Positions 1-64,000 of a stretch of 64,000 nucleotides of DNA are shown in pieces. Positions within the stretch are counted from its first letter, which is position 1. The number at the start of each line of letters is the position of its first letter. The DNA comes from Streptomyces roseirectus. Lineage in GTDB: Bacteria; Actinomycetota; Actinomycetes; Streptomycetales; Streptomycetaceae. The notes beneath the pieces were generated by a model, which did not search any database, was not told where the DNA came from, and worked only from the letters and a program-made list of their open reading frames with translations. The position numbers and the translations under genes are program-made. The DNA lies in contig NZ_CP060828.1 in NCBI RefSeq assembly GCF_014489635.1, positions 5,783,501 to 5,847,500 on the forward strand, read 5' to 3'.

Positions 1-219
1 CACCACGGCGGCGGCGTCGGCATGGGCCGCTCCATCCACGCCGGCCAGGTCACCGTCGCCGACGGCACTCAGCTCGCCGGCGAGAAGATCCGCCGCGTCC
101 TCACCAACGACCCCGGCATGGGCGTCATCCGCCACGTCGACGCCGGCTACGACATCGCCGAGACGGCGGCCGACGAACGGGGCGTACGGGTGCCGATGCG
201 CGAGGGCGGCGCCGCGTGA
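1..219 (+). CDS. hutU: Urocanate hydratase, C-terminal end (partial)
   Basis: The frame is open from the first base and ends at the TGA at 217-219, giving the last 72 residues of a protein cut by the window edge. The tail contains [16 protein letters not shown] and a later [15 protein letters not shown] stretch, both characteristic of the urocanase C-terminus. The enzyme hydrates urocanate to imidazolone propionate in cytosolic histidine breakdown, using tightly bound NAD. The next gene starts at a GTG that overlaps this stop by four bases, and hutF and hutI follow, so the cluster context agrees with the call. The NAD-binding part lies outside the window. Confidence 0.93.
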
Positions 220-2222
220 GCGACGACACCACTGCGGCGGGGAACCGGAGCACGCCCCCGCCGCCCACCCCGGCCCACCCCGCCCAGCCCCCGTCCCCGG
301 CCCCGAAACCCCCGGCTCGGCCCTCGGCGTCGGTCCCGGAACCCCCGGCTCGGTCCTCGGCGTCGGTCCCGGAACCCCCGGCTCGGTCCTCGGCGTCGGT
401 CCCGGAACCCCCGGCTCGGTCCTCGGCGTCGGTCCCGGAACCCCCGGCTCGGTCCTCGGCGTCGGTCCCGGAACCCCCGGCTCGGTCCTCGGCGTCGGTC
501 CCGGAACCCCCGGCTCGGTCCTCGGCGTCGACCTCGGAGCACCCGGCTCGGCCCTTGTCCCCGGCCCCGGAACCCCCGGCTCGGCCCTCGGCGTCGGTCC
601 CGGAGCGCCCCGCCCGGCTCTCGGCGTCGGCCTCGGGTCACCCCGTCCAACCCCCGTCACAGACTCCGGGCCGCCTCGTCCAGCCCTCGGCGTCGGCCTC
701 GGGTCACCCCGTCCAACCCCCGTCACAGACCCCGGGCCGCCTCGTCCAGCCCTCGGCGTCGGCCTCGGGTCACCCCGTCCAACCCCCGTCACAAACCCCG
801 GGCCGCCCCGTCCAGCCCTCGGCGTCGGCCTCGGGTCACCCCGTCCAACCCCCGTCACAAACCCCGGGCCGCCCCGTCCAGCTCTCGGCGTCCGCCCCGG
901 GCCACCCCGCTCGGCCCTCGGCGTCCGCCCCGGGCCACCCCGCCCGGCCCTCGTCCCCGGCCCCGGAACCCCCCGTCCACCCCCCGTCGCCCACGCCCCC
1001 CACCTTCCAGGAGATGTGGCGGGAGCTGCGCCCCCTCGGCCGGCACCCCGACTCCGGTGGCTACCGGCGTTTCGCCTGGACCCCGGCCGACGCCGAGTGC
1101 CGGGGCTGGTTCGAGGGGCAGGCGCGGTTGCGGGGGCTTGTGTACGAGGTCGACCGGAACGGGAACCAGTGGGCCTGGGTGGGCGACCCGGGCGCGGGGG
1201 ACGCTGTCGTCATCGGGTCGCACCTCGACTCCGTGCCCGACGGGGGCGCTTTCGACGGCCCCCTCGGGGTCGTGTCGTCGTTCGCCGCGCTCGACGAACT
1301 CCGCGCCCGGGGCGTCGAGTTCACCAGACCCCTCGCCATCGTCAACTTCGGCGACGAGGAGGGCGCCCGCTTCGGCCTCGCCTGCGTCGGATCGAGGCTC
1401 ACCGCGGGGCAGCTCACCAAGGAGCAGGCGCACCGGCTGACCGACGGGGACGGCATCACCCTCCCGAGGGCGATGGAGACCGCCGGGTACGACCCGGACG
1501 CGATCGGCGTCGACAGCGACCGCCTCGACCGGATCGGCGCGTTCGTCGAACTCCACGTCGAGCAGGGCCGCGCCCTCGACCTGAGCGGCGACCGGGTCGG
1601 CATCGCCAGCGCCATCTGGCCCCACGGCCGCTGGCGGTTCGACTTCCGCGGCGAGGCCAACCACGCGGGGACGACCCGGCTCGTGGACCGGCGTGACCCG
1701 ATGCTGTCGTACGCGGAGACCGTCCTCGCCGCCCGCAGGGAGGCCCGGCTCGCCGGCGCCGTCGCGACGTTCGGGAAGATCGCCGTCGAGCCGAACGGCG
1801 TCAACGCGATCCCCTCGCTCGTGCGGGGCTGGCTGGACTCCCGCGCCGCCGACCAGGAGAGCCTGGACGCGGTCGTCACCGGCGTCGAGCAGGCCGCGCA
1901 CGCGTACGCGCGGGAGCACGGCGTCGAACTGGACGTCGTGCGCGAGTCGTTCACGCCGGTCGTGGAGTTCGACCACGCCCTGCGGGACGAACTCGCCCGC
2001 ATCCTCGGCAAGGAGAAGGACCCCGCCCTCGCGGTCCCCGTGCTCGGCACCGGCGCCGGACACGACGCCGGGATCCTGTCGGGGCGCGTCCCGACCGCCA
2101 TGCTGTTCGTGCGCAACCCCACAGGCGTCTCGCACTCCCCGGCGGAGTTCGCGGCCGAGGACGACTGCGTCGCCGGGGTGCGGGCGCTCGCCGACGTAGT
2201 GGAAGGGCTGGCCGGCAAGTGA
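216..2222 (+). CDS. M20 amidohydrolase (allantoate amidohydrolase / N-carbamoylase-like) with repeat-rich N-terminal extension
   Basis: This is a 668-residue frame of the M20 hydantoinase/carbamoylase family. The catalytic part starts near residue 263. It carries [11 protein letters not shown] near 335, [18 protein letters not shown] and a C-terminal GAGHDAG, so the usual metal ligands look intact. Residues 10 to 260 are low-complexity Pro/Ala/Ser tandem repeats not expected in a family of roughly 400 residues. The GTG at 216 overlaps the hutU stop and the stop overlaps the hutF start, so translational coupling supports this start. An internal ATG at 1014 could give a normal-length protein but has no good ribosome binding site. 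The gene sits where an N-formylglutamate-removing enzyme would be expected, so deformylation of N-formylglutamate is a plausible role. Allantoate amidohydrolase is only the family label. Confidence 0.82.
309..535 (+). repeat. 33-bp tandem repeat, about seven copies, in frame
   Basis: A 33-bp unit encoding [11 protein letters not shown] is repeated head to tail about seven times, with the middle copies almost identical at the DNA level. The unit length is a multiple of three, so copy changes keep the reading frame of the M20 amidohydrolase. Near identity of the copies suggests recent slippage or unequal crossing-over. Confidence 0.9.
620..883 (+). repeat. 66-bp tandem repeat, four copies, in frame
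   Basis: Four nearly identical 66-bp units encode [18 protein letters not shown] plus four further residues (LVQP or PVQP). They follow the 33-bp block and are followed by two copies of a related 33-bp unit. All lie inside the N-terminal extension of the M20 amidohydrolase and keep its frame. Confidence 0.9.
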
Positions 2223-3559
2223 CAACCGCACAGACGTACTGGCTGGAGCACGCCTGGCTGGATCCGGTCGTCGAACCCGGCGTCGCCCTCGACGTCGCCG
2301 ACGGCAGGATCACCGCCGTCCGCACAGGCGTCGACACCCCGCCCCCCGGCGCCGAGGTGCTGCGCGGCCTGACCCTCCCCGGCCTGGCGAACGCCCACTC
2401 CCACGCCTTCCACCGCGCCCTGCGCGGCACGGTCCAGGTCGGCAGCGGCACCTTCTGGACCTGGCGCGAGGTGATGTACGGCGTCGCCGCCCGCCTCACC
2501 CCCGAGAGCTACCACGCCCTGGCCCGCGCGGTGTACGCCGAGATGGCGCTGGCCGGCGTCACGGCCGTCGGCGAGTTCCACTACGTCCACCACAACCCGG
2601 ACGGCACCCCCTACGCCGACCCCAACGCGATGGGCGAGGCGCTGATCCAGGCGGCGGCGGACGCCGGGATCCGGATCACCCTGCTGGACGCCTGCTACCT
2701 GTCGGCCGGGTTCGGCGAGGCACCCAACGCCCACCAGCGGCGCTTCTCCGACGGCGACGCCGACGCCTGGGCCACACGCTGTTCAGGACTCAAGGAACGG
2801 GATCACGCACGGATCGGCGCCGCGATCCACTCGGTACGGGCGGTCCCCGCCGACCAGCTCGCGACCGTCGCGCGGTGGGCCCAGGACCGCCGGGCCCCCC
2901 TGCACGTCCACCTCTCGGAACAGACCGCCGAGAACGACGCCTGCCGGGCCGCCCACGGCCGCACACCCACGCGGCTCCTGGCCGACCACGGCGTCCTCGG
3001 CGCCCGCACCACCGGCGTCCACAACACCCACCTGACGGACGAGGACATCGCCCTCATCGGCGGCTCGGGCACCGGCACCTGCATGTGCCCGACGACGGAA
3101 CGGGACCTCGCCGACGGCATCGGACCCGCCGTCGCCCTCCAGCGGGCCGGCTCCCCGCTCTCCCTCGGTTCCGACAGCCACGCCGTCATCGACCTCTTCG
3201 AGGAGGCTCGCGCGATGGAGCTGAACGAGCGCCTGCGCACCCGCACCCGGGGCCACTGGACGGCCGCCGCCCTCCTGCGGGCCGCCTCGGCGGACGGCCA
3301 CGCCGCACTCGGCTGGGACGACGCCGGCACCCTCGCGCCGGGCGCCCTCGCCGACTTCACGACCGTCGCCCTGGACTCCGTCAGAACCGCGGGCCCGCTG
3401 CCGCGGCTGGGCGCCGAGACGGCCGTATTCGCGGCGTCGGCGGCAGATGTCCGCCATACGGTCGTGGGCGGCCGGCACGTCGTACGGGACGGGGCCCACA
3501 CAGCCGTGCCGGACGCGCCGCGAGCCCTTGCCGAGGCCGTCGCCGCGCTGCGGTCCTGA
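2219..3559 (+). CDS. hutF: Formimidoylglutamate deiminase (HutF)
   Basis: This 446-residue amidohydrolase-superfamily protein converts N-formimidoyl-glutamate to N-formylglutamate and ammonia, the fourth step of the five-step histidine route. Metal-site signatures are visible in order: [14 protein letters not shown] (HxH), [18 protein letters not shown] and [11 protein letters not shown]. The GTG start overlaps the stop of the upstream amidohydrolase by four bases, and hutI follows after 23 bases. Length and motifs fit the HutF subfamily, as opposed to guanine deaminase or chlorohydrolase relatives. Presence of HutF implies that an N-formylglutamate amidohydrolase is needed to finish the pathway, and the preceding M20 gene is the only candidate here. 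Confidence 0.9.
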
Positions 3560-3582
3560 CCTTCGCCACCCACGAGGACGCC

Positions 3583-4815
3583 ATGAACACGCCCACCACG
3601 CCGAGCAGCCCCGCCGGGCCGAACCAGGCGAACAGCACGACCGGCACGACGACCGTCATCACGAACATCGGCACCCTTGTCACCAACGACCCCTCCCTGG
3701 GCGACCACTCCCCACTCGGACTGATCCAGGACGCGGCCGTCGTCATCGAAGGCGACCGCGTCGTGTGGACCGGTGAATCAAGCAAAGCACCCACCACTGA
3801 CAACGCCCTCGACGCGGGCGGCCGGGCCGTCCTGCCCGGCTTCGTCGACTCCCACTCCCACCTCGTCTTCGCGGGCGACCGCACCGCCGAGTTCAACGCC
3901 CGCATGTCCGGCCGCCCCTACACGGCCGGCGGCATCCGCACCACCGTCGCCGCCACCCGCGCCGCGAGCGACCGGGAACTCGAGGCGAACCTCACCCGTT
4001 ACCTGGACGAAGCCCTCCGCCAGGGCACGACGACCATGGAGACCAAGTCCGGCTACGGCCTCACGGTCGCCGACGAGGCCCGCGCCCTGCGCCTCGCCGC
4101 CCGCCACACCGACGAGACCACCTACCTCGGCGCCCACATCGTCGCCCCCGACCACGCCGACGACCCGGCCGCGTACGTGGCCCTGGTCACCGGCGAGATG
4201 CTGGACGCCTGCGCGCCCCACGCCCGCTGGATCGACGTCTTCTGCGAGAAGGGCGCCTTCGACGGCGACCAGGCGCGCGCGATCCTCACCGCGGGCCGGG
4301 CCAAGGGCCTGCACCCCCGCATCCACGCCAACCAGCTCACCCACGGCCCCGGCGTCCAGCTCGCCGTCGAACTCGACGCGGCCAGCGCCGACCACTGCAC
4401 GCACCTGACGGACGCCGACGTCGACGCCCTCGCGAGCGGTGACACCGTCGCGACTCTGCTGCCGGGGGCGGAGTTCTCGACGCGCGCCCCGTGGCCCGAC
4501 GCCCGGCGGCTGCTGGACGCGGGCGTCACCGTCGCCCTGTCCACCGACTGCAACCCGGGCTCGTCGTTCACGTCCTCGGTGCCGTTCTGCATCGCCCTCG
4601 CGGTGCGGGACATGGGCATGACGCCGGACGAGGCCGTGTGGGCGGCGACGGCGGGGGGCGCGGCGGCGCTGCGGCGCACGGACGTGGGGCGCGTGGCCCC
4701 GGGCGCCCAGGCGGATCTGGTCCTGCTGGACGCCCCGAGCCACGTGCACCTGGCCTACCGGCCGGGCGTGCCGCTGGTGACGGGGGTGTGGCGCAAGGGC
4801 GTACGGGAGGTGTGA
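3583..4815 (+). CDS. hutI: Imidazolonepropionase
   Basis: This 410-residue amidohydrolase opens the imidazolone ring to give N-formimidoyl-glutamate. The metal-binding [12 protein letters not shown] is followed by [22 protein letters not shown] and STDCNPG, all typical of HutI. The ATG at 3583 was chosen because homologous sequence begins shortly after it ([12 protein letters not shown]). The first 25 or so residues are Thr/Ser/Pro-rich and probably disordered. It is the last gene of the hut block; the next gene is convergent and only six bases away from the stop. Confidence 0.93.
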
Positions 4816-4821
4816 CCGGGG

Positions 4822-5742
4822 TCACTCCTCCACGGTCAGCCCCTTCCGCAGCCGCACCAGCGTCCTGGCCAGCAGCCGCGACACATGCATCTGCGAGATG
4901 CCCAGCTCCTCGCCGATCTCGGACTGGGTGAGCCCGGCGACGAACCGCAGCGACAGGATCCGCCGCTCGCGGGGCGGAAGCGCGGCGATCAGGGGCTTGA
5001 GGGATTCGACGTACTCGATCCCCTCAAGCCCGTGGTCCTCGTACCCGATCCGGTCCGCGAGCGCGCCCTCGGTCTCGTCCTCGTCCGGCTGGGCGTCGAG
5101 GGAGGAGGCCGTGTACGCGTTGGACGCGGCCATCCCCTCCACGACCTCCTCGGCCGAGATCCCCAGCCGCTCGGACAGCTCCGCGACGGTGGGGGAGCGG
5201 TCGAGGCGCTGCGACAACTCGTCGCCCGCCTTGGCGAGTTCGAGCCGCAGCTCCTGGAGGCGTCGGGGGACGCGCACGGACCAGGAGGTGTCGCGGAAGA
5301 ACCGCTTGATCTCGCCGACGATCGTCGGCATCGCGAAGGTCGGGAACTCGACGCCTCTGCTCAGCTCGAAGCGGTCGATCGCCTTGATCAGCCCGATCGT
5401 GCCGACCTGGACGATGTCCTCCATCGGCTCGCTGCGGGAGCGGAAGCGCGCCGCCGCGAACTTGACGAGCGCGAGGTTCAGCTCGACGAGCGTGTTGCGG
5501 ACGTAGGCGTGCTCGTGGGTGCCCTCTTCGAGGGATTCGAGCCGGGCGAAGAGCGTCTTGGACAGTGCGCGCGCGTCGACGGCGCCGATCTCGTCGTACG
5601 GGGGGATCTCGGGGAGATCCGCCAGCGGATCCAGAGGATCCGCGAAGTCTTCGTGGTGGGGATCAAGCTGTTCCGGTGGGGGTGTCGACGCCGCCGTCGG
5701 GGGCCGGGATGCGTCGAGCCGGGGTGACATGTCGTCCTCCAT
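4822..5742 (-). CDS. sigI: SigB/SigF-family RNA polymerase sigma factor, probable SigI
   Basis: This is a 306-residue stress-type sigma factor. Region 2 includes the core-binding and -10 recognition helix around LVKFAAARF and DIVQVGTIGLIKAIDRFE. Region 3 follows (RRLQELRLEL, SPTVAELSERLGI), and region 4 ends with a helix-turn-helix, LTQSEIGEELGISQMHVSRLL. The first 55 residues are Pro/Asp-rich and variable. It is divergent from a STAS-domain gene followed by an ATP-binding anti-sigma gene, the arrangement known for sigI-arsI-prsI of S. coelicolor. That context supports SigI within a group of close paralogues. Activity is probably held by the anti-sigma factor and released by partner switching. 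ATG at 5742; alternative ATG four codons later. Confidence 0.86.
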   Translation of the reverse strand: MEDDMSPRLDASRPPTAASTPPPEQLDPHHEDFADPLDPLADLPEIPPYDEIGAVDARALSKTLFARLESLEEGTHEHAYVRNTLVELNLALVKFAAARFRSRSEPMEDIVQVGTIGLIKAIDRFELSRGVEFPTFAMPTIVGEIKRFFRDTSWSVRVPRRLQELRLELAKAGDELSQRLDRSPTVAELSERLGISAEEVVEGMAASNAYTASSLDAQPDEDETEGALADRIGYEDHGLEGIEYVESLKPLIAALPPRERRILSLRFVAGLTQSEIGEELGISQMHVSRLLARTLVRLRKGLTVEE

Positions 5743-6014
5743 CGTTCTCGGCAGGTGTGGCGAATGGCTGCCGAAGCCAGTACCTGTGGACTGCGGTGTG
5801 CGGCGCCTCCGAGGCCGTCCGGTCGTTCCCCCGGGAATCGGGGCTTCCTACTAGCCCTACCTGCTTCCGCGACCCGACCGCAAGTCCGATTCGCCCCATT
5901 TTTCAAGCCGTGTACGGTTGTTCGGCTGTTCGGACTCGGTGGAGGAGCGGAGGGAGGGGGCGTAATGTTCGAGAGCATCGGTACACGGCGGACTACCTCG
6001 GGAGAGATGACGGC

Positions 6015-6398
6015 ATGGACCACGGGACGGTCGGCAGCGCACAGTCGGGCCGGCTGCTGGTGGAGGTGCGGGAAGAGGGGGCCAGCGCGGTCGTGACCCC
6101 CGCGGGTGAGCTGGACCACCACACCGCGGACCTGCTGCGCGAACCTCTGGAAGGCTGCCTGGCCAAGGGCCTCAGCCGCCTCGTCATCGACTGCTCGCGC
6201 CTGGAGTTCTGCGACTCCACCGGCCTCAACGTGCTGCTCGGGGCCCGGCTCAAGGCGGAGGCGGCCGGGGGCGGCGTCCATCTCGTCGCGATGCAGCCCG
6301 TCGTCGCCCGCGTCTTCGAGATCACCGGCGCGGAGGCCGTCTTCACCGTCCACGACACGGTCGCCGAGGCGCTTCCGGGGCCCGGCACTGACGGCTGA
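6015..6398 (+). CDS. arsI: STAS-domain anti-anti-sigma factor (ArsI-like)
   Basis: This 127-residue protein is a single STAS domain of the SpoIIAA/RsbV type. The phosphoacceptor region LEFCDSTGLNVLLGAR contains the conserved Asp-Ser, where phosphorylation by the partner kinase controls binding. The ATG at 6015 is preceded by GGAGAG at 6001. It reads toward the anti-sigma gene 156 bases downstream and away from sigI. By family logic the unphosphorylated protein binds the anti-sigma factor and frees the sigma factor. The pairing with SigI is inferred from position and from the S. coelicolor system. Confidence 0.85.
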   Translation: MDHGTVGSAQSGRLLVEVREEGASAVVTPAGELDHHTADLLREPLEGCLAKGLSRLVIDCSRLEFCDSTGLNVLLGARLKAEAAGGGVHLVAMQPVVARVFEITGAEAVFTVHDTVAEALPGPGTDG

Positions 6399-6554
6399 GC
6401 CACCATCGGCCCGCCGGGGTGTGTTCCCCACGCCGCGCCGGGCAGGAGACTTCGTGAACATGTCGACGGCACGTGTCCCTGCGGGAGGGGCGCCGTCGAT
6501 CCCTAGAGGGACCTGGTACTTCTGGCCCCGGTGAACTGGTGAGGTGAAGCGCTG

Positions 6555-7019
6555 ATGAGCACCACGCGGCCCCCTGTGCCGAGCGACCGCGGCCCGGAGC
6601 CCGTGCCGTCCGGCGGGGTCCGCCGACTGCGGCTCGACGGAGCCAGTGGGGTCGTGCCGCTCGCCCGCGACTTCGCCCGGCAGGCGCTGTACGCCTGGGG
6701 GTGGCTTCCAGCGGTCGGCGCGGACCGGCGGGCCGCCGCCGAGGACGTCCTCCTCGTCGTCTCCGAACTCGTCACCAACGCCTGCCTGCACGCCGGGGGG
6801 CCCGACGAGATCCGCATCTCCTGCGACAACAAGGTGATCCGCGTCGAGGTCGAGGACCGCGGCGCCGGCCAGCCGTCCCCCCGCACCCCCCACCGCGCCG
6901 GCCGCCCCGGCGGCCACGGCATGTTCATCGTGCAACGCCTGTGCCTCGACTGGGGGGTCGTCCGGACGCCGGGGATGACTGGGAAGACGGTCTGGGCGGA
7001 GGTGGGCGCGCCAGCGTGA
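6555..7019 (+). CDS. prsI: Anti-sigma factor with histidine-kinase-like ATPase domain (PrsI-like)
   Basis: This 154-residue SpoIIAB/RsbW-type protein has an N-box SELVTNACLHAGG, a G1 box VEDRGAGQP and a G2 box GRPGGHGMFIVQRL, so ATP binding looks intact. It should bind the neighbouring sigma factor and phosphorylate the STAS protein on serine. The ATG has GAGGTG eight bases upstream. The first 30 residues are variable. A damaged copy of the N-box region of a similar gene lies just downstream at 7195-7368. Confidence 0.87.
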   Translation: MSTTRPPVPSDRGPEPVPSGGVRRLRLDGASGVVPLARDFARQALYAWGWLPAVGADRRAAAEDVLLVVSELVTNACLHAGGPDEIRISCDNKVIRVEVEDRGAGQPSPRTPHRAGRPGGHGMFIVQRLCLDWGVVRTPGMTGKTVWAEVGAPA

Positions 7020-7194
7020 CGCGGAGCACGCCCGGTCCACCGGGGACCGGGCGCGCCCCAACTCGCCCACGACCGCTTGGCGCCGCCCGTGAAGACCACG
7101 GCGGGGCCGTCCACTTGCTCGGCTCCTTCACCGGTGCTCGGGAAGCGCACGAGGACGAACGACCGGACGTCATCCCCTGGTCGGCCATGAGCTC

Positions 7195-7368
7195 GTACAC
7201 CTTCACCTTGCACATGGCCTCGACGTCGAGGCCGCCCGGCGCGCAGAGGAGGGCGACGTCCTCCTCGTCGTCTCCGAACTCGTCACGGACGCCGTCCGAT
7301 CCGACGCGCACGCCTGTTCGCCCGGGTCGCCCCCACGGGAGCGTTCCGGCACCGCGGGATGCGGGTGA
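7195..7368 (+). pseudogene. Remnant of a second anti-sigma (HATPase) gene
   Basis: The frame ending at the TGA at 7366-7368 encodes ARRAEEGDVLLVVSELVTDA, which closely matches RRAAAEDVLLVVSELVTNA of the intact neighbour. At the DNA level 31 bases around 7255-7285 are identical to the upstream gene. No start codon with a ribosome binding site is seen, and the G1 and G2 ATP-binding boxes are missing after the N-box, so it cannot encode a working ATPase. It is read as a decayed paralogue, probably from local duplication. Confidence 0.6.
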
Positions 7369-7376
7369 ATCGCCGG

Positions 7377-7406
7377 GTCCCTGCCGTCGTCTCCGTCGGC
7401 AGGGAC
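7377..7406. terminator. Perfect 10-bp hairpin terminator
   Basis: GTCCCTGCCG at 7377-7386 pairs with CGGCAGGGAC at 7397-7406 around a 10-base loop. It lies just beyond the stop of the leftward LAxTG gene (stop at 7420-7422) and downstream of the rightward anti-sigma genes, so it can serve both directions. Confidence 0.75.
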
Positions 7407-7419
7407 GCCCTCGCTCTGT

Positions 7420-8706
7420 CTACCGCGTCCGCCGCTTCGGCAGGAACGTGAACACCGCCCCGCCCAGCAGGATCGCCGTCCCGGCGACGAGGCCCAGTGC
7501 CTTCAGCCCGCCGTGGTTCTCGGCGCCGGTGTCGGCGAGGCCGCCGCTCGTGCCGGTGCCGCCGGCGGCGGACCCGCCGCCCGTGGACGTCCCGCCCGAG
7601 GCGCCCCCTTCCTGTTCCTGCGTCTTGAGCGTCAGGGAGACCAGGCTCTGGTCCGGCGTGCAGGTCGTCTTCGTGCCCAGCGCCTCGATGAGCAGCACCC
7701 CGGGCGCGAGGGTGGACTCACCGGTCGCCCCCGGTTTGTAGGTGCCCTTGAGGTCGGGGATCTCGATGGGGTCGTTCGTCTTGATCGGGGCGGAGTTGAG
7801 GGGCCCCTCGACGTGGACGGTGCCGGTGTCCGCGCCGCCGAGCTTCACCTCCATGGACGGTTTGACCGACCCGGCGGGGATGTCGGCCGGGCTGTTCATC
7901 ACCGATTTCTTGAACTGGACGGTGAGGGCGTAACTCCCGCCGCTCTTGGTGGCGTTGATCTGCACCGGCGAGGTCGCCTTCTTCTCCCCGAGCGGCGACT
8001 GGCAGGTGTACGGCACCTCGACGACCTTGCCGGTGAAGTCGGTCGGCTCCGGAGAGCCGGTGACGGACGGCGAAGGGGACGGCGAGGGCGACTGCGACAC
8101 CGAGGGGGACGGCGAGGGGGAGAGGGAGGGAGACGGCGACGGCGACGAAGAGCCGCTGGGGCTCGGCGAGTCGGAGGACCCGCCCGTCACGGTGATCGTC
8201 GCCGCCTGCGCCACCGCCTGCGTCGGCGCGCACTCCGTGTTCGTCCCCATCGCGTTGACGACATACGCGTCCGGCGTCAGCTTCACCTCCCCCGGCGCGG
8301 TCAGTTTCAGCGAGCCCTTCATGTCGGCCAGCACCATCGCGCCGCCCTTGGGGATCGCCGGGTTCTCGCGCGGCCCGGTCATCGCGAGGTCCCCGCTCTG
8401 CGCCCCGGAGACCTTCAACGTCCCCGACGGCTGAACGGAGTTGGCGGGCAGGTCGATGATGTCGGGGTTCTTGGACGCGGCCTGGACGAACTTCCAGACG
8501 ACGTCCACGGTGTCGCCGACCTTCGCGGTGGCGGGCGCGGTGACGGCGACCTTGGTGGTCCCGTCGACGGGGGGAATCCCGGCCGGGGGGACGCAGTGGG
8601 TGGTGTACGACACCTCGGCGGCCATGGCGGGGACGGCCGTGAGCCCGAGCAGGGCGCCCGTCCCGACCGCGACCACTGCGACGGCCGCTCTCCTGGTGGC
8701 TCTCAC
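7420..8706 (-). CDS. Secreted two-domain surface protein with LAxTG sortase signal
   Basis: The 428-residue protein has an N-terminal signal peptide (MRATRRAAVAVV followed by a hydrophobic run ending AMAAE). Two related beta-rich domains of about 140 residues follow, each starting with a [SP]YTC or SYTTHC strand and ending with a second cysteine (TTCTP, NTECAP), presumably one disulfide each. They are joined by a Ser/Pro linker of about 45 residues. The C-terminus is LADTG, a hydrophobic segment and KRRTR. LAxTG matches the sorting motif of class E sortases known in Streptomyces, so covalent wall anchoring is expected. The GTG start overlaps the stop of the upstream membrane-protein gene. The same domain occurs once in the first gene of this operon. 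Function unknown. Confidence 0.8.
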   Translation of the reverse strand: MRATRRAAVAVVAVGTGALLGLTAVPAMAAEVSYTTHCVPPAGIPPVDGTTKVAVTAPATAKVGDTVDVVWKFVQAASKNPDIIDLPANSVQPSGTLKVSGAQSGDLAMTGPRENPAIPKGGAMVLADMKGSLKLTAPGEVKLTPDAYVVNAMGTNTECAPTQAVAQAATITVTGGSSDSPSPSGSSSPSPSPSLSPSPSPSVSQSPSPSPSPSVTGSPEPTDFTGKVVEVPYTCQSPLGEKKATSPVQINATKSGGSYALTVQFKKSVMNSPADIPAGSVKPSMEVKLGGADTGTVHVEGPLNSAPIKTNDPIEIPDLKGTYKPGATGESTLAPGVLLIEALGTKTTCTPDQSLVSLTLKTQEQEGGASGGTSTGGGSAAGGTGTSGGLADTGAENHGGLKALGLVAGTAILLGGAVFTFLPKRRTR

Positions 8707-9746
8707 GTCATGCCCTTCCTGCTGGGGGTCGTTCGGTCGTCGTGCGGTGCGGAGAGGCGGCCCTGGGTGTCCGGGGCGAACCAGGGCAGGGTCCGTTCGA
8801 CGGCCGGTGCCGGTTCCTCCCGCTTCCGGTAACGGCCGTGCAGGGGACGCCACGTGCGGTGGTGCGGGCGCGGGCGCACCCGGTCGACGATCGCCATGCC
8901 GATCCGGAACAGCGCGGAGGGGACGACGACGGCGACGAGCGCCCAGAACAGGACGACGCCCCAGGGCCGGCCGACGTCCCAGTCCCGGTCGGCGAGGACC
9001 TTGCCGCCGTATCTCAGGGAGACCGTGTAGTCGCCGTGCGCCCCGCTGCCCAGCTCGAACGGCAGCTCCAGGCGGGCGCGTTGACCGGGGGCGAGGGTGC
9101 CGTCCCACTGGTGGTCGTCCCACTGGGGCGCGAACACCCCGTGGGCGGTGCCGACTTGGAAGACGGGGTTCGTGACGGGGGTGGTGCCGGCGTTGCCGAC
9201 GGTCACCGTGAACGTGCGGGCGGGCGGCGCCCCGAACCAGGTCAACAGGCCGCTGGAACCCTTGAGTCGAGGGTCCGTCAGGACGCGGATCTCGCCGGCC
9301 CCGGAGATCTCCGGGAGCGGTTTCTCCTCGTGTCCGGCGACCTTCAGCGCGGCGTCGGCCTGTGCCTTGGGTCCGGTCGCCGTCGCGGCGTGGACCACGC
9401 ACGGGCAGGGCACCGGCGGTCCCACGACGGGGAGTTCGCGGGTGAAGCGTCCGCGCGCGTCGGTCGTGACGGCGCGGCCGTCCGCGTTGGCGCAGGAGTT
9501 GGTGCCGCCGAGGACTCCGCGCTCGGGGCTGGACCGGCCGCACAGCAGCAGGGTCAGCAGGGATTTCGCGGGCCAGCCGGTGCCGGTCACGGTGAGGGAA
9601 CTGCCCTTGCCCGCCTCGGATTTGGCGAGTTTCAGGGTTGGTTGCGGTGCGGCGTCGGCTATCCCTGCCACCGTCGCCGTCAGCAGCAGTGTGAGGGCGG
9701 CCAGCAGGGCGGCGACCCTCCTGACAGGCACGGCGCTAACGGGCAC
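8703..9746 (-). CDS. Secreted/membrane protein with neocarzinostatin-like N-terminal domain
   Basis: This 347-residue protein has a signal peptide (residues 1-33) and a beta-sandwich-like domain containing SLTVTGTGWPAKS and cysteines in LLCGRSS, TNSCANA and CPCVV. That arrangement recalls neocarzinostatin-family secreted domains. A second beta domain precedes one transmembrane helix near residues 255-280 (VVLFWALVAVVVPSALF) and a basic, proline-rich cytoplasmic tail. It is the middle gene of three: the start overlaps the end of the LPQTG gene by 11 bases and the stop overlaps the LAxTG gene by four. Co-translation suggests the three proteins act together at the surface. Ligand and function are not evident. 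Confidence 0.72.
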   Translation of the reverse strand: MPVSAVPVRRVAALLAALTLLLTATVAGIADAAPQPTLKLAKSEAGKGSSLTVTGTGWPAKSLLTLLLCGRSSPERGVLGGTNSCANADGRAVTTDARGRFTRELPVVGPPVPCPCVVHAATATGPKAQADAALKVAGHEEKPLPEISGAGEIRVLTDPRLKGSSGLLTWFGAPPARTFTVTVGNAGTTPVTNPVFQVGTAHGVFAPQWDDHQWDGTLAPGQRARLELPFELGSGAHGDYTVSLRYGGKVLADRDWDVGRPWGVVLFWALVAVVVPSALFRIGMAIVDRVRPRPHHRTWRPLHGRYRKREEPAPAVERTLPWFAPDTQGRLSAPHDDRTTPSRKGMT

Positions 9747-10389
9747 GGCGTGTCAGCCACAGGGCGCCCGCCGCGCCGGCCAGCAGGACCGTGCCCCCGA
9801 GGGTGCCGAGCGCGACGAAGGAGTCCTCGGGGCCGGTCTGCGGGAGCTGGGGCGTGGCGGCCGGCGGGGAGTCGGAGTCGCCCGCGGTCACGTCCAACGT
9901 CAGTGACGCGCCCGGGGAGTTGGTCGGCGTGCAGGTCGTCGTCGTGCCGAGCGCCACGATCGTCAGCGTCCCGGCGGTGAACGTCACCTTCCCGGCCGCC
10001 TTCGGCGTGTAGGTCCCGCTCAAGTCGCTGATTTTTATGGGGGTGTTGGCGGGGATCTTCGCCTGGTTGGCGGCCCCGGTGACGGTGAGCGTCCCGCTGT
10101 CGGCCCCGCCCACCTTGACGGTCGCCGAGGGCTTCATCGCGCCGGCCCCGAGTTCGACGGGGCTGGACGACACGCCCTTCTGCCACGACATGGTGATCCG
10201 GTAACCGCTGCCGCTCTTCACGCCCTTGATGTCGATCGGCGAGACCGCGCTCTTGTCCCCGATCGGCGTCTTGCAGGCGTAGTTGACGTCGACGACGGCT
10301 GCCCGCGCGCCCGGCGCCACCACCAGCACCCCCGCCCCGGCCAGGACCGCGCCCGACGCGAGCACGACACTCCGCTTCCGCTTGGCCAC
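9736..10389 (-). CDS. Single-domain surface protein with LPQTG sortase signal
   Basis: The 217-residue protein begins with a signal peptide (MAKRKRSVVLASGAV and a hydrophobic run ending GARAA). It then carries one copy of the beta domain found twice in the LAxTG protein of this operon: NYACKTPIGDKSAVSP at the start, VKVGGADSGT in the middle and TTTTCTPTNSPG at the end. The C-terminus LPQTG, hydrophobic stretch and RRAR is a classical sortase signal. The GTG at 10389 has GAGGG just upstream. It heads a three-gene leftward operon. The two anchored proteins carry different sorting motifs (LPxTG and LAxTG), and no sortase gene is in the window. Confidence 0.8.
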   Translation of the reverse strand: MAKRKRSVVLASGAVLAGAGVLVVAPGARAAVVDVNYACKTPIGDKSAVSPIDIKGVKSGSGYRITMSWQKGVSSSPVELGAGAMKPSATVKVGGADSGTLTVTGAANQAKIPANTPIKISDLSGTYTPKAAGKVTFTAGTLTIVALGTTTTCTPTNSPGASLTLDVTAGDSDSPPAATPQLPQTGPEDSFVALGTLGGTVLLAGAAGALWLTRRAR

Positions 10390-10485
10390 GATCCCTCACC
10401 CCTGACGCCTCATCAGATTTGGTGCGCCAAGGTACGCCGGGGAGCGTGAGGAGGGAAGGGAAACGACGGCACGCGGTGGACACGG

Positions 10486-10521
10486 CGAGGGCCGCCCCGG
10501 TTCCCACCAGGACGGCCCTCG
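10486..10521. terminator. 9-bp hairpin terminator downstream of the POT transporter
   Basis: CGAGGGCCG at 10486-10494 pairs perfectly with CGGCCCTCG at 10513-10521. It is placed 40 bases beyond the stop of the leftward transporter gene. Confidence 0.7.
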
Positions 10522-10522
10522 A

Positions 10523-10560
10523 CACGCGAGACGCGCGAGACGCGCGAGACGCGCGAGACG
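10523..10560. repeat. 9-bp tandem repeat next to the transporter stop codon
   Basis: The unit ACGCGCGAG (first copy slightly altered) is repeated about four times between the terminator hairpin and the transporter stop codon. It is non-coding and probably a slippage product. Confidence 0.7.
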
Positions 10561-12066
10561 TCAGCGCACGTCGCCCATCATGGAGTTGACCTTCTTGCGG
10601 TACATCCACACGGCGACACCGGCGATGACGGCGAGGACGGCTTCGAGGGCGACGAAGCCCATCCGGTCCAGGTCGACCCCGCCCACCGCGGGGTTCGACA
10701 GCAGCGCCGTGACGGAGTCACCGGCGGTCACCGCGAGGAACCAGACGCCCATCATCTGGGACGCGTACTTCGCGGGCGCCATCTTCGTCGTGACGGAGAG
10801 CCCGACGGGGGAGAGGGTCAGCTCACCCACCGTCTGCACGAAGTAGATCCCGGCGAGCCACAGCGCGGCGGCCTTGTGACCGCCCTCGGCGATCGACAGC
10901 GGCGCGAGGAAGAGGAAGAACGACGCGCCGACCAGCACGAGACCGGTCGCGAACTTCACGATCGTGCTCGGCTCCTGGCCACGCCGGTTCAGCCACAGCC
11001 ACAGCCACGCGAAGACCGGCGCGAGCGCCATGATCATGACGGGGTTGACCGACTGGTACCAGGAGACCGGGAACTCCCAGCCGAACACCGTGTTGTCGGC
11101 CTTGCCCTCGGCGAACAGCGACAGCGTCGAGCCGCCCTGGTCGTAGATCATCCAGAAGACGGCGGCGGCGAGGAAGAACCAGATGTACGCCGACACCTTG
11201 GACTGCTCGGCCGCGTCCAGGTCCTTGTCCCGCTTGATCCGCCCGAGCACGAGGACCGGCACGACGAGCCCGATGACCGTCAGCGGGATCAGCACCCAGT
11301 TCAGCGTGTAGTGCCCGGTGAAGCCGACGACGGAGTAGAACACCGCCGCGATCGCGAGCCAGATCAGCCCCTTGCGGAGCGTGGCCGCCTTCTCGGCGGC
11401 GGACAGCGGGGTCGGCACGACGTCGCTGCGCTCGCTCAGGTGACGCGTCCCCAGCAGGAACTGGCCGAGGCCCAGCGCCATGCCGACGGCCGCGAGCGCG
11501 AAGCCGAGGTGCCAGTCGACGTTCTCGCCGATCGTGCCGATGACCAGCGGCGCGAAGAACCCGCCCAGGTTGATGCCGATGTAGAAGAGTGTGAAGCCGG
11601 CGTCGCGGCGCGGGTCGTCCGGGCCGTCGTAGAGGTGGCCGACCATCGTCGAGATGTTGGCCTTCAGCAGGCCGGAGCCGAGCGCGACGAGGGCGAGGCC
11701 GCCGTAGAAGGAGCCGGAGAACGGCACGGCGAGGCACGCGTGGCCGACCATGATGACCAGACCGGCGGCGGCCACTGTCTTGCGCGGGCCGAGCACCCGG
11801 TCCGCGAACCAGCCGCCGGGCAGGGCGAGCAGGTACACCAGCGAGACGTAGACGGAGTAGATCGCCGTCGCCGTCCCCGCACTCAGGTGCATACCCCCCG
11901 GTGCCACCAGGTACAGCGGCAGCAGAGCCCGCATGCCGTAGTACGAGAACCTCTCCCACATCTCCGTCAGGAAGAGGGTGGCCAGACCGCGCGGGTGGCC
12001 GAAGAAGGTACCGGCGGAGCCGGGGTTCACCGGCCGGGCCGAGTCCTTCGTCAGGCTGGACGCCAT
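10561..12066 (-). CDS. POT/PTR-family proton-coupled di-/tripeptide transporter
   Basis: This 501-residue membrane protein of the major facilitator superfamily has about 14 hydrophobic segments. The N-terminal LFLTEMWERFSYYGMRALL carries the ExxERFxYY signature needed for proton coupling, and FTLFYIGINLGG is the conserved PTR2 motif in helix 5. It imports small peptides using the proton gradient. The gene stands alone, divergent from the two-component regulator gene with a 289-base gap, and has its own hairpin downstream. ATG chosen at 12066; there is an AAGGATCC just upstream. Substrate range cannot be read from sequence. Confidence 0.92.
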   Translation of the reverse strand: MASSLTKDSARPVNPGSAGTFFGHPRGLATLFLTEMWERFSYYGMRALLPLYLVAPGGMHLSAGTATAIYSVYVSLVYLLALPGGWFADRVLGPRKTVAAAGLVIMVGHACLAVPFSGSFYGGLALVALGSGLLKANISTMVGHLYDGPDDPRRDAGFTLFYIGINLGGFFAPLVIGTIGENVDWHLGFALAAVGMALGLGQFLLGTRHLSERSDVVPTPLSAAEKAATLRKGLIWLAIAAVFYSVVGFTGHYTLNWVLIPLTVIGLVVPVLVLGRIKRDKDLDAAEQSKVSAYIWFFLAAAVFWMIYDQGGSTLSLFAEGKADNTVFGWEFPVSWYQSVNPVMIMALAPVFAWLWLWLNRRGQEPSTIVKFATGLVLVGASFFLFLAPLSIAEGGHKAAALWLAGIYFVQTVGELTLSPVGLSVTTKMAPAKYASQMMGVWFLAVTAGDSVTALLSNPAVGGVDLDRMGFVALEAVLAVIAGVAVWMYRKKVNSMMGDVR

Positions 12067-12171
12067 GATGGATCCTTGCTGCTGTTTACGGGTCGCTTAC
12101 ACCGCTACGCACGAAAAAGGACCCCCGGCTCCCTCGCCGACGGTCCCCACAGTGCAACAGGCGTCCGGCCA

Positions 12172-12189
12172 CCCTACGGCAGGGTAGGG
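12172..12189. promoter_or_regulatory. Inverted repeat between transporter and response-regulator genes
   Basis: CCCTAC at 12172-12177 and GTAGGG at 12184-12189 form a 6-bp inverted repeat with a 6-bp spacer. It lies about 105 bases upstream of the transporter start and could be an operator for either divergent unit. No regulator can be assigned. The rest of the 289-base gap shows nothing else I can name, except the leaderless -10 listed separately. Confidence 0.35.
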
Positions 12190-12342
12190 GGCGAAATGGA
12201 AGGGTTTGAGGCATGGATCACAAGGTCCATACCAAGAATCCGTACGACGGACACGCCCCCCGGACCGCCCGAGTTGCCCCCACTTGCCCCTTGGTAAGAA
12301 ACAGGCGTGCCGATCACACCCCTGGCCACCCCTCGTGCGGAC

Positions 12343-12348
12343 TACCAT
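12343..12348 (+). promoter_or_regulatory. Candidate -10 for leaderless transcription of the response regulator
   Basis: TACCAT lies exactly seven bases before the ATG at 12356, and no Shine-Dalgarno sequence is present. That spacing would place the transcript start at the ATG. No convincing -35 is seen. Confidence 0.35.
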
Positions 12349-12355
12349 CAGCCTC

Positions 12356-13033
12356 ATGACCCGTGTACTGCTAGCCGAGGACGACGCGTCCATCTCGGAA
12401 CCGCTGGCCCGCGCCCTGCGCCGGGAAGGGTACGAGGTCGAGGTGCGGGAGGACGGACCGACCGCGCTCGACGCCGGGATGCAGGGCGGCATCGACCTGG
12501 TCGTGCTCGACCTCGGGCTGCCCGGTATGGACGGGCTCGAAGTGGCCCGCCGGCTGCGCTCCGAGGGACATGCCGTGCCCATCCTCATCCTCACCGCCCG
12601 CGCGGACGAGGTCGACACGGTCGTGGGGCTCGACGCGGGTGCCGATGACTACGTCACCAAGCCGTTCCGCCTCGCCGAACTGCTCGCCCGCGTCCGGGCG
12701 CTGCTGCGGCGCGGCGCCGCCGAACCCGCGCAGCCGCCGGCCACGCACGGCGTGCGGATCGACGTCGAGTCGCACCGGGCGTGGATGGGCGACGAGGAGC
12801 TTCAGCTCACCGCCAAGGAGTTCGACCTGCTCCGCGTGCTCGTCCGGGACGCCGGGCGCGTGGTCACCCGCGACCAGCTCATGCGCGAGGTGTGGGACAC
12901 CACCTGGTGGTCGTCCACCAAGACGCTCGACATGCACATCTCGTGGCTGCGCAAGAAGCTCGGGGACGACGCGGCGAACCCCCGGTACATCGCCACCGTC
13001 CGGGGCGTCGGCTTCCGGTTCGAGAAGAGCTAG
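12356..13033 (+). CDS. OmpR/PhoB-family response regulator
   Basis: This 225-residue two-domain regulator has a receiver domain with acidic pocket Asp9-Asp10, phosphoacceptor Asp52 (VVLDLGLPGMDG), switch Thr in LTARAD and Lys in YVTKPF. A winged-helix domain follows from about residue 128 (LTAKEFDLLRVL, STKTLDMHISWLRKK, IATVRGVGFRFE). It is followed by a histidine kinase gene after 77 bases and should be its partner. The ATG at 12356 is set by homology to the start of the receiver domain. The stimulus and target genes are not evident. Confidence 0.92.
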   Translation: MTRVLLAEDDASISEPLARALRREGYEVEVREDGPTALDAGMQGGIDLVVLDLGLPGMDGLEVARRLRSEGHAVPILILTARADEVDTVVGLDAGADDYVTKPFRLAELLARVRALLRRGAAEPAQPPATHGVRIDVESHRAWMGDEELQLTAKEFDLLRVLVRDAGRVVTRDQLMREVWDTTWWSSTKTLDMHISWLRKKLGDDAANPRYIATVRGVGFRFEKS

Positions 13034-13110
13034 GCGCTACGCGCGTCATGCCGTGCGGGGCGTGGATCGTGGCTGGTCACAGCTCGCCGGGCCCCTGAAA
13101 GAGTGGGAAC

Positions 13111-14385
13111 GTGCGCCGTCGTCTGATCCAGTCCACCCTCGCTGTCGTCCTCGTCGTCATCGCCGTGTTCGGGGTCTCCCTCGTCATCGTCGAGAGCCGG
13201 ACCATCAGCACCAGCGCGCAGGAGCGCGTCGACTCCGAGGCCGTGCGGCTCGTGGGGATCGTCGACAGCCGGCTGCTCGGCTCGGAGGACGTGACCGCCG
13301 AGATACTGCGGGACCAGGTCACGCAGGACCGTTACGCCGTGATCCGGATCCCGGGGCGGGCGCCGATCGAGATCGGGCAGAAGCCCGAGGGCGAGGTCAT
13401 CCACGCGGAGGAACTGGGCGAGGGCCGGGAGAGCGTCCGCGTCGAGGAGCCCAAGTCCGCGGTGACCCGCGAGGTCGGGCGGACGCTGCTGATCATCGGC
13501 CTCGTCGCGCTGCTCGCCGTCGTCGCGGCCGTCCTCCTCGCCGTGCGCCAGGCCAACAAGCTGGCGTCCCCCCTCACCGACCTCGCGGAGACCGCCGAAC
13601 GCCTCGGCTCCGGCGACCCCCGCCCCCGGCACAAGCGGTACGGGGTCCCCGAGCTGGACCGGGTCGCCGACGTCCTCGACTCCTCCGCCGAGCGGATCGG
13701 CCGCATGCTCACCGCCGAACGCCGCCTCGCCGCCGACGCCTCCCACCAGCTCCGCACGCCGCTGACGGCCCTGTCGATGCGCCTCGAGGAGATCACCCTC
13801 ACCGACGATCTGGCGACGGTGAAGGAGGAGGCGAACGTCGCGCTGACCCAGGTGGAGCGGCTGACGGACGTCGTGGAACGCCTCCTCACCAACTCCCGCG
13901 ACCCCCGCACCGGCAACGCCGTCTCCTTCGACCTCGACGAGGTCATCCAGCAGCAGCTCGCCGAATGGCGCCCCGCCTACCGCTCCGCCGGCCGCGCGAT
14001 CGTCAGCTCCGGCAAACGCCACCTCCAGGCCGTCGGCACCCCCGGCGCCGTCGCCCAGGTCCTCGCGGCCCTCATCGAGAACTCCCTCATGCACGGCGGC
14101 GGCACCGTCGCCCTCCGCACCCGCGTCACCGGCAACCAGTCGGTCATCGAAGTGACGGACGAGGGCCCGGGCGTCCCCGGAGAACTCGGCGCCCGCATCT
14201 TCGAACGAGCGATCAGCGGCCGCAACTCGACGGGCATCGGCCTCGCGGTAGCCCGAGACCTGGCGGAAGCGGACGGCGGCCGCCTGGAGATGCTCCAGGC
14301 GCAACCGCCGGTCTTCGGCCTGTTCCTGTCCCGCACGGCTCCCCTGAAGAAGTCAACGGAAACGGACGAACCGACGGTCAGGTGA
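13111..14385 (+). CDS. Sensor histidine kinase
   Basis: The 424-residue protein has a transmembrane helix at residues 8-28, an extracellular loop of about 95 residues, a second helix near 125-148 and a HAMP linker. A HisKA domain with His212 in ASHQLRTPLTAL follows. The C-terminal ATPase domain carries the N-box ALIENSLMHGGG, G1 VTDEGPGVPG and G2 STGIGLAVARDLAEADGG. It should phosphorylate the response regulator encoded just upstream. The GTG start fits the first helix. The short extracellular loop has no recognised sensor fold. The downstream gene is convergent with a 20-base gap. Confidence 0.92.
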   Translation: MRRRLIQSTLAVVLVVIAVFGVSLVIVESRTISTSAQERVDSEAVRLVGIVDSRLLGSEDVTAEILRDQVTQDRYAVIRIPGRAPIEIGQKPEGEVIHAEELGEGRESVRVEEPKSAVTREVGRTLLIIGLVALLAVVAAVLLAVRQANKLASPLTDLAETAERLGSGDPRPRHKRYGVPELDRVADVLDSSAERIGRMLTAERRLAADASHQLRTPLTALSMRLEEITLTDDLATVKEEANVALTQVERLTDVVERLLTNSRDPRTGNAVSFDLDEVIQQQLAEWRPAYRSAGRAIVSSGKRHLQAVGTPGAVAQVLAALIENSLMHGGGTVALRTRVTGNQSVIEVTDEGPGVPGELGARIFERAISGRNSTGIGLAVARDLAEADGGRLEMLQAQPPVFGLFLSRTAPLKKSTETDEPTVR

Positions 14386-14405
14386 GGGTTTTGCTCTTTA
14401 GGGGC

Positions 14406-14921
14406 TCAGGCCCGTTCGCTGACCCGCCCCACCGCCGGAGACCGCTGCTCCAGGATCGCCTCGGCCCCGGCCACAGCCTCCCCCGCCGGCATCGCCTTGA
14501 ACACCCAGGTCCGGTACGACCAGAACCGGAACAACGTCGCGACCCCGATGCCCACGAACTTGAAGATGTTGCTCTGCAGCGGGCTGTCCCAGTGGAACGA
14601 GTACGTGGCGACGTAGAGCACCCCGTTCTCGATGACCATCCCGATGACCGAGAAGAAGAGGAAGAGCGTCAGCTCCTTGGTCCGCCCGCTCTTGTCGCGA
14701 TCACGGTAGGTGAAGTACCGGAACCCGACGTAGTTGAAGACAATGGAGACGACGGTGGCGATGACGCTGGCCCGGACCACCTGAAGGTCGGTGACATGCC
14801 GGACGAGGTTGAAGACGGCGAGGTTGACCAGCAACCCCGCCCCACCCACCGCACCGAACTTGGCCACCTCGCGAAGGATGCGGCGCAAACCGGAAGCATG
14901 CCCCGTGGAACCGTGTTCCAT
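14406..14921 (-). CDS. GtrA-family small membrane protein
   Basis: This 171-residue protein has four predicted transmembrane segments (starting FGAVGGAGLLVNLAVF, VIATVVSIVFNYVGF, LFLFFSVIGMVIENGVLY, IFKFVGIGVATLFRFW) and the GtrA signature NYVGFRYFTYRD. GtrA proteins are thought to move or support polyprenyl-linked sugars across the membrane for envelope glycosylation. It is monocistronic, between the kinase and purK. Which sugar donor or glycosyltransferase it serves is not shown. Confidence 0.88.
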   Translation of the reverse strand: MEHGSTGHASGLRRILREVAKFGAVGGAGLLVNLAVFNLVRHVTDLQVVRASVIATVVSIVFNYVGFRYFTYRDRDKSGRTKELTLFLFFSVIGMVIENGVLYVATYSFHWDSPLQSNIFKFVGIGVATLFRFWSYRTWVFKAMPAGEAVAGAEAILEQRSPAVGRVSERA

Positions 14922-15106
14922 GCTCGTACAAGCCCCCGTCCGGGTTCGGTTTCGTCAACCCAGCCATGCTAACCACCCCCGATGGAGGTTTCCTGTGGTC
15001 GACCTCACGGGTTGGAAACAGCTCGGGAAGCAGGGGGGAAACTCCCGGTATGAGTGAGGGAAACCCGCAGTAAGAGCGGGCGGAAACCGGCCGGACGGCG
15101 TGCCGA

Positions 15107-15118
15107 TACCCTAGGGGT
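15107..15118 (+). promoter_or_regulatory. Candidate -10 for leaderless purK transcription
   Basis: TACCCT at 15107-15112 ends six bases before the GTG start of purK at 15119, and no ribosome binding site is seen. The spacing puts the start of transcription at or next to the start codon. No clear -35 hexamer. Confidence 0.4.
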
Positions 15119-16258
15119 GTGACGTTTCCGGTAGTCGGCATGGTCGGCGGTGGCCAGCTCGCGCGTATGACGCACGAAGCGGGCATCCCGTTGGGCATCA
15201 GGTTCAAGCTTCTCAGTGACACCCCTCAGGACTCGGCGGCCCAGGTCGTGAGCGACGTCGTCATCGGCGACTACCGCGACCTGGAGACGCTGCGCGCCTT
15301 CGCGAGGGGCTGCGACGTGATCACCTTCGATCACGAACACGTCCCCACCGAACACCTCCGCGCCCTGGAGGCGGACGGCATCCCGGTCCGCCCCGGCCCG
15401 GACGCCCTCGTGCACGCCCAGGACAAGGGCGTGATGCGCGCGAAGCTCACGGAGATCGGCGTCCCCTGCCCGCGGCACCGCATCGTGACGGACCCGGCGG
15501 ACGTCGCCGCGTTCGCGGCGGAGGGTACGGGTTTCCCCGTAGTACTCAAGACCGTCAGGGGCGGCTACGACGGCAAGGGCGTCTGGGTCGTCGACGGCCC
15601 CGAGGACGCCGAGGACCCCTTCCGCGCCGGCGTCCCGGTCCTCGCGGAGGAGAAGGTCGACTACGTCCGCGAGCTGGCCGCAAACGTCGTCCGCTCCCCG
15701 CACGGCCAGGCCGTCGCCTACCCGGTCGTCGAGTCGCAGCAGGTGAACGGCGTCTGCGACACCGTGATAGCCCCCGCCCCCGGTCTCGACGAGGAACTGG
15801 CGCTCAAGGCCGAGGAGATGGCCCTGACGATCGCCAAGGAACTCGGCGTCGTCGGCCACCTCGCCGTCGAACTCTTCCAGACCCGCGACGGCCGCATCCT
15901 GGTCAACGAACTCGCGATGCGCCCCCACAACTCGGGCCACTGGACCCAGGACGGCGCGATCACGTCCCAGTTCGCCAACCACGTGAGGGCCGTCCTCGAC
16001 CTCCCCCTGGGGGACCCCCGCCCCCGCGCCAAGTGGACCGTCATGGTCAACGTCCTCGGCGGCGACTACCCCGACATGTACTCCGCGTACCTGCACTGCA
16101 TGGCCCGCGACCCCCAGCTCAAGATCCACATGTACGGCAAGGACGTCAAGCCCGGCCGCAAGGTCGGCCACGTCAACACCTACGGCAACGACCTCGACGA
16201 CGCGCTCGACCGCGCCCGTCACGCGGCCGGCTACCTGAGAGGCACGATCACCGAATGA
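15119..16258 (+). CDS. purK: N5-carboxyaminoimidazole ribonucleotide synthase
   Basis: This 379-residue ATP-grasp enzyme of purine synthesis converts AIR, ATP and bicarbonate to N5-CAIR. The N-terminal [11 protein letters not shown], the central [17 protein letters not shown] and the late [15 protein letters not shown] are PurK signatures. The GTG start is placed by homology to the VVGMVGGGQ strand. Its stop TGA overlaps the purE ATG, giving translational coupling with the next enzyme of the pathway. Confidence 0.95.
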
Positions 16259-16779
16259 GCCCTGTCGTAGGCATCGTCATGGGGTCGGATTCCGACTGGC
16301 CCGTCATGGAGGCCGCAGCCCAGGCGCTGGACGAGTTCGAGGTCGCCTACGAGGTGGACGTCGTCTCCGCGCACCGCATGCCGCACGAGATGATCGCGTA
16401 CGGGGAGCGGGCGGCGGAGCGCGGGCTGAAGGTGATCATCGCCGGGGCCGGGGGAGCGGCGCACCTGCCGGGGATGCTGGCGTCGGTGACGCCGCTGCCG
16501 GTCATCGGGGTACCCGTACCCCTCAAGTACCTGGACGGCATGGACTCGCTGCTGTCGATCGTGCAGATGCCGGCCGGCGTGCCGGTGGCGACCGTCTCCG
16601 TCGGCGGCGCCCGCAACGCCGGTCTCCTCGCCGCCCGGATCCTCGCCGCGCACGACGACGAACTCCTCGCGCGCATGCGGGACTTCCAGCAGGAGCTGAA
16701 CGACCAGGCCACCGAGAAGGGCAAGCGGCTGCGCGCCAAGGTCGAGGGGGCCAAGGGGTCCTTCGGGTTCGGCAAGTGA
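16255..16779 (+). CDS. purE: N5-carboxyaminoimidazole ribonucleotide mutase
   Basis: This 174-residue class I PurE moves the carboxyl group of N5-CAIR to give [17 protein letters not shown] and [11 protein letters not shown] (substrate site with the catalytic His) and [13 protein letters not shown] are all present. The ATG overlaps the purK stop by four bases, and its own stop overlaps the GTG of the dipeptidase gene. The three genes are probably one transcript although the dipeptidase has no known link to purines. Confidence 0.95.
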
Positions 16780-17969
16780 ACGCCGCCGCGCGCGACCGGG
16801 TCCGGGAACTCCTCGCCGAGTTCCCGGTCGTCGACGGCCACAACGATCTCCCCTGGGCGCTGCGCGAGCAGGTCCGCTACGACCTCGGCGCGCGCGACAT
16901 CGCCGTACGCCAGGACGCCCACCTGCACACCGACCTGCCGCGCCTGCGCGAGGGCGGCGTCGGGGCGCAGTACTGGTCCGTGTACGTACGCTCCGACCAG
17001 CCCGACGCGGTCCCGGCGACGCTCGAACAGATCGACTGCGTACGGCAGTTGATCGACCGTCACCCGGGCGCCCTGCGCGCCGCGTTCACCGCCGCCGACA
17101 TGGAGGCGGCACGCGGAGAGGGCCGCATCGCGTCGCTGATGGGCGCCGAGGGAGGCCACTCGATCGCCAACTCCCTCGGCACGCTCCGGGGGTTGTACGC
17201 GCTCGGCGTTCGCTACATGACGCTCACCCACAACGACAACATCGCGTGGGCCGACTCCGCGACGGACGTCCCGAACGTCGGCGGGCTGACCGCGTTCGGC
17301 CGCGAGGTCGTCCGCGAGATGAACCGGCTCGGCATGCTCGTCGACCTCTCGCACGTCGCGCCGACGACGATGCGGGCGGCGCTCGACACGTCGTCCGCGC
17401 CGGTGATCTTCTCGCACTCCTCGTCCCGCGCGGTCTGCGACCACCCCCGCAACATCCCCGACGACGTCCTCGAACGCCTCCCCGCGAACGGCGGCATGGC
17501 GATGGTGACGTTCGTCCCGAAGTTCGTCCTCCAGGCGGCGGTCGACTGGACGGCCGCGGCCGACGACAACATGCGTGCCCACGGCTTCCACCACCTCGCC
17601 ACCACCCCCGAGGCGATGGCCGTCCACCGCGCCTTCGAGGCGGCCCACCCCCGCCCCGTCGCGACGGTCGCCACGGTCGCCGATCACCTCGACCACATGC
17701 GCGAGGTCGCCGGTGTCGACCACCTCGGCATCGGCGGCGACTACGACGGCACCGCCTTCACGCCGGACGGCCTCAGCGACGTCTCCGGCTACCCCAACCT
17801 CCTCGCCGAACTCCTCGACCGCGGCTGGTCCCGCACCGACCTCGCCAAGCTGACCTGGCAGAACGCGGTCCGGGTGCTCGGCGCGGCGGAGGACGTGGCA
17901 CGCGGGATCCAGGGGACGCGCGGACCGTCGTCGGCGCGGATCGAGGACCTCGACGGCGTCGTCGGCTGA
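16776..17969 (+). CDS. M19 membrane-dipeptidase family zinc dipeptidase (Sco3058-like)
   Basis: This 397-residue enzyme is of the renal dipeptidase family, whose close bacterial homologue Sco3058 of S. coelicolor is structurally known. All metal and catalytic residues are visible: His22 and Asp24 in VDGHND, Glu125 in GAEGG, His193 in DLSHV, His214 in FSHSSSR and Asp322 in GIGGDYDG. It cleaves dipeptides, and related enzymes accept D-residues at the second position. No signal peptide is seen, so it is probably cytosolic. The GTG overlaps the purE stop by four bases. A degenerate paralogue follows after 138 bases. Confidence 0.92.
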
Positions 17970-18107
17970 GGACATACGGGCCTCGGGGGACGTGAAACAG
18001 GTCGCGTACCCCCGAACGCCCCGTCCGCCGGGTGACCCGCCGTACCCCGTGCGACGGTGGACCGTACCGCTGATCACGACCCGGATCACGACGTACGGAG
18101 CCCCCTC

Positions 18108-19232
18108 ATGGCAGACCTCCAGAACGAACTGCACCCCACGGCCGAGGCCGGCGAGCTGCCGCTGGAGGCACCCTTCGAGGAGACCCCGTACGCCTGCGAC
18201 CCCCTCGAACGCGCCCGCGAACTCCTCACCGACCACCCCGTCGCCGACGGCTACGGCACCCTCCCCTGGGTCCTGCGCGGCCTCCCCTGGTACGACCTCG
18301 AACTCGGCGAGAGCGCGGTCGACACGGACATCCCCCGCCTGCGCGAGGGCCAGGTGGGCGCGGTGCTGTGGGCACTGCGGCTACCGGGGGACACGGCCGA
18401 GGGGGCCGGCGGGGACGCCGGGCGGCGGGCCGTCGCCGTCACCCTCGAACAGATCGACCTCGTCCGCGCGGTCGTCGACGCGCACCCCGAGGGCCTGCGG
18501 GCCGCGCGCACCGCGGGCCAGGTCATCGACGCGCGCAACTGCGGACGCGTCGCCGTCCTCCTCGGCCCCGCCGGGGCGCCCGCGCTCGACGACTCCCTCG
18601 GCGTCCTGCGGATCCTGCACTCGCTCGGGCTGCGCGTCCTGACCCTGGCCGGCACGAGCTGGGCCAGCGAGGCGGGGCTCAGCAGGTTCGGCGAGGAGGT
18701 CGTGCGCGAGATGAACCGGCTCGGCGTCGTCGCCGACCTCTCCGGCGCCTCCGACGCGACGATCGTCCGCACGCTGACGCTCTCCAAGGCGCCGGTCCTG
18801 TGCACGCGTTCGGCCGCCCGCGCCCTGCGGCCCCACCCCGACAACCTCTCCGACGAGCTGCTGTCCGCGCTCGGCCGCGCCAAGGGCGTCTGCATGGTCC
18901 CGCTGACGGCGGACCAGACCGGGCCCGCGCTGACGGACGTCGCCGATCACCTCGACCACATCCGCGCCGTCGCCGGTCCGCACGCCGTCGCCCTCTCCGG
19001 CGTCTACGACTCGCCCGCCGCCCACCCCGAGGGCCTGCCCGACCCCTCCGCGTACCCCCACCTCGTCACCGAACTCCTGCGCCGGGGCTGGCCCGACACC
19101 GACCTCACCCTCCTCACCTGGGACAACCTCCAACGCGTCCTGCGCAACGCGGACTTCCTCTCCCGCGCCGCCCGGTCCCGCCGCGAACCGTCGACGGCGA
19201 GACTGACGGAACTGGACGGCGGCCGGGGCTGA
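18108..19232 (+). CDS. M19 dipeptidase paralogue lacking metal ligands (probable pseudoenzyme)
   Basis: This 374-residue protein aligns along its length with the dipeptidase encoded just upstream, sharing the [18 protein letters not shown] and DHLDHIRAVAG frames. Every active-site position is changed: the HxD motif reads YGT (Tyr49, Thr51), the bridging Glu is Ala155, the two zinc histidines are Gly213 and Thr233, and the catalytic Asp of GGDYDG is Val in SGVYDS. It should not bind the di-zinc centre. The frame is intact with host-like codon use, so it is being maintained, perhaps as a binding or regulatory partner. The ATG at 18108 follows a GGAG. An in-frame upstream ATG exists at 18057. 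Confidence 0.82.
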   Translation: MADLQNELHPTAEAGELPLEAPFEETPYACDPLERARELLTDHPVADGYGTLPWVLRGLPWYDLELGESAVDTDIPRLREGQVGAVLWALRLPGDTAEGAGGDAGRRAVAVTLEQIDLVRAVVDAHPEGLRAARTAGQVIDARNCGRVAVLLGPAGAPALDDSLGVLRILHSLGLRVLTLAGTSWASEAGLSRFGEEVVREMNRLGVVADLSGASDATIVRTLTLSKAPVLCTRSAARALRPHPDNLSDELLSALGRAKGVCMVPLTADQTGPALTDVADHLDHIRAVAGPHAVALSGVYDSPAAHPEGLPDPSAYPHLVTELLRRGWPDTDLTLLTWDNLQRVLRNADFLSRAARSRREPSTARLTELDGGRG

Positions 19233-19264
19233 GGCTCACCCGCTGGGCCTGAGGCTCACCCTTT

Positions 19265-19290
19265 GGGCCGGTGTTTTCCCGCACCGGCCC
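19265..19290. terminator. 9-bp GC hairpin terminator
   Basis: GGGCCGGTG at 19265-19273 pairs with CACCGGCCC at 19282-19290 around an 8-base loop, 33 bases after the stop of the dipeptidase paralogue. A 15-base direct repeat (CTGAGGCTCACCC core) lies between stop and hairpin. Confidence 0.7.
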
Positions 19291-19323
19291 CCCGCCGCCC
19301 CGCGGTTGGCTAGCGTGTCCCCC

Positions 19324-19572
19324 ATGACCGAGATGGACCATGACGCCCTGGTCGCGGACCTGCGCGTACGCACCAAGGAAGCGCTCATCCGCATCGCCAG
19401 CCTGGTCACCCAGACGGGCATCCCCTTCACCTTCGGCGAGGTCGTCTCCCTGGTCGAGGAGGGCCTGCCGCCCGACTACCCGCACCCCACCCGGGGCCTG
19501 CTGTCCCGCGAGAACATGATCACGGACATGGCCTACACGATGTTCAAGGGCCAGGCCCCGAAGGAGTACTGA
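19324..19572 (+). CDS. Small conserved hypothetical protein
   Basis: This is an 82-residue acidic, helical protein with no signal peptide or membrane segment and no motif I recognise. Its codon use is typical of the chromosome. The ATG at 19324 has no ribosome binding site, but TAGCGT at 19311-19316 lies seven bases upstream, as in leaderless genes. It converges on the UDP-glucose dehydrogenase gene with one base between the stops. Function unknown. Confidence 0.7.
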   Translation: MTEMDHDALVADLRVRTKEALIRIASLVTQTGIPFTFGEVVSLVEEGLPPDYPHPTRGLLSRENMITDMAYTMFKGQAPKEY

Positions 19573-19573
19573 C

Positions 19574-20917
19574 TCAGGCGGTAGGCCGTCCCATCCCCCG
19601 GTAGACCCACCCCGCCTTGCGCCACACCGCGGGATCCAGCGCGTTGCGCCCGTCCAGGATCACCCGGCCCCGGGCGACCTCCCCCAGCGCCGCCGGGTCC
19701 AGCTCCCGGAACTCCCGCCACTCCGTGAGGTGCAGGACGACATCGGCGCCGCGCACGGCGTCCAGCGCCGAGTCGGCGTACCCGAGCGTGGGGAAGAGGC
19801 GGCGCGCGTTGTCCATCCCCTTGGGGTCGTAGACGGTCACCTGCCCGCCCTGGAGATGGATCTGCCCGGCGACGTTGAGCGCGGGCGAGTCACGGACGTC
19901 GTCGGAGTCGGGCTTGAACGCCGCGCCCAGCACGGCCACCCGCTTGCCCAGGAACGCCCCGCCCCCCAGCGCCTCCCGGGCCATCTCCACCATCTGTCCC
20001 CGCCGGCGCATGTTGATGGAGTCGATCTCCCGCAGGAACGTGAGCGCCTGGTCCGCCCCCAGCTCCCCGGCACGGGCCATGAACGCCCGGATGTCCTTGG
20101 GCAGACACCCGCCCCCGAACCCGATCCCGGCCCGCAGGAACTTGTGCCCGATCCGGTCGTCGTACCCGATCGCCTCGGCGAGCTTCGCGACGTCCCCCCC
20201 GGCCGCCTCGCACACCTCGGCCATCGCGTTGATGAAGGAGATCTTCGTCGCGAGGAACGAGTTCGCGGAGGTCTTGACCAACTCGGCGGTGGGGAAGTCG
20301 GTGACGACGAACGGCGTCCCGGCGGCGATCGGCATCGCGTACACCTCGCGCAGCAGCCCCTCGGCCCGCTCGCTGCGCACCCCGACGACGACCCGGTCCG
20401 GCCGCAGCGTGTCCTGCACGGCGAACCCCTCCCGCAGGAACTCGGGGTTCCAGGCCAGCTCGGCCCCGGCCCCGGCGGGCGCGTGCTCGGCGAGGTAGGC
20501 CGCGAGCCGCGCCGCCGACCCGACGGGCACCGTCGACTTCCCGACGACGAGCGTGGGCCGGTCGAGGTGCGGCGCGAGCGAGGCGATCGCGGCGTCGACG
20601 TACGACATGTCCGCGGCGTACTCACCGTGCCGCTGCGGGGTGTTGACGCACACGAAGTGGACGTCCCCGAAGGCGGCGGCCTCCGCGAAGTCGAGCGTGA
20701 ACCTGAGCCGCCCGGACGACCCCTCGATCCCGGCGACGTGCTGCCTCAGCAGCTCTTCGAGGCCGGGCTCGTACATCGGGACCTCGCCCCGCTGGAGCAT
20801 CTCGACCTTCTCCGGCACGACGTCGAGCCCCAGCACCTCGAACCCCAGCTCGGCCATGGCCGCCGCGTGCGTCGCGCCGAGGTAACCGGTGCCGATCACG
20901 GTGATCTTGAGGCTCAT
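19574..20917 (-). CDS. UDP-glucose/GDP-mannose dehydrogenase family protein, probable UDP-glucose 6-dehydrogenase
   Basis: The 447-residue protein has an N-terminal NAD-binding fold (ITVIGTGYLGATHAAAMAELG), a central helix bundle with KTSANSFLATKISFINAMAE and the active-site FGGGCLPKD (Cys271), and a C-terminal domain with VAVLGAAFKPDSDDVRDSPA. It oxidises a nucleotide sugar twice to the uronic acid, supplying UDP-glucuronate for surface polymers. The family also includes GDP-mannose dehydrogenases, and substrate cannot be settled from sequence alone. Monocistronic, divergent from the acyl-CoA dehydrogenase gene. Confidence 0.9.
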   Translation of the reverse strand: MSLKITVIGTGYLGATHAAAMAELGFEVLGLDVVPEKVEMLQRGEVPMYEPGLEELLRQHVAGIEGSSGRLRFTLDFAEAAAFGDVHFVCVNTPQRHGEYAADMSYVDAAIASLAPHLDRPTLVVGKSTVPVGSAARLAAYLAEHAPAGAGAELAWNPEFLREGFAVQDTLRPDRVVVGVRSERAEGLLREVYAMPIAAGTPFVVTDFPTAELVKTSANSFLATKISFINAMAEVCEAAGGDVAKLAEAIGYDDRIGHKFLRAGIGFGGGCLPKDIRAFMARAGELGADQALTFLREIDSINMRRRGQMVEMAREALGGGAFLGKRVAVLGAAFKPDSDDVRDSPALNVAGQIHLQGGQVTVYDPKGMDNARRLFPTLGYADSALDAVRGADVVLHLTEWREFRELDPAALGEVARGRVILDGRNALDPAVWRKAGWVYRGMGRPTA

Positions 20918-21053
20918 GAACGCTCCACAGGGGTACGGCCGGACGTGCGCTGCCTGAGCATAGTCGGGGCGTGCGCGGGCCCCTCACCGGGCAGATTCCT
21001 CCTTGTCGCGTAGCTCACGTATCCGTCCCGGGGGCGGGCCCCTAAACTTTGAG

Positions 21054-21067
21054 TTACTTAACGGTAA
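21054..21067. promoter_or_regulatory. TTAC-N6-GTAA inverted repeat upstream of the acyl-CoA dehydrogenase
   Basis: TTAC at 21054-21057 and GTAA at 21064-21067 lie about 20-33 bases before the ATG, in a locally AT-rich patch unusual for this genome. The position overlaps the expected promoter, so a repressor of the TetR or GntR type is plausible. No regulator gene is nearby. Confidence 0.4.
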
Positions 21068-21086
21068 TTAGCGTCGTCTGGAGTGA

Positions 21087-22250
21087 ATGACCTTGGCCGG
21101 ATCGGCTGATTTCGACCTGTACCGCCCGTCCGAGGAGCACGACATGCTCCGCGACGCGGTCCGCGCACTCTCCGAGGCCAAGATCGCGCCCTTCGCCGCC
21201 GCGGTCGACGAGGAGGCCCGCTTCCCCCAGGAGGCGCTGGACGCCCTCGTCGCGAACGACCTGCACGCCGTGCACGTCCCGGAGGAGTACGGCGGCGCCG
21301 GCGCCGACGCGCTCGCCACCGTCATCGTCATCGAGGAGGTGGCCCGCGCCTGCGTCTCCTCCTCCCTCATCCCGGCGGTCAACAAGCTCGGCTCGCTCCC
21401 GGTGATCCTCTCCGGCTCCGAGGAGCTGAAGAAGAAGTACCTGGGCCCGCTGGCCAAGGGCGACGCGATGTTCTCCTACTGCCTCTCCGAGCCCGAGGCC
21501 GGCTCCGACGCGGCCGGCATGAAGACCCGCGCCGTGCGCGACGGCGACCACTGGATCCTCAACGGCGTCAAGCGCTGGATCACCAACGCGGGCGTCTCCG
21601 AGTACTACACGGTCCTCGCGGTCACCGACCCCGAGAAGCGCTCCAAGGGGATCTCCGCGTTCGTCGTCGAGAAGTCCGACGAGGGCGTCTCCTTCGGCGC
21701 CCCCGAGAAGAAGCTCGGCATCAAGGGCTCCCCGACCCGCGAGGTCTACTTCGACAACGTCCGCATCCCCGCGGACCGCATGATCGGCGCCGAGGGCACC
21801 GGCTTCGCCACCGCGATGAAGACCCTCGACCACACCCGCATCACCATCGCCGCCCAGGCCCTCGGCGTCGCCCAGGGCGCCTTCGACTACGCCAAGGGCT
21901 ACGTGCGCGAGCGCAAGCAGTTCGGCAAGCCGATCGCCGACTTCCAGGGCATCCAGTTCATGCTCGCGGACATGGCCATGAAGATCTCCGCCGCCCGCGC
22001 CCTGACCTACCAGGCCGCCGCCGCCTCCGAACGCGTCGACGCCGACCTCACCTACCAGGGCGCCGCCGCCAAGTGCTTCGCCTCGGACGTCGCCATGGAG
22101 GTCACCACCGACGCCGTCCAGCTCCTCGGCGGGTACGGGTACACCCGTGACTACCCGGTCGAGCGGATGATGCGGGACGCGAAGATCACGCAGATCTACG
22201 AAGGCACGAACCAGGTCCAGCGGATCGTCATGGCCCGCAACCTGCCGTAA
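21087..22250 (+). CDS. Acyl-CoA dehydrogenase
   Basis: This 387-residue flavoenzyme introduces a trans-2 double bond into an acyl-CoA. Signatures are visible in order: YCLSEPEAGSDAAG, WITNAGVS (FAD/substrate site), the RERKQFGKPIADFQ signature and a C-terminal QIYEGTNQVQR with the catalytic Glu in the short-chain position. Substrate is probably a short or branched acyl-CoA, but this is inferred from the family only. ATG at 21087 follows GGAG. Monocistronic, with a hairpin after the stop. Confidence 0.93.
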   Translation: MTLAGSADFDLYRPSEEHDMLRDAVRALSEAKIAPFAAAVDEEARFPQEALDALVANDLHAVHVPEEYGGAGADALATVIVIEEVARACVSSSLIPAVNKLGSLPVILSGSEELKKKYLGPLAKGDAMFSYCLSEPEAGSDAAGMKTRAVRDGDHWILNGVKRWITNAGVSEYYTVLAVTDPEKRSKGISAFVVEKSDEGVSFGAPEKKLGIKGSPTREVYFDNVRIPADRMIGAEGTGFATAMKTLDHTRITIAAQALGVAQGAFDYAKGYVRERKQFGKPIADFQGIQFMLADMAMKISAARALTYQAAAASERVDADLTYQGAAAKCFASDVAMEVTTDAVQLLGGYGYTRDYPVERMMRDAKITQIYEGTNQVQRIVMARNLP

Positions 22251-22267
22251 ATCCGGTTCCGCTGTCC

Positions 22268-22295
22268 GGCCCCGGCGTCGATGATGCCGGGGGCC
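22268..22295. terminator. Hairpin terminator after the acyl-CoA dehydrogenase
   Basis: CCCCGGC at 22270-22276 pairs with GCCGGGG at 22286-22292 around a 9-base loop, about 20 bases after the stop codon. Confidence 0.65.
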
Positions 22296-22338
22296 GCGCC
22301 CTGTCCGGGGCCGGTGGGGCACGGGAACAGAGGGACCG

Positions 22339-22737
22339 ATGAGACTGACCGCCGTGACGCTGGACTGCGCCGACCCGCTTGCCCTCGCGGCCTTCTACCG
22401 CGAGGCGGCCGGCTGGGAGCCGCACCCCCGCTCCGACGACGGGTTCGCGGGGCTGACGACGTCCGACGGCCTGTTCGTCGGGTTCCAGAAGGTGGCCGGT
22501 TACCGCGCGCCCACCTGGCCCGACCAGTCGGGCGTCCCCCAGCAGGCGCACCTGGACTTCGACGTGGACGACCTCGCGCAGACGGAGGCCCGCCTGCTGG
22601 CCCTCGGCGCCACGAGACCCCCGCACGTCCCGCACGTCCCGGACGAACCCCGCTGGAGGGTTCTGCTGGACCCTGAGGGGCACCCGTTCTGCCTGACCGA
22701 GCGCAGAGCAAGCGCCGAGCCTGAACGCCGAGTCTGA
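22339..22737 (+). CDS. VOC-family (glyoxalase fold) protein, copy A gene 1
   Basis: This 132-residue protein forms one vicinal-oxygen-chelate domain built from two beta-alpha-beta3 halves (start RLTAVTLDCADPLALAAFY, end FCLTERR). VOC proteins include glyoxalases, dioxygenases and antibiotic-binding proteins, and nothing here fixes the activity. It is followed after 11 bases by a second VOC gene. Both recur in opposite orientation at 30212-30983, where this gene has lost its first residues. Confidence 0.82.
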   Translation: MRLTAVTLDCADPLALAAFYREAAGWEPHPRSDDGFAGLTTSDGLFVGFQKVAGYRAPTWPDQSGVPQQAHLDFDVDDLAQTEARLLALGATRPPHVPHVPDEPRWRVLLDPEGHPFCLTERRASAEPERRV

Positions 22738-23134
22738 GGGAGCCGCCCATGTCCGCCGTCGGCCGATTCCACTCCGTCGTCGTCGAATGCCCCGACCCGC
22801 ACGCCCTCGCCGAGTTCTACGCGGCGCTCCTCGGCGGCAAACCGGACGCGGAGAACGACGACTGGGTCGTCCTGCACACCCCCGGCGGCCCCCGCCTCGC
22901 CTTCAACCACGCCCCCGACCACGTCCCCCCGGTCTGGCCCTCCCAGCCCCACGACCAGCAGCAGTTCCACATCGACATCGACGCCGGCACCACCTGGGAC
23001 GAGATCGACACCGCCGAACACCGCGTCCTCGAACTCGGCGCACGCCCCGCACACCGGGCCGACGAGAACGACTTCCGGGTCTACCTCGACCCGGCCGGAC
23101 ACCCCTTCTGCTTGTGCAGGATCACCGACTGACG
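22368..23134 (+). repeat. Inverted duplication, copy A (VOC gene pair)
   Basis: About 770 bases holding both VOC genes are nearly identical to the reverse complement of 30212-30983. Similarity begins near codon 10 of the first gene and ends at the stop of the second gene, after which the flanks diverge at once. The second protein differs at only two positions between copies. The two copies are about 7 kb apart and could recombine to invert the segment between them. Confidence 0.88.
22749..23132 (+). CDS. VOC-family (glyoxalase fold) protein, copy A gene 2
   Basis: This 127-residue VOC protein (start GRFHSVVVECPDPHALAEFY, end HPFCLCRI) is paired with the gene upstream. It differs from the protein encoded at 30214-30597 by His/Arg near residue 8 and Asn/Ser near residue 36. 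The ATG is preceded by GAGG about nine bases upstream. The metal-ligand pattern suggests a ligand-binding or enzyme role, but no substrate is indicated. Confidence 0.82.
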   Translation: MSAVGRFHSVVVECPDPHALAEFYAALLGGKPDAENDDWVVLHTPGGPRLAFNHAPDHVPPVWPSQPHDQQQFHIDIDAGTTWDEIDTAEHRVLELGARPAHRADENDFRVYLDPAGHPFCLCRITD

Positions 23135-23293
23135 CCACTTCGGCCTCACTCGCACCATCCGAACCGAATGTCACGTTGACCCCCGTATGGGGATGTGAAC
23201 GAAGCGGGACTTTGTGTCGGCTTGGCAACAGGGGGGATCGGATTTTCCGACGGGTCTTGTATAGGGGACGGGCGCGACCGGCACACTGTGCGC

Positions 23294-24607
23294 ATGAACG
23301 ATTGGCCCGAGGGATGGTCCGGCGACAACCGAGGCGGCCGCGGCAACGCAGGCGGCGGCCACGGCTACGGCAGCGCGAACGCGCAGCCCGAGGGCGCGCA
23401 GGTGATGCGCCAGGTACGGCGCGGCCCGACGGCCCCGCCTCCGCAGGGGTACGGCGTTCCGCCGCAACAAGGCCAGTACCAGGGGCAGGGGCAGTACCAG
23501 GGTCAGCCCCAGTATCTGGACCAGGGTGCCGGCCCCCAGAGCAGCGGCTACGACGGCTACAACACCGGCCAGGTCTACGGCGGTGGCGGCGGCCAGAGCG
23601 TCGGCCGTACCGGCGGCGACCGCCCCGCCCCGAACTGGCGCAGGCGCATCAAGTGGACGGCGATCGCGGTCGCCGGCGTCCTGGTCGTCACGACCGTCGG
23701 CACGTATTTCTGGGCCGACGGCAAGCTCCGCCGCGAGGTCGACCTCTCGAAGGTCATCGACCGCCCCGACGGCGGCGACGGCACCAACTACCTGATCGTC
23801 GGCTCGGACAGCCGTGAGGGCATGTCCGCCGAGGAGAAGAAGAAGCTGCACACCGGCTCCGCCGAGGGCAAGCGCACCGACTCGATGATGATCCTGCACG
23901 TCGGCGGCAACGGCGACACGCTGATCTCGCTGCCGCGCGACTCGGACGTCGAACTGCCCTCCTTCGTCGGCTCCGAGTCCGGCAAGCGCTACGAGGGCAC
24001 CGGCCGGCACATCAAGCTGAACGCCGCCTATGCCACCGACGGCCCCGAACTCCTCGTCCGTACCGTCGAGTTCAACACCGGTCTGCGGATCGACCACTAC
24101 GTCGAGATCGGGTTCGCCGGGTTCGCGAACATCGTCGACGCGGTCGGCGGTGTGGAGATCGACATCGACAAGGCGTTCAAGGACAAGTACTCCGGCGCCG
24201 ACTTCCAGGCGGGCAAGCAGACGCTGAACGGCGAGGAGGCGCTGGCGTTCGTCCGCACCCGGCACGCGTTCGCCGCGTCCGACCTCCAGCGGACGAAGAA
24301 CCAGCAGAAGTTCCTGGCCGCGCTGGCGCACGAGGTCGCGACGCCGGGCACGGTCCTGAACCCGTTCGCGCTGTACCCGACGATGGGCGCGGGCCTCGAC
24401 TCCCTGATCGTCGACAAGGACATGGGCCTGTGGGACCTGGGCTCGATGTTCTTCGCGATGAAGGGCGTCAACGGCGGTGACGGCACCTCGATGAACATGC
24501 CGATCTCCGGCACCTCGGGCGGCAACCTCGTCTGGGACAAGTCGAAGGTCAAACAGCTCGTCAAGGAGCTCAACAACGACGAGAAGGTCACCGTCACCGG
24601 TCAGTGA
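23294..24607 (+). CDS. LytR-CpsA-Psr (LCP) family protein
   Basis: The 437-residue protein has a Gly/Gln/Tyr-rich cytoplasmic N-terminus of about 110 residues with GQYQGQ repeats. One transmembrane helix near 122-142 and an extracellular LCP domain follow (LIVGSDSRE, ISLPRDSDVELP, IKLNAAYA, VRTRHAF). LCP proteins transfer lipid-linked anionic polymers to peptidoglycan, and the conserved Arg and Asp residues are present. It lacks the LytR_C extension found in three LCP proteins at 31.4-37.6 kb. ATG at 23294 was chosen; an in-frame start at 23195 would add 33 residues of less typical composition. Confidence 0.87.
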   Translation: MNDWPEGWSGDNRGGRGNAGGGHGYGSANAQPEGAQVMRQVRRGPTAPPPQGYGVPPQQGQYQGQGQYQGQPQYLDQGAGPQSSGYDGYNTGQVYGGGGGQSVGRTGGDRPAPNWRRRIKWTAIAVAGVLVVTTVGTYFWADGKLRREVDLSKVIDRPDGGDGTNYLIVGSDSREGMSAEEKKKLHTGSAEGKRTDSMMILHVGGNGDTLISLPRDSDVELPSFVGSESGKRYEGTGRHIKLNAAYATDGPELLVRTVEFNTGLRIDHYVEIGFAGFANIVDAVGGVEIDIDKAFKDKYSGADFQAGKQTLNGEEALAFVRTRHAFAASDLQRTKNQQKFLAALAHEVATPGTVLNPFALYPTMGAGLDSLIVDKDMGLWDLGSMFFAMKGVNGGDGTSMNMPISGTSGGNLVWDKSKVKQLVKELNNDEKVTVTGQ

Positions 24608-24621
24608 CCCCCGCCCCACCG

Positions 24622-24653
24622 GGCTCCCGGCGGCCGCCCCGGCCCCGGGAGCC
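24622..24653. terminator. 9-bp hairpin after the LCP gene
   Basis: GGCTCCCGG at 24622-24630 pairs with CCGGGAGCC at 24645-24653. It separates the LCP gene from the HAD gene downstream. Confidence 0.65.
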
Positions 24654-24700
24654 GTCCCGCGTCCGGGAACCCCCCGCCTCCAGAGAGCCGTTCGACCGCC

Positions 24701-25324
24701 GTGACCCACCCCACCCCCCGCCCCTTCGACGCCGTCCTGTGCGACGTCGACAACGTCGTCCGCCGTTTCGACAGCTCCGGCGTCCACGCCCTGGAGCGCG
24801 CGGCCGGCCTCGCCGAAGGCACCACCCACAAGGTCGCGTTCGCCCGCGAGGCGATCCTCCCGGCGCTGCTGGGCCGCATCACCGGCCAGGAGTGGGCCGC
24901 GGCGATCGCCGCCGAACTCACCGGCCCGGTCGACGAGTCCACGGCCTGGGACCTCGGCCGGACCCTGCTGGAGTCCCCGTTCCACGCGGACGACGCCGTC
25001 GTCACCCTCCTGCGCCGCGCCCGCGTCCACGTCCCCCTGGTCCTCGTCACCAACGCGACCCTGGACCTCGAAGCGGACCTCGCGGCGCTGCACCTCACCG
25101 ACCTCGCGGACGACGTCGTCAGCAGCGCGCGCGTGGGCCTCGCCAAGCCCGACCCGCGGATCTACCAGCTCGCCGCCGAGCGGGCCGGCGTCCGGGCGGA
25201 ACGGTGCCTGTTCGTGGACGACATGCTGGAGAACGTCGAGGCGGCGGGGGCCCTCGGGATGACGACGGCGCACTTCCGCGAGGCGGCCGACCTGGAGCGC
25301 GCGCTGCGACCGCTGCTCGGCTGA
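24701..25324 (+). CDS. HAD-superfamily hydrolase (subfamily IA-like)
   Basis: This 207-residue haloacid-dehalogenase-like phosphatase has motif I CDVDNVVRR with the nucleophile Asp and the second Asp two residues later, motif II VTNA, the Lys of motif III in GLAKPDPRIY, and motif IV FVDDMLENV. A helical cap lies between motifs I and II. Substrate unknown. The GTG at 24701 is not preceded by a clear ribosome binding site. A possible alternative is expression without a leader. Confidence 0.82.
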   Translation: MTHPTPRPFDAVLCDVDNVVRRFDSSGVHALERAAGLAEGTTHKVAFAREAILPALLGRITGQEWAAAIAAELTGPVDESTAWDLGRTLLESPFHADDAVVTLLRRARVHVPLVLVTNATLDLEADLAALHLTDLADDVVSSARVGLAKPDPRIYQLAAERAGVRAERCLFVDDMLENVEAAGALGMTTAHFREAADLERALRPLLG

Positions 25325-25364
25325 GGAGAACGCACGGCGACATCCGTGAAGCTGCTGTGAATTT

Positions 25365-25435
25365 CTTGAGTTCTCAAGGGAATGGGGTTTCCCCGGCGGT
25401 CCCCCGAGTAACAAGATGATCCCTTCATCGGGGGA
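25365..25435. promoter_or_regulatory. Cluster of palindromes upstream of the subtilase gene
   Basis: A perfect 14-bp palindrome (CTTGAG-TT-CTCAAG) lies at 25365-25378. An 8-bp inverted repeat follows at 25400-25407 and 25428-25435 (TCCCCCGA with TCGGGGGA) around a 20-base AT-richer spacer. They sit 75-145 bases before the TTG start and probably hold the promoter and operator of the secreted protease. Confidence 0.4.
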
Positions 25436-25510
25436 TTCGACCACTCCATTCGCGATCGTCATGCGCATGCCCCCACCCCGTGGGCCGGCATGCGCGGGGG
25501 AAGGCCCACC

Positions 25511-28500
25511 TTGTCCCAGCACCACCCCGGCCGGCGTCGCACCGCCGGCCGCAGAGCGGCCGCTCTGCTCGCTCCCGCCCTCGCGGGCAGCCTCGTCCTG
25601 GCCGCCGCCACGCCCGTCCTCGCCGCCCCGGCCCAGACCGCCGCCGGCGCGCAGCAGCAGACCTACCAGGCCGGCATCTACTTCGTGCAGCTCGCCGACC
25701 AGCCCGTCGCCACCGACCCGGCGACGGCGCCCACGCCCGGCACCCGGCTGAACACCGCGACCGACGCCGTCCGCGACCACGTCCGCCACCTCAAGCAGGA
25801 GCGCGACAAGGTCCTCGACTCGGTCGACGGCGTCAAGCCCCTCTACAGCTACCAACTCCTGCTCAACGGCTTCGCCGCCAAGCTGACGGCGAGCCAGGCG
25901 AACGAGCTGGCGGGCACCCCGGGCGTCCTGTCCCTGACCCGGAACGTGATGAGCCACCCCATGGCCACCACGAGGACCGCCACCGCGACGGCCGCCGCCA
26001 AGGCAGCCGCCGGCCTCCCCGCCGCCGACACCGCCGACTTCCTCGGCCTGAAGAAGCCCGGCGGCCTCTACTCCAAGATCCCCGGCGGCATCAAGCAGGC
26101 CGGCGCCGGCATGATCCTCGGCGACCTCGACACGGGCATCGACCCGAGCAACCCGTCCTTCGCGCCGCTCCCCGCGGAGAGCCTGGCGCAGGCGACGGTG
26201 AACCGGAAGTGGAAGGGCACCTGCGACCCGGGCCAGGACCCGGCGCACCGCGTCACCTGCAACAACAAGGTGATCGGCGCCCAGTACTTCAACAAGAGCA
26301 TCACGGACCCGAAGCCCGACGACTGGCCCTCGCCGCTGGACGGCGAGTCGCACGGCTCGCACACCGCGAGCACCGCCGCCGGCAACGCGAACATCTCCGC
26401 GCGCGTCCCGGACAGCGGGATAGCCGACACCTCGATATCCGGCATCGCCCCGGCCGCCCGGATCGCCGCCTACCGCATCTGCTACACGGACGGCTGCGGG
26501 ACCGTCGACATCGTCGCCGCCCTGGAGAAGGCCGTGGCCGACGGGGTCGACGTCATCAACTACTCGCTCGGCGGCTCGAACACCGACCAGGCGAACCGCC
26601 CCGAGTACCTGGCGATGCTGAACGCGGCCCGCGCCGGCGTCTTCGTCTCCGCCTCGGCCGGCAACTCCGGTCCGGGCACCGCCTCCAACGGCGTCCCCTG
26701 GGTGACGACCGTCGCCGCCTCCAGCCACAGCATCGGCTACCAGGGCACCGTGACCCTCGGCAACGGCAAGGCGTACAGCGGCGTCAGCATCGCCGGCGCC
26801 GGCGTGCCCTCCGGCCCGCTCGTCGACGCCGCCAAGGCCGCCAAGAGCGGCGCCAAGGCCGAGGACGCGGCCCTGTGCATGCCCGACACCCTCGACCCGG
26901 CGAAGGTCAAGGGCGCGATCGTGGTCTGCGCGCGCGGCGGCAACGCCCGCACCGACAAGAGCGCCCAGGTCAAGGCCGCCGGCGGTACCGGCATGGTGCT
27001 CTACAACACCCTCGCCACCGACGAGGAGATCGCCGACGCCCACACCATCCCGAGCGTCCACCTCGCCAAGGCGGACGGCGAGGCCGTGAAGGCGTACGCG
27101 GACGGCTCCGGCGCGACGGCGACGCTCGCCCCCGCGCGTGCCGTCAAGCAGGAGGCCCCGGTGGTCGCCGGGTTCTCCTCCTCCGGCCCCGACGTCAACA
27201 GCAACGGCGACCAGCTCAAGCCCGACATCACCGCCCCCGGCGTCGACGTCGTCGCGGCCGTCGCCCCCGGCACCCCGGGCTTCACGGGGCAGCAGGGCAT
27301 CATGTCCGGCACGTCCATGTCCGCCCCGCACGTCTCCGGGCTCGCCCTGCTGCTGCGCCAGCTGCACCCCAAGTGGACGCCGATGGAGGTCAAGTCGGCG
27401 CTCATGACGACCGCGACCACCAAGGACAGCGCGGGCAAGCCGATCAAGCGCGCCGGCGGCAGCGTCGCCACGCCGCTCGACTTCGGCGCCGGGCACGTCG
27501 TCCCCACCAGCGCGGCCGACCCCGGGCTGGTCTACAACTCGACGGCCGTGGACTGGGTCGCCTACCTCTGCTCCATCGGGCAGGCGCCGGTGATGAGCGA
27601 CGGCAGCGACATCTGCGCGCGGGTCAAGAAGATCGACCCGAGCGACCTCAACACCCCCTCGATCGCCGTCGGTGACCTCGCGGGCAGCCAGACCGTCACC
27701 CGTACGGTCACCAACGTCGCCGCCACGCGCGGTGTCTACACCGCCTCCGTTCAGACCCCGGCCGGCTACAAGGCGACCGTGTCCCCGAAGACGCTGACCG
27801 TGCTGCCGGGCCGCTCGGCCACCTACAAGGTGACCTTCACCCGCACCAGCGCCGCGTTCGGCACGTGGGCCTACGGCGCCGTCAACTGGACCGACAAGAC
27901 CCACACGGTGCGCTCCGTCGTCGCGCTGCGCGCCGCCCAGGTGAGCGCGCCCGTCGAGGCCGCCGGAAAGGGCGCCACCGGCTCCGCCGCCCTCGCCCCG
28001 AAGGCGGGCTACACCGGCACCTTCACCACCTCGGTGAACGGGCTCTACGCCGGTACGACGAAGACGGGCACCCTCAAGGGGGCCGGTCTCCTCGACCCGA
28101 CGAAGCCCTCGGACCACACCGCCGCGAGCACGCTGACCGTCCCGGCGGGCACCACGCTCGCGCGGGTCGCGATCGTGTCGTCCGAGTTCAAGGCCGGCAG
28201 CGAGGTCGACCTGTGGGTCTTCGGCGAGGACGGCAACCCCGTCGTCCAGCCCGGTGAAGGCAACAACGAGCACGTCGACCTGAAGCCGGGCACCTACAGC
28301 GTGTTCGTCAACCAGGCGCTCGCGCCGACCGGGTCCGCGAGCCAGCGGTACGTGCTGCACACCTGGCTGATCGGCAAGAACGGCAAGCCGACCGTGAAGG
28401 CGACGGCCACGCCGGCGTCCCAGAAGGTGAAGTCGGCGGCGCTCGCCAAGAGCAAGGTCTCCTGGAAGGGCCTCAAGGCCGGGCAGGTGTACCTCGGGCT

Positions 28501-28561
28501 CGTCTCCTACGGGGACGGCAAGCGCGGCATCGGCACGACGGTCCTGACCGTCAAGCCGTAG
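25511..28561 (+). CDS. Secreted S8 (subtilisin-like) serine protease with PA domain
   Basis: This is a 1016-residue exported protease. The signal peptide has Arg-rich n-region RRRTAGRRAA, a hydrophobic core and a cut near VLAAPA. An I9-type propeptide follows (YFVQLADQPVA to VLSLTRN). The peptidase domain has the catalytic triad Asp in GDLDTGID, His in ESHGSHTA and Ser in GTSMSAPHVSG. A PA domain is inserted between His and Ser (near residues 420-540), and a C-terminal Fn3-like region follows (VTRTVTNVAATRGVYTASV). The TTG at 25511 was chosen because GGGGGAAGG lies six bases upstream. An ATG at 25490 lacks a binding site. It is monocistronic and ends at a strong hairpin. Confidence 0.92.
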   Translation: MSQHHPGRRRTAGRRAAALLAPALAGSLVLAAATPVLAAPAQTAAGAQQQTYQAGIYFVQLADQPVATDPATAPTPGTRLNTATDAVRDHVRHLKQERDKVLDSVDGVKPLYSYQLLLNGFAAKLTASQANELAGTPGVLSLTRNVMSHPMATTRTATATAAAKAAAGLPAADTADFLGLKKPGGLYSKIPGGIKQAGAGMILGDLDTGIDPSNPSFAPLPAESLAQATVNRKWKGTCDPGQDPAHRVTCNNKVIGAQYFNKSITDPKPDDWPSPLDGESHGSHTASTAAGNANISARVPDSGIADTSISGIAPAARIAAYRICYTDGCGTVDIVAALEKAVADGVDVINYSLGGSNTDQANRPEYLAMLNAARAGVFVSASAGNSGPGTASNGVPWVTTVAASSHSIGYQGTVTLGNGKAYSGVSIAGAGVPSGPLVDAAKAAKSGAKAEDAALCMPDTLDPAKVKGAIVVCARGGNARTDKSAQVKAAGGTGMVLYNTLATDEEIADAHTIPSVHLAKADGEAVKAYADGSGATATLAPARAVKQEAPVVAGFSSSGPDVNSNGDQLKPDITAPGVDVVAAVAPGTPGFTGQQGIMSGTSMSAPHVSGLALLLRQLHPKWTPMEVKSALMTTATTKDSAGKPIKRAGGSVATPLDFGAGHVVPTSAADPGLVYNSTAVDWVAYLCSIGQAPVMSDGSDICARVKKIDPSDLNTPSIAVGDLAGSQTVTRTVTNVAATRGVYTASVQTPAGYKATVSPKTLTVLPGRSATYKVTFTRTSAAFGTWAYGAVNWTDKTHTVRSVVALRAAQVSAPVEAAGKGATGSAALAPKAGYTGTFTTSVNGLYAGTTKTGTLKGAGLLDPTKPSDHTAASTLTVPAGTTLARVAIVSSEFKAGSEVDLWVFGEDGNPVVQPGEGNNEHVDLKPGTYSVFVNQALAPTGSASQRYVLHTWLIGKNGKPTVKATATPASQKVKSAALAKSKVSWKGLKAGQVYLGLVSYGDGKRGIGTTVLTVKP

Positions 28562-28584
28562 CACCCTTTGCCACCACGGCACTC

Positions 28585-28622
28585 GGGGCGGGCGTCCGGA
28601 CACGGTTCCGGGGGCCCGCCCC
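28585..28622. terminator. Perfect 9-bp bidirectional terminator
   Basis: GGGGCGGGC at 28585-28593 pairs with GCCCGCCCC at 28614-28622 between the convergent protease and lectin genes. Confidence 0.75.
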
Positions 28623-28629
28623 TTCGCCG

Positions 28630-29148
28630 TCACACGGGGAGGTGCCGCCACCAGCATCGGATGTCTCCGTACCGGAAGTCGCCGCGGGCCGTGACGTACG
28701 AGGTGCCCGCCACGTACGGGGTGCTCAGCGCCCTCTGGTCGTCCACCGAGCCGTAGTGCCACTCGCCGTTGCCGTTGATCGACGAGTCCCAGATCTGGTC
28801 GCGGTCGGCGCGGTCACAGGTGCCGAGCCAGGCCAGGCCCCAGCCCGCGACGTCCGCCAGGCACTGGCGGGTCGCGTGGTTCACGATCATCACGTCGCCC
28901 GTGCTCAGCAGGTCCCAGTACCACCACTGCCGGGTGTCGCCCGCGTCGCACGGCGCGAACGTCGCCGTCCCGACGAAGGCGTTCGCCGGGTCGTCGGCCG
29001 AGGTCATGCACAGGTTGTTGCCCACGTTGCGCCACAGCTCCCACCTCTCGGCGGCCTCCGCCCTGCCGGTCCCCGCGATCCCCGTCACCCCGGCGAGCGC
29101 CAGCACGACCGCCGCCCACAGCACCCTCACTCCACGCCTTGCCCCCAT
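28630..29148 (-). CDS. Small secreted ricin-type beta-trefoil lectin-like protein
   Basis: This 172-residue protein has a signal peptide (MGARRGVRVLWAAVV, cut near RAEAA). The rest resembles a ricin-B beta-trefoil: NLCMTSADDPAN, QWWYWDLLSTGDVMIVNHATRQCLAD and DRADRDQIWD are the expected carbohydrate-binding-type repeats, with cysteines that could pair. It probably binds an exposed sugar. The ATG at 29148 follows GGGGGAAAG at the right distance. In-frame upstream codons to 29289 look non-coding. It is convergent with the protease gene. Confidence 0.78.
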   Translation of the reverse strand: MGARRGVRVLWAAVVLALAGVTGIAGTGRAEAAERWELWRNVGNNLCMTSADDPANAFVGTATFAPCDAGDTRQWWYWDLLSTGDVMIVNHATRQCLADVAGWGLAWLGTCDRADRDQIWDSSINGNGEWHYGSVDDQRALSTPYVAGTSYVTARGDFRYGDIRCWWRHLPV

Positions 29149-29339
29149 CGCTTTCCCCCGTCCTCGATCGGCCCCGCGGTGCCGGTCCGCATCCGCGTCT
29201 CGCCCCACCAGCATGAAAGCGAACGCACGTCCCGCACCATCCCTCGAACGAGTGGCGGACCCCCTAGGGGAGATCCCGGGGTTGCTCAAGGGCTGGCCAT
29301 CACCGCAGCTCAGCCGCGTTCACCGCCCCCGTCCACCCC

Positions 29340-30131
29340 TCACCGCTTCCTCCCCACCCCCGCGAAATGCGTCACCGCCCCGATATCCGCCCCCACCCCC
29401 TCCGGCCGCCACCGCGTGCACGTCACCACCCCCGGCTCCAGCAGTTCCGCACCCTCGAACAGGCGGATCAGCTCGGCGCGGGAGCGCAGGGTCATCGGGG
29501 ACGACCCCTGGGCGTTCCAGTAGGTGACGGCCTCGGACATGGCGGCTCCGTCGACCTCGGTCGTCGGGTGGGAGATGACGATGTGGCTCCCGGAGGGCAC
29601 CGCGTCGAGGAAGCGCCGGACGATCGAGGCGGCCTCGTCGGTGTCGAGGACGAAGTTGAGGATCCCGAGGAGCGTGATGGCGACCGGCCGGCTCAGGTCG
29701 AGCGTCGCGGACGCCTTGCGCAGGATCGCCTCGGGATCGTGGACGTCCCCCTCGACGAAGACGGCCGCCCCCTCCGGCGTACTCGTCAGCAAAGCGTGCG
29801 CGTGCGCGAAGACGAGCGGGTCGTTGTCGACGCAGACGACCCGGCACGCGGGGTTCACCCGCTGCGCGATCTCATGCGTGTTGTCCGTGATGGGCAGCCC
29901 AGTCCCGATGTCCAGAAACTGCCGGATGCCGACGTCCCCGGCGAGGTGCCGCACCGCCCGCGCGAGGAACCGCCGGTCCGCGACCGCCGAGCGCGGCAAC
30001 GCCGGGACCAGCGCGACTATCCGGTCGCCGACCTCGGCGTCGACCGGATAGTGCCCCATCCCGCCGAGCCAGTAGTTCCATATCCGGGCGGAGTGCGACA
30101 CATCGGACCGGAAGTGAGAAGCGCCGAGCAT
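29340..30131 (-). CDS. SAM-dependent methyltransferase of the DUF574 / Methyltransf_19 family
   Basis: The 263-residue protein belongs to an actinobacterial family annotated as S-adenosyl methyltransferase. It begins with ARIWNYWLGGMGHYPVDAEVG, the hallmark N-terminus, and has the SAM motif FLDIGTGLPITDN with VDNDPLVFAHA as second motif. Substrate is unknown for the family. An in-frame TTG at 30140 could add three residues. A degraded copy of its 3' end lies at 31351-31395. It is separated from the VOC copy B pair by 82 bases. Confidence 0.85.
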   Translation of the reverse strand: MLGASHFRSDVSHSARIWNYWLGGMGHYPVDAEVGDRIVALVPALPRSAVADRRFLARAVRHLAGDVGIRQFLDIGTGLPITDNTHEIAQRVNPACRVVCVDNDPLVFAHAHALLTSTPEGAAVFVEGDVHDPEAILRKASATLDLSRPVAITLLGILNFVLDTDEAASIVRRFLDAVPSGSHIVISHPTTEVDGAAMSEAVTYWNAQGSSPMTLRSRAELIRLFEGAELLEPGVVTCTRWRPEGVGADIGAVTHFAGVGRKR

Positions 30132-30213
30132 GGGGACCAAGGTAAATCCGGAATCACCCTTCCGGGGTCAACTTTCGGACACTTGTTTCCAACTCCTGAC
30201 CCCCGGCGGGCGG

Positions 30214-30597
30214 TCAGTCGGTGATCCTGCACAAGCAGAAGGGGTGTCCGGCCGGGTCGAGGTAGACCCGGAAGTCGTTCTCGTCGGCCCGGTGTGCGGG
30301 GCGTGCGCCGAGTTCGAGGACGCGGTGTTCGGCGGTGTCGATCTCGTCCCAGGTGGTGCCGGCGTCGATGTCGATGTGGAACTGCTGCTGGTCGTGGGGC
30401 TGGGAGGGCCAGACCGGGGGGACGTGGTCGGGGGCGTGGTTGAAGGCGAGGCGGGGGCCGCCGGGGGTGTGCAGGACGACCCAGTCGTCGCTCTCCGCGT
30501 CCGGTTTGCCGCCGAGGAGCGCCGCGTAGAACTCGGCGAGGGCGTGCGGGTCGGGGCATTCGACGACGACGGAACGGAATCGGCCGACGGCGGACAT
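30214..30597 (-). CDS. VOC-family protein, copy B gene 2
   Basis: This 127-residue VOC protein differs from the copy at 22749-23132 at two positions. Frame, start context and length are intact, so it is probably expressed if a promoter survives upstream. Function is unknown as for copy A. The near identity indicates a recent duplication or ongoing gene conversion. Confidence 0.8.
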   Translation of the reverse strand: MSAVGRFRSVVVECPDPHALAEFYAALLGGKPDAESDDWVVLHTPGGPRLAFNHAPDHVPPVWPSQPHDQQQFHIDIDAGTTWDEIDTAEHRVLELGARPAHRADENDFRVYLDPAGHPFCLCRITD

Positions 30598-30608
30598 GGG
30601 CGGCTCCC

Positions 30609-30983
30609 TCAGACTCGGCGTTCAGGCTCGGCGCTTGCTCTGCGCTCGGTCAGGCAGAACGGGTGCCCCTCAGGGTCCAGGAGAACCCTCCAGCGGGGTT
30701 CGTCCGGGGCGTGCGGGGCGTGCGGGGGTCTCGTGGCGCCGAGGGCCAGCAGGCGGGCCTCCGTCTGCGCGAGGTCGTCCACGTCGAAGTCCAGGTGCGC
30801 CTGCTGGGGGACGCCCGACTGGTCGGGCCAGGTGGGCGCGCGGTAACCGGGCACCTTCTGGAAGCCGACGAACAGGCCGTCGGGCGTCGTCAGTCCCGCG
30901 AACCCGTCGTCGGAGCGGGGGTACGGCTCCCAGCCGGTCGCCGCGCGGTAGAAGGCGGCGAGGGCGAGCGGATCGGCGCGGTA
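30609..30983 (-). pseudogene. VOC-family protein, copy B gene 1, 5'-truncated
   Basis: The frame matches copy A gene 1 from about codon 11 (ADPLALAAFYR) to the stop, but the first beta strand and start codon are missing. Upstream, unrelated codons stay open in this frame, and an ATG at 31097 could produce a fusion of about 162 residues. The lost strand is part of the VOC fold, so the product is probably not a working domain. Called a pseudogene with that caveat. Confidence 0.65.
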
Positions 30984-31350
30984 CCTGCGGCAGCCTCCCC
31001 GACCGGCCGGAGGAGCGGCAGGCTCCGGGGAGGTTACGCGGTTTCCCGTTCCGTCAACTGTGATCGCTTGACCCGCGCGCCCCGGCCTCGGGAGCATCAA
31101 CCCAGATGCGGGGTACTGGCAGCACGGGAGAGGGGAACCCAGTTCAGGGGGAGACTCCGACCGACCACGGGCTTCGGATTCCCGCTCACGAAACCCTGGT
31201 CGAGATTCCGATGGAACTGATCCAGAAGGCCATCGGTGACAACCTCCCAACCGTCGCCGCAGCTCAGCCACGTTCCCCACCCTCGGCCCAGCTCCACCCC
31301 GGCTCCCCACCGCCGAGTGCCCTCACCTCACCCCCCGTCCGCCCTCGTCC
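30984..31350. other. Gene-free junction segment beside VOC copy B
   Basis: About 370 bases without a convincing gene. It holds an 8-bp inverted repeat (CCTCCCCG at 30994, CGGGGAGG at 31026) next to the duplication breakpoint. A short rightward frame from 31106 (RGTGSTGEGNPVQGE onward) has lower GC than its surroundings and no recognised product. A stretch near 31257-31275 resembles the sequence following the methyltransferase gene at 29297-29320. It looks like remnant sequence from a rearrangement. Confidence 0.5.
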
Positions 31351-31395
31351 CCTCACCGCTTCCTCCCCACCCCTGCGAAACGCGTCACCACCCCG
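31351..31395 (-). pseudogene. Remnant of the 3' end of a DUF574 methyltransferase gene
   Basis: On the minus strand this piece encodes VVTRFAGVGRKR and a stop at 31353-31355, against AVTHFAGVGRKR and stop for the intact methyltransferase. About 43 bases match with three differences. It lies immediately downstream of the stop codon of the LCP gene at 31401. Together with the intact gene it forms a degenerate direct repeat around the VOC copy B block. Confidence 0.65.
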
Positions 31396-31400
31396 GCCCC

Positions 31401-32822
31401 CTACCCCTCGCACCCCACCTCATCCCCCCGGACCACCCCACCCCCCGCCCCGTCCTGCCCCCGTACCTTCCGCACATCCCCGAACCCCGCCCCCACGATC
31501 ACCTTGAGCGTCGCCCCCAGCCCCTTGACGGCCCGCAGCTCGCTGCCGGGCAGCGCGGCGGCGAGGGAGCGGGCGGACCGGTCCCACCGGGGGTCGTACT
31601 GGACCACCGTCCGGGACACCCGCAGCGCGGAGGTCACCGGCTTCCCGGACGTACGGAACCCGGCCCCGGCGAGAGCCGTGTCGGCCCGCCGCCCCAGCCC
31701 GTCCGTCCCGGACCCGTTCTCGACCTGGACATGGATCGCGGCCGGCGCCACCTCGACGACCGGCACGGCGGCGGCCCGCGGCTTCGCGGAGGACAGCGGC
31801 CTGTCGTCCCGCAGCGCCTGGAAGACCCGCGCGGACCGCACCGGATCCCACTTCAGCGTCGACCCGATCCCCTTCACGGCGAACCCCATCTGCCCGATGG
31901 GCACGGTCATGAACTCGGACGACGACGGCGAGAAGTTCCGCATCGCCCGCCCCAGGTCGATCAGCTCGTCGGTCCCGAACCCCCGGTCGGCCCGCACGGA
32001 CCCGAGCACCGCACGCGTCACGTCCCGGAACCGCAGCGGGTTGAAGAGGATCCCGGAGGACGTGGTCCGCTCCACCAGCGCCGCCAGGAACCGCTGCTGC
32101 CGCTTCATCCGCCCGAGGTCGGACGACGCGTCGGCGTGCCGCGACCGCACGTACTGCAACGCCTCACCCCCGTGCAGCGTGTGCGTACCGGCGGCGAGGT
32201 TCAGCCCCGTGTAGGCGTCCCGCAACGGCTGGGCCGTGCAGATCTTGACCCCGCCGAGCACGTCCACCGTCTTCATGAAGCTGGTGAAGTCGACTTCGAG
32301 GTAGTGGTCGATCTTCACCCGCGTCATGTGCTCGACGGTCCGCACGGTCAGCCGCGGCCCGCCCTCCGCGTACGCCGCGTTGATCCGCACCGGATGCCCC
32401 CGGTGGTGCTCCCCGGTCGTGTCGTCGGTGTGCGGCGGCGTGTCGGCGTAGCTGTCGCGCGGCAGACTGACGACGCTGGCCCGCTCCCGGTCCTCGGAGA
32501 TGTGGACGATCATGATCGTGTCGGTGCAGTGACACGGCGCCCCGCCGAGCCGGTAGCGCTGCCGCTCCGCCTCGCCGATCCGGTCCCGCCCGTCCGTCCC
32601 GACCAGCAGCACGTTCATGCCGTGCCCCGCGCGCGGCCGGTTCTTCATGTCCTTGAAGGGGTCCACGCGCGCGATGTCCGCGTCCAGCGTCGTGACGACG
32701 GAGTGCCCGATCCCGGCGGACGCGAGGACGACGACGGAGAGGGTGGTCGCCAGCCGCAGCGCCCAGCGCGGGCGCGTACGACGGCGTGACGGGCGGCGGC
32801 GCGGGTGCGGGGAACGGGGCAT
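31401..32822 (-). CDS. LCP family protein with LytR_C domain
   Basis: This 473-residue protein has a short basic cytoplasmic start ([13 protein letters not shown]), a transmembrane helix near 24-44, an LCP domain (LLVGTDGRD, VVSLPRDSYADTP, RINAAYAEGG, YVRSRHADASSD) and a LytR_C domain near 365-460 (IHVQVENGSGTDGLGRR). It should act outside the membrane in ligating a lipid-linked polymer to peptidoglycan. The ATG at 32822 has GGAGG about ten bases upstream. The LCP domain has cysteines in GGAPCHCTD not shared by all its neighbours. It is divergent from a glycosyltransferase gene. Confidence 0.88.
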   Translation of the reverse strand: MPRSPHPRRRPSRRRTRPRWALRLATTLSVVVLASAGIGHSVVTTLDADIARVDPFKDMKNRPRAGHGMNVLLVGTDGRDRIGEAERQRYRLGGAPCHCTDTIMIVHISEDRERASVVSLPRDSYADTPPHTDDTTGEHHRGHPVRINAAYAEGGPRLTVRTVEHMTRVKIDHYLEVDFTSFMKTVDVLGGVKICTAQPLRDAYTGLNLAAGTHTLHGGEALQYVRSRHADASSDLGRMKRQQRFLAALVERTTSSGILFNPLRFRDVTRAVLGSVRADRGFGTDELIDLGRAMRNFSPSSSEFMTVPIGQMGFAVKGIGSTLKWDPVRSARVFQALRDDRPLSSAKPRAAAVPVVEVAPAAIHVQVENGSGTDGLGRRADTALAGAGFRTSGKPVTSALRVSRTVVQYDPRWDRSARSLAAALPGSELRAVKGLGATLKVIVGAGFGDVRKVRGQDGAGGGVVRGDEVGCEG

Positions 32823-32942
32823 GTGGGGGAGACCTCCGGCGGCGGCCGTACAGGGGGAGCCGTGAGCACCGTAGGTCCATACGATCTTCGGACGACGGCG
32901 GCGCGCATCGCTGTCCCCCGTTCGCGGTAACGTGAGCCTCCT

Positions 32943-33968
32943 ATGAACGCCAAGCCCCCCGCTGTGTCCGTGATCATGCCGGTCCTCGACGAGGAGCGGC
33001 ACCTGCGCGGCGCCGTCCAGGCGATCCTCGCGCAGGCGTACGAAGGCGAGATGGAGGTCGTCATCGCCCTCGGTCCCTCCAAGGACCGCACGGACGAGAT
33101 CGCGGCCCAGCTCGTCGCCGAAGACCCCCGTGTGCACACGGTCCCGAACCCGACCGGCCGCACCCCCGCCGCCCTCAACGCCGCGATCAAGGCGTCCCGC
33201 CACCCGATCGTCGTCCGCGTCGACGGCCACGGCATGCTCTCCCCGAACTACATCGCCACCGCCGTGCGCCTCCTGGAGGAGACCGGCGCGCAGAACGTCG
33301 GCGGGATCATGCACGCCGAGGGCGAGAACGACTGGGAGCGGGCCGTCGCCGCCGCGATGACGTCGAAGATCGGCGTGGGCAACGCGGCCTTCCACACGGG
33401 CGGCGAGGCGGCCCCCGCCGAGACGGTCTACCTCGGTGTCTTCCGCCGCGAGGCCCTGGAGCAACAGGGCGGCTACAACGAGGAGTTCATCCGCGCCCAG
33501 GACTGGGAGCTGAACTTCCGCATCCGCGAGGCGGGCGGCCTGATCTGGTTCTCGCCGGAGCTGAAGGTGTCCTACCGGCCCCGCCCGTCGGTGCGGGCGC
33601 TGGCCAAGCAGTACAAGGACTACGGCCGCTGGCGGCACGTCGTCGCCCGCTACCACGCCGGTTCGATCAACCTCCGCTACCTGGCCCCGCCGACGGCCGT
33701 CTGCGCGATCGCCCTCGGCATCGTGCTGGGCGCCCTGGTCACCCCGTACGCGTTCGTCGTCCCCGCCGGCTACCTGGCGGCGATCGTCGCCGGTTCGATC
33801 CCCGCGGGCAAGGGCCTCGGCCTGAAGGCGCGCGCGCAGATCCCCGTCGCCCTCGCGACCATGCACATGTGCTGGGGGTTCGGCTTCCTGACCAGCCCCA
33901 AGTCGCTGGCCAGGAAGGTCATCGCGTCCCGCAGGCCGGCGGTCCTCACCGCCGCCGACCAGAAGTGA
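32943..33968 (+). CDS. Family 2 glycosyltransferase, membrane-associated
   Basis: The 341-residue protein has a GT-A domain with VSVIMPVLDEERHL at the start, the metal site VRVDGHG and the acceptor-side EEFIRAQDWELNFRIREAGG. Two hydrophobic segments near 250-290 (AVCAIALGIVLGALV, AFVVPAGYLAAIVAG) and a basic tail follow, similar to ExoA-type enzymes. It probably adds a sugar to a lipid-linked polymer on the inner face of the membrane. It lies between two LCP genes and converges on the second with no gap, which supports a role in the polymer those proteins attach. Donor sugar unknown. Confidence 0.86.
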   Translation: MNAKPPAVSVIMPVLDEERHLRGAVQAILAQAYEGEMEVVIALGPSKDRTDEIAAQLVAEDPRVHTVPNPTGRTPAALNAAIKASRHPIVVRVDGHGMLSPNYIATAVRLLEETGAQNVGGIMHAEGENDWERAVAAAMTSKIGVGNAAFHTGGEAAPAETVYLGVFRREALEQQGGYNEEFIRAQDWELNFRIREAGGLIWFSPELKVSYRPRPSVRALAKQYKDYGRWRHVVARYHAGSINLRYLAPPTAVCAIALGIVLGALVTPYAFVVPAGYLAAIVAGSIPAGKGLGLKARAQIPVALATMHMCWGFGFLTSPKSLARKVIASRRPAVLTAADQK

Positions 33969-35579
33969 TCACCAGGTGTACGCCGGATCCACGTGCATGC
34001 ACTGGCTGGTGTCCGCCGCGTTGATCGCCTGAGCCGTGTCCGGGGCCTTGTCGTCCCCGGGCACGGCCTTCGGCACCTGGTACGCCGTCCCCGTCCGCCA
34101 GTCCGCGCCGACGACCAGCGTGACCCCGGAGACGTCCGTGGACCTGTGGACGGCGCTCGCCGGGATGCCCAGCACCTTCGCGACGCGCAGGGCGTTGCCC
34201 TCCAGGTCGGCGCTCGGGTAGCGGACGACGGTCGTCGCCTCGGACGTCGCGGGGGAGGGGTCCGCCACGGCCTGCGTGAACCCCTTCGCCGTCAGCACCC
34301 CGGCCACCGCCGACGCCCGCCCCCGCGCGGAGCCCCGCGTGTCGGTACGGGTCCCGTTGTGGACCTGGACGGCGATCTGCCCGTCCGGCGAGGCGACCGG
34401 CGCGAGGACCGGCGACGCGGACGGCGTGGGCGACGCCGACGCCTTCTCCTTGTCCTTGCCGTCCAGCGCGATGTCCTCGCGGACCAGGCGGAACAGCTTG
34501 TCGGCGTCCTCGGTGGGCTCGACGCGGACGCCGACGTACCGGTTCGGCATCGTCGTCATCGTGATCCGGTCCGTCGGGACGCGCTGCAACTCGGTCGCCA
34601 GGTCGTACATCTTCGTGATGCTGTCGAGCCCGTTGTCGACGGTGATCGCCGTCGTCGCCGCCTCGGCCAGCTTGCGCAGCTTGTTCGGGCTGGTCAGCTT
34701 GGCGTTCGAGCGCAGCTCGCGGACCATCGAGTTCATGTACATGTGCTGGGCCTTCGCCCGGCCCAGGTCACTGCCGTCCTCGAACCCGTACCGGGTGCGC
34801 AGCCACTGCAACGCCTGCTCGCCCTTGATCGAGTGCGTGCCCTTCGGGAGCCGCAGCCCCGAGCCCTTGCCGGTCGACGTGTGCGAGTACACGTTCGCGT
34901 CCACGCAGACGGGGACGCCGCCGACGGCGTCCGCCATCGACACGACCCCCGCGAAGTCGATCATCATGAAGTGGTCGATGTGGATGTCGGTCAGCTTCTC
35001 CCAGGTGGCCACCGTGCACCCCGGACCACCGCGCCCCAGCGACTCGTTGGTCATCGCCCGGGTGCTGGCGGCGTACGTCTTGCCGGTGTCGGGGTCGGTG
35101 CACTTGGGGATGGAGAGCAGCGTGTCGCGGGGCATGCTCACCACCGACATGTTGCTCCGGTCCGCCGACACGTGCAGCAGCATCTGCACGTCCGCGAGCG
35201 GCGGCCCCCCGAACGTGTCCTTCGCGCCGCCCAGCTTCTGGTTCTCCTCGGTGTCCCGGGCATCGGACCCGATCAGCAGGATGTTCAACGCCCGCTGCCC
35301 GGCCGCGTTCGCCTTCGTCGTGGCCGCCCGGTCCTTCGCGTCCCCCAGGTTCAGGTCATCACTGCGGATGTTCCCGTTCAGATGCCGGTAGTACAGATAC
35401 CCCGCCCCGGCGGTCCCGAGTATCACCACCGCCAGCACACTCGCCGACCACCGCAGAATCCGCCGCCGCCGAGTACGCCGTCCGGCAGGAGGCGACACGG
35501 CCACAGAACCGGCGTCAACAGCCTCCCCCTCAGCCCTCGTTGCGGACGCCTCCCCCTCAACCGCACTGCTCTGCGCCAT
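33969..35579 (-). CDS. LCP family protein with LytR_C domain
   Basis: This 536-residue protein has an Ala/Glu/Ser-rich cytoplasmic region with an RRTRRRR cluster, a transmembrane helix near 45-65, an LCP domain (LLIGSDARDTEENQ, VVSMPRDTLLSIP, AMTNESLGRGG, LRTRYGFEDGSD) and a LytR_C domain (IAVQVHNGTRTDTRG). The C-terminus ends with one Cys in SQCMHVDP. The ATG at 35579 has GGAGGG in front. An in-frame ATG at 35657 is possible but without a binding site. Its stop abuts the stop of the glycosyltransferase gene. Confidence 0.87.
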   Translation of the reverse strand: MAQSSAVEGEASATRAEGEAVDAGSVAVSPPAGRRTRRRRILRWSASVLAVVILGTAGAGYLYYRHLNGNIRSDDLNLGDAKDRAATTKANAAGQRALNILLIGSDARDTEENQKLGGAKDTFGGPPLADVQMLLHVSADRSNMSVVSMPRDTLLSIPKCTDPDTGKTYAASTRAMTNESLGRGGPGCTVATWEKLTDIHIDHFMMIDFAGVVSMADAVGGVPVCVDANVYSHTSTGKGSGLRLPKGTHSIKGEQALQWLRTRYGFEDGSDLGRAKAQHMYMNSMVRELRSNAKLTSPNKLRKLAEAATTAITVDNGLDSITKMYDLATELQRVPTDRITMTTMPNRYVGVRVEPTEDADKLFRLVREDIALDGKDKEKASASPTPSASPVLAPVASPDGQIAVQVHNGTRTDTRGSARGRASAVAGVLTAKGFTQAVADPSPATSEATTVVRYPSADLEGNALRVAKVLGIPASAVHRSTDVSGVTLVVGADWRTGTAYQVPKAVPGDDKAPDTAQAINAADTSQCMHVDPAYTW

Positions 35580-35743
35580 CCCCTGCCCTCCCCGGCCCGG
35601 GACCACCCCGCGCCTGCCCGACCCGGTGCCCATAGCCCGCGTCACCTTCTGAGACACACGGAAGAGCCCGCGCGTTGTATAAGACGGCCCAGAGCATCAA
35701 GGGTTCACTGCCCATCTCCGGGCAACACCCATGTCTTTGAGGC

Positions 35744-35850
35744 TTTTAGGGGCGCGGGGCTGTGTCTATGTGCGGCTACCGCCGCGCGGGCGCGAACAAC
35801 CACGACGCACCCGCACCCCGCAACGCACACAGCCCCCCACCCCGAACCCG
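35744..35850. repeat. Dispersed intergenic repeat, copy 1
   Basis: The element begins TTTTAGGGGCGCGGGG and contains GCGCGAACAACCACGACGCA followed by CCCGCACCCCGCAACGCA. A second copy occurs at 42664-42760. Both lie between genes on the downstream side of a reading frame. It is non-coding and resembles GC-rich intergenic repeats common in Streptomyces genomes. Confidence 0.65.
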
Positions 35851-35863
35851 GCCCCGCCGCCCC

Positions 35864-37645
35864 CTACTTCGCGCACTGCACCTTGTCCGCAGTCGACTTG
35901 TTCACCGAGGACGGCACCTTCGCGGGCGCGGTCATGGAAACCCCCGCCCCCTTGAAGTCCTTCCCCAGCGTGAGCGTCATCGTCGGCAGCCCCTGGGAGT
36001 TCGTCACACTCTTCCCCGGCTTCAACGCACTCCCCGACAACCCCATGATCGCCGCCAACTTCCGCGCCTGATCGGCCTGCTCAGGCGCGTACTCAAGCGT
36101 CGTATTGGCCAACTCCGCAGGCGCGTTCCCCGCGTTCTCGGACTTCGTCACCCCTTCTTCGTTCTGCAACCAGCTCAACGTCTCCTGAGCACTCCCGGCC
36201 ACCGCCCCCCCGTTCATGACCTGCACCCGCACCTCGGACGCGGCGGCCTGAGTCCCCTTGAGCCGGGCGGCAGCCTCAGCAGCAGCGGCCGACTTGGACT
36301 CCTTGGCCTGCTGAGCGACCTCCGTGAACGACACGTCGTCCCGGATCATCTGGAACACGGTGGGCGCGGCCGACTGATCCAGCACGACGGTCGCCTTGAC
36401 CTTCTCGGCCGGATTGTCGACGACGGGAATCGTCGTGAACGTGAGGTTCTTGACGTTCAGCTTGCCCAGTTCCAGCCCGAGATCCTTGAGCTTGCCGATG
36501 CTGTCGAGCTGGCTGTCGACGGTGAGCGCCTTCGTCCCCGCCTCGGCCAGCTTTATCATCTTCGTCGGATCGGTCAGCGTGTCGTTGGACTTCAGCTTCC
36601 GCATGAGCGCGCTGAGGAACTGCTGCTGGATCTGGATCCGGCTCAGATCCCCGCCGAACCCCACGGAGTGCCGCGTCCGCACGAACGCGAGCGCCTGCTC
36701 GCCCTCGATGAGATGCGTCCCCTTGGACAGCTTGAGGTGCGAGTCCTTGTCGTCGATGTCCTTGGCGAGGCACACCTCGACCCCGCCCACGGCCGACGTC
36801 AGCGTCTTGACCGCGTTGAAGTCGGCGACCATGAAGTTGTCCGGCGTGATCCCGGTCAGCTCGGTCACGGTCCGCATGGTGCAGCTCGGCGTCCGCCCGT
36901 CCTGCCCGAGGCTCGTGTTGAACCGGGCCCCCTCGCTGCCGGGGACGACCTTGGAGGTGCCGTCCGCCTGCTCGGTGGGGCAGTCGGGGATGTCGACGAT
37001 CAGGTCACGGGGGATGGACAGCGCGGTCGCGTTGGTCCGGTCCTTGGAGACGTGCAGCAGGATCGTCGTGTCGGCGTGCCCGACGCTCCCGGCGTCCCCG
37101 TACCCCTCGTTGCCCGCCCCGGTGCGCTTGTCGGTGCCGATCAGCAGGAGGTTGATCGCCTTGTCCTTGCTGAACCCGCCGGTCCCGGCGCCGTCGGTGG
37201 AGGAGGAGGAGATGTTGCCGTTCAGGTGCTCGATGTAGAGGTAGGCGGCACCGGCCGTCCCCACCAGCAGGAACGCCATGGTCCCGCCGGTCCACACGAG
37301 GATCTTCCTGCCCTTGGACTTCTTCTTGACGGGCTTGCGCCCCCGGCGTCCGGGCAGCGGTTCCTCGACGGGCGCGCCCTTGCGCCGCCGTGGCCCCGGC
37401 ACGTCCCGTCCGGGCTCCCCGGGCAGCGAACCACGGCCGGGCGCGGGCGCGTCGACGGCGGACGCCGCGCGGGACGCCGCTCTGCGGGGGCCGGGCACGG
37501 AAGAGGCCCCGGGCGGTGGCGCCGCGACGGCCGACTGCGCTGCGGCAGTACCCAGTTGCAGTTCGTATTCGCCGGTGTTCGGATTGAGCACCCACTGGTC
37601 TGCGGGATCGATGTTGTCCGCCCGCCCACGGCCTTGCGCGTCCAC
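35864..37645 (-). CDS. LCP family protein with LytR_C domain
   Basis: This 593-residue protein is the longest LCP here. About 115 cytoplasmic residues, Pro/Ala/Arg-rich, contain an N-terminal motif ADQWVLNPNTGEYELQL. A transmembrane helix near 117-140 and an LCP domain follow (LLIGTDKRTGAGN, ALSIPRDLIVDIP, RFNTSLGQDG, VRTRHSVGFGGDLSR), then a LytR_C domain (VRVQVMNGGAVAGSA). The last residues include a lone Cys (KVQCAK). GTG start at 37645. It lies in the same direction as the neighbouring LCP genes, with gaps of 284 and 244 bases, so each may have its own promoter. Confidence 0.88.
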   Translation of the reverse strand: MDAQGRGRADNIDPADQWVLNPNTGEYELQLGTAAAQSAVAAPPPGASSVPGPRRAASRAASAVDAPAPGRGSLPGEPGRDVPGPRRRKGAPVEEPLPGRRGRKPVKKKSKGRKILVWTGGTMAFLLVGTAGAAYLYIEHLNGNISSSSTDGAGTGGFSKDKAINLLLIGTDKRTGAGNEGYGDAGSVGHADTTILLHVSKDRTNATALSIPRDLIVDIPDCPTEQADGTSKVVPGSEGARFNTSLGQDGRTPSCTMRTVTELTGITPDNFMVADFNAVKTLTSAVGGVEVCLAKDIDDKDSHLKLSKGTHLIEGEQALAFVRTRHSVGFGGDLSRIQIQQQFLSALMRKLKSNDTLTDPTKMIKLAEAGTKALTVDSQLDSIGKLKDLGLELGKLNVKNLTFTTIPVVDNPAEKVKATVVLDQSAAPTVFQMIRDDVSFTEVAQQAKESKSAAAAEAAARLKGTQAAASEVRVQVMNGGAVAGSAQETLSWLQNEEGVTKSENAGNAPAELANTTLEYAPEQADQARKLAAIMGLSGSALKPGKSVTNSQGLPTMTLTLGKDFKGAGVSMTAPAKVPSSVNKSTADKVQCAK

Positions 37646-37889
37646 GGTTGTCCGAATCCTCCGTCGGGGCCACGCGGCGCCCTTTTCCCCCGTAAAGGCG
37701 CTCAGGTCTCGGTCTTCGGTGCCACGGCCCCGGGGAAGGAGTCGCGGCCGAGTGCTATGGAGCGCTCACACTATCCGCCCGCTCGGGTGTCAAGCGACGG
37801 CGGTGACAAATTACACGTCCCTACATCGGGCAATCCGGCGCAATTCCTGGAACTGGAGTTCGTTAAATCTTGGGTACGCGGCGGTTGCC

Positions 37890-38969
37890 TCACTCACATC
37901 GCTGTGCGGCGGCTGTGCTGCCCCGGAACCCGGGGTTCGCAGGCGTGTGCGGACCGTGGCCGTACGACTGCGCGGAGGTGACGGTGACGGGGAGATCGGC
38001 CCGCAGCCGTTCGAAGAGTTTCCCGGCGGCGGGCTGCAGGAGCTGGTCGCGATTGGTGTTATAGATGTACGACTCTCTCGGTACCGTAAGGAATTGCACC
38101 CGATCGGTGGGAATCTCGCGCAGACCGCGGACGAGTTCGTACATCCCGCGCAGCCCCGCGAGTTCCGGATCCGCCGTCACGGACGAAGTCGCCGCGTCCA
38201 GCACGGGATACAGCTTCACCGGATTGAGCAGCACGCCATTGCTCCACACCTTCTCCACCAGAGCCGCGAGAAACGTCTGCTGACGTTCCATCCGGTCCGT
38301 GTCGCTGCCGCCCCCGAGCGTCTTGCGTGCCCGCACGAACCCGAGCGCCCGCTCCCCGTCCAGCGTGACCTTCCCGGCGGGCAGCCTGAGCCCCGCGTCC
38401 GGATCGTCGACGGGCCGCGCGAGGCACACCTGGACGCCGTCCACCGCGTCGACCATCTCCTTGAACCCCTGGAAGTCGACGACGACGTGGTGGTCGACCC
38501 GGATCCCGGTCAGCTCCTCCACCGTCCGGATCGCGCACGCCGAACCGCCCTCCTGGAAGGCGTGGTTGAGCATCCCGAGCGTGGGCGAGGTGCGCGTCCC
38601 GTCGGCCTTCAGACACGCCGGCGTCTCGACCATCAGGTCCCGGGGCAGCGAGACGGCCGTGGCGCTGCGCCGCCCCGCCGCGAGGTGCAGCAGGATCATG
38701 CTGTCCGCCCGCTCGGTCCCCGAGTCCCGCCCGTACGCCCCGTTCCCCTCCCCGGCCCGCGTGTCCGACCCGATCAGCAACACGTTCCGCGCGTCCTTGA
38801 CCAGCGCGGACGGTCGTTCCCGCGCGAACCGCGCGAGTTCGGCGGCGGCCGCCTCGTCCGGCGTGATGTTCCCGTCCAGCCGCGCGTACACGACGCTCCC
38901 GCCCACCCCGGCGACCAGGGCGCACGCGAGCAGCCCACCCCCGATCCACCACCACCGCGTCCGCCGCAT
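37890..38969 (-). CDS. LCP family protein, short form
   Basis: The 359-residue protein has a very short cytoplasmic start (MRRTRWWW), a transmembrane helix at about 6-28 and one LCP domain (LLIGSDTRAGEGNG, AVSLPRDLMVETP, NHAFQEGG, VRARKTLGGGSDTDR). It ends soon after the core domain without LytR_C, and has a Cys next to the C-terminus (AAQRCE). The sequence after residue 300 is locally less GC-rich. ATG at 38969 with AGGAGGGGG upstream. It lies downstream of the TIGR03089 gene, same direction, with a 191-base gap. Confidence 0.86.
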   Translation of the reverse strand: MRRTRWWWIGGGLLACALVAGVGGSVVYARLDGNITPDEAAAAELARFARERPSALVKDARNVLLIGSDTRAGEGNGAYGRDSGTERADSMILLHLAAGRRSATAVSLPRDLMVETPACLKADGTRTSPTLGMLNHAFQEGGSACAIRTVEELTGIRVDHHVVVDFQGFKEMVDAVDGVQVCLARPVDDPDAGLRLPAGKVTLDGERALGFVRARKTLGGGSDTDRMERQQTFLAALVEKVWSNGVLLNPVKLYPVLDAATSSVTADPELAGLRGMYELVRGLREIPTDRVQFLTVPRESYIYNTNRDQLLQPAAGKLFERLRADLPVTVTSAQSYGHGPHTPANPGFRGSTAAAQRCE

Positions 38970-39160
38970 CCCGAGTGGACCCCCTCCTGTGCCGGTTTCC
39001 CTGTCCCTGTGACGCCTGTCCCTACGACGATGGCGCGCCCGGCAGGGGGGTGCGGCGCGGTGGTGGGCCGAACGGGGGAGGGGCGGGCGGGGGAGAGGTG
39101 AGAGGAGGAGGGGCGGGCGGACACCTTCGCCCGCGGCACGTCGGCCGCCCGGCACGCCCC

Positions 39161-39919
39161 TCAGCGCGCTGTCGCCGTCACCTTCTCGCTCTCCACCCGC
39201 TTCGCCACCGTCTCCGCGCCCGCCAGCTCCAGGTTCCGGCACAGCACCACCGAACCCCCGCTGGCGAGCGGCGCGTACAGCCCGGCGCTGAGGCCGTCCC
39301 ACGTGTCGTACGGCAGCCCGCTCAGCAGCCGCCCCGAAGGGCCGGTCAGCCCGAGCCGCCCGGCGTCCGCGCGGGCCCGCTCGACGACCTCGGCGCCGCT
39401 CAGCTCGGCCCCGGCGACGACGAGCGCGGGCTCCTCGGGGTCCACGGGGGCGTACGGGGTGAAGCGGTCGCCGTAGGTCGGGACCTCGACGGCGTAGTCG
39501 GTGTAGCCCTCGGGCGGCGCGGGCAGGAACCGGCGCCCGAGCGGCGCGAGGGACAGCGCGTACCGCTCGCCCCGGCAGGCGCGCCCGGCGTCCAGCGCGT
39601 CCGGCCCGGCGACGACGACGTCCGCGCGCGCGGGATCGCCGTCCACGTCGGCGACGGCGCCCACGGAGGCGCAGGCGAGCAGCCAGACGGCCGTCTGCCA
39701 GTGGGCGGGCAGCAGGAGGGCGACGCGGTCGCCGGGTTCGACGGAGAGGCCGTCCTGGAGGAGGTTGGAGGTCTTGGCCACCCAATTGGCGAAGGTGGCG
39801 ACGGAGAGTTCGACGCGTTCGCCGGTGGCGTCGTCGTAGAAGGTCACCAGGGGGCGGGCCGGGTCCGCGGCGAGCGCGGAACGCAGCAGGTCGGCGGGGG
39901 TGCGGTCGGTGGCGTTCAC
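39161..39919 (-). CDS. TIGR03089 family protein (N-terminal AMP-binding-like)
   Basis: This 252-residue protein matches the beginning of acyl-CoA synthetase-type AMP-binding enzymes (PLVTFYDDATGERVELSVAT, GDRVALLLPAHWQTAVWLLA) and ends before the ATP-binding and lysine-containing C-terminal parts. This corresponds to an actinobacterial family of unknown function known as TIGR03089, found next to LCP and mannose genes. It is unlikely to activate carboxylates. The GTG at 39919 was chosen because the family pattern begins there; an upstream in-frame start exists at 39988. Confidence 0.75.
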   Translation of the reverse strand: MNATDRTPADLLRSALAADPARPLVTFYDDATGERVELSVATFANWVAKTSNLLQDGLSVEPGDRVALLLPAHWQTAVWLLACASVGAVADVDGDPARADVVVAGPDALDAGRACRGERYALSLAPLGRRFLPAPPEGYTDYAVEVPTYGDRFTPYAPVDPEEPALVVAGAELSGAEVVERARADAGRLGLTGPSGRLLSGLPYDTWDGLSAGLYAPLASGGSVVLCRNLELAGAETVAKRVESEKVTATAR

Positions 39920-40048
39920 CCGCGCAAGCGTATCGGGGCGCCACGCGCGCGTGGTGGGCGCGGCGCTCACCGGTTCGGCCGAACGCATCCGACGGTCCGT
40001 CAGCTCCCCGATGGACAGATATGTCGGACTATGTTCAATATCGTCGGT

Positions 40049-41233
40049 ATGCGTGGATTGCTAGCTGTCTCGATCGGCGTCACCCTCTCCCTGACCCCCC
40101 TCCCGCCCGCCGCAGCGGCGCCGACCGTCCAGCCGGCGCCCGTCGTGTCGGGCAGCACCCAGTCGCTCCCCCTCACCCCCCTCACCCCCCGCACCCGCGC
40201 CGTCGGCGCCGCCCCCGGCCTGCCCCGCCGCGACGTCCGCCCCTTCTCCCTCCTCGGCGTCGTCTGGGACGACCCCGCCGCCCACCTCGACGCCGCCGTC
40301 CAGGCCCGCACCCGCGCCGCCGGCACCGACACCTGGTCCGACTGGCAGGACCTGGAGACCCACGCCGACGACCACGGCGCCGACCCCGGCACCCCCGAAC
40401 ACGACACCGCCCGCCTCCACGGCGGCACGGCCCCCCTGTGGGTCGGCGACTCGGACGGCGTCGAGGTCAGGATCCAGCCCGGGACGGCCGTCCCGGCGGG
40501 CCTGCGCGCCGAACTGGTCGACCCCGGCACCACCGACGCCCCCGTCGTCGGCCCCCCTCGCGCACGCGCGCGCCTGAACGCGCCGGCCGCCGGGACCGTC
40601 GTCCCCGAACTCGCCCGGACCCTGCCGCACGGCGGGCCCCGGCCGCGCATCGTCACGCGCAAGGGATGGGGGGCCGACGAGAAGCTGAGGGAGAAGAAGT
40701 TTTCCTATACGAAGAGCGTCAAGGCGGCCTTCGTTCACCACACGGCCACCGGGAACCGGTACCGATGCTCCCAGGCGGCGTCCGTCATTCGCGGTATCTA
40801 CCGCTACCACGTCAAGAGCATGGGCTGGAAAGACATTGGCTACAACTTCCTCGTCGACAAGTGCGGAAACATCTACGAGGGCCGCGCCGGGGGAGTGACC
40901 AGGCCGGTCCTCGGCGCCCACACCCTCGGCTTCAACGGCAACAGCGTGGGTATCGCGGTGATCGGCACGTACGGCGCGGCCCGGCCCGCGGCCGCCGCGG
41001 TGAAGGCCGTCGCCCGCCTCTCGGCGTGGAAGCTCGGCATCTACGGCGTCAATCCCAGAGGAACGACATATCTGAAGTCGGCGGGTGGCAATCTCTACCG
41101 AAAAGGAAAGAACGTACGACTGAACGTCATCTCCGGTCACCGCGACGGGTTCGCCACGGACTGCCCGGGACGTCAGCTCTACGGCAAGCTCGGCGCGGCC
41201 CGCTCGTCGGCCGCGCGGTACCAGGGGCGCTGA
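40049..41233 (+). CDS. Secreted N-acetylmuramoyl-L-alanine amidase, PGRP type
   Basis: The 394-residue protein has a signal peptide (MRGLLAVSIGVTLSLTPL, cut near AAAAP). A variable Pro/Ala-rich region of about 190 residues follows, with a beta-rich segment FSLLGVVWDDPAAHL. The C-terminal peptidoglycan-recognition domain has zinc ligands in VHHTATGN and GHRDGFATDCPG and the conserved YNFLVDKCGNIYEGRAGG. It should cut the bond between muramic acid and the stem peptide outside the cell. ATG at 40049 or 40031 both lack a ribosome binding site. The catalytic domain (40680-41160) is clearly less GC-biased than the N-terminal half. Confidence 0.87.
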   Translation: MRGLLAVSIGVTLSLTPLPPAAAAPTVQPAPVVSGSTQSLPLTPLTPRTRAVGAAPGLPRRDVRPFSLLGVVWDDPAAHLDAAVQARTRAAGTDTWSDWQDLETHADDHGADPGTPEHDTARLHGGTAPLWVGDSDGVEVRIQPGTAVPAGLRAELVDPGTTDAPVVGPPRARARLNAPAAGTVVPELARTLPHGGPRPRIVTRKGWGADEKLREKKFSYTKSVKAAFVHHTATGNRYRCSQAASVIRGIYRYHVKSMGWKDIGYNFLVDKCGNIYEGRAGGVTRPVLGAHTLGFNGNSVGIAVIGTYGAARPAAAAVKAVARLSAWKLGIYGVNPRGTTYLKSAGGNLYRKGKNVRLNVISGHRDGFATDCPGRQLYGKLGAARSSAARYQGR

Positions 41234-41335
41234 GGAAGAGAACGTGACCGGACCTGACCACACGAGGCGAGCCCGCATAACCCCGACCGGCCGACAGACA
41301 GTTCGGCCGGTCCCGGCAGGAAGCAGAGACGACAG

Positions 41336-42418
41336 GTGACAGAAGCGATCCTCCTGGTCGGCGGCAAGGGCACCCGGCTGCGCCCCCTCACGGTGCACAC
41401 CCCCAAGCCGATGGTCAGGGCGGCCGGAGTGCCGTTCCTCACCCACCAGCTGGCGCGGGCCAGGGCGGCGGGCGTGGACCACATCGTCCTCGCCACGTCC
41501 TACCTCGCGGAGGTCTTCGAGCCCTACTTCGGCGACGGCTCCGCCCTCGGCCTCCACATCGAGTACGTCACCGAGGACGAACCCCTCGGCACCGGCGGCG
41601 CCATCCGCAACGTCGCCTCGCGCCTGCACGCCGGCCCCGACGACCCCGTCCTGATCTTCAACGGCGACATCCTCACGGGCCTCGACATCCGCCGCCTGGT
41701 CGACACCCACTCGGCCACGGGCGCCGACGTCTCCCTCCACCTCACGAAGGTCACCGACCCGCGCGCGTACGGCCTCGTCCCCACGGACGACACGGGCAGG
41801 GTCCTCGCCTTCCTGGAGAAGCCGACCACCCCCGAGGAGATCGTCACCGACCAGATCAACGCCGGCGCCTACGTCTTCCGCCGCTCGGTCATCGACACGA
41901 TCCCGACAGGCCGCCCCGTCTCCGTCGAACGCGAGACCTTCCCCGGCCTCCTCCAGGCCGGCGCCCACCTCCAGGGCATGGTCGACTCCACCTACTGGCT
42001 CGACCTCGGCACCCCCGCCGCCTTCGTCCGCGGCTCCGCCGACCTCGTCCTCGGCCGCGCCCCCTCCCCGGCCGTCCCCGGCCGCTGCGGCGACCGCCTC
42101 ATCCTCCCCACGGCCCGAGTGGCCCCCGACGCCAAGCTGACCGGCGGCACGGTCGTAGGCGAAGGCGCCCTGATCTCCGAAGGCGCCCGCGTCACCGGCT
42201 CCACCATCCTCCCCGGCGCCGTCATCGAACCCGGCGCCGTCATCACCGACTCCCTCATCGGCACCCGCGCCCGCATCGGCACCCGCTCCATCCTCACCGG
42301 CACCGTCATCGGCGACAACGCCATCATCGGCCCCGACAACGAACTCCGCACCGGAGCAAGAATCTGGTGCGACGCGAAAATCCCCGCAGGCGCGGTCAGA
42401 TTCTCCTCGGACCAGTAA
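41336..42418 (+). CDS. manC: Mannose-1-phosphate guanylyltransferase (GDP-mannose pyrophosphorylase)
   Basis: This 360-residue nucleotidyltransferase starts with LLVGGKGTRLRPLT and has PKPMVRAAGVPFL, FNGDIL, FLEKPTTPEE and DSTYWLDLGTPAAF. A left-handed beta-helix of hexapeptide repeats follows (about residues 260-345: TVVGEGALISEGARVTGS and on). It makes GDP-mannose from mannose-1-phosphate and GTP, for mannosylation of proteins and glycans. In S. coelicolor and in mycobacteria the equivalent gene lies in the same neighbourhood as fbiAB, whiB and manA, which supports ManC over a glucose-1-phosphate enzyme. GTG at 41336. Confidence 0.85.
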   Translation: MTEAILLVGGKGTRLRPLTVHTPKPMVRAAGVPFLTHQLARARAAGVDHIVLATSYLAEVFEPYFGDGSALGLHIEYVTEDEPLGTGGAIRNVASRLHAGPDDPVLIFNGDILTGLDIRRLVDTHSATGADVSLHLTKVTDPRAYGLVPTDDTGRVLAFLEKPTTPEEIVTDQINAGAYVFRRSVIDTIPTGRPVSVERETFPGLLQAGAHLQGMVDSTYWLDLGTPAAFVRGSADLVLGRAPSPAVPGRCGDRLILPTARVAPDAKLTGGTVVGEGALISEGARVTGSTILPGAVIEPGAVITDSLIGTRARIGTRSILTGTVIGDNAIIGPDNELRTGARIWCDAKIPAGAVRFSSDQ

Positions 42419-42663
42419 CTCCCCCCGACAAACGGGGGCGAAGCCACAGGACTCCGCCCCCACCGGGAACGCCGGCACACGGGCCCTTCTTGAACGCCCG
42501 CTGGACTTCCCCCGCTACAGGGGACGGGGCTGTGCAGGGAACGGGGCTGTGCCGATGCGCGACGACCGCGCCAAGTCCGTGCCCAACTCCGGGACGGCAC
42601 CCTGCCTTTCAGGCACGCGGTGCTGCACCGACGCGCGGCACCCGAGACAAGGCCGCACCCAGT

Positions 42664-42760
42664 CTTTTAGGGGCGCGGGGAACTGCGCGAACAACCACAA
42701 CGCACCCGCACCCCGCAACGCACCACCCCACCCCTCCCGAACCCGGTTCTCACCCCCACC
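42664..42760. repeat. Dispersed intergenic repeat, copy 2
   Basis: TTTTAGGGGCGCGGGG is followed by CGCGAACAACCACAACGCAC and CCCGCACCCCGCAACGCAC, matching copy 1 at 35744-35850. This copy is more compact. Confidence 0.65.
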
Positions 42761-42806
42761 TCTCCCGAGCCCGGCTCTCACCCCCGCCCCTCCCGAACCC
42801 AGCTTT
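42723..42806. repeat. 28-bp tandem repeat, three copies
   Basis: Three imperfect 28-bp units share the core CTCCCGARCCCRG at a constant period (units start at 42723, 42751 and 42779). Non-coding, pyrimidine-rich on the plus strand. Confidence 0.75.
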
Positions 42807-42835
42807 TAACCCCCACCCCACCCCCCCGGGGTCGA

Positions 42836-42850
42836 AGGGGCGGAGCCCCT
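42836..42850. terminator. GC hairpin between convergent genes
   Basis: AGGGG at 42836-42840 with CCCCT at 42846-42850, extended by an inner C-G pair (GGGGC-GGA-GCCCC). It is suited to end both manC and glycosylase transcripts. Confidence 0.55.
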
Positions 42851-42884
42851 GGGGATGGGACGGGTAGGGGCGGCGGGGGCGAGA

Positions 42885-43889
42885 TCAAATCCCCCGGATA
42901 TCCCCGACGGCCTGCCGAGGCGCCCGCCTCTCCGGCACCACCCCACTCAACAACACCAACCGAACAGCCCGCTGCCGCTGCCCCGCATACCCCTCCAACA
43001 GTTCCAGCATCCGCCCGTCATCAGCCCCCCGCTCCCCACCCAGCACCCACCCCACGATCCCCGGCAGATGCAGATCCCCAAGGGTCACCACATCCACGGC
43101 CCCATGACTCCGCTGCACCACCTCCGCCGACGTCCACACCCCCACCCCCGGCACCACCTCCAACCGCCGACAAGCCTCCTCCGCCGACACCCCCACCCCC
43201 TCCTCCAACCGCGCCGCCACCCGAACCGCCCGCACCACGGTCGCCGCCCTCTTGTCATCGACCCCCGCGAGATGCCACTCCCACGACGGAATCGCCCCCC
43301 ACCCCCGAGGCGACGGCATCACCCACAACCGCCCCCCGGCCGCAGGCCCCGGCGCCGGCTCCCCGAACTTCCGCACCAACATCCCCCACGCCCGATAAGC
43401 CTCCTCGGTGGTCACCTTCTGCTCCAGCACGGAGGGGATCAACGACTCCATGACCAGCCCACTCCGCCCCAGCCGAAGCCCCTTCCGCCGCCGCCACACC
43501 TCAGCGACCACCCGATGCCGAGGCACGAACGCGGACGGCTCATCCCCCGCCCCCACCAGTGCGGGAAGCTGATCGAGCAGCCACTCGGCCCCACCACCCC
43601 ACGCCTCCCCCCGCACCACACCCCCCTCAAGGCTGACCCGAAGAGCCCCGGGCCCACAGGGCGTGAGACTCCCCCGCCACACGGCCCCGTCGGGAGTGAC
43701 CCGGAACGTGGGATCCCCGGGCCCCCGCCGCAGAGGCCCGAGCACCAGCCCGAGATCAAGCGGCCCGTCGGGAGCGAACGACCGGACAAGCCCCCCGAGC
43801 CCCGCCCGCCCACCCCGCACCGAGGGCACCCCGACATACCCACCCCGCACGGACGCGCGAGTGGCCCGAGGAGCGAACCGCCCAGCCAC
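42885..43889 (-). CDS. DNA-3-methyladenine glycosylase II-like protein (HhH-GPD / AlkA type)
   Basis: The 334-residue protein has a TBP-like N-terminal half and a helix-hairpin-helix glycosylase half. RSGLVMESLIPSVLEQKVT is the expected region around the first helices, VVPGVGVWTSAEVVQRSHG is the HhH-G/P motif, and the following LGDLHLPG provides the catalytic Asp. It should remove alkylated purines from DNA. GTG start at 43889. It is the last gene of the leftward run after fbiB with a 46-base gap. Confidence 0.83.
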   Translation of the reverse strand: MAGRFAPRATRASVRGGYVGVPSVRGGRAGLGGLVRSFAPDGPLDLGLVLGPLRRGPGDPTFRVTPDGAVWRGSLTPCGPGALRVSLEGGVVRGEAWGGGAEWLLDQLPALVGAGDEPSAFVPRHRVVAEVWRRRKGLRLGRSGLVMESLIPSVLEQKVTTEEAYRAWGMLVRKFGEPAPGPAAGGRLWVMPSPRGWGAIPSWEWHLAGVDDKRAATVVRAVRVAARLEEGVGVSAEEACRRLEVVPGVGVWTSAEVVQRSHGAVDVVTLGDLHLPGIVGWVLGGERGADDGRMLELLEGYAGQRQRAVRLVLLSGVVPERRAPRQAVGDIRGI

Positions 43890-43935
43890 AAACCCTCCCG
43901 ACCTGACACCCGACCCGGATCAACCGCCGCTCACC

Positions 43936-45231
43936 TCACCGCACTTCGATGAACCCCTCCACCCCCCTCTCCCCCCGGGCCCGAGGCTCCTCCGCGGGCC
44001 GCCCCACCGCGACGGCCCCCATGGGATCCCACCCGGCGGGCAGCGCCAGCACCTCCCGCACGACATCCCGGCAGAACATCGTCGACGACACCCACGCGGA
44101 CCCCAGCCGCTCCCCGGCCAGCGCGACGAGGAAGTTCTGCACCCCGGCCCCCGCCGCGACGACGAACATCTCCCGCTCGGCGGCATCCCGCCGGGGATCC
44201 CCGTAGTGATGCGACCCGTCCATCACCAGACAGGGCACGACGAGATAGGGCGCGTTGCGCAGCACATCCCCCCGCCGCACCCGCTTCGCGATGGACTCCT
44301 CCGACTTCCCGTCCCGCCGCAGATCCGCGACCCAGGCGTCCCGCATCGCGTCGAGCAACCGCACCCGCGACTCCTTTGACTCCAGTAGCACGAACCGCCA
44401 GGGCGTGGTGTGATGCGGCGCCGGCGCGGTGACGGCCGCGGCGACGGCCCGCCGCACCGCCCCGGGATCGACGTCGTCGTCGGTGAACGCCCGCACGGTC
44501 CGCCGCTGCGTCACCGCGAGCCGCACGGCCTCGGACGTCCCGAGCCGGAACATGTCGTCCGCGGCCCCGCGCACCAGGCGCCGCGCCCCCTCGGTCTCGT
44601 CCCCGTCGACGACATGCCCGAGCCCGCGCACCACGGCGACCGGCAGCCCGGTGGCCTTCCCCTTGACGAGGTCCCCAGCGGCGGCCAGCTCGTCGGCGGT
44701 CGCGACGACGGTCGCGACGAGCGGATTCCCGTACGCGTCGGTCCCGCCCCGCAGATCGTCCAGCACCCGCACCCCGGCCGCCCCGATCGCGACGTCCGTC
44801 AACCCGGCCCGCCAGGGCCGCCCGAAGGTGTCACTGACGACGACCCCGACATCGACCCCGAGGACATCCCGCAGCCCCTCCCGGATCGCACGCGCGGACG
44901 CGTCCGGGTCCTCGGGCAGCAACAGCACCGTGCCCGCGGGCGTGTTGGACGCGTCGACCCCGGCGGCGGCCATCACGAGCCCCTGCCGGTTCTCGACGAT
45001 CCGCAGCGTCCCCCGCCGCGCGACGACCCGCACGGTCTCCGCGTCGATCGCGGCCTCCCGGTCGTCCGCCGCGACGATCCGCCCCTCGGCCTTGGACACG
45101 ATCTTCGACGTCACGACGACGACGTCCCCGTCGGCGAGCCCCGGCTCGGCCCCGGCGATCAACTTGGCGAGGTCGTCCCCCCGCCGCACCTCGGGCAGCC
45201 CCTCGACGGCCCACACCCGGTACTCACTCAC
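43936..45231 (-). CDS. fbiB: Bifunctional F420 gamma-glutamyl ligase / nitroreductase-fold protein (FbiB)
   Basis: This 431-residue protein fuses two domains. Residues 1-240 form a CofE-type ligase ([49 protein letters not shown]). Residues 245-431 form a nitroreductase-like domain ([41 protein letters not shown]). In mycobacteria FbiB adds glutamates to F420-0 and reduces the dehydro-F420 intermediate. The GTG at 45231 overlaps the end of fbiA by eight bases; a second GTG four bases on is out of frame. fbiA and fbiB act consecutively. Confidence 0.93.
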
Positions 45232-46186
45232 CGGCCCGCACCTCCTGCGCCAGCTCCAGCGCGACCCGCGCCATCTCGGCGGTCGCCTCGTCGTCACTCA
45301 TCATCAGCGGTACGGCCCGGCACCGGATCCCGGCGGCCTCCACGCGCGCGACGGCACCGGCGTCGACCGTGTCGACCAGCCACCCGTCGAGCAGCCCCGC
45401 CCCGTAGTGCTCGGCGACGGCCGCGGCGCTGGACTCCACCCCGACGGCGGCCAGCACCTTGTCGGCCATCCCACGCACGGGCGCGTCCCCGACGATGGGA
45501 GAGAGGCCGACGACCGGCGCGCCCGCCTCCGCGACGGCCTCCCGGATCCCCGGCACCGCCAGGATCGTCCCGACCGACACGACCGGGTTGGACGGCGGGA
45601 ACAGGATCACGTCCGCCGCGCCGATCGCCTCCAGCACGCCCGGCGCCGGCTTCGCCTGCTCGGCGCCGACCGGCACGACGGCGTGCGCGGGCACGGACGC
45701 CCGCAGCCGCACCCAGTACTCCTGGAAGTGGATCGCCTTGCGCTCCCCGTCGAGCTCGACGGCGACATGCGTCTCGACCCGGTCGTCCGTCATCGGCAGC
45801 AGCCGCACGCCCGGTTTCCACCGGTCGCACAGCGCCTCGGTCACCGCGCTCAGCGGATATCCCGCCGCCAGCATCTGCGTCCGCACGATGTGCGTCGCGA
45901 AGTCCCGGTCACCGAGCCCGAACCACTCGGGCCCGACCCCGTAGGCGGCGAGTTCTTCCTTCACCCGGAACGACTCGTCCTCCCGGCCCCACCCACGCTC
46001 CTCGTCGATGCCCCCGCCGAGCGTGTACATCACGGTGTCCAGATCAGGACAGACCTTCAATCCGAACAGATGAATATCGTCCCCCGTATTTCCGACCACC
46101 GTGATCTCCGCCTCCGCCGCGGCCTTCTTCAGACCGCGCAGAAACCGAGCCCCACCGATACCGCCTGCCAGAACCACAATGCGCAT
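45224..46186 (-). CDS. fbiA: 2-phospho-L-lactate/phosphoenolpyruvate transferase of F420 synthesis (FbiA/CofD)
   Basis: This 320-residue enzyme transfers the phospholactate or phosphoenolpyruvyl group to FO, making (dehydro-)F420-0. [41 protein letters not shown] and [11 protein letters not shown] are family signatures. It overlaps fbiB and follows the cysteine dioxygenase gene by 37 bases in the same direction. A 7-bp inverted repeat sits in that gap. Confidence 0.94.
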
Positions 46187-46195
46187 GCCCCAAGT

Positions 46196-46215
46196 CTGTC
46201 AGCCCCCACTGACAG
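46196..46215. promoter_or_regulatory. Inverted repeat between cysteine dioxygenase and fbiA
   Basis: CTGTCAG at 46196-46202 and CTGACAG at 46209-46215 are perfect reverse complements with a 6-base spacer, ten bases upstream of the fbiA ATG. It could be an operator or an RNA hairpin that sets the level of fbiA relative to the upstream gene. Confidence 0.45.
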
Positions 46216-46223
46216 CCCCGCCG

Positions 46224-46739
46224 CTACCCGGCCGCGGGCAGCAGTGCCTCACCGGCCTCGGCCCCGCACGCGCGCGCCTCCGAGCGCATCGGCATCTCGG
46301 TGAGCCCCGGGTAATAAACGTGCAGGCTCACTGCCGGCTCCCACGTGTCGTTGTGCACGTCATGCGCATACCCCGGCGCGAACACCCGCTGCGCGCCCCC
46401 CGAGAGCTTCCGCACCCCCCGCTCGGTGCGCTCGGTGAGCGTCCCGTCGAGCACGGTGAGGACACCGGAGGACCGCCCGTGGTCGTGGAGAGCGGTCCCC
46501 TGCCCGGGAAGCCAGGACAGCAGCCAGACCTCGTAGCCGGGCCCGGTGCGCAGCCGGTGGTACCAGCGGGTCGTGGCGTCGTAGCGGACGAGAGGCGCCC
46601 ACTGCGCCCGGTCCGCGGCGATGGACCGCGCGAGCCCGACGAACTCGGCGACGGTGGAGGGGTGTTCACGCGGGGGCTGCAGCAGGTGGAGGACTTCGAG
46701 GATGTCGCCGGCGATCTGGAGGTCGTTGTCGCTGTTCAT
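46224..46739 (-). CDS. Cysteine dioxygenase
   Basis: This 171-residue cupin oxidises L-cysteine to cysteine sulfinate with O2 and a mononuclear iron. Iron ligands are in LHDHGRSSG (His85, His87) and in the later YAHDVHN. The cupin strands SGVLTVLDG and VSLHVYYPG fit the family. The ATG at 46739 was chosen at the family start. It heads a leftward series with fbiA, fbiB and the glycosylase. About 155 bases upstream ends a short ORF rich in cysteine codons, so expression is probably tied to cysteine supply. Confidence 0.88.
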   Translation of the reverse strand: MNSDNDLQIAGDILEVLHLLQPPREHPSTVAEFVGLARSIAADRAQWAPLVRYDATTRWYHRLRTGPGYEVWLLSWLPGQGTALHDHGRSSGVLTVLDGTLTERTERGVRKLSGGAQRVFAPGYAHDVHNDTWEPAVSLHVYYPGLTEMPMRSEARACGAEAGEALLPAAG

Positions 46740-46796
46740 AAGGGTGCGGTGGTTCCTCGGCGGGAGTTGCGGCGGGGGGCTGGGTGTCACGTACCG

Positions 46797-46817
46797 GCCG
46801 CCCGGATCACGGGCGGC
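46797..46817 (-). terminator. 8-bp hairpin in the cysteine dioxygenase leader
   Basis: GCCGCCCG at 46797-46804 pairs with CGGGCGGC at 46810-46817 around a five-base loop. It lies between the poly-cysteine short ORF and the cysteine dioxygenase start, where an attenuator or Rho-influenced structure would be expected. Confidence 0.55.
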
Positions 46818-46855
46818 GCAGATGCCCTGGTCCGGGCGTGGGGGAACAAGCAGCC

Positions 46856-46871
46856 GAGTCGCGGTGGACTC
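46856..46871 (-). other. Small hairpin just after the poly-cysteine ORF
   Basis: GAGTC at 46856-46860 pairs with GACTC at 46867-46871 around GCGGTG, about 25 bases after the leader stop codon. A ribosome stalled on the cysteine codons could affect it. Confidence 0.4.
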
Positions 46872-46895
46872 AGGACAGCCGGAGCGAGGTGAGGC

Positions 46896-46991
46896 TCAAC
46901 AGCTGGGACAGCAACAACAGCCACGGCGAGCGCGGGCAGCACCGAGGGACCCGGCGGAGCGGGTCGAGGTGATGGCCAAGTTCGCGAGCAT
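46896..46991 (-). CDS. Poly-cysteine leader peptide (31 aa), candidate cysteine attenuator
   Basis: On the minus strand an ATG at 46991 opens a 31-codon frame that ends GCCCCPSC and stop at 46896-46898. Five of the last seven residues are cysteine, with four consecutive TGT/TGC codons. The gene downstream on the same strand is cysteine dioxygenase. Seven bases before the ATG is a -10-like TGTCCT, and 17 bases further a consensus TTGACA, so the ATG would be the first codon of a leaderless transcript. This matches the polycysteine leaderless short ORFs described in mycobacteria, where slow translation of the Cys codons at low cysteine changes expression of the operon behind. Expression is inferred, not shown. 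Confidence 0.72.
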   Translation of the reverse strand: MLANLAITSTRSAGSLGAARARRGCCCCPSC

Positions 46992-46998
46992 GCCCACA

Positions 46999-47027
46999 AG
47001 GACAGCGGTTCACACCCCCACTGTCAA
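46999..47027 (-). promoter_or_regulatory. Promoter of the poly-cysteine leader / cysteine dioxygenase transcript
   Basis: Read on the minus strand: TTGACA at 47027-47022, a 17-base spacer, and TGTCCT at 47004-46999, followed seven bases later by the leader ATG. The -35 is perfect and the -10 is weak. Confidence 0.6.
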
Positions 47028-47289
47028 CTCCACACCCGGAGGGTGGGACGCGATTCACCCCATCCGGTACGTGTCGGAGACGAAAGGTTTGTTCACGCAC
47101 TCACCGGGACACATGGCGCACAACCGGGCGCGTGACCCGCGTGTCGGAACGAGAACGCAGTTGATGGCGTCCTTTCCCGTAACAGGCCGTCAGGCCCCGT
47201 CTGCATGTCAAGGTTTATGGCGATTTGAACACTTTCTGCGCCGCCTTGGTTCCGCAGAGTGAATAAGGGGCCCAATAGCAGATCTCGGC

Positions 47290-47319
47290 TTGACTCGCCC
47301 GGAGCAGCACACTTGTAAT
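47290..47319 (+). promoter_or_regulatory. Candidate whiB promoter
   Basis: TTGACT at 47290-47295, an 18-base spacer and TGTAAT at 47314-47319 lie about 80 bases before the whiB ATG. In S. coelicolor whiB has a constitutive promoter and a developmental one dependent on BldM-WhiI. Which of these this represents cannot be told from sequence. Confidence 0.45.
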
Positions 47320-47398
47320 TTCACTCGTGTCGTTCGCCGCCACCACTTGACGGTTGACGGCCCGGCACGGGGACGCGAAAGACAGACGAGGGGCGCAC

Positions 47399-47662
47399 AT
47401 GACCGAGCTGGTGCAGCAACTGCTGGTCGACGACGCGGACGAGGAACTCGGCTGGCAGGAGCGCGCGCTGTGCGCCCAGACCGATCCCGAGTCCTTCTTC
47501 CCCGAGAAGGGTGGCTCCACGCGCGAGGCCAAGAAGGTCTGCCTCGCCTGCGAGGTCCGCTCCGAATGCCTCGAATACGCCCTCGCCAACGACGAGCGCT
47601 TCGGCATCTGGGGCGGTCTCTCCGAGCGTGAACGCCGCCGCCTGAAGAAAGCGGCCGTCTGA
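47399..47662 (+). CDS. whiB: Sporulation regulator WhiB
   Basis: This 87-residue iron-sulfur protein has four cysteines at 25, 48, 51 and 57 (ALCAQ, VCLACEVRSEC), the FGIWGG turn and a basic C-terminus ERERRRLKKAA. As far as I can recall it is identical or nearly so to S. coelicolor WhiB. WhiB binds DNA with WhiA and is needed for sporulation septation. The ATG is preceded by GAGGGG, and the next gene lies beyond a strong hairpin, so it is monocistronic. Confidence 0.97.
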   Translation: MTELVQQLLVDDADEELGWQERALCAQTDPESFFPEKGGSTREAKKVCLACEVRSECLEYALANDERFGIWGGLSERERRRLKKAAV

Positions 47663-47714
47663 CGCCGGTACGACCGTATGAATGGCCTGTGGCCTGGTAA
47701 GAAAACATCGAGAC

Positions 47715-47751
47715 GGCCCGTCGCCCGTGGGTTATCCACAGGCGGCGGGCC
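47715..47751. terminator. Long hairpin terminator after whiB
   Basis: GGCCCGTCGCC at 47715-47725 pairs with GGCGGCGGGCC at 47741-47751 with one wobble, and an inner GTGG/CCAC pair caps the loop. The loop side includes TTATCCACA by chance. Confidence 0.8.
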
Positions 47752-47856
47752 GCTGCCTTGCCCAGCCGATAGTGTGGTCGCTCGTCCGAGACACCCCACC
47801 GTCCTCGCACGGCACGGGTGTTCACCGCAGTCCATCGAACCGGGGCCCGTACCTCG

Positions 47857-50800
47857 ATGTCCGTGCACAGCCACCCGGCAGCCCGCGACGCTGCCACGCC
47901 AGAGTTCCCGCGTCACGTGGTGACCGCGGTCCTCGTCGCCCACGACGGGGCCCGCTGGCTGCCCGACGCGCTCGCCGGACTGCTCGGCCAGGAGCGCCCG
48001 GTCCAGTCCGTCGTGGCCGCCGACACCGGCAGCGCGGACGACTCCGCCCAGCAGCTCACCGAAGCCCTCGGCGAGGGCCGCGTCCTGCACCTCGCCCGGC
48101 GCACCGGCTTCGGCCAGGCCGTCGAGGAGGCCGTCCGCGCGGCCCCGGTCCTCACCCCCGAGGAACTGCCCTACCTCAAGCGCCCCAGCGGCTGGGACCC
48201 CGTCACGCGCACCTGGCGCGACGACGCCTACGACCTCCCCGAACTCCCGCACGGCGAACCGGTCCAGTGGCTGTGGCTGCTGCACGACGACAGCGCCCCC
48301 GAGCCCGACGCCCTCGCCGAACTCCTGCGCGTCGTGGACAACGAACTGGAACTGGGCCGCGACGACGTGGCCGTCGTCGGCCCCAAACTCCGCGGCTGGT
48401 ACGACAAACGCCAGCTCCTCGAAGTCGGCGTCACCATCGCCTCCTCGGGCCGCCGCTGGACCGGCCTCGACCGCCGCGAACAGGACCAGGGCCAGCACGA
48501 CCACGTCCGCCCGGTCCTCGCCGTCTCCACCGCCGGCATGCTCGTCCGCAGGGACGTCTTCGACGACCTCGGCGGCTTCGACCGCCGCCTGCCCCTCATG
48601 CGCGACGACGTCGACCTGTGCTGGCGCGCGACCTCCCTGGGCCACCGCGTCCTGGTCGCCCCCGAGGCCGTCGTCCGGCACGCCGAGGCCGCCTCCCGCG
48701 AGCGCCGCACCGTCGACTGCGGGGGCCGCACGGCCGCCTCCCCGCACAAGGTCGACAAGGCCGGCGCCGTCTACACCCTGCTCGTCAACAGCCGTACCGC
48801 CGCGCTGCCCTGGGTGTTCTTCCGGATCGTCCTCGGGACCGTCCTGCGGACCCTCGCCTACCTCGTCGGCAAGGTCCCCGGGCAGGCCGTCGACGAGATC
48901 CGGGGCCTGCTGGGGACGCTGCTGCGGCCCGAGCGGATCATCGCCGGACGCCGCGCGCGCGGGAAGCCCGTCGTCGACAAGGGCGAGCTGCGCGCCCTGT
49001 TCCCGCCGCCCGGCGCGACCCTGCGGGCCACCGTCGAACAGGCCGCCGGCAGCTTCCTGGACTCCTCCGACACCGACACCGCCCCCGGGCGCCACGGCGG
49101 CGGCATCGAGTCGGGCCCCGGCGGGGACGACGCGGACTTCCTGGAGATCGAGCAGTTCGCGCGCCTCAAGCGCATCGCCCGCAAACCCGGCCCGGTGCTC
49201 TTCCTCGCGCTGCTGCTGATCTCCCTGGCCGCCTGCCGCGCCCTCCTGGGCACCGGCGCCCTCGCGGGCGGCGCCCTGCTGCCCGCCCCCGGCACCGCAG
49301 GCGAGCTGTGGAACCACTACACCGACGCCTGGCACCCCGTAGGCGCAGGCGGCACCCCCTCCGCCCCGCCCTACCTGGCGATCGTCGCCGCGCTGGCCGC
49401 CCTGCTGTTCGGCTCGACCGGCCTCGCCGTCACCCTCCTGCTGGTCTGCTCGGTCCCGCTCGCCGGGTTCACGGCCTACTTCGCCTCCCGCCCGCTCGTC
49501 ACCTCACGCCTCCTGCGCGCGTGGGCCGCCGTCGTCTACGCCTTCCTGCCCGCCGTCACCGGCGCGCTCGCCGGCGGCCGGCTCGGCACCGCCGTCCTCG
49601 CCGTCCTGCTCCCGCTGATCGCCCGCGCGGGCATCGCCGCCAGCGGCCTCGCCCACACCTCGGGCACGCGCGGCAGCTGGCGGGCCACCTGGGCGTACGC
49701 GCTGCTGCTGACGATCACCACCGCGTTCACGCCGGTCGTGTGGCCCATCGCGCTGGTCCTCGGCCTCGCGGTCCTCGCCGTGCGCCGCACCGAACTCACC
49801 GCCTACGGCCCGCGTTTCCTCGCCCAGCTCGGCACCCCCCTGCTGGTCCTCGCGCCCTGGTCGTTGTCCCTCCTGCCGACCGGCTTCTTCCAGGAGGCCG
49901 GCCTCGACTTCGGCGCCTCCGCTGCCTCAGCACTCGACCTGCTCGGCGCCAGCCCCGGCGGGCCCGGCACGGTCAGCGGCCTGATGCTCATCGGCGTCGT
50001 CCTCGCCGCCCTCGCCGCCCTGCTGCGCTCCGAGCGGCACACCGGCGTCTGGGCGGCCTGGGCGGTCGCGCTGGTCGGCCTCGTCTTCGCCGTCCTGTCC
50101 AACGGGGACGCCTGGGCGGGCCCCGCCACCCTCGTCTACGGCCTCGCCCTGCTGTGCGCCGCGATGATCGGCGCCGACGGCGCCCGCTCGCGCGTCGCCG
50201 AACAGAGCTTCGGCTGGCGCCAGCCCGTCGCCGCCCTCATCGCCTTCGCCGCCGCCGCGGGCCCGCTGCTCGTCGCCGCCGGCTGGATGATCCGGGGCGC
50301 CGACGGCCCCCTGGAGCGCCGCGACCCCGTCCAGGTGCCCGCGTTCGTCGCAGAGGAGGCCGGCACCCGCGACCAGGCCCGCACCCTGGTCCTGGACAGC
50401 GACTCCGCCGCCCACGTCTCCTACATGCTGGTCCGCGGCTCCGGCGCCCGCATGGGCGACGCCGAGACCGCCGCGGCCGACGGCGAGAACAAGCAGCTCG
50501 ACAAGGTTGTCGCCAACCTCGTCGCGGGCTCCGGCGCCGACCAGACCACCGAACTCGGCAAGTTCGCGGTGCGCTACGTCCTCGTCCACAAGGGCGCCCC
50601 GCGCGAGGTCGCCCGGGTCCTGGACGCCACGCCCGGCCTCAGCCGCCTCAGCCAGCAGAACGGCAGCGCCCTGTGGCGGGTCAACCGCGAGGTCTCCCGC
50701 GCGGCGATCGTCACCGAGGACGGCTCCGGCACCCCCGTCGCGGTCGGCGCCGGGCCCGTCGAGATCCACACCACCGTCGAGGACGGTCCCGAGGGACGTG

Positions 50801-51450
50801 TCCTGCGCCTCGCCGACGCCGTCGCCGACGGCTGGAGCGCCACCCTCGACGGCAAGCCCCTCAAGAGCGTCACCGTCGACGGCTGGGCCCAGGGCTTCGA
50901 ACTCCCCTCGACCGGCGGCAGGCTGGACGTCACCTACGAGGACCCCTTCACCCACACCCTGTGGCTGTGGACCCAGGGCGCCCTCGCCCTCGTCCTCGTC
51001 GTCCTCGCCCTCCCGGGCCGCCGCCGCGACGTCGACGACGACCTCCCCGAGGAGCAGCCGATCCCCGCCCAGGCCACCGGCGAGGGCCGCCGCGCCCGCC
51101 GCCTGCGCGACCGCGCGGAGACCGACGACACCACCGCCCCGGACGCGCCCCCGGCCGAGACACCCCCGGCCGCCGTCCCGCAGCAGCAGTCCTACGGCGA
51201 GTGGGACGCCGCCCAGTACGCGGGCGCCGAGCAGTACCCCTACCCCGCCCAGGGCTACGACCAGAGCGCCGGCCAGTACGACCCGTACCAGGCGGGCCAG
51301 TACGACCCCTACGGCTACGACGGACAGCAGCAGCCGCCGTACGACCAGGGCTACGGCGCCCCGCAGGAGCAGCCCTACGACCCCTCGTACCAGCAGGGCT
51401 ACGACCAGGCGCAGCAGCCGTACCAGCGCCCCGACGGGAGCCAGCAGTGA
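47857..51450 (+). CDS. Large membrane glycosyltransferase, family 2 N-terminal domain
   Basis: This protein of about 1197 residues starts with a GT-A domain (VTAVLVAHDGARWLPDAL, WLWLLHDDSAPEPDAL, DVFDDLGGFDRRLPLMRDDVDLCWR). From about residue 435 a polytopic region with roughly 12 hydrophobic segments follows, interrupted by a soluble loop at about 840-1020. The C-terminal 90 residues are Gln/Tyr/Pro-rich with QYDPY-type repeats and probably disordered. It should transfer sugar in envelope polymer synthesis, possibly using a polyprenyl donor for the membrane part. Start ATG 47857 or GTG 47818, neither with a clear binding site. The stop overlaps the next gene by four bases. Confidence 0.85.
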   Translation: MSVHSHPAARDAATPEFPRHVVTAVLVAHDGARWLPDALAGLLGQERPVQSVVAADTGSADDSAQQLTEALGEGRVLHLARRTGFGQAVEEAVRAAPVLTPEELPYLKRPSGWDPVTRTWRDDAYDLPELPHGEPVQWLWLLHDDSAPEPDALAELLRVVDNELELGRDDVAVVGPKLRGWYDKRQLLEVGVTIASSGRRWTGLDRREQDQGQHDHVRPVLAVSTAGMLVRRDVFDDLGGFDRRLPLMRDDVDLCWRATSLGHRVLVAPEAVVRHAEAASRERRTVDCGGRTAASPHKVDKAGAVYTLLVNSRTAALPWVFFRIVLGTVLRTLAYLVGKVPGQAVDEIRGLLGTLLRPERIIAGRRARGKPVVDKGELRALFPPPGATLRATVEQAAGSFLDSSDTDTAPGRHGGGIESGPGGDDADFLEIEQFARLKRIARKPGPVLFLALLLISLAACRALLGTGALAGGALLPAPGTAGELWNHYTDAWHPVGAGGTPSAPPYLAIVAALAALLFGSTGLAVTLLLVCSVPLAGFTAYFASRPLVTSRLLRAWAAVVYAFLPAVTGALAGGRLGTAVLAVLLPLIARAGIAASGLAHTSGTRGSWRATWAYALLLTITTAFTPVVWPIALVLGLAVLAVRRTELTAYGPRFLAQLGTPLLVLAPWSLSLLPTGFFQEAGLDFGASAASALDLLGASPGGPGTVSGLMLIGVVLAALAALLRSERHTGVWAAWAVALVGLVFAVLSNGDAWAGPATLVYGLALLCAAMIGADGARSRVAEQSFGWRQPVAALIAFAAAAGPLLVAAGWMIRGADGPLERRDPVQVPAFVAEEAGTRDQARTLVLDSDSAAHVSYMLVRGSGARMGDAETAAADGENKQLDKVVANLVAGSGADQTTELGKFAVRYVLVHKGAPREVARVLDATPGLSRLSQQNGSALWRVNREVSRAAIVTEDGSGTPVAVGAGPVEIHTTVEDGPEGRVLRLADAVADGWSATLDGKPLKSVTVDGWAQGFELPSTGGRLDVTYEDPFTHTLWLWTQGALALVLVVLALPGRRRDVDDDLPEEQPIPAQATGEGRRARRLRDRAETDDTTAPDAPPAETPPAAVPQQQSYGEWDAAQYAGAEQYPYPAQGYDQSAGQYDPYQAGQYDPYGYDGQQQPPYDQGYGAPQEQPYDPSYQQGYDQAQQPYQRPDGSQQ

Positions 51451-52943
51451 AACGCACCACCGTGTCCCTGATCGCCGGAACGGCCGCGCTCGCCGCCGTC
51501 ACCGCCTTCGCCGTCGTCCAGGAACCCGCCCAGGCCGGCACCACCGCGCCCAGGGCGGCTTCCCGGCTGCCCGTCGAGCGCACCGGCCTGGTCTGCCCGG
51601 CGCCCAGCACCTCCGACCTCGCCGACACGCAGTACACGTCGTTCACACCGGTCACCGAGGGCACCGCCGCCGAGGGCAAGGCCACGCTCACGGGCGTCAC
51701 CGAAGCCTCCGGCGACGCGAGCACCGCGCAGAACGGTAAGGCCAAGCCCGCCGGCAAGTCCGCCGTCACCCCCGGCGCCCCCGGCAAGCCCGTCACCGGC
51801 GGCGTCAGCGGCGGCAGCGCGCCCGCGCTCGTCGGCACCGCCGACGGCAAGTACGCGCCCGGCTGGACCGTCCAGGCCACCACCGGCGTCGCCGCGGGCA
51901 CCGGCCGCGGCCTCCTCGGCATCTCCTGCGGCACCCCCGACACCGAGTTCTGGTTCCCCGGCACCAGCACCGCCGCCGACCGCACCGACTACCTCCACCT
52001 CACCAACCCCGACGACTCGGCGGCCGTCGTCGACATCGAGCTCTACGGCCCCGAAGGCGCCCTGCAGACCTCCGCCGGCGACGGCATCACCGTCCCCGCG
52101 CACGCCAGCGAGCCGATCCTGCTGTCCACGCTGACCACCGAGAAGCTGGACGACGTGACGCTCCACGTGAACGTCCGCAGCGGGCGCGTCGGCGCCGCCG
52201 TCCAGGCCCTCGACGACAAGCTCGGCGGCGACTGGCTGACCGCCTCCACGGACCCCGCGAACACCCTGGTCGTCCCCGGCATCCCGAAGGACGCCACCGC
52301 CGTCCGCCTGGTCGCCTTCACCCCGGACGACTCCGACGCCGACCTGAAGATCCAGCTCGCCTCCACCAACGGCCTGATCACCCCCGCCGGCCACGAGACC
52401 GTCCACATCAAGGCGGGCAGCACCACCTCCGTCGACCTCGGCGACGTCACGCGCGGCGAGGCCGGCTCCCTGCTGCTCTCCCCGGGCGACGTCGCGACCC
52501 CGGTCGTCGCGGCGGTCCGCGTCACCCGCGGCAAGGGCGACGACCAGGAGACCTCCTTCATCCCGGCCACCGCGCCCGTCGGCACGCGCGCGTCCGTCCT
52601 CGGCAACACCGCCAAGGGCACCACCCTGTCGATCACCGCCCCCACGGCCACCGCCCAGGTCAAGGTCACCGCCTCGGCCGGCACGGACGCGGGCACGCCC
52701 GCGTCGAAGACGTACACCGTCAAGGCGGGCACCACCCAGGACGTCGCCCTGCCCGTCCCGGCCGGCCTCAAGGGCACGTACGCGCTCACCGTCGAGACCG
52801 TCTCCGGCGGCCCCGTCTACGCCTCCCGCACCCTCGTCTCCACCGACGAGGACGGCCCCGGCTTCACCACCCAGACCCTCCCGGACGACCGCGGGACGGT
52901 GGCGGTTCCGGACAGTACGCAGGACTTGTCGATCCTCAATTGA
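51447..52943 (+). CDS. Secreted DUF5719-family protein
   Basis: The 498-residue exported protein has a signal peptide (MKRTTVSLIAGTAALAAVTA, cut near AQAGT). The first 150 residues are Ala/Gly/Thr-rich. From about 155 on repeated beta segments follow (LHLTNPDDSAAVVDIELYG, VPAHASEPILLSTL), resembling immunoglobulin-like folds. The GTG overlaps the glycosyltransferase stop, so the two are co-translated and probably work together outside or at the membrane. DUF5719 is my family assignment by pattern, and no activity is known. Confidence 0.78.
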   Translation: MKRTTVSLIAGTAALAAVTAFAVVQEPAQAGTTAPRAASRLPVERTGLVCPAPSTSDLADTQYTSFTPVTEGTAAEGKATLTGVTEASGDASTAQNGKAKPAGKSAVTPGAPGKPVTGGVSGGSAPALVGTADGKYAPGWTVQATTGVAAGTGRGLLGISCGTPDTEFWFPGTSTAADRTDYLHLTNPDDSAAVVDIELYGPEGALQTSAGDGITVPAHASEPILLSTLTTEKLDDVTLHVNVRSGRVGAAVQALDDKLGGDWLTASTDPANTLVVPGIPKDATAVRLVAFTPDDSDADLKIQLASTNGLITPAGHETVHIKAGSTTSVDLGDVTRGEAGSLLLSPGDVATPVVAAVRVTRGKGDDQETSFIPATAPVGTRASVLGNTAKGTTLSITAPTATAQVKVTASAGTDAGTPASKTYTVKAGTTQDVALPVPAGLKGTYALTVETVSGGPVYASRTLVSTDEDGPGFTTQTLPDDRGTVAVPDSTQDLSILN

Positions 52944-53058
52944 TCATCGATCTCCGTATGGGCAACCGAACCCGAACGGACATCTGGAATTCTTGACGCA
53001 CTGTTCAGATTTCCGGAGGATAAGCCTCGCCGTCGAGCACAAGGAAAAGGATCTCGCA

Positions 53059-53859
53059 TTGGTACCGTCGACTCGCATCGTGGTGTTCGACCTGGACGAC
53101 ACGCTCGCCCTCTCCAAAGCGAAGATCGAGCCGCGTATGGCCCAGCGCCTGCTGCGGCTGCTCGCCGAGAAGCCCGTCTGCATCATTTCCGGCGGCCGGT
53201 ACGAACAGTTCCAGGCGCAGGTTCTCGAAGAATTGCCGCTCACCCCCGAACTCGCCGGCCGGCTCCACCTGATGCCGACCTGCGGCACGCGTTACCTCCG
53301 TTGGGAGAACGGCGCCTGGCAGGACATCTACTGCGAGAACCTGGCGGAGGACGAGAAAGCCCTCATCGTGAAGGTCCTCACCGAGGGCGCGAAATCCCTC
53401 GGCCTGTGGGCCGAGCACACCTGGGGCGACATCATCGAGGACCGCGGCAGCCAGGTCACCTTCTCCGCGCTCGGCCAGCAGGCCCCGCACCAGGAGAAGG
53501 CCGCCTGGGACCCCGACGGCACCCGCCGCCGCGCCCTGTGGGAGTACGCCTCCGCCCGCCTGCCCGACCTGGAGGTCCGCAGCGGCGGCTCGACGTCCAT
53601 CGACGTCACCAAGAAGGGCATCGACAAGGCGTACGGCATGCGGCGCCTCCTGGACTTCCTCGACCTGCGCGTGGAGGACGTCCTCTTCGTCGGCGACCGC
53701 CTCGACGAGGGCGGCAACGACTACCCCGTGCGCGCGATGGGCGTCCCCAGCATCGCCGTCACCGGCTGGGAGCAGACCGTCGACGTCATCGACACCCTCC
53801 TCGGCGACCACCTGGACCGCCCGGTGCCCTCGCTCCTGGAGCCGCTCGACGTGCGGTGA
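53059..53859 (+). CDS. HAD-IIB hydrolase resembling eukaryotic-type phosphomannomutase
   Basis: This is a protein of about 266 residues. Motif I FDLDDTLALSKAKIEPRM, motif II CIISGGRYEQF, a cap domain and SGGSTSIDVTKKGIDKAYGM with motif IV FVGDRLDEGGNDYPVRAMG follow the order of human PMM2 (there SIGGQISFDVFPDGWDK and FFGDKTMPGGNDHE). The likeness is much greater than to general HAD-IIB phosphatases. Some cap arginines that bind the sugar phosphate in PMM2 are not obviously kept, so mutase activity is unproven. The TTG at 53059 with GGAAAAGGA upstream is my start; the frame is open to 52993. It sits among mannose genes where the usual manB is missing. Confidence 0.75.
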   Translation: MVPSTRIVVFDLDDTLALSKAKIEPRMAQRLLRLLAEKPVCIISGGRYEQFQAQVLEELPLTPELAGRLHLMPTCGTRYLRWENGAWQDIYCENLAEDEKALIVKVLTEGAKSLGLWAEHTWGDIIEDRGSQVTFSALGQQAPHQEKAAWDPDGTRRRALWEYASARLPDLEVRSGGSTSIDVTKKGIDKAYGMRRLLDFLDLRVEDVLFVGDRLDEGGNDYPVRAMGVPSIAVTGWEQTVDVIDTLLGDHLDRPVPSLLEPLDVR

Positions 53860-53921
53860 GGACCTCCGCGCGCGTACGCGTGGGGACGTCCACAGGGCGC
53901 CCGTGCGTGCGCGCCGTCCCG

Positions 53922-54371
53922 TCAGTCCTCGCCGTACCGGGGATCGACCGTCTCCGGCGTCAGCCCCAGCAGCTCGGCGACCTGCTCGACGACGATCTCG
54001 TGGACCAGGGCGGCCCGCTCGTCGCGGCCCTTCGTGCGGATCTCCACCGGCCGCCGGTAGACGACCACCCGCGCGCGGCGCCCGCCGGACGCCGGGGCGA
54101 TCCCGCCGAGCGGCACCGCCTCGTCGTTCCAGGGCCCCTCGGGGCCGTCGAGGCGGGGCACTTCGAGGACCATGAAGTCGATGTCCGCGAGCTGCGGCCA
54201 GCGCCGCTCGAGACGCTCCACCGAGTCCTGCACGAGATCGGCGAACAGCTCGGCACGGCTCGCCGCGAGCGGCACCTGGGGCGGCGCGATCGGACCGCGC
54301 ATGCCCCGCCCGTGGCGGTCACGGCGGCGGGGCCCGGGGGCTGCGGCACGGGGCGGTACGGGGCTCTCCAT
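53922..54371 (-). CDS. Zincin-like metallopeptidase-family protein (DUF1025) with altered HExxH
   Basis: This 149-residue protein belongs to the small actinobacterial zincin-like family that sits near whiB and manA in many genomes. The expected HExxH helix reads LVHEIVVEQVAELL: the first His-Glu is present but the second His is replaced by Glu, so normal zinc binding is doubtful. A conserved ADIDFMVLEVPRLDG strand precedes a basic REVVVYRRP-like strand. The first 30 residues are Arg/Pro-rich; a later start is possible. It converges on the HAD-IIB gene. Confidence 0.72.
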   Translation of the reverse strand: MESPVPPRAAAPGPRRRDRHGRGMRGPIAPPQVPLAASRAELFADLVQDSVERLERRWPQLADIDFMVLEVPRLDGPEGPWNDEAVPLGGIAPASGGRRARVVVYRRPVEIRTKGRDERAALVHEIVVEQVAELLGLTPETVDPRYGED

Positions 54372-54633
54372 AACTACTGAAGCGTAGTCCCCGCTCAGAC
54401 CGCCGTAGCGTCCGCTCCGTCATGTCGCAGGATGACCATTCCAGCCAAGGTTGGGCTCGATTCGGCATCTCTCCAGGACCGTCGATCTCATGCCACTTGA
54501 TGGGGTTTGCACCGGCCTGTGACCGGCCCTGTTCGGCCCCGACCGGCTGAAAACTGGTGTTCACGCAGGTCAGCGGGGTATGACAGGGGGGACATGTGCG
54601 GTGTTTCACAGCACGACACGGTGGAGTGACCTG

Positions 54634-55053
54634 GTGGAGAGTCGTCGCGGCCCGCTCAAGAGTGCGGTACCGTCCAACGTCGTGAGCCCTGTACGTCGCT
54701 GTTCGCGCACCGCCTGCGGCCGACCCGCCGTCGCGACGCTGACGTACGTCTACGCCGACTCGACGGCCGTCCTCGGCCCGCTCGCGACCTACGCCGAGCC
54801 CCACTGCTACGACCTGTGCGCCGAGCACTCCGAGCGCCTGACGGCCCCGCGCGGCTGGGAAGTCGTCCGCCTCCTCGACGGCTCCGCGCCCGCGCGACCC
54901 AGCGGCGACGACCTCGAAGCCCTCGCCAACGCCGTACGCGAAGCGGCCCGCCCCCAGGAACGCGCCGCCGGCGGCGCCTCCGGCCGAGCGGCCGACCCCA
55001 TGGAGGTCGCCCGCCGGGGCCACCTCCGCGTCCTGCGCTCCCCGGAGTCCTGA
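54634..55053 (+). CDS. DUF3499 family protein
   Basis: This protein of about 139 residues has a likely zinc-binding set of cysteines (RRCSRTACGRPA and CYDLCAEH) in a small conserved core (ATLTYVYADSTAVLGPLAT), then a variable acidic tail. The family is found next to the zincin gene and manB in actinobacteria. The GTG at 54634 has GGAG nearby. A GTG at 54682 starting SPVRRCSRTACG is an alternative. In this genome the Trm112 gene follows after 73 bases, where a phosphomannomutase gene would be expected. Confidence 0.8.
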   Translation: MESRRGPLKSAVPSNVVSPVRRCSRTACGRPAVATLTYVYADSTAVLGPLATYAEPHCYDLCAEHSERLTAPRGWEVVRLLDGSAPARPSGDDLEALANAVREAARPQERAAGGASGRAADPMEVARRGHLRVLRSPES

Positions 55054-55126
55054 CCCCTCACAGCCCCCCGGCGCTAGGCTGGCTCATCGGACCACCCATG
55101 CCGCCTGACCTGTGAAGGACACTCCC

Positions 55127-55300
55127 GTGCCGCTCGTCGAACCCGCCCTCCTGGACATCCTCGCCTGCCCGTCCTGCCACGCCCCCCTGACGGAACAGGA
55201 CACCGACCTCGTCTGTACGAGCCCCGACTGCGCCCTCGCCTACCCGGTCCGCGACGGCATCCCGGTCCTCCTGGTGGACGAGGCCCGCAAGCCGGAGTAG
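55127..55300 (+). CDS. Trm112-family zinc-ribbon protein
   Basis: This is a 57-residue protein with two Cys pairs (LACPSCHAPL and LVCTSPDCALAYPVRDGIPVLL), the standard Trm112 pattern. Bacterial members are small partner proteins, often of methyltransferases. The GTG at 55127 has AAGGA seven bases upstream, better than the in-frame GTG at 55112. Confidence 0.88.
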   Translation: MPLVEPALLDILACPSCHAPLTEQDTDLVCTSPDCALAYPVRDGIPVLLVDEARKPE

Positions 55301-55483
55301 TGGACGGGGGCCTCGCGCGGGCGCGCGCGAGGTGAACCGGCGAGGCAATCGCCCTCACGCGCGCGGGTACGTGACGACAGGCCCCCGGGACGCGCTCGCC
55401 CCGCCGGCCGCAACCGAACCCGCCCCGACCGCCCCAGCCTCGAACCACCCCCCTCCACCCACCCCTCGGCGATCGGAGACCCC

Positions 55484-56614
55484 ATGCTCGACGAATCCCT
55501 CCTCGACACGCCGGAGGCCCTTGCCGAGGCCGATCGCCGGGCCCTCCTGCGCGGCGCGGCGGAGGCGGGCGCCAGGGTCCGCACGGCGGCACGGCACGCG
55601 ACGGAGGCAGGCGTACCCCAGCTGAAGCCGGACGGCCGCCCGCGCGGCATCCTGATCGCGGGCCCCGGCGCGGCGGCGACCTGCGTGGCCGACCTCCTGG
55701 GCACCCTCGCGGGCGCCGCCTGCCCGGTCACCCGCCTCGCCCCCACCGGCGTCGCCCCGGCACCGGGAGCCCTCCGCTGGGACCTCCCCGGCTGGGCGGG
55801 CTCGGTGGACCTCCTGCTGATCGCCACCCCGGACGGCACGGAACCGGGCCTGGCCCTCCTGGCGGAACAGGCGTACCGACGCGGCTGCACGGTCGTCGCC
55901 GTCGCCCCCACCCGCACCCCCCTCGCGGAGGCCACAGGAGCCTCGCACAGCCTCTTCATCCCGCTCGCGACGGCCGCGTACGACCAGGAGGCCCAACCAC
56001 TCACGGCGTCGGCCCCCGGCGTCCTGTGGGCCCTGCTGACGCCCCTCCTGGCCCTCCTGGACCGCATCGGCCTCGTGACGGCCCCCGCGGACACCCTGGA
56101 GCGCATCGCCGACCGCCTGGACCACGTCGCCGAACGCTGCGGCCCGGCCGTCGCGACGTACAGCAACCCGGCGAAGACCCTGGCCGGCGAACTGGCGGAC
56201 GCGCTCCCGGTGATCTGGACGGAAGGCGTCTCCGCGGGCCCGGCGGGCCGCCGTTTCGCCGCGGCCCTGGCCGAACTCGCCGGCCGCCCCGCCCTGATCG
56301 CGGAACTCCCCGAGGCCCTGGCCGCCCACAGCGCCCTCCTGGCCGGCCCGCTGGCCGCCGGCGCCGACCCGGACGATTTCTTCCGCGACCGCGTCGACGA
56401 CCCGCCCGCCCTGCACGCACGCGTGGTGCTCCTGCGCGACCGCCCCAGCGGCGGCCTCAGCGCCGCCCCCGCGGCCCGTGACCTGGCCCTCGGCCACGAC
56501 ACGCCGATCAGCGAACTCGACCCGGAAGAGGGCGCCGAACTGGAGACCCTGGCCGAGCTGATCGCCATCACGGATTTCGCCGCCGTTTACCTCGCGCTCG
56601 CCGCCGGCGCCTGA
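55484..56614 (+). CDS. SIS-domain protein, phosphoglucose/phosphomannose isomerase-like
   Basis: This 376-residue protein with sugar-isomerase folds is related to bifunctional phosphoglucose/phosphomannose isomerases (GILIAGPGAAATCVADLLG, WAGSVDLLLIATPDGTEP, IADRLDHVAERCGPAV). Actinobacterial members beside manA have lost parts of the usual active site and their activity is uncertain. It is 45 bases from manA in the same direction, so both act on hexose phosphates or one regulates the other. Confidence 0.8.
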   Translation: MLDESLLDTPEALAEADRRALLRGAAEAGARVRTAARHATEAGVPQLKPDGRPRGILIAGPGAAATCVADLLGTLAGAACPVTRLAPTGVAPAPGALRWDLPGWAGSVDLLLIATPDGTEPGLALLAEQAYRRGCTVVAVAPTRTPLAEATGASHSLFIPLATAAYDQEAQPLTASAPGVLWALLTPLLALLDRIGLVTAPADTLERIADRLDHVAERCGPAVATYSNPAKTLAGELADALPVIWTEGVSAGPAGRRFAAALAELAGRPALIAELPEALAAHSALLAGPLAAGADPDDFFRDRVDDPPALHARVVLLRDRPSGGLSAAPAARDLALGHDTPISELDPEEGAELETLAELIAITDFAAVYLALAAGA

Positions 56615-56658
56615 TCCTGTTCCCGGCCCCGCCTGAACCACACGCAAGAGAGAACCGC

Positions 56659-57810
56659 ATGGACCGCCTCGACAACACCGTCCGCCCCTACGCCTGGGGT
56701 TCCACCACCGCGATCCCGCACCTCCTCGGCGTCGAACCGACCGGCGAACCGCAGGCGGAGATGTGGATGGGCGCCCACCCCGGCGCCCCCTCGCGCACCG
56801 CGCGCGGGACCCTCGCCGAGGTCATCGACGCGGACCCGAAGAGCGAACTCGGCGAGGCGGCCGTCACCAAGTTCGGCCCCCGCCTGCCCTTCCTCCTCAA
56901 GCTCCTCGCCGCCGGCGCCCCGCTCTCCCTCCAGGTCCACCCGAACCTCGCGCAGGCGAAAGAGGGTCACGCCGACGAGGAGCGCCGGGGCATCCCCCTG
57001 GACGCTCCCCACCGCAACTACAAGGACGCCAACCACAAGCCCGAACTCATCTGCGCCCTCACCGAGTTCGACGGCCTGTGCGGCTTCCGCGCCCCCGAGG
57101 ACGCCGCCGCCCTCCTGGACGGCCTCGGCGTCGACTCCCTGAAGCCGTACGTCGACCTCCTGCGCGCGCACCCCGAGGACGCCGCCCTGCGCGAAGTCCT
57201 CACGGCCGTCCTGAGCGCCGACCCCGAGGACATGGCCCGCACGGTCACCGACGCCACCCACGCGTGCGAGCGCCTGGGCGGCCCCTACACGCCGTACGCG
57301 CAGATCGCCCGCCACTACCCCGGCGACCCCGGTGTCGTCGCCGCGATGCTCCTCAACCACGTCCGGCTCCAGCCCGGCGAGGCCCTGTTCCTCGGCGCGG
57401 GCATCCCGCACGCGTACCTGACCGGCCTCGGCGTCGAGATCATGGCCAACTCCGACAACGTCCTGCGCTGCGGCCTGACCCCCAAGCACGTCGACGTCCC
57501 CGAACTCCTGCGCGTCGTGCGCTTCGAGGCGACCGGACCCGGCGTCCTGCGCCCCGAGGCGTCCCCGGACGGCGAGGAGGTCTACGACACCCCGATCGAC
57601 GAGTTCCGCCTCTCCCGGTACGTCCTGCCCGAGGGCACGTCCGTCCACGACCTCACCCGCCCCGCCCCGCAGATCCTGCTCTGCACGGCCGGCACGGTCC
57701 GCGCCGGCGAGCACGAACTCGCGCCGGGACAGTCCGTGTTCGTCGCGGCGGGCGAAAAGGCCGAGGTGAGCGGTGCGGGGACGCTGTTCAGGGCCACCGT
57801 GGTCGTCTGA
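56659..57810 (+). CDS. manA: Mannose-6-phosphate isomerase, class I
   Basis: This 383-residue zinc enzyme interconverts fructose-6-phosphate and mannose-6-phosphate. RPYAWGSTTAIPHLLG, LSLQVHPNLAQAKEG (zinc ligands), HKPELICALTEFDGLCGF and AYLTGLGVEIMANSDNVLR are diagnostic. It opens the route to GDP-mannose that manC at 41.3 kb completes. The intermediate step to mannose-1-phosphate needs a phosphomannomutase. Confidence 0.95.
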   Translation: MDRLDNTVRPYAWGSTTAIPHLLGVEPTGEPQAEMWMGAHPGAPSRTARGTLAEVIDADPKSELGEAAVTKFGPRLPFLLKLLAAGAPLSLQVHPNLAQAKEGHADEERRGIPLDAPHRNYKDANHKPELICALTEFDGLCGFRAPEDAAALLDGLGVDSLKPYVDLLRAHPEDAALREVLTAVLSADPEDMARTVTDATHACERLGGPYTPYAQIARHYPGDPGVVAAMLLNHVRLQPGEALFLGAGIPHAYLTGLGVEIMANSDNVLRCGLTPKHVDVPELLRVVRFEATGPGVLRPEASPDGEEVYDTPIDEFRLSRYVLPEGTSVHDLTRPAPQILLCTAGTVRAGEHELAPGQSVFVAAGEKAEVSGAGTLFRATVVV

Positions 57811-57955
57811 CCGCGACACGATCCGGCGATGATCGGATCATCAGACCGGGGCTGTGGACAACCGCCGCACCACGGCCCCGAGATGCTGTAACAATGGCCC
57901 ACCGGCAAAGGCCCGGCAAAGCGCTGTACGGAGACGAAGGGACCAGGGCGAGCAC

Positions 57956-58930
57956 ATGAGCGCGTCAGGCGGCACCAAGGCGATCGTGGCGGCACTCGGC
58001 GCCAACCTCGCGATCGCGGTATCGAAGTTCGTGGCGTTCGCCTTCAGCGGCTCCTCGTCCATGCTCGCCGAGGGCGTGCACTCCCTCGCCGACTCCGGCA
58101 ACCAGGCCCTGCTCCTGGTCGGCGGCAAGAAGGCCCAGCGCGAGGCGACCCCGCAACACCCCTTCGGCTACGGCCGCGAGCGCTACATCTACGCCTTCCT
58201 CGTCTCCATCGTGCTCTTCTCCGTCGGCGGCATGTTCGCCATCTACGAGGGCTACGAGAAGATCAAGCACCCGCACGAACTGGAGCACTGGTACTGGCCG
58301 GTGGGCGTCCTGGTCTTCGCGATCATCGCCGAGAGCTTCTCGTTCCGGACGGCCATCAAGGAGTCCAACGAACTGCGCGGCACGCTCTCCTGGAAGGAGT
58401 TCGTCCGCCGCGCCAAGGCGCCCGAGCTGCCCGTCGTCCTCCTGGAGGACTTCGGCGCCCTCGTCGGCCTGATCCTCGCCCTCGGCGGCGTCGGCCTCGC
58501 CCTGGCCACCGGTGACGGCGTCTGGGACGGCATCGGCACGCTCTGCATCGGCATCCTCCTCGTCCTCATCGCGATCGTCCTCGCCGCCGAGACCAAGTCC
58601 CTGCTCCTGGGCGAGGCCGCCGGCCTGGAGGAGGTCGAGAAGATCGAGGCCGCGATCGTCGACGGCGACACCGTCACCCGCGTCATCCACATGCGCACGC
58701 TCCACCTCGGCCCCGAGGAACTGCTCGTCGCCGCCAAGGTCGCCGTCCAGCACGACGACACCGCCACCGAGGTCGCCGCCGCCATCGACGCCGCCGAGAC
58801 CCGCATCCGCGCGGCCGTCCCGATCGCCCGCGTCATCTACCTCGAACCGGACATCTACAGCGAGTCGGAGGCCACCAAGGGCGCCGACCCGGAGGCGGCC
58901 CCCGGCGGCCCCGCCCCGGCGGCCCACTGA
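57956..58930 (+). CDS. Cation diffusion facilitator family transporter
   Basis: The 324-residue membrane protein has about five to six hydrophobic helices, the CDF signature SSSMLAEGVHSLADSGNQ and HPFGYGRERYIY in the N-terminal half. A second metal-site helix LLEDFGALVGLILAL and a cytoplasmic ferredoxin-like domain (VTRVIHMRTLHLGPEELLVAAKV) follow. It exports divalent metal such as Zn, Co or Fe by proton exchange. The ATG at 57956 is the natural start before the first helix. Monocistronic with a hairpin after the stop. Confidence 0.9.
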   Translation: MSASGGTKAIVAALGANLAIAVSKFVAFAFSGSSSMLAEGVHSLADSGNQALLLVGGKKAQREATPQHPFGYGRERYIYAFLVSIVLFSVGGMFAIYEGYEKIKHPHELEHWYWPVGVLVFAIIAESFSFRTAIKESNELRGTLSWKEFVRRAKAPELPVVLLEDFGALVGLILALGGVGLALATGDGVWDGIGTLCIGILLVLIAIVLAAETKSLLLGEAAGLEEVEKIEAAIVDGDTVTRVIHMRTLHLGPEELLVAAKVAVQHDDTATEVAAAIDAAETRIRAAVPIARVIYLEPDIYSESEATKGADPEAAPGGPAPAAH

Positions 58931-58931
58931 C

Positions 58932-58949
58932 GGCACCCCGGCGGGTGCC
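58932..58949. terminator. 7-bp hairpin after the cation transporter
   Basis: GGCACCC at 58932-58938 and GGGTGCC at 58943-58949 with a four-base loop immediately follow the stop codon. Confidence 0.65.
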
Positions 58950-60979
<2,030 letters not shown>

Positions 60980-61020
60980 CCCGGCCGCGGGTCCCACCCC
61001 GCGCCGGCCGTACCGCAGAG

Positions 61021-61053
61021 GCAGGCCCCCGCACCCCCGTGCCGGGGGCCTGC
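61021..61053 (+). terminator. 11-bp hairpin terminator after ahcY
   Basis: GCAGGCCCCCG at 61021-61031 pairs with CGGGGGCCTGC at 61043-61053, followed by CCCTTGTT. Confidence 0.8.
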
Positions 61054-61116
61054 CCCTTGTTCCGGCCGAGTCGCCCCCCGACGACCCGACCAGCTCTGTC
61101 ACGACCCAGGACCCCC

Positions 61117-61731
61117 ATGCCCCGCGGCCGTTATTCGCTCCACGACCCGCACGACCACACCCCGCTGGCCGACGAGCACTTCCAGTGCGCCCCCGGCCCC
61201 TCCGGCTGGCGCTACGTCGCCCAGCGGACCACGCCCGCGGGCGACCACAGCGGCTCCGTCGACCTCGCCCTCGACGACCTCGGCCGCCCCATCCGCCTCG
61301 AACTCCACGCGGCCGGCTGGCAGGTCCGCGCCGCCGCCCTCGACGGCGTCACCTGGGTCCGCACCGACCCCGCCGGCGAACACGCCACCGAAGGCAACGT
61401 CCCCGCCCACGCCTTCACCGGCACCTCCCCGGCCTTCCTCGTCGCCACCGCCCGTCTCCTGCGGCTCACTCCCACCACCTCCGCGACCCGCGTCCGCCTC
61501 GTCTCCTTCACCGACCCGGTCCTGGCTCCCCGCACGACCGACCAGTCCTGGGCCTTGGTGAACAGCGAAGCACACGCCACTGACAACGGCCCCCTGACCG
61601 TGGACGAATACCAGGTCACAGCCCTGGACACCGGCGAGAGACACACCGTCCACATCGCCGGCGACGTCGTCCTCGCGGCCCCCGGCATCGAACTCGAAGA
61701 CCTCGCCTCACCACCGTCGACGTTCCACTGA
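61117..61731 (+). CDS. Conserved hypothetical protein
   Basis: The 204-residue soluble protein has no signal peptide or membrane helix and a mixed beta-rich sequence (GSVDLALDDLGRPIRLELHAAGWQVRA). It has internal Trp and acidic clusters and a C-terminal segment like LTVDEYQVTALDTGERHTV. No family is recognised. The ATG at 61117 is set by the start of typical codon use and has no clear ribosome binding site. It converges on the RDD gene. Confidence 0.65.
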   Translation: MPRGRYSLHDPHDHTPLADEHFQCAPGPSGWRYVAQRTTPAGDHSGSVDLALDDLGRPIRLELHAAGWQVRAAALDGVTWVRTDPAGEHATEGNVPAHAFTGTSPAFLVATARLLRLTPTTSATRVRLVSFTDPVLAPRTTDQSWALVNSEAHATDNGPLTVDEYQVTALDTGERHTVHIAGDVVLAAPGIELEDLASPPSTFH

Positions 61732-61751
61732 GCCGCGACCGCCCGCCGCGC

Positions 61752-62687
61752 TCAGGACGGCGGCGCGAACCCGTTCGAAGGCCGCTCGACGGGCGTCTGC
61801 GGAGCCGGCGAGGGGGCCTGCGGTGCCTGAGAGGGCTGAGGGGGCTGTGGAGGGTGAGATGCCCCGCCTCCGTACGCCGGAGACGCCTGCGCGCTCTGAG
61901 ACGCCCCCGGAGCCCCGTACGGCGAACCGGCGGCAGCCCCGCCCGGGAACGCCCGCCGCGCCTCCCGCGCCTGCCGCTCCTGCACCACCGCCGCCAGATA
62001 CGCCCCCGGCGTCACCCCCTCCGGCGCCGGCACCCCCGTACGCGCCACCACATCGTTCGCCAGCCGCTCCGCCATGCCCCAGCCGACCTGCGGATCCAAC
62101 TGGTGCGCACGCCCCAGGTACTGCCGTATCGCCAGCCACAACGCGTCAGGCACGGCGGACAGATCCAGCTCGGCGAAACGTCCCGCCAACGCGGGCGGAG
62201 GCGGCGCGAGGAACCCGGTCCGCGCGACCGGCACCCGCTCGCGCACCACCAGCGTCCCCGCGAACACATCACCCAGCCGCCGCCCGCGCGCGGACACCAA
62301 CGAGGCGATGACCGCGATCGTCCCGCCCGTCATCAGAATCTCCACGACCCCGATCGCCCCGCGCACGAGCGCGTGCCGGAACCGGATCGGCCCCCCGTCG
62401 TCCCGCACCACCCGCAGCCCGAACGCCAGCTTCCCCAGAGACCGCCCATGGCTCAGCGTCTCCACCGCGATCGGCACACCCACCAGCACCAGCAGGAACG
62501 AGGCGATCGACAGAGCGACCTGCGCGGCCTCGTCCAGGGACGCCGTCGTCGCGATCAGCACGACGGACACGACGATGTAGAGCACGAAGGCCACCACGAG
62601 GTCCAGGAGGACGGCCAGCGCCCTGCTGGGCAGCCTCGCGGGCCGCAGCTCCAGCGCCACGGCCTCACCCGTCACCAACTCACTCAC
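61752..62687 (-). CDS. RDD-family membrane protein
   Basis: This 311-residue protein has an N-terminal RDD domain. PARLPSRALAVLLDLVVAF contains the Arg and first Asp, and three to four hydrophobic helices follow, with HGRSLGKLAFGLRVVRDDGG and RRLGDVFAGTLVV in between. A soluble region and a Pro/Gln/Ala-rich tail of about 80 residues complete it. GTG at 62687 with GGAAGGGG upstream. It is divergent from the SpoIIM gene, a pairing often found with DUF58 and MoxR genes. Function is uncertain, probably a membrane transporter or partner. Confidence 0.82.
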   Translation of the reverse strand: MSELVTGEAVALELRPARLPSRALAVLLDLVVAFVLYIVVSVVLIATTASLDEAAQVALSIASFLLVLVGVPIAVETLSHGRSLGKLAFGLRVVRDDGGPIRFRHALVRGAIGVVEILMTGGTIAVIASLVSARGRRLGDVFAGTLVVRERVPVARTGFLAPPPPALAGRFAELDLSAVPDALWLAIRQYLGRAHQLDPQVGWGMAERLANDVVARTGVPAPEGVTPGAYLAAVVQERQAREARRAFPGGAAAGSPYGAPGASQSAQASPAYGGGASHPPQPPQPSQAPQAPSPAPQTPVERPSNGFAPPS

Positions 62688-62815
62688 GCCCGCCCCTTCC
62701 CTGGCCTGCCCCTTGAACAGCAAGTCTGCCAAGCTGAAGGTACTTCGCGCCCCAGTACGACAAGCCGACCCCAACCGACCGGTCGCCGATGAACAGCCGA
62801 GGAGCACGCACACCG

Positions 62816-63823
62816 ATGGACCTCGACGTCTTCGTCTCCGCCCACCGCGCGGAATGGGACCGCCTCGACGACCTCCTGCGCCGCCGACGCCGCCTCACCG
62901 GAGCGGAGGCCGACGAACTCGTCGCCCTCTACCAGCGCACGGCCACCCACCTCTCCCTGATCCAGTCCAGCGCCCCGGACCCACAACTCACCGGACGGCT
63001 CAGCCAACTCGTGGCACGCGCGCGTAGTGCCGTGACAGGAACCCGCCGAGCTTCCTGGAGAGACGCCACCCGCTTCCTCACCCAGGGATTCCCGGCGGCC
63101 GTCTACCGCTCCCGCCGCTGGTGGGTCCCGACGGCACTCCTCTCGACGGCCGTGTCGATCCTCCTGGGCTGGTGGATCGGCACCCACCCCGAGGTGCGGT
63201 CGACCATCGCCGCCCCCAGCCAACTGCGCGAACTCACCCGCCCCGGGGGCGAGTACGAGACCTACTACTCGAGCCACCCGGCCGCCTCCTTCGCCGCCCA
63301 GGTGTGGACGAACAACGCCCAGGCCGCCGCGATGTGCCTGGTCCTGGGCATCTTCCTGGGCCTGCCGGTCCTCTGGATCCTCTTCCAGAACATGCTCAAC
63401 CTGGGCGTCGGCTTCGGCCTCATGTCCTCCGCCGGCCGCCTCGACACCTTCCTCGGCCTCGTCCTCCCGCACGGCCTCCTCGAACTGACCGCCGTCTTCG
63501 TCGCCGCCGGTACGGGCCTGCGGCTCGGCTGGACCGTCATCGACCCCGGCCCGCGCACGCGTCGCGTCGCCCTCGCCGAAGAGGGGCGCGCCGCCGTGGG
63601 CATGGCGATCGGCCTGGCCCTGGTCCTCTTCGTCTCCGGTGCCATCGAAGGCTTCGTCACCCCCTCCGGCCTGCCCACCTGGGCCCGCATCACCATCGGC
63701 GTCGCCGCCGAGGCGATCTTCCTCGCGTACGTCTGGGTCCTCGGGGGACGCGCCGCGCGCGCCGGAGAGACAGGGGACCTGGAAGCCGCCGAGCGCAGCG
63801 CCCGCCTCCCCACGGCCGCCTGA
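62816..63823 (+). CDS. Stage II sporulation protein M (SpoIIM)-like membrane protein
   Basis: The 335-residue protein has a cytoplasmic helical start (DLDVFVSAHRAEWDRLDDLL). About five transmembrane helices follow and include the DUF95/SpoIIM pattern (VWTNNAQAAAMCLVLGIFLGLP, FGLMSSAGRLDTFLGLVLPHGLLEL). In Bacillus SpoIIM works in peptidoglycan remodelling during engulfment. In Streptomyces this homologue has no defined role. ATG at 62816 was chosen; an in-frame ATG at 62789 is possible. Confidence 0.83.
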   Translation: MDLDVFVSAHRAEWDRLDDLLRRRRRLTGAEADELVALYQRTATHLSLIQSSAPDPQLTGRLSQLVARARSAVTGTRRASWRDATRFLTQGFPAAVYRSRRWWVPTALLSTAVSILLGWWIGTHPEVRSTIAAPSQLRELTRPGGEYETYYSSHPAASFAAQVWTNNAQAAAMCLVLGIFLGLPVLWILFQNMLNLGVGFGLMSSAGRLDTFLGLVLPHGLLELTAVFVAAGTGLRLGWTVIDPGPRTRRVALAEEGRAAVGMAIGLALVLFVSGAIEGFVTPSGLPTWARITIGVAAEAIFLAYVWVLGGRAARAGETGDLEAAERSARLPTAA

Positions 63824-63877
63824 TGTGCAAACAGGCTTGCCGAGCTGTTAGTCTCCTCTTCGCCGCCGCAAGAACCG

Positions 63878-63906
63878 TTGACACGGGACCTGCGGGGCGG
63901 TAGATT
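63878..63906 (+). promoter_or_regulatory. Consensus housekeeping promoter reading out of the window
   Basis: TTGACA at 63878-63883, 17 bases, then TAGATT at 63901-63906: both hexamers are optimal for the major sigma factor and the spacing is ideal. The gene it drives lies past 64000. The GTTAGTMTC motif occurs on either side (63847 and 63950). Strength and a long leader suggest a stable RNA or other highly expressed unit, but this is not shown. Confidence 0.7.
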
Positions 63907-64000
63907 CGAACAGTTGCCTGGAACTGGATCTGATCCGGTCGGCAGTGAGTTAGTATCTACAACGCCTCCTGGAACTTCGATTCCAATCAGAGGCAACCCC

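Follow-up and report, generated by a model that had tools for sequence, protein, structure and literature searches.

A candidate leaderless cysteine attenuator upstream of a cysteine dioxygenase-like gene in Streptomyces

The locus described here raises the question of why a gene annotated as a cysteine dioxygenase (CDO), an enzyme whose usual role is cysteine removal, should be preceded by a short open reading frame (sORF) that ends in a run of Cys codons, and of which way such an arrangement would respond to cysteine. The window analysed is a 64,000-nucleotide stretch of Streptomyces roseirectus contig NZ_CP060828.1 (positions 5,783,501 to 5,847,500) and carries the sORF on the same strand as, and upstream of, this sulfur-metabolism gene (PF05995), within a conserved gene order (Table 1). 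A first-pass annotation had described a layout of TTGACA, 17 nt, TGTCCT, 7 nt and the ATG, at 46991, of a 31-codon ORF, and direct reading of the minus strand bears it out. The encoded peptide is MLANLAITSTRSAGSLGAARARRGCCCCPSC, followed by the stop codon, and four Cys codons stand in a row close to that stop. A consensus promoter scan found no promoter and did not recover TGTCCT. Transcription probably starts on the first base of the sORF's ATG or very close to it, and the sORF is presumably translated. Positions 44000-49500 of the window hold no Rfam family at gathering score, and the two matches at E up to 5 both lie outside the element and below that score.

Table 1. Features of the locus, in window coordinates
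Feature	Position	Strand	Basis or remark
whiB, divergent neighbour	47354..47662	+	PF02467
-35 hexamer TTGACA	47022..47027	-	read from sequence
Putative -10 hexamer TGTCCT, weak consensus match	46999..47004	-	read from sequence
Cys-rich leader ORF (sORF), 31 codons and TGA, putatively leaderless	46896..46991	-	sequence and comparison
Cys-codon run TGT TGT TGC TGT (TGTTGTTGCTGT), proposed stalling codons and anti-start sequence	46908..46919	-	
Hairpin H1, 5' arm CAGCTG	46900..46905	-	almost invariant, with all cells (100%) paired across 17 relatives
Hairpin H1, 3' arm CGGCTG	46876..46881	-	same helix comparison, 17 relatives
Hairpin H2, stem GAGTC..GACTC (46871-46856)	46854..46873	-	terminator-like in loose scan
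Hairpin GCCGCCC..GGGCGGC	46797..46817	-	by eye only in long-spacer relatives
GAGGA Shine-Dalgarno of the CDO-like gene	46754..46758	-	present in most relatives displayed
CDO-like thiol dioxygenase gene	46224..46739	-	Pfam PF05995, profile and fold matches
ACAGCGACAACG immediately 3' of the CDO start codon, complement of the Cys run	46724..46735	-	
cofD (F420 biosynthesis), 37 nt downstream of the CDO-like gene	45224..46186	-	TIGR01819, 447 bits

The product of the CDO-like gene matches PF05995 (CDO_I) with 65.5 bits against a cut-off of 23. Its nearest solved fold and its best profile match are both the ergothioneine dioxygenase of Thermocatellispora tengchongensis (8qfl to 8qfr), the structure model having a mean pLDDT of 72.5 and a shared fold showing no substrate. 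A Y60-H61-R62 motif is invariant in the enzyme and resembles Tyr58/Arg60 of rat CDO, but the HMMER alignment does not place the two together. The order whiB (divergent), CDO and cofD is kept in 80/80 named Streptomyces loci, and cofD is probably in the same operon as the CDO-like gene.

The named relatives were the best 80 of 485 confirmed enzyme matches, all of them Streptomyces, and the sORF with its Cys tail stands upstream of the CDO-like gene in 80/80 of these loci. It is also found in 61 of 63 more divergent regions of the same genus (L111-L173) and in 33/33 further loci, one of which is the window's own copy and ten of which are identical to upstream sequences already counted; all of these sequences are related, so counts across relatives are not independent. 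Coverage of the genus came to 96 of 132 genomes (30 in L081-L110, 63 in L111-L173, and three in L220, L221 and L223), and an order-wide search gave a CDO-like match in 145 of 147 genomes. A set of 143 ORFs was assembled from the window, the 80 loci, the 61 regions and L176. The distance from the end of TTGACA (141) or TTGACT (2) to the ATG is 29, 30 or 31 nt in all 143, a test that is unbiased for 81 of the ORFs only, as the 61 regions and L176 came from a finder that demanded TTGAC 20-40 nt upstream. No Shine-Dalgarno-like motif is present at -16 to -4 before the sORF in any of the 143. At least three Cys occur among the last 12 residues of 142/143 peptides, with runs of at least three in 101/143, runs of at least two in 121/143 and isolated Cys only in 22. 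The peptides otherwise diverge, 132 of the 143 being distinct (for example MLANLALTSTRTAGSHGAARARCSCCCPSC and MPATSALRLTRAYGSRCAVQARCRCSSC), and the spacer between sORF and enzyme gene varies from 62 to 254 nt. The alignment proposed in the first-pass annotation, in which the Cys codons would be conserved and the other residues largely not, thus came out as predicted across Streptomyces. The claim that such a Cys run is unlikely by chance is upheld by the counts in the three sets of loci, and the comparison of sequences lends strong support to a candidate regulatory ORF, of the leaderless poly-Cys type, in front of the CDO-like gene.

The two divergent regions without a Cys ORF, L152 and L162 (genomes G109 and G035), retain TTGACA and show AACAACGAC rather than AACAGCGAC downstream of the CDO start. 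Each of the two genomes also has a second CDO-like paralogue (48-54% identity), preceded by an HVDF-type leader; G041, G065 and G123 have such a paralogue too, yet keep the Cys ORF. In many of L003-L080 a second frame runs across the promoter and sORF, often reading MNRCPCGHAREL..RVPRCCPRSL, and is probably a by-product of the conservation of these two elements.

Codon choice in the sORF tails differs from that of the genes they precede: across 142 sequences the tails contain 563 TGT and 143 TGC codons, whereas the CDO genes of the 80 loci use TGC for 79/79 Cys codons, TGT being rare by contrast. The order TGT-YGC-TGT is present in frame in 129/142 sORFs and in 31/33 of the further set, and AACAGC lies immediately 3' of the enzyme start codon in 134/142 (it is missing in eight) and in 32/33. 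The TGT-YGC-TGT order is complementary to the enzyme gene's own AUGAACAGCGAC start, and in the window the complementary run extends to 12 nt, TGTTGTTGCTGT (46919-46908) facing ACAGCGACAACG (46735-46724). Recoding of TGT to TGC weakens the duplex between sORF and start in 142/142, by a mean of 7.0 kcal/mol over the 80 loci; against 1200 random downstream windows, the same recoding makes pairing stronger, by a mean of 2.1. In 120/142 the natural sequence forms a stronger duplex than its synonymous shuffles do on average, the effect of shuffling being -2.4 for the start versus -0.2 for random windows. The raw duplex energy is not exceptional: compared with downstream windows from the same locus, its median rank is 0.255 and it reaches the top 5% in 8/80, so that it does not by itself single out the start; the argument therefore rests on the recoding and on the position profiles given below. 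L136 and L143 pair poorly (-7.3 and -7.7 kcal/mol). Eight of the nine pairs in the main part of the helix are invariant in 17 sequences and one flanking pair fails in 6/17, so that the helix is too invariant for covariation either to prove or to refute it. In relatives with short spacers, GTTCCCTC could sequester the Shine-Dalgarno sequence by pairing with GAGGAAC.

As the Cys codons are complementary to the enzyme start, a ribosome stalled on them is predicted to free that start. The 142 sequences were folded with a 29-nt ribosome footprint, and the cost of opening the enzyme start region was taken as the readout. The median cost falls from 15.9 kcal/mol in ribosome-free RNA to 9.6 when the A-site is placed on the first tail Cys and to 9.0 when it is placed on the second; with the ribosome at the stop codon it is 12.2. 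The first-Cys footprint saves more than 0.5 kcal/mol in 125/142 and fails to do so in 17, and the cost with this footprint is below that with the stop-codon footprint in 95 sequences versus 17. Over 11 A-site positions in the 57 sequences with spacers shorter than 170 nt, hardly any effect is seen outside the stretch from codon -10 to the stop; the deepest median drop lies at codons -8 to -4 before the stop (-7.0 to -7.6), and positions further upstream give 0 to -0.5. In the window itself, the stop position opens the start as well as the Cys codons do (6.2 versus 6.3).

We put the probability at roughly two in three that the sORF is a leaderless, cysteine-sensing translational attenuator of the CDO-like gene, ON when Cys-tRNA(Cys) is scarce. 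Transcription would begin at or near the A of the sORF ATG, giving a leaderless mRNA on which the sORF would be translated at once, and the Cys-codon run near its end would hide the enzyme's start by base-pairing with that part of the message (AUGAACAGCGAC...). With Cys-tRNA(Cys) plentiful, ribosomes would pass and leave, the duplex would form and the enzyme would be poorly made. With Cys-tRNA(Cys) scarce, a ribosome would stall on the Cys codons, cover their strand of the duplex and free the enzyme start. The ORF and its conservation, the bias to TGT, the complementarity and the predicted folding are computed results, whereas the transcript start, sORF translation, stalling and the response to cysteine are what we infer.

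The alternative that survives best, although we judge it unlikely, is transcription attenuation: the sORF, sensing through its Cys codons, would govern whether the transcript is terminated, either at H2 or by Rho within the pyrimidine-rich leader, and the pairing to the start would be secondary. A loose terminator scan found two terminator-like sites, against 0.0 expected in shuffles, and H2 (46873-46854) is one of them; its helix has two of six pairs changed on both sides in a compensatory manner, with 99% of cells paired in 17 relatives. Rho has been suggested for mycobacterial cys leaders in the accessible part of PMC1262725, and the probable S. coelicolor orthologue discussed below changes at the RNA level. 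The U-rich tail after H2 (CTGCTTGTTC) is only weak, however, no anti-terminator competing with H2 was recognised by eye, and the spacer length is variable; termination also leaves both the complementarity to the start codon and the TGT-YGC-TGT order unexplained. The second hairpin (46817-46797) is missing, by eye, from the short-spacer relatives. Both hairpins to which the first-pass annotation had drawn attention can be read in the sequence, but the main predicted switch is the pairing of the Cys run with the start rather than either of them.

The direction of the response separates translational attenuation by the Cys codons from the expectation of the first-pass annotation, that expression would rise at plentiful cysteine and the enzyme would remove the excess. 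The match to PF05995 and the usual role of CDO favour that expectation, and a true cysteine dioxygenase would be wasteful when cysteine is low; we nevertheless consider it highly improbable, as the predicted opening of the start is greatest with the ribosome on the Cys codons and as the expression and leader data below point the other way. SCO3035 is probably the S. coelicolor orthologue of the CDO-like gene, because whiB is SCO3034 (PMC4255298), the gene order is kept in 80/80 loci, and SCO3044 is an LCP protein (PMC6767563), LCP-like ORFs being seen by eye on the CDO/cofD side of whiB in the window. RNA-seq of S. coelicolor, as given in the available part of PMC4991794, has SCO3035 up 6.54-fold in H2O2-treated wild type and lists it with ssuABC, cysNDCHI, cysA, cysM and metNIQ, the inferred orthologue thus rising together with cysteine-assimilation genes. 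In the hbpS-senS-senR mutant, the same part of that source has no gene up, and this, together with a change at the RNA level under H2O2, makes promoter control possible.

Several Cys leaders of the same genome also argue against a response to excess cysteine. Eight leaders of the NCBIfam type NF042934 (cis_reg_atten) exceed the cut-off in the window's own genome, and the genes behind them, assigned by eye, include sulfite reductase, a sulfonate monooxygenase with a permease, rhodanese and cysteine synthase, which resemble sulfur-acquisition genes. The best-scoring of the leaders, at 39 bits, precedes a second CDO-like gene (genome coordinates 2539292-2539703; L189, L219) and reads MTDTCVHLWRRVHMDLVRYAGCVCRPSC, with a GTG start after TTGACC. 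Weaker matches in this genome (L201-L208) have E values of 0.39 to 4.8, and in control genomes the same search gave matches in 10/14, none over the cut-off. The predicted polarity, ON at low cysteine, speaks for the enzyme acting in salvage; it may scavenge sulfur from some thiol as part of a cysteine-starvation response and not waste cysteine. That the sORF is instead kept for its peptide, for example as a small metal- or redox-binding Cys peptide acting in trans, is scarcely credible: the Cys-rich tail is nearly universal in the 143 ORFs, but the remainder of the peptide diverges, Arg replaces Cys at the position where CGC improves the pairing (45 TGT-CGC-TGT triplets), and the peptide has no family match.

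Set beside known systems, the sORF is probably an attenuator of a known kind on a new target. The leaderless poly-Cys sORFs known from Mycobacterium smegmatis (Canestrari et al. 2020), whose attenuation depends on cysteine availability according to the accessible portions of PMC9031893, PMC13236596 and PMC9094748, are likewise short ORFs with contiguous Cys codons upstream of sulfur-metabolism genes, and a putative leaderless start in Streptomyces would suit both the missing Shine-Dalgarno-like motif and the steady 29-31 nt between -35 hexamer and ATG. As far as those portions describe them, they differ from it in genus and in target, which here is a CDO-family thiol dioxygenase. In the Streptomyces RNA the Cys run itself is predicted to pair with the start-codon region, a feature set out here for this RNA alone. 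A further likeness is to the candidate Cys leaders before cys/cbs operons of Mycobacterium, P. acnes and B. longum (Seliverstov et al. 2005, PMC1262725), which in the parts of that paper available have Cys-codon runs near the stop and no conserved terminator hairpin; S. avermitilis and S. coelicolor were included there, and these parts mention neither a Cys leader from Streptomyces nor a CDO gene. Table 4 on S. lividans in PMC8079986 gives eight leader peptides, none of them before a CDO gene in the portion of the paper available. No report of a Cys leader before CDO in Streptomyces was found in the titles and abstracts searched, most subscription papers being outside reach. NCBIfam models give no match for the window peptide and three relatives. 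Leaders of the NF042934, NF042936 and NF042933 type also precede CDO-like genes, namely paralogues, but differ from the window sORF in their (H)VDL.R..S..C motif, in having few Cys and in showing no clear opening of the start at the Cys codon; the window peptide falls below the curated cut-off of all three and is not a member of them. What appears new is the target, the occurrence in almost every Streptomyces examined, the predicted pairing of Cys codons directly with a start codon, and the predicted polarity.

Beyond Streptomyces, a class-wide search gave a CDO-like match in 57/118 genomes. Twenty-two distant loci (L225-L246) were examined by script for ORFs of at least 12 residues, and six of them were read directly, shorter leaders being sought in those six. 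A plausible leaderless Cys leader lies near the gene in L230, L233, L241, L242 and L245, and 534 nt upstream in L236; script hits in L232, L240 and L244, a second in L245 and two in L230 were taken for noise. L241 and L242 have a putatively leaderless five-codon ORF, ATG CGC TGC TGT TGC TGA (MRCCC), after which CTCCGG can pair with a CCGGAG Shine-Dalgarno sequence, and L245 has MQSCR. In two other families with unrelated leaders, one with five tail Cys and one of the MRCCC/MQSCR type, the start is predicted to open at the Cys codons in a like manner, by -3.2 to -9.8 in L176 and by -4.9 to -9.3 kcal/mol in L241, L242 and L245, although in these last three the stop position opens it as well as the Cys codons do. 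Leaders of (H)VDL type precede paralogous CDO-like genes, the types in L174 and L177 scoring 24 bits, under the 27-bit cut-off. Little or no Cys-codon-specific opening of the start was found in the (H)VDL-type loci L174, L175 and L177-L179, in L230 and L233, or in family f3 (L180-L183 and L185-L188, without L184, which is cut by a contig end), and the mechanism is therefore not claimed for any of these. The f3 leaders likely act by a different mechanism. In the f3 loci, the VDLLRVASCMC-type leader ORF overlaps the first 23-35 nt of the enzyme gene, whose start was picked by eye.

A broader reading, which we hold tentatively and at somewhat less than even odds, is that CDO-family genes of Actinomycetia belong to a cysteine-starvation regulon and have come repeatedly and independently under Cys leaders (the poly-Cys 28-49-mers of Streptomyces, the leader with five tail Cys, MRCCC/MQSCR and the (H)VDL type), the annotated cysteine dioxygenase being a sulfur-salvage thiol dioxygenase, for example for ergothioneine, that is ON when cysteine runs out. 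If this is true, cysteine shortage would switch on genes that carry a cysteine-destroying annotation throughout a large genus of antibiotic producers, and the enzyme would be reassigned to sulfur salvage, with a direct hypothesis as to its substrate. If the reading of the Streptomyces sORF is right, the codons that sense cysteine and the sequence that blocks the start are the same nucleotides, and the synonymous choice between TGT and TGC would be under visible selection.
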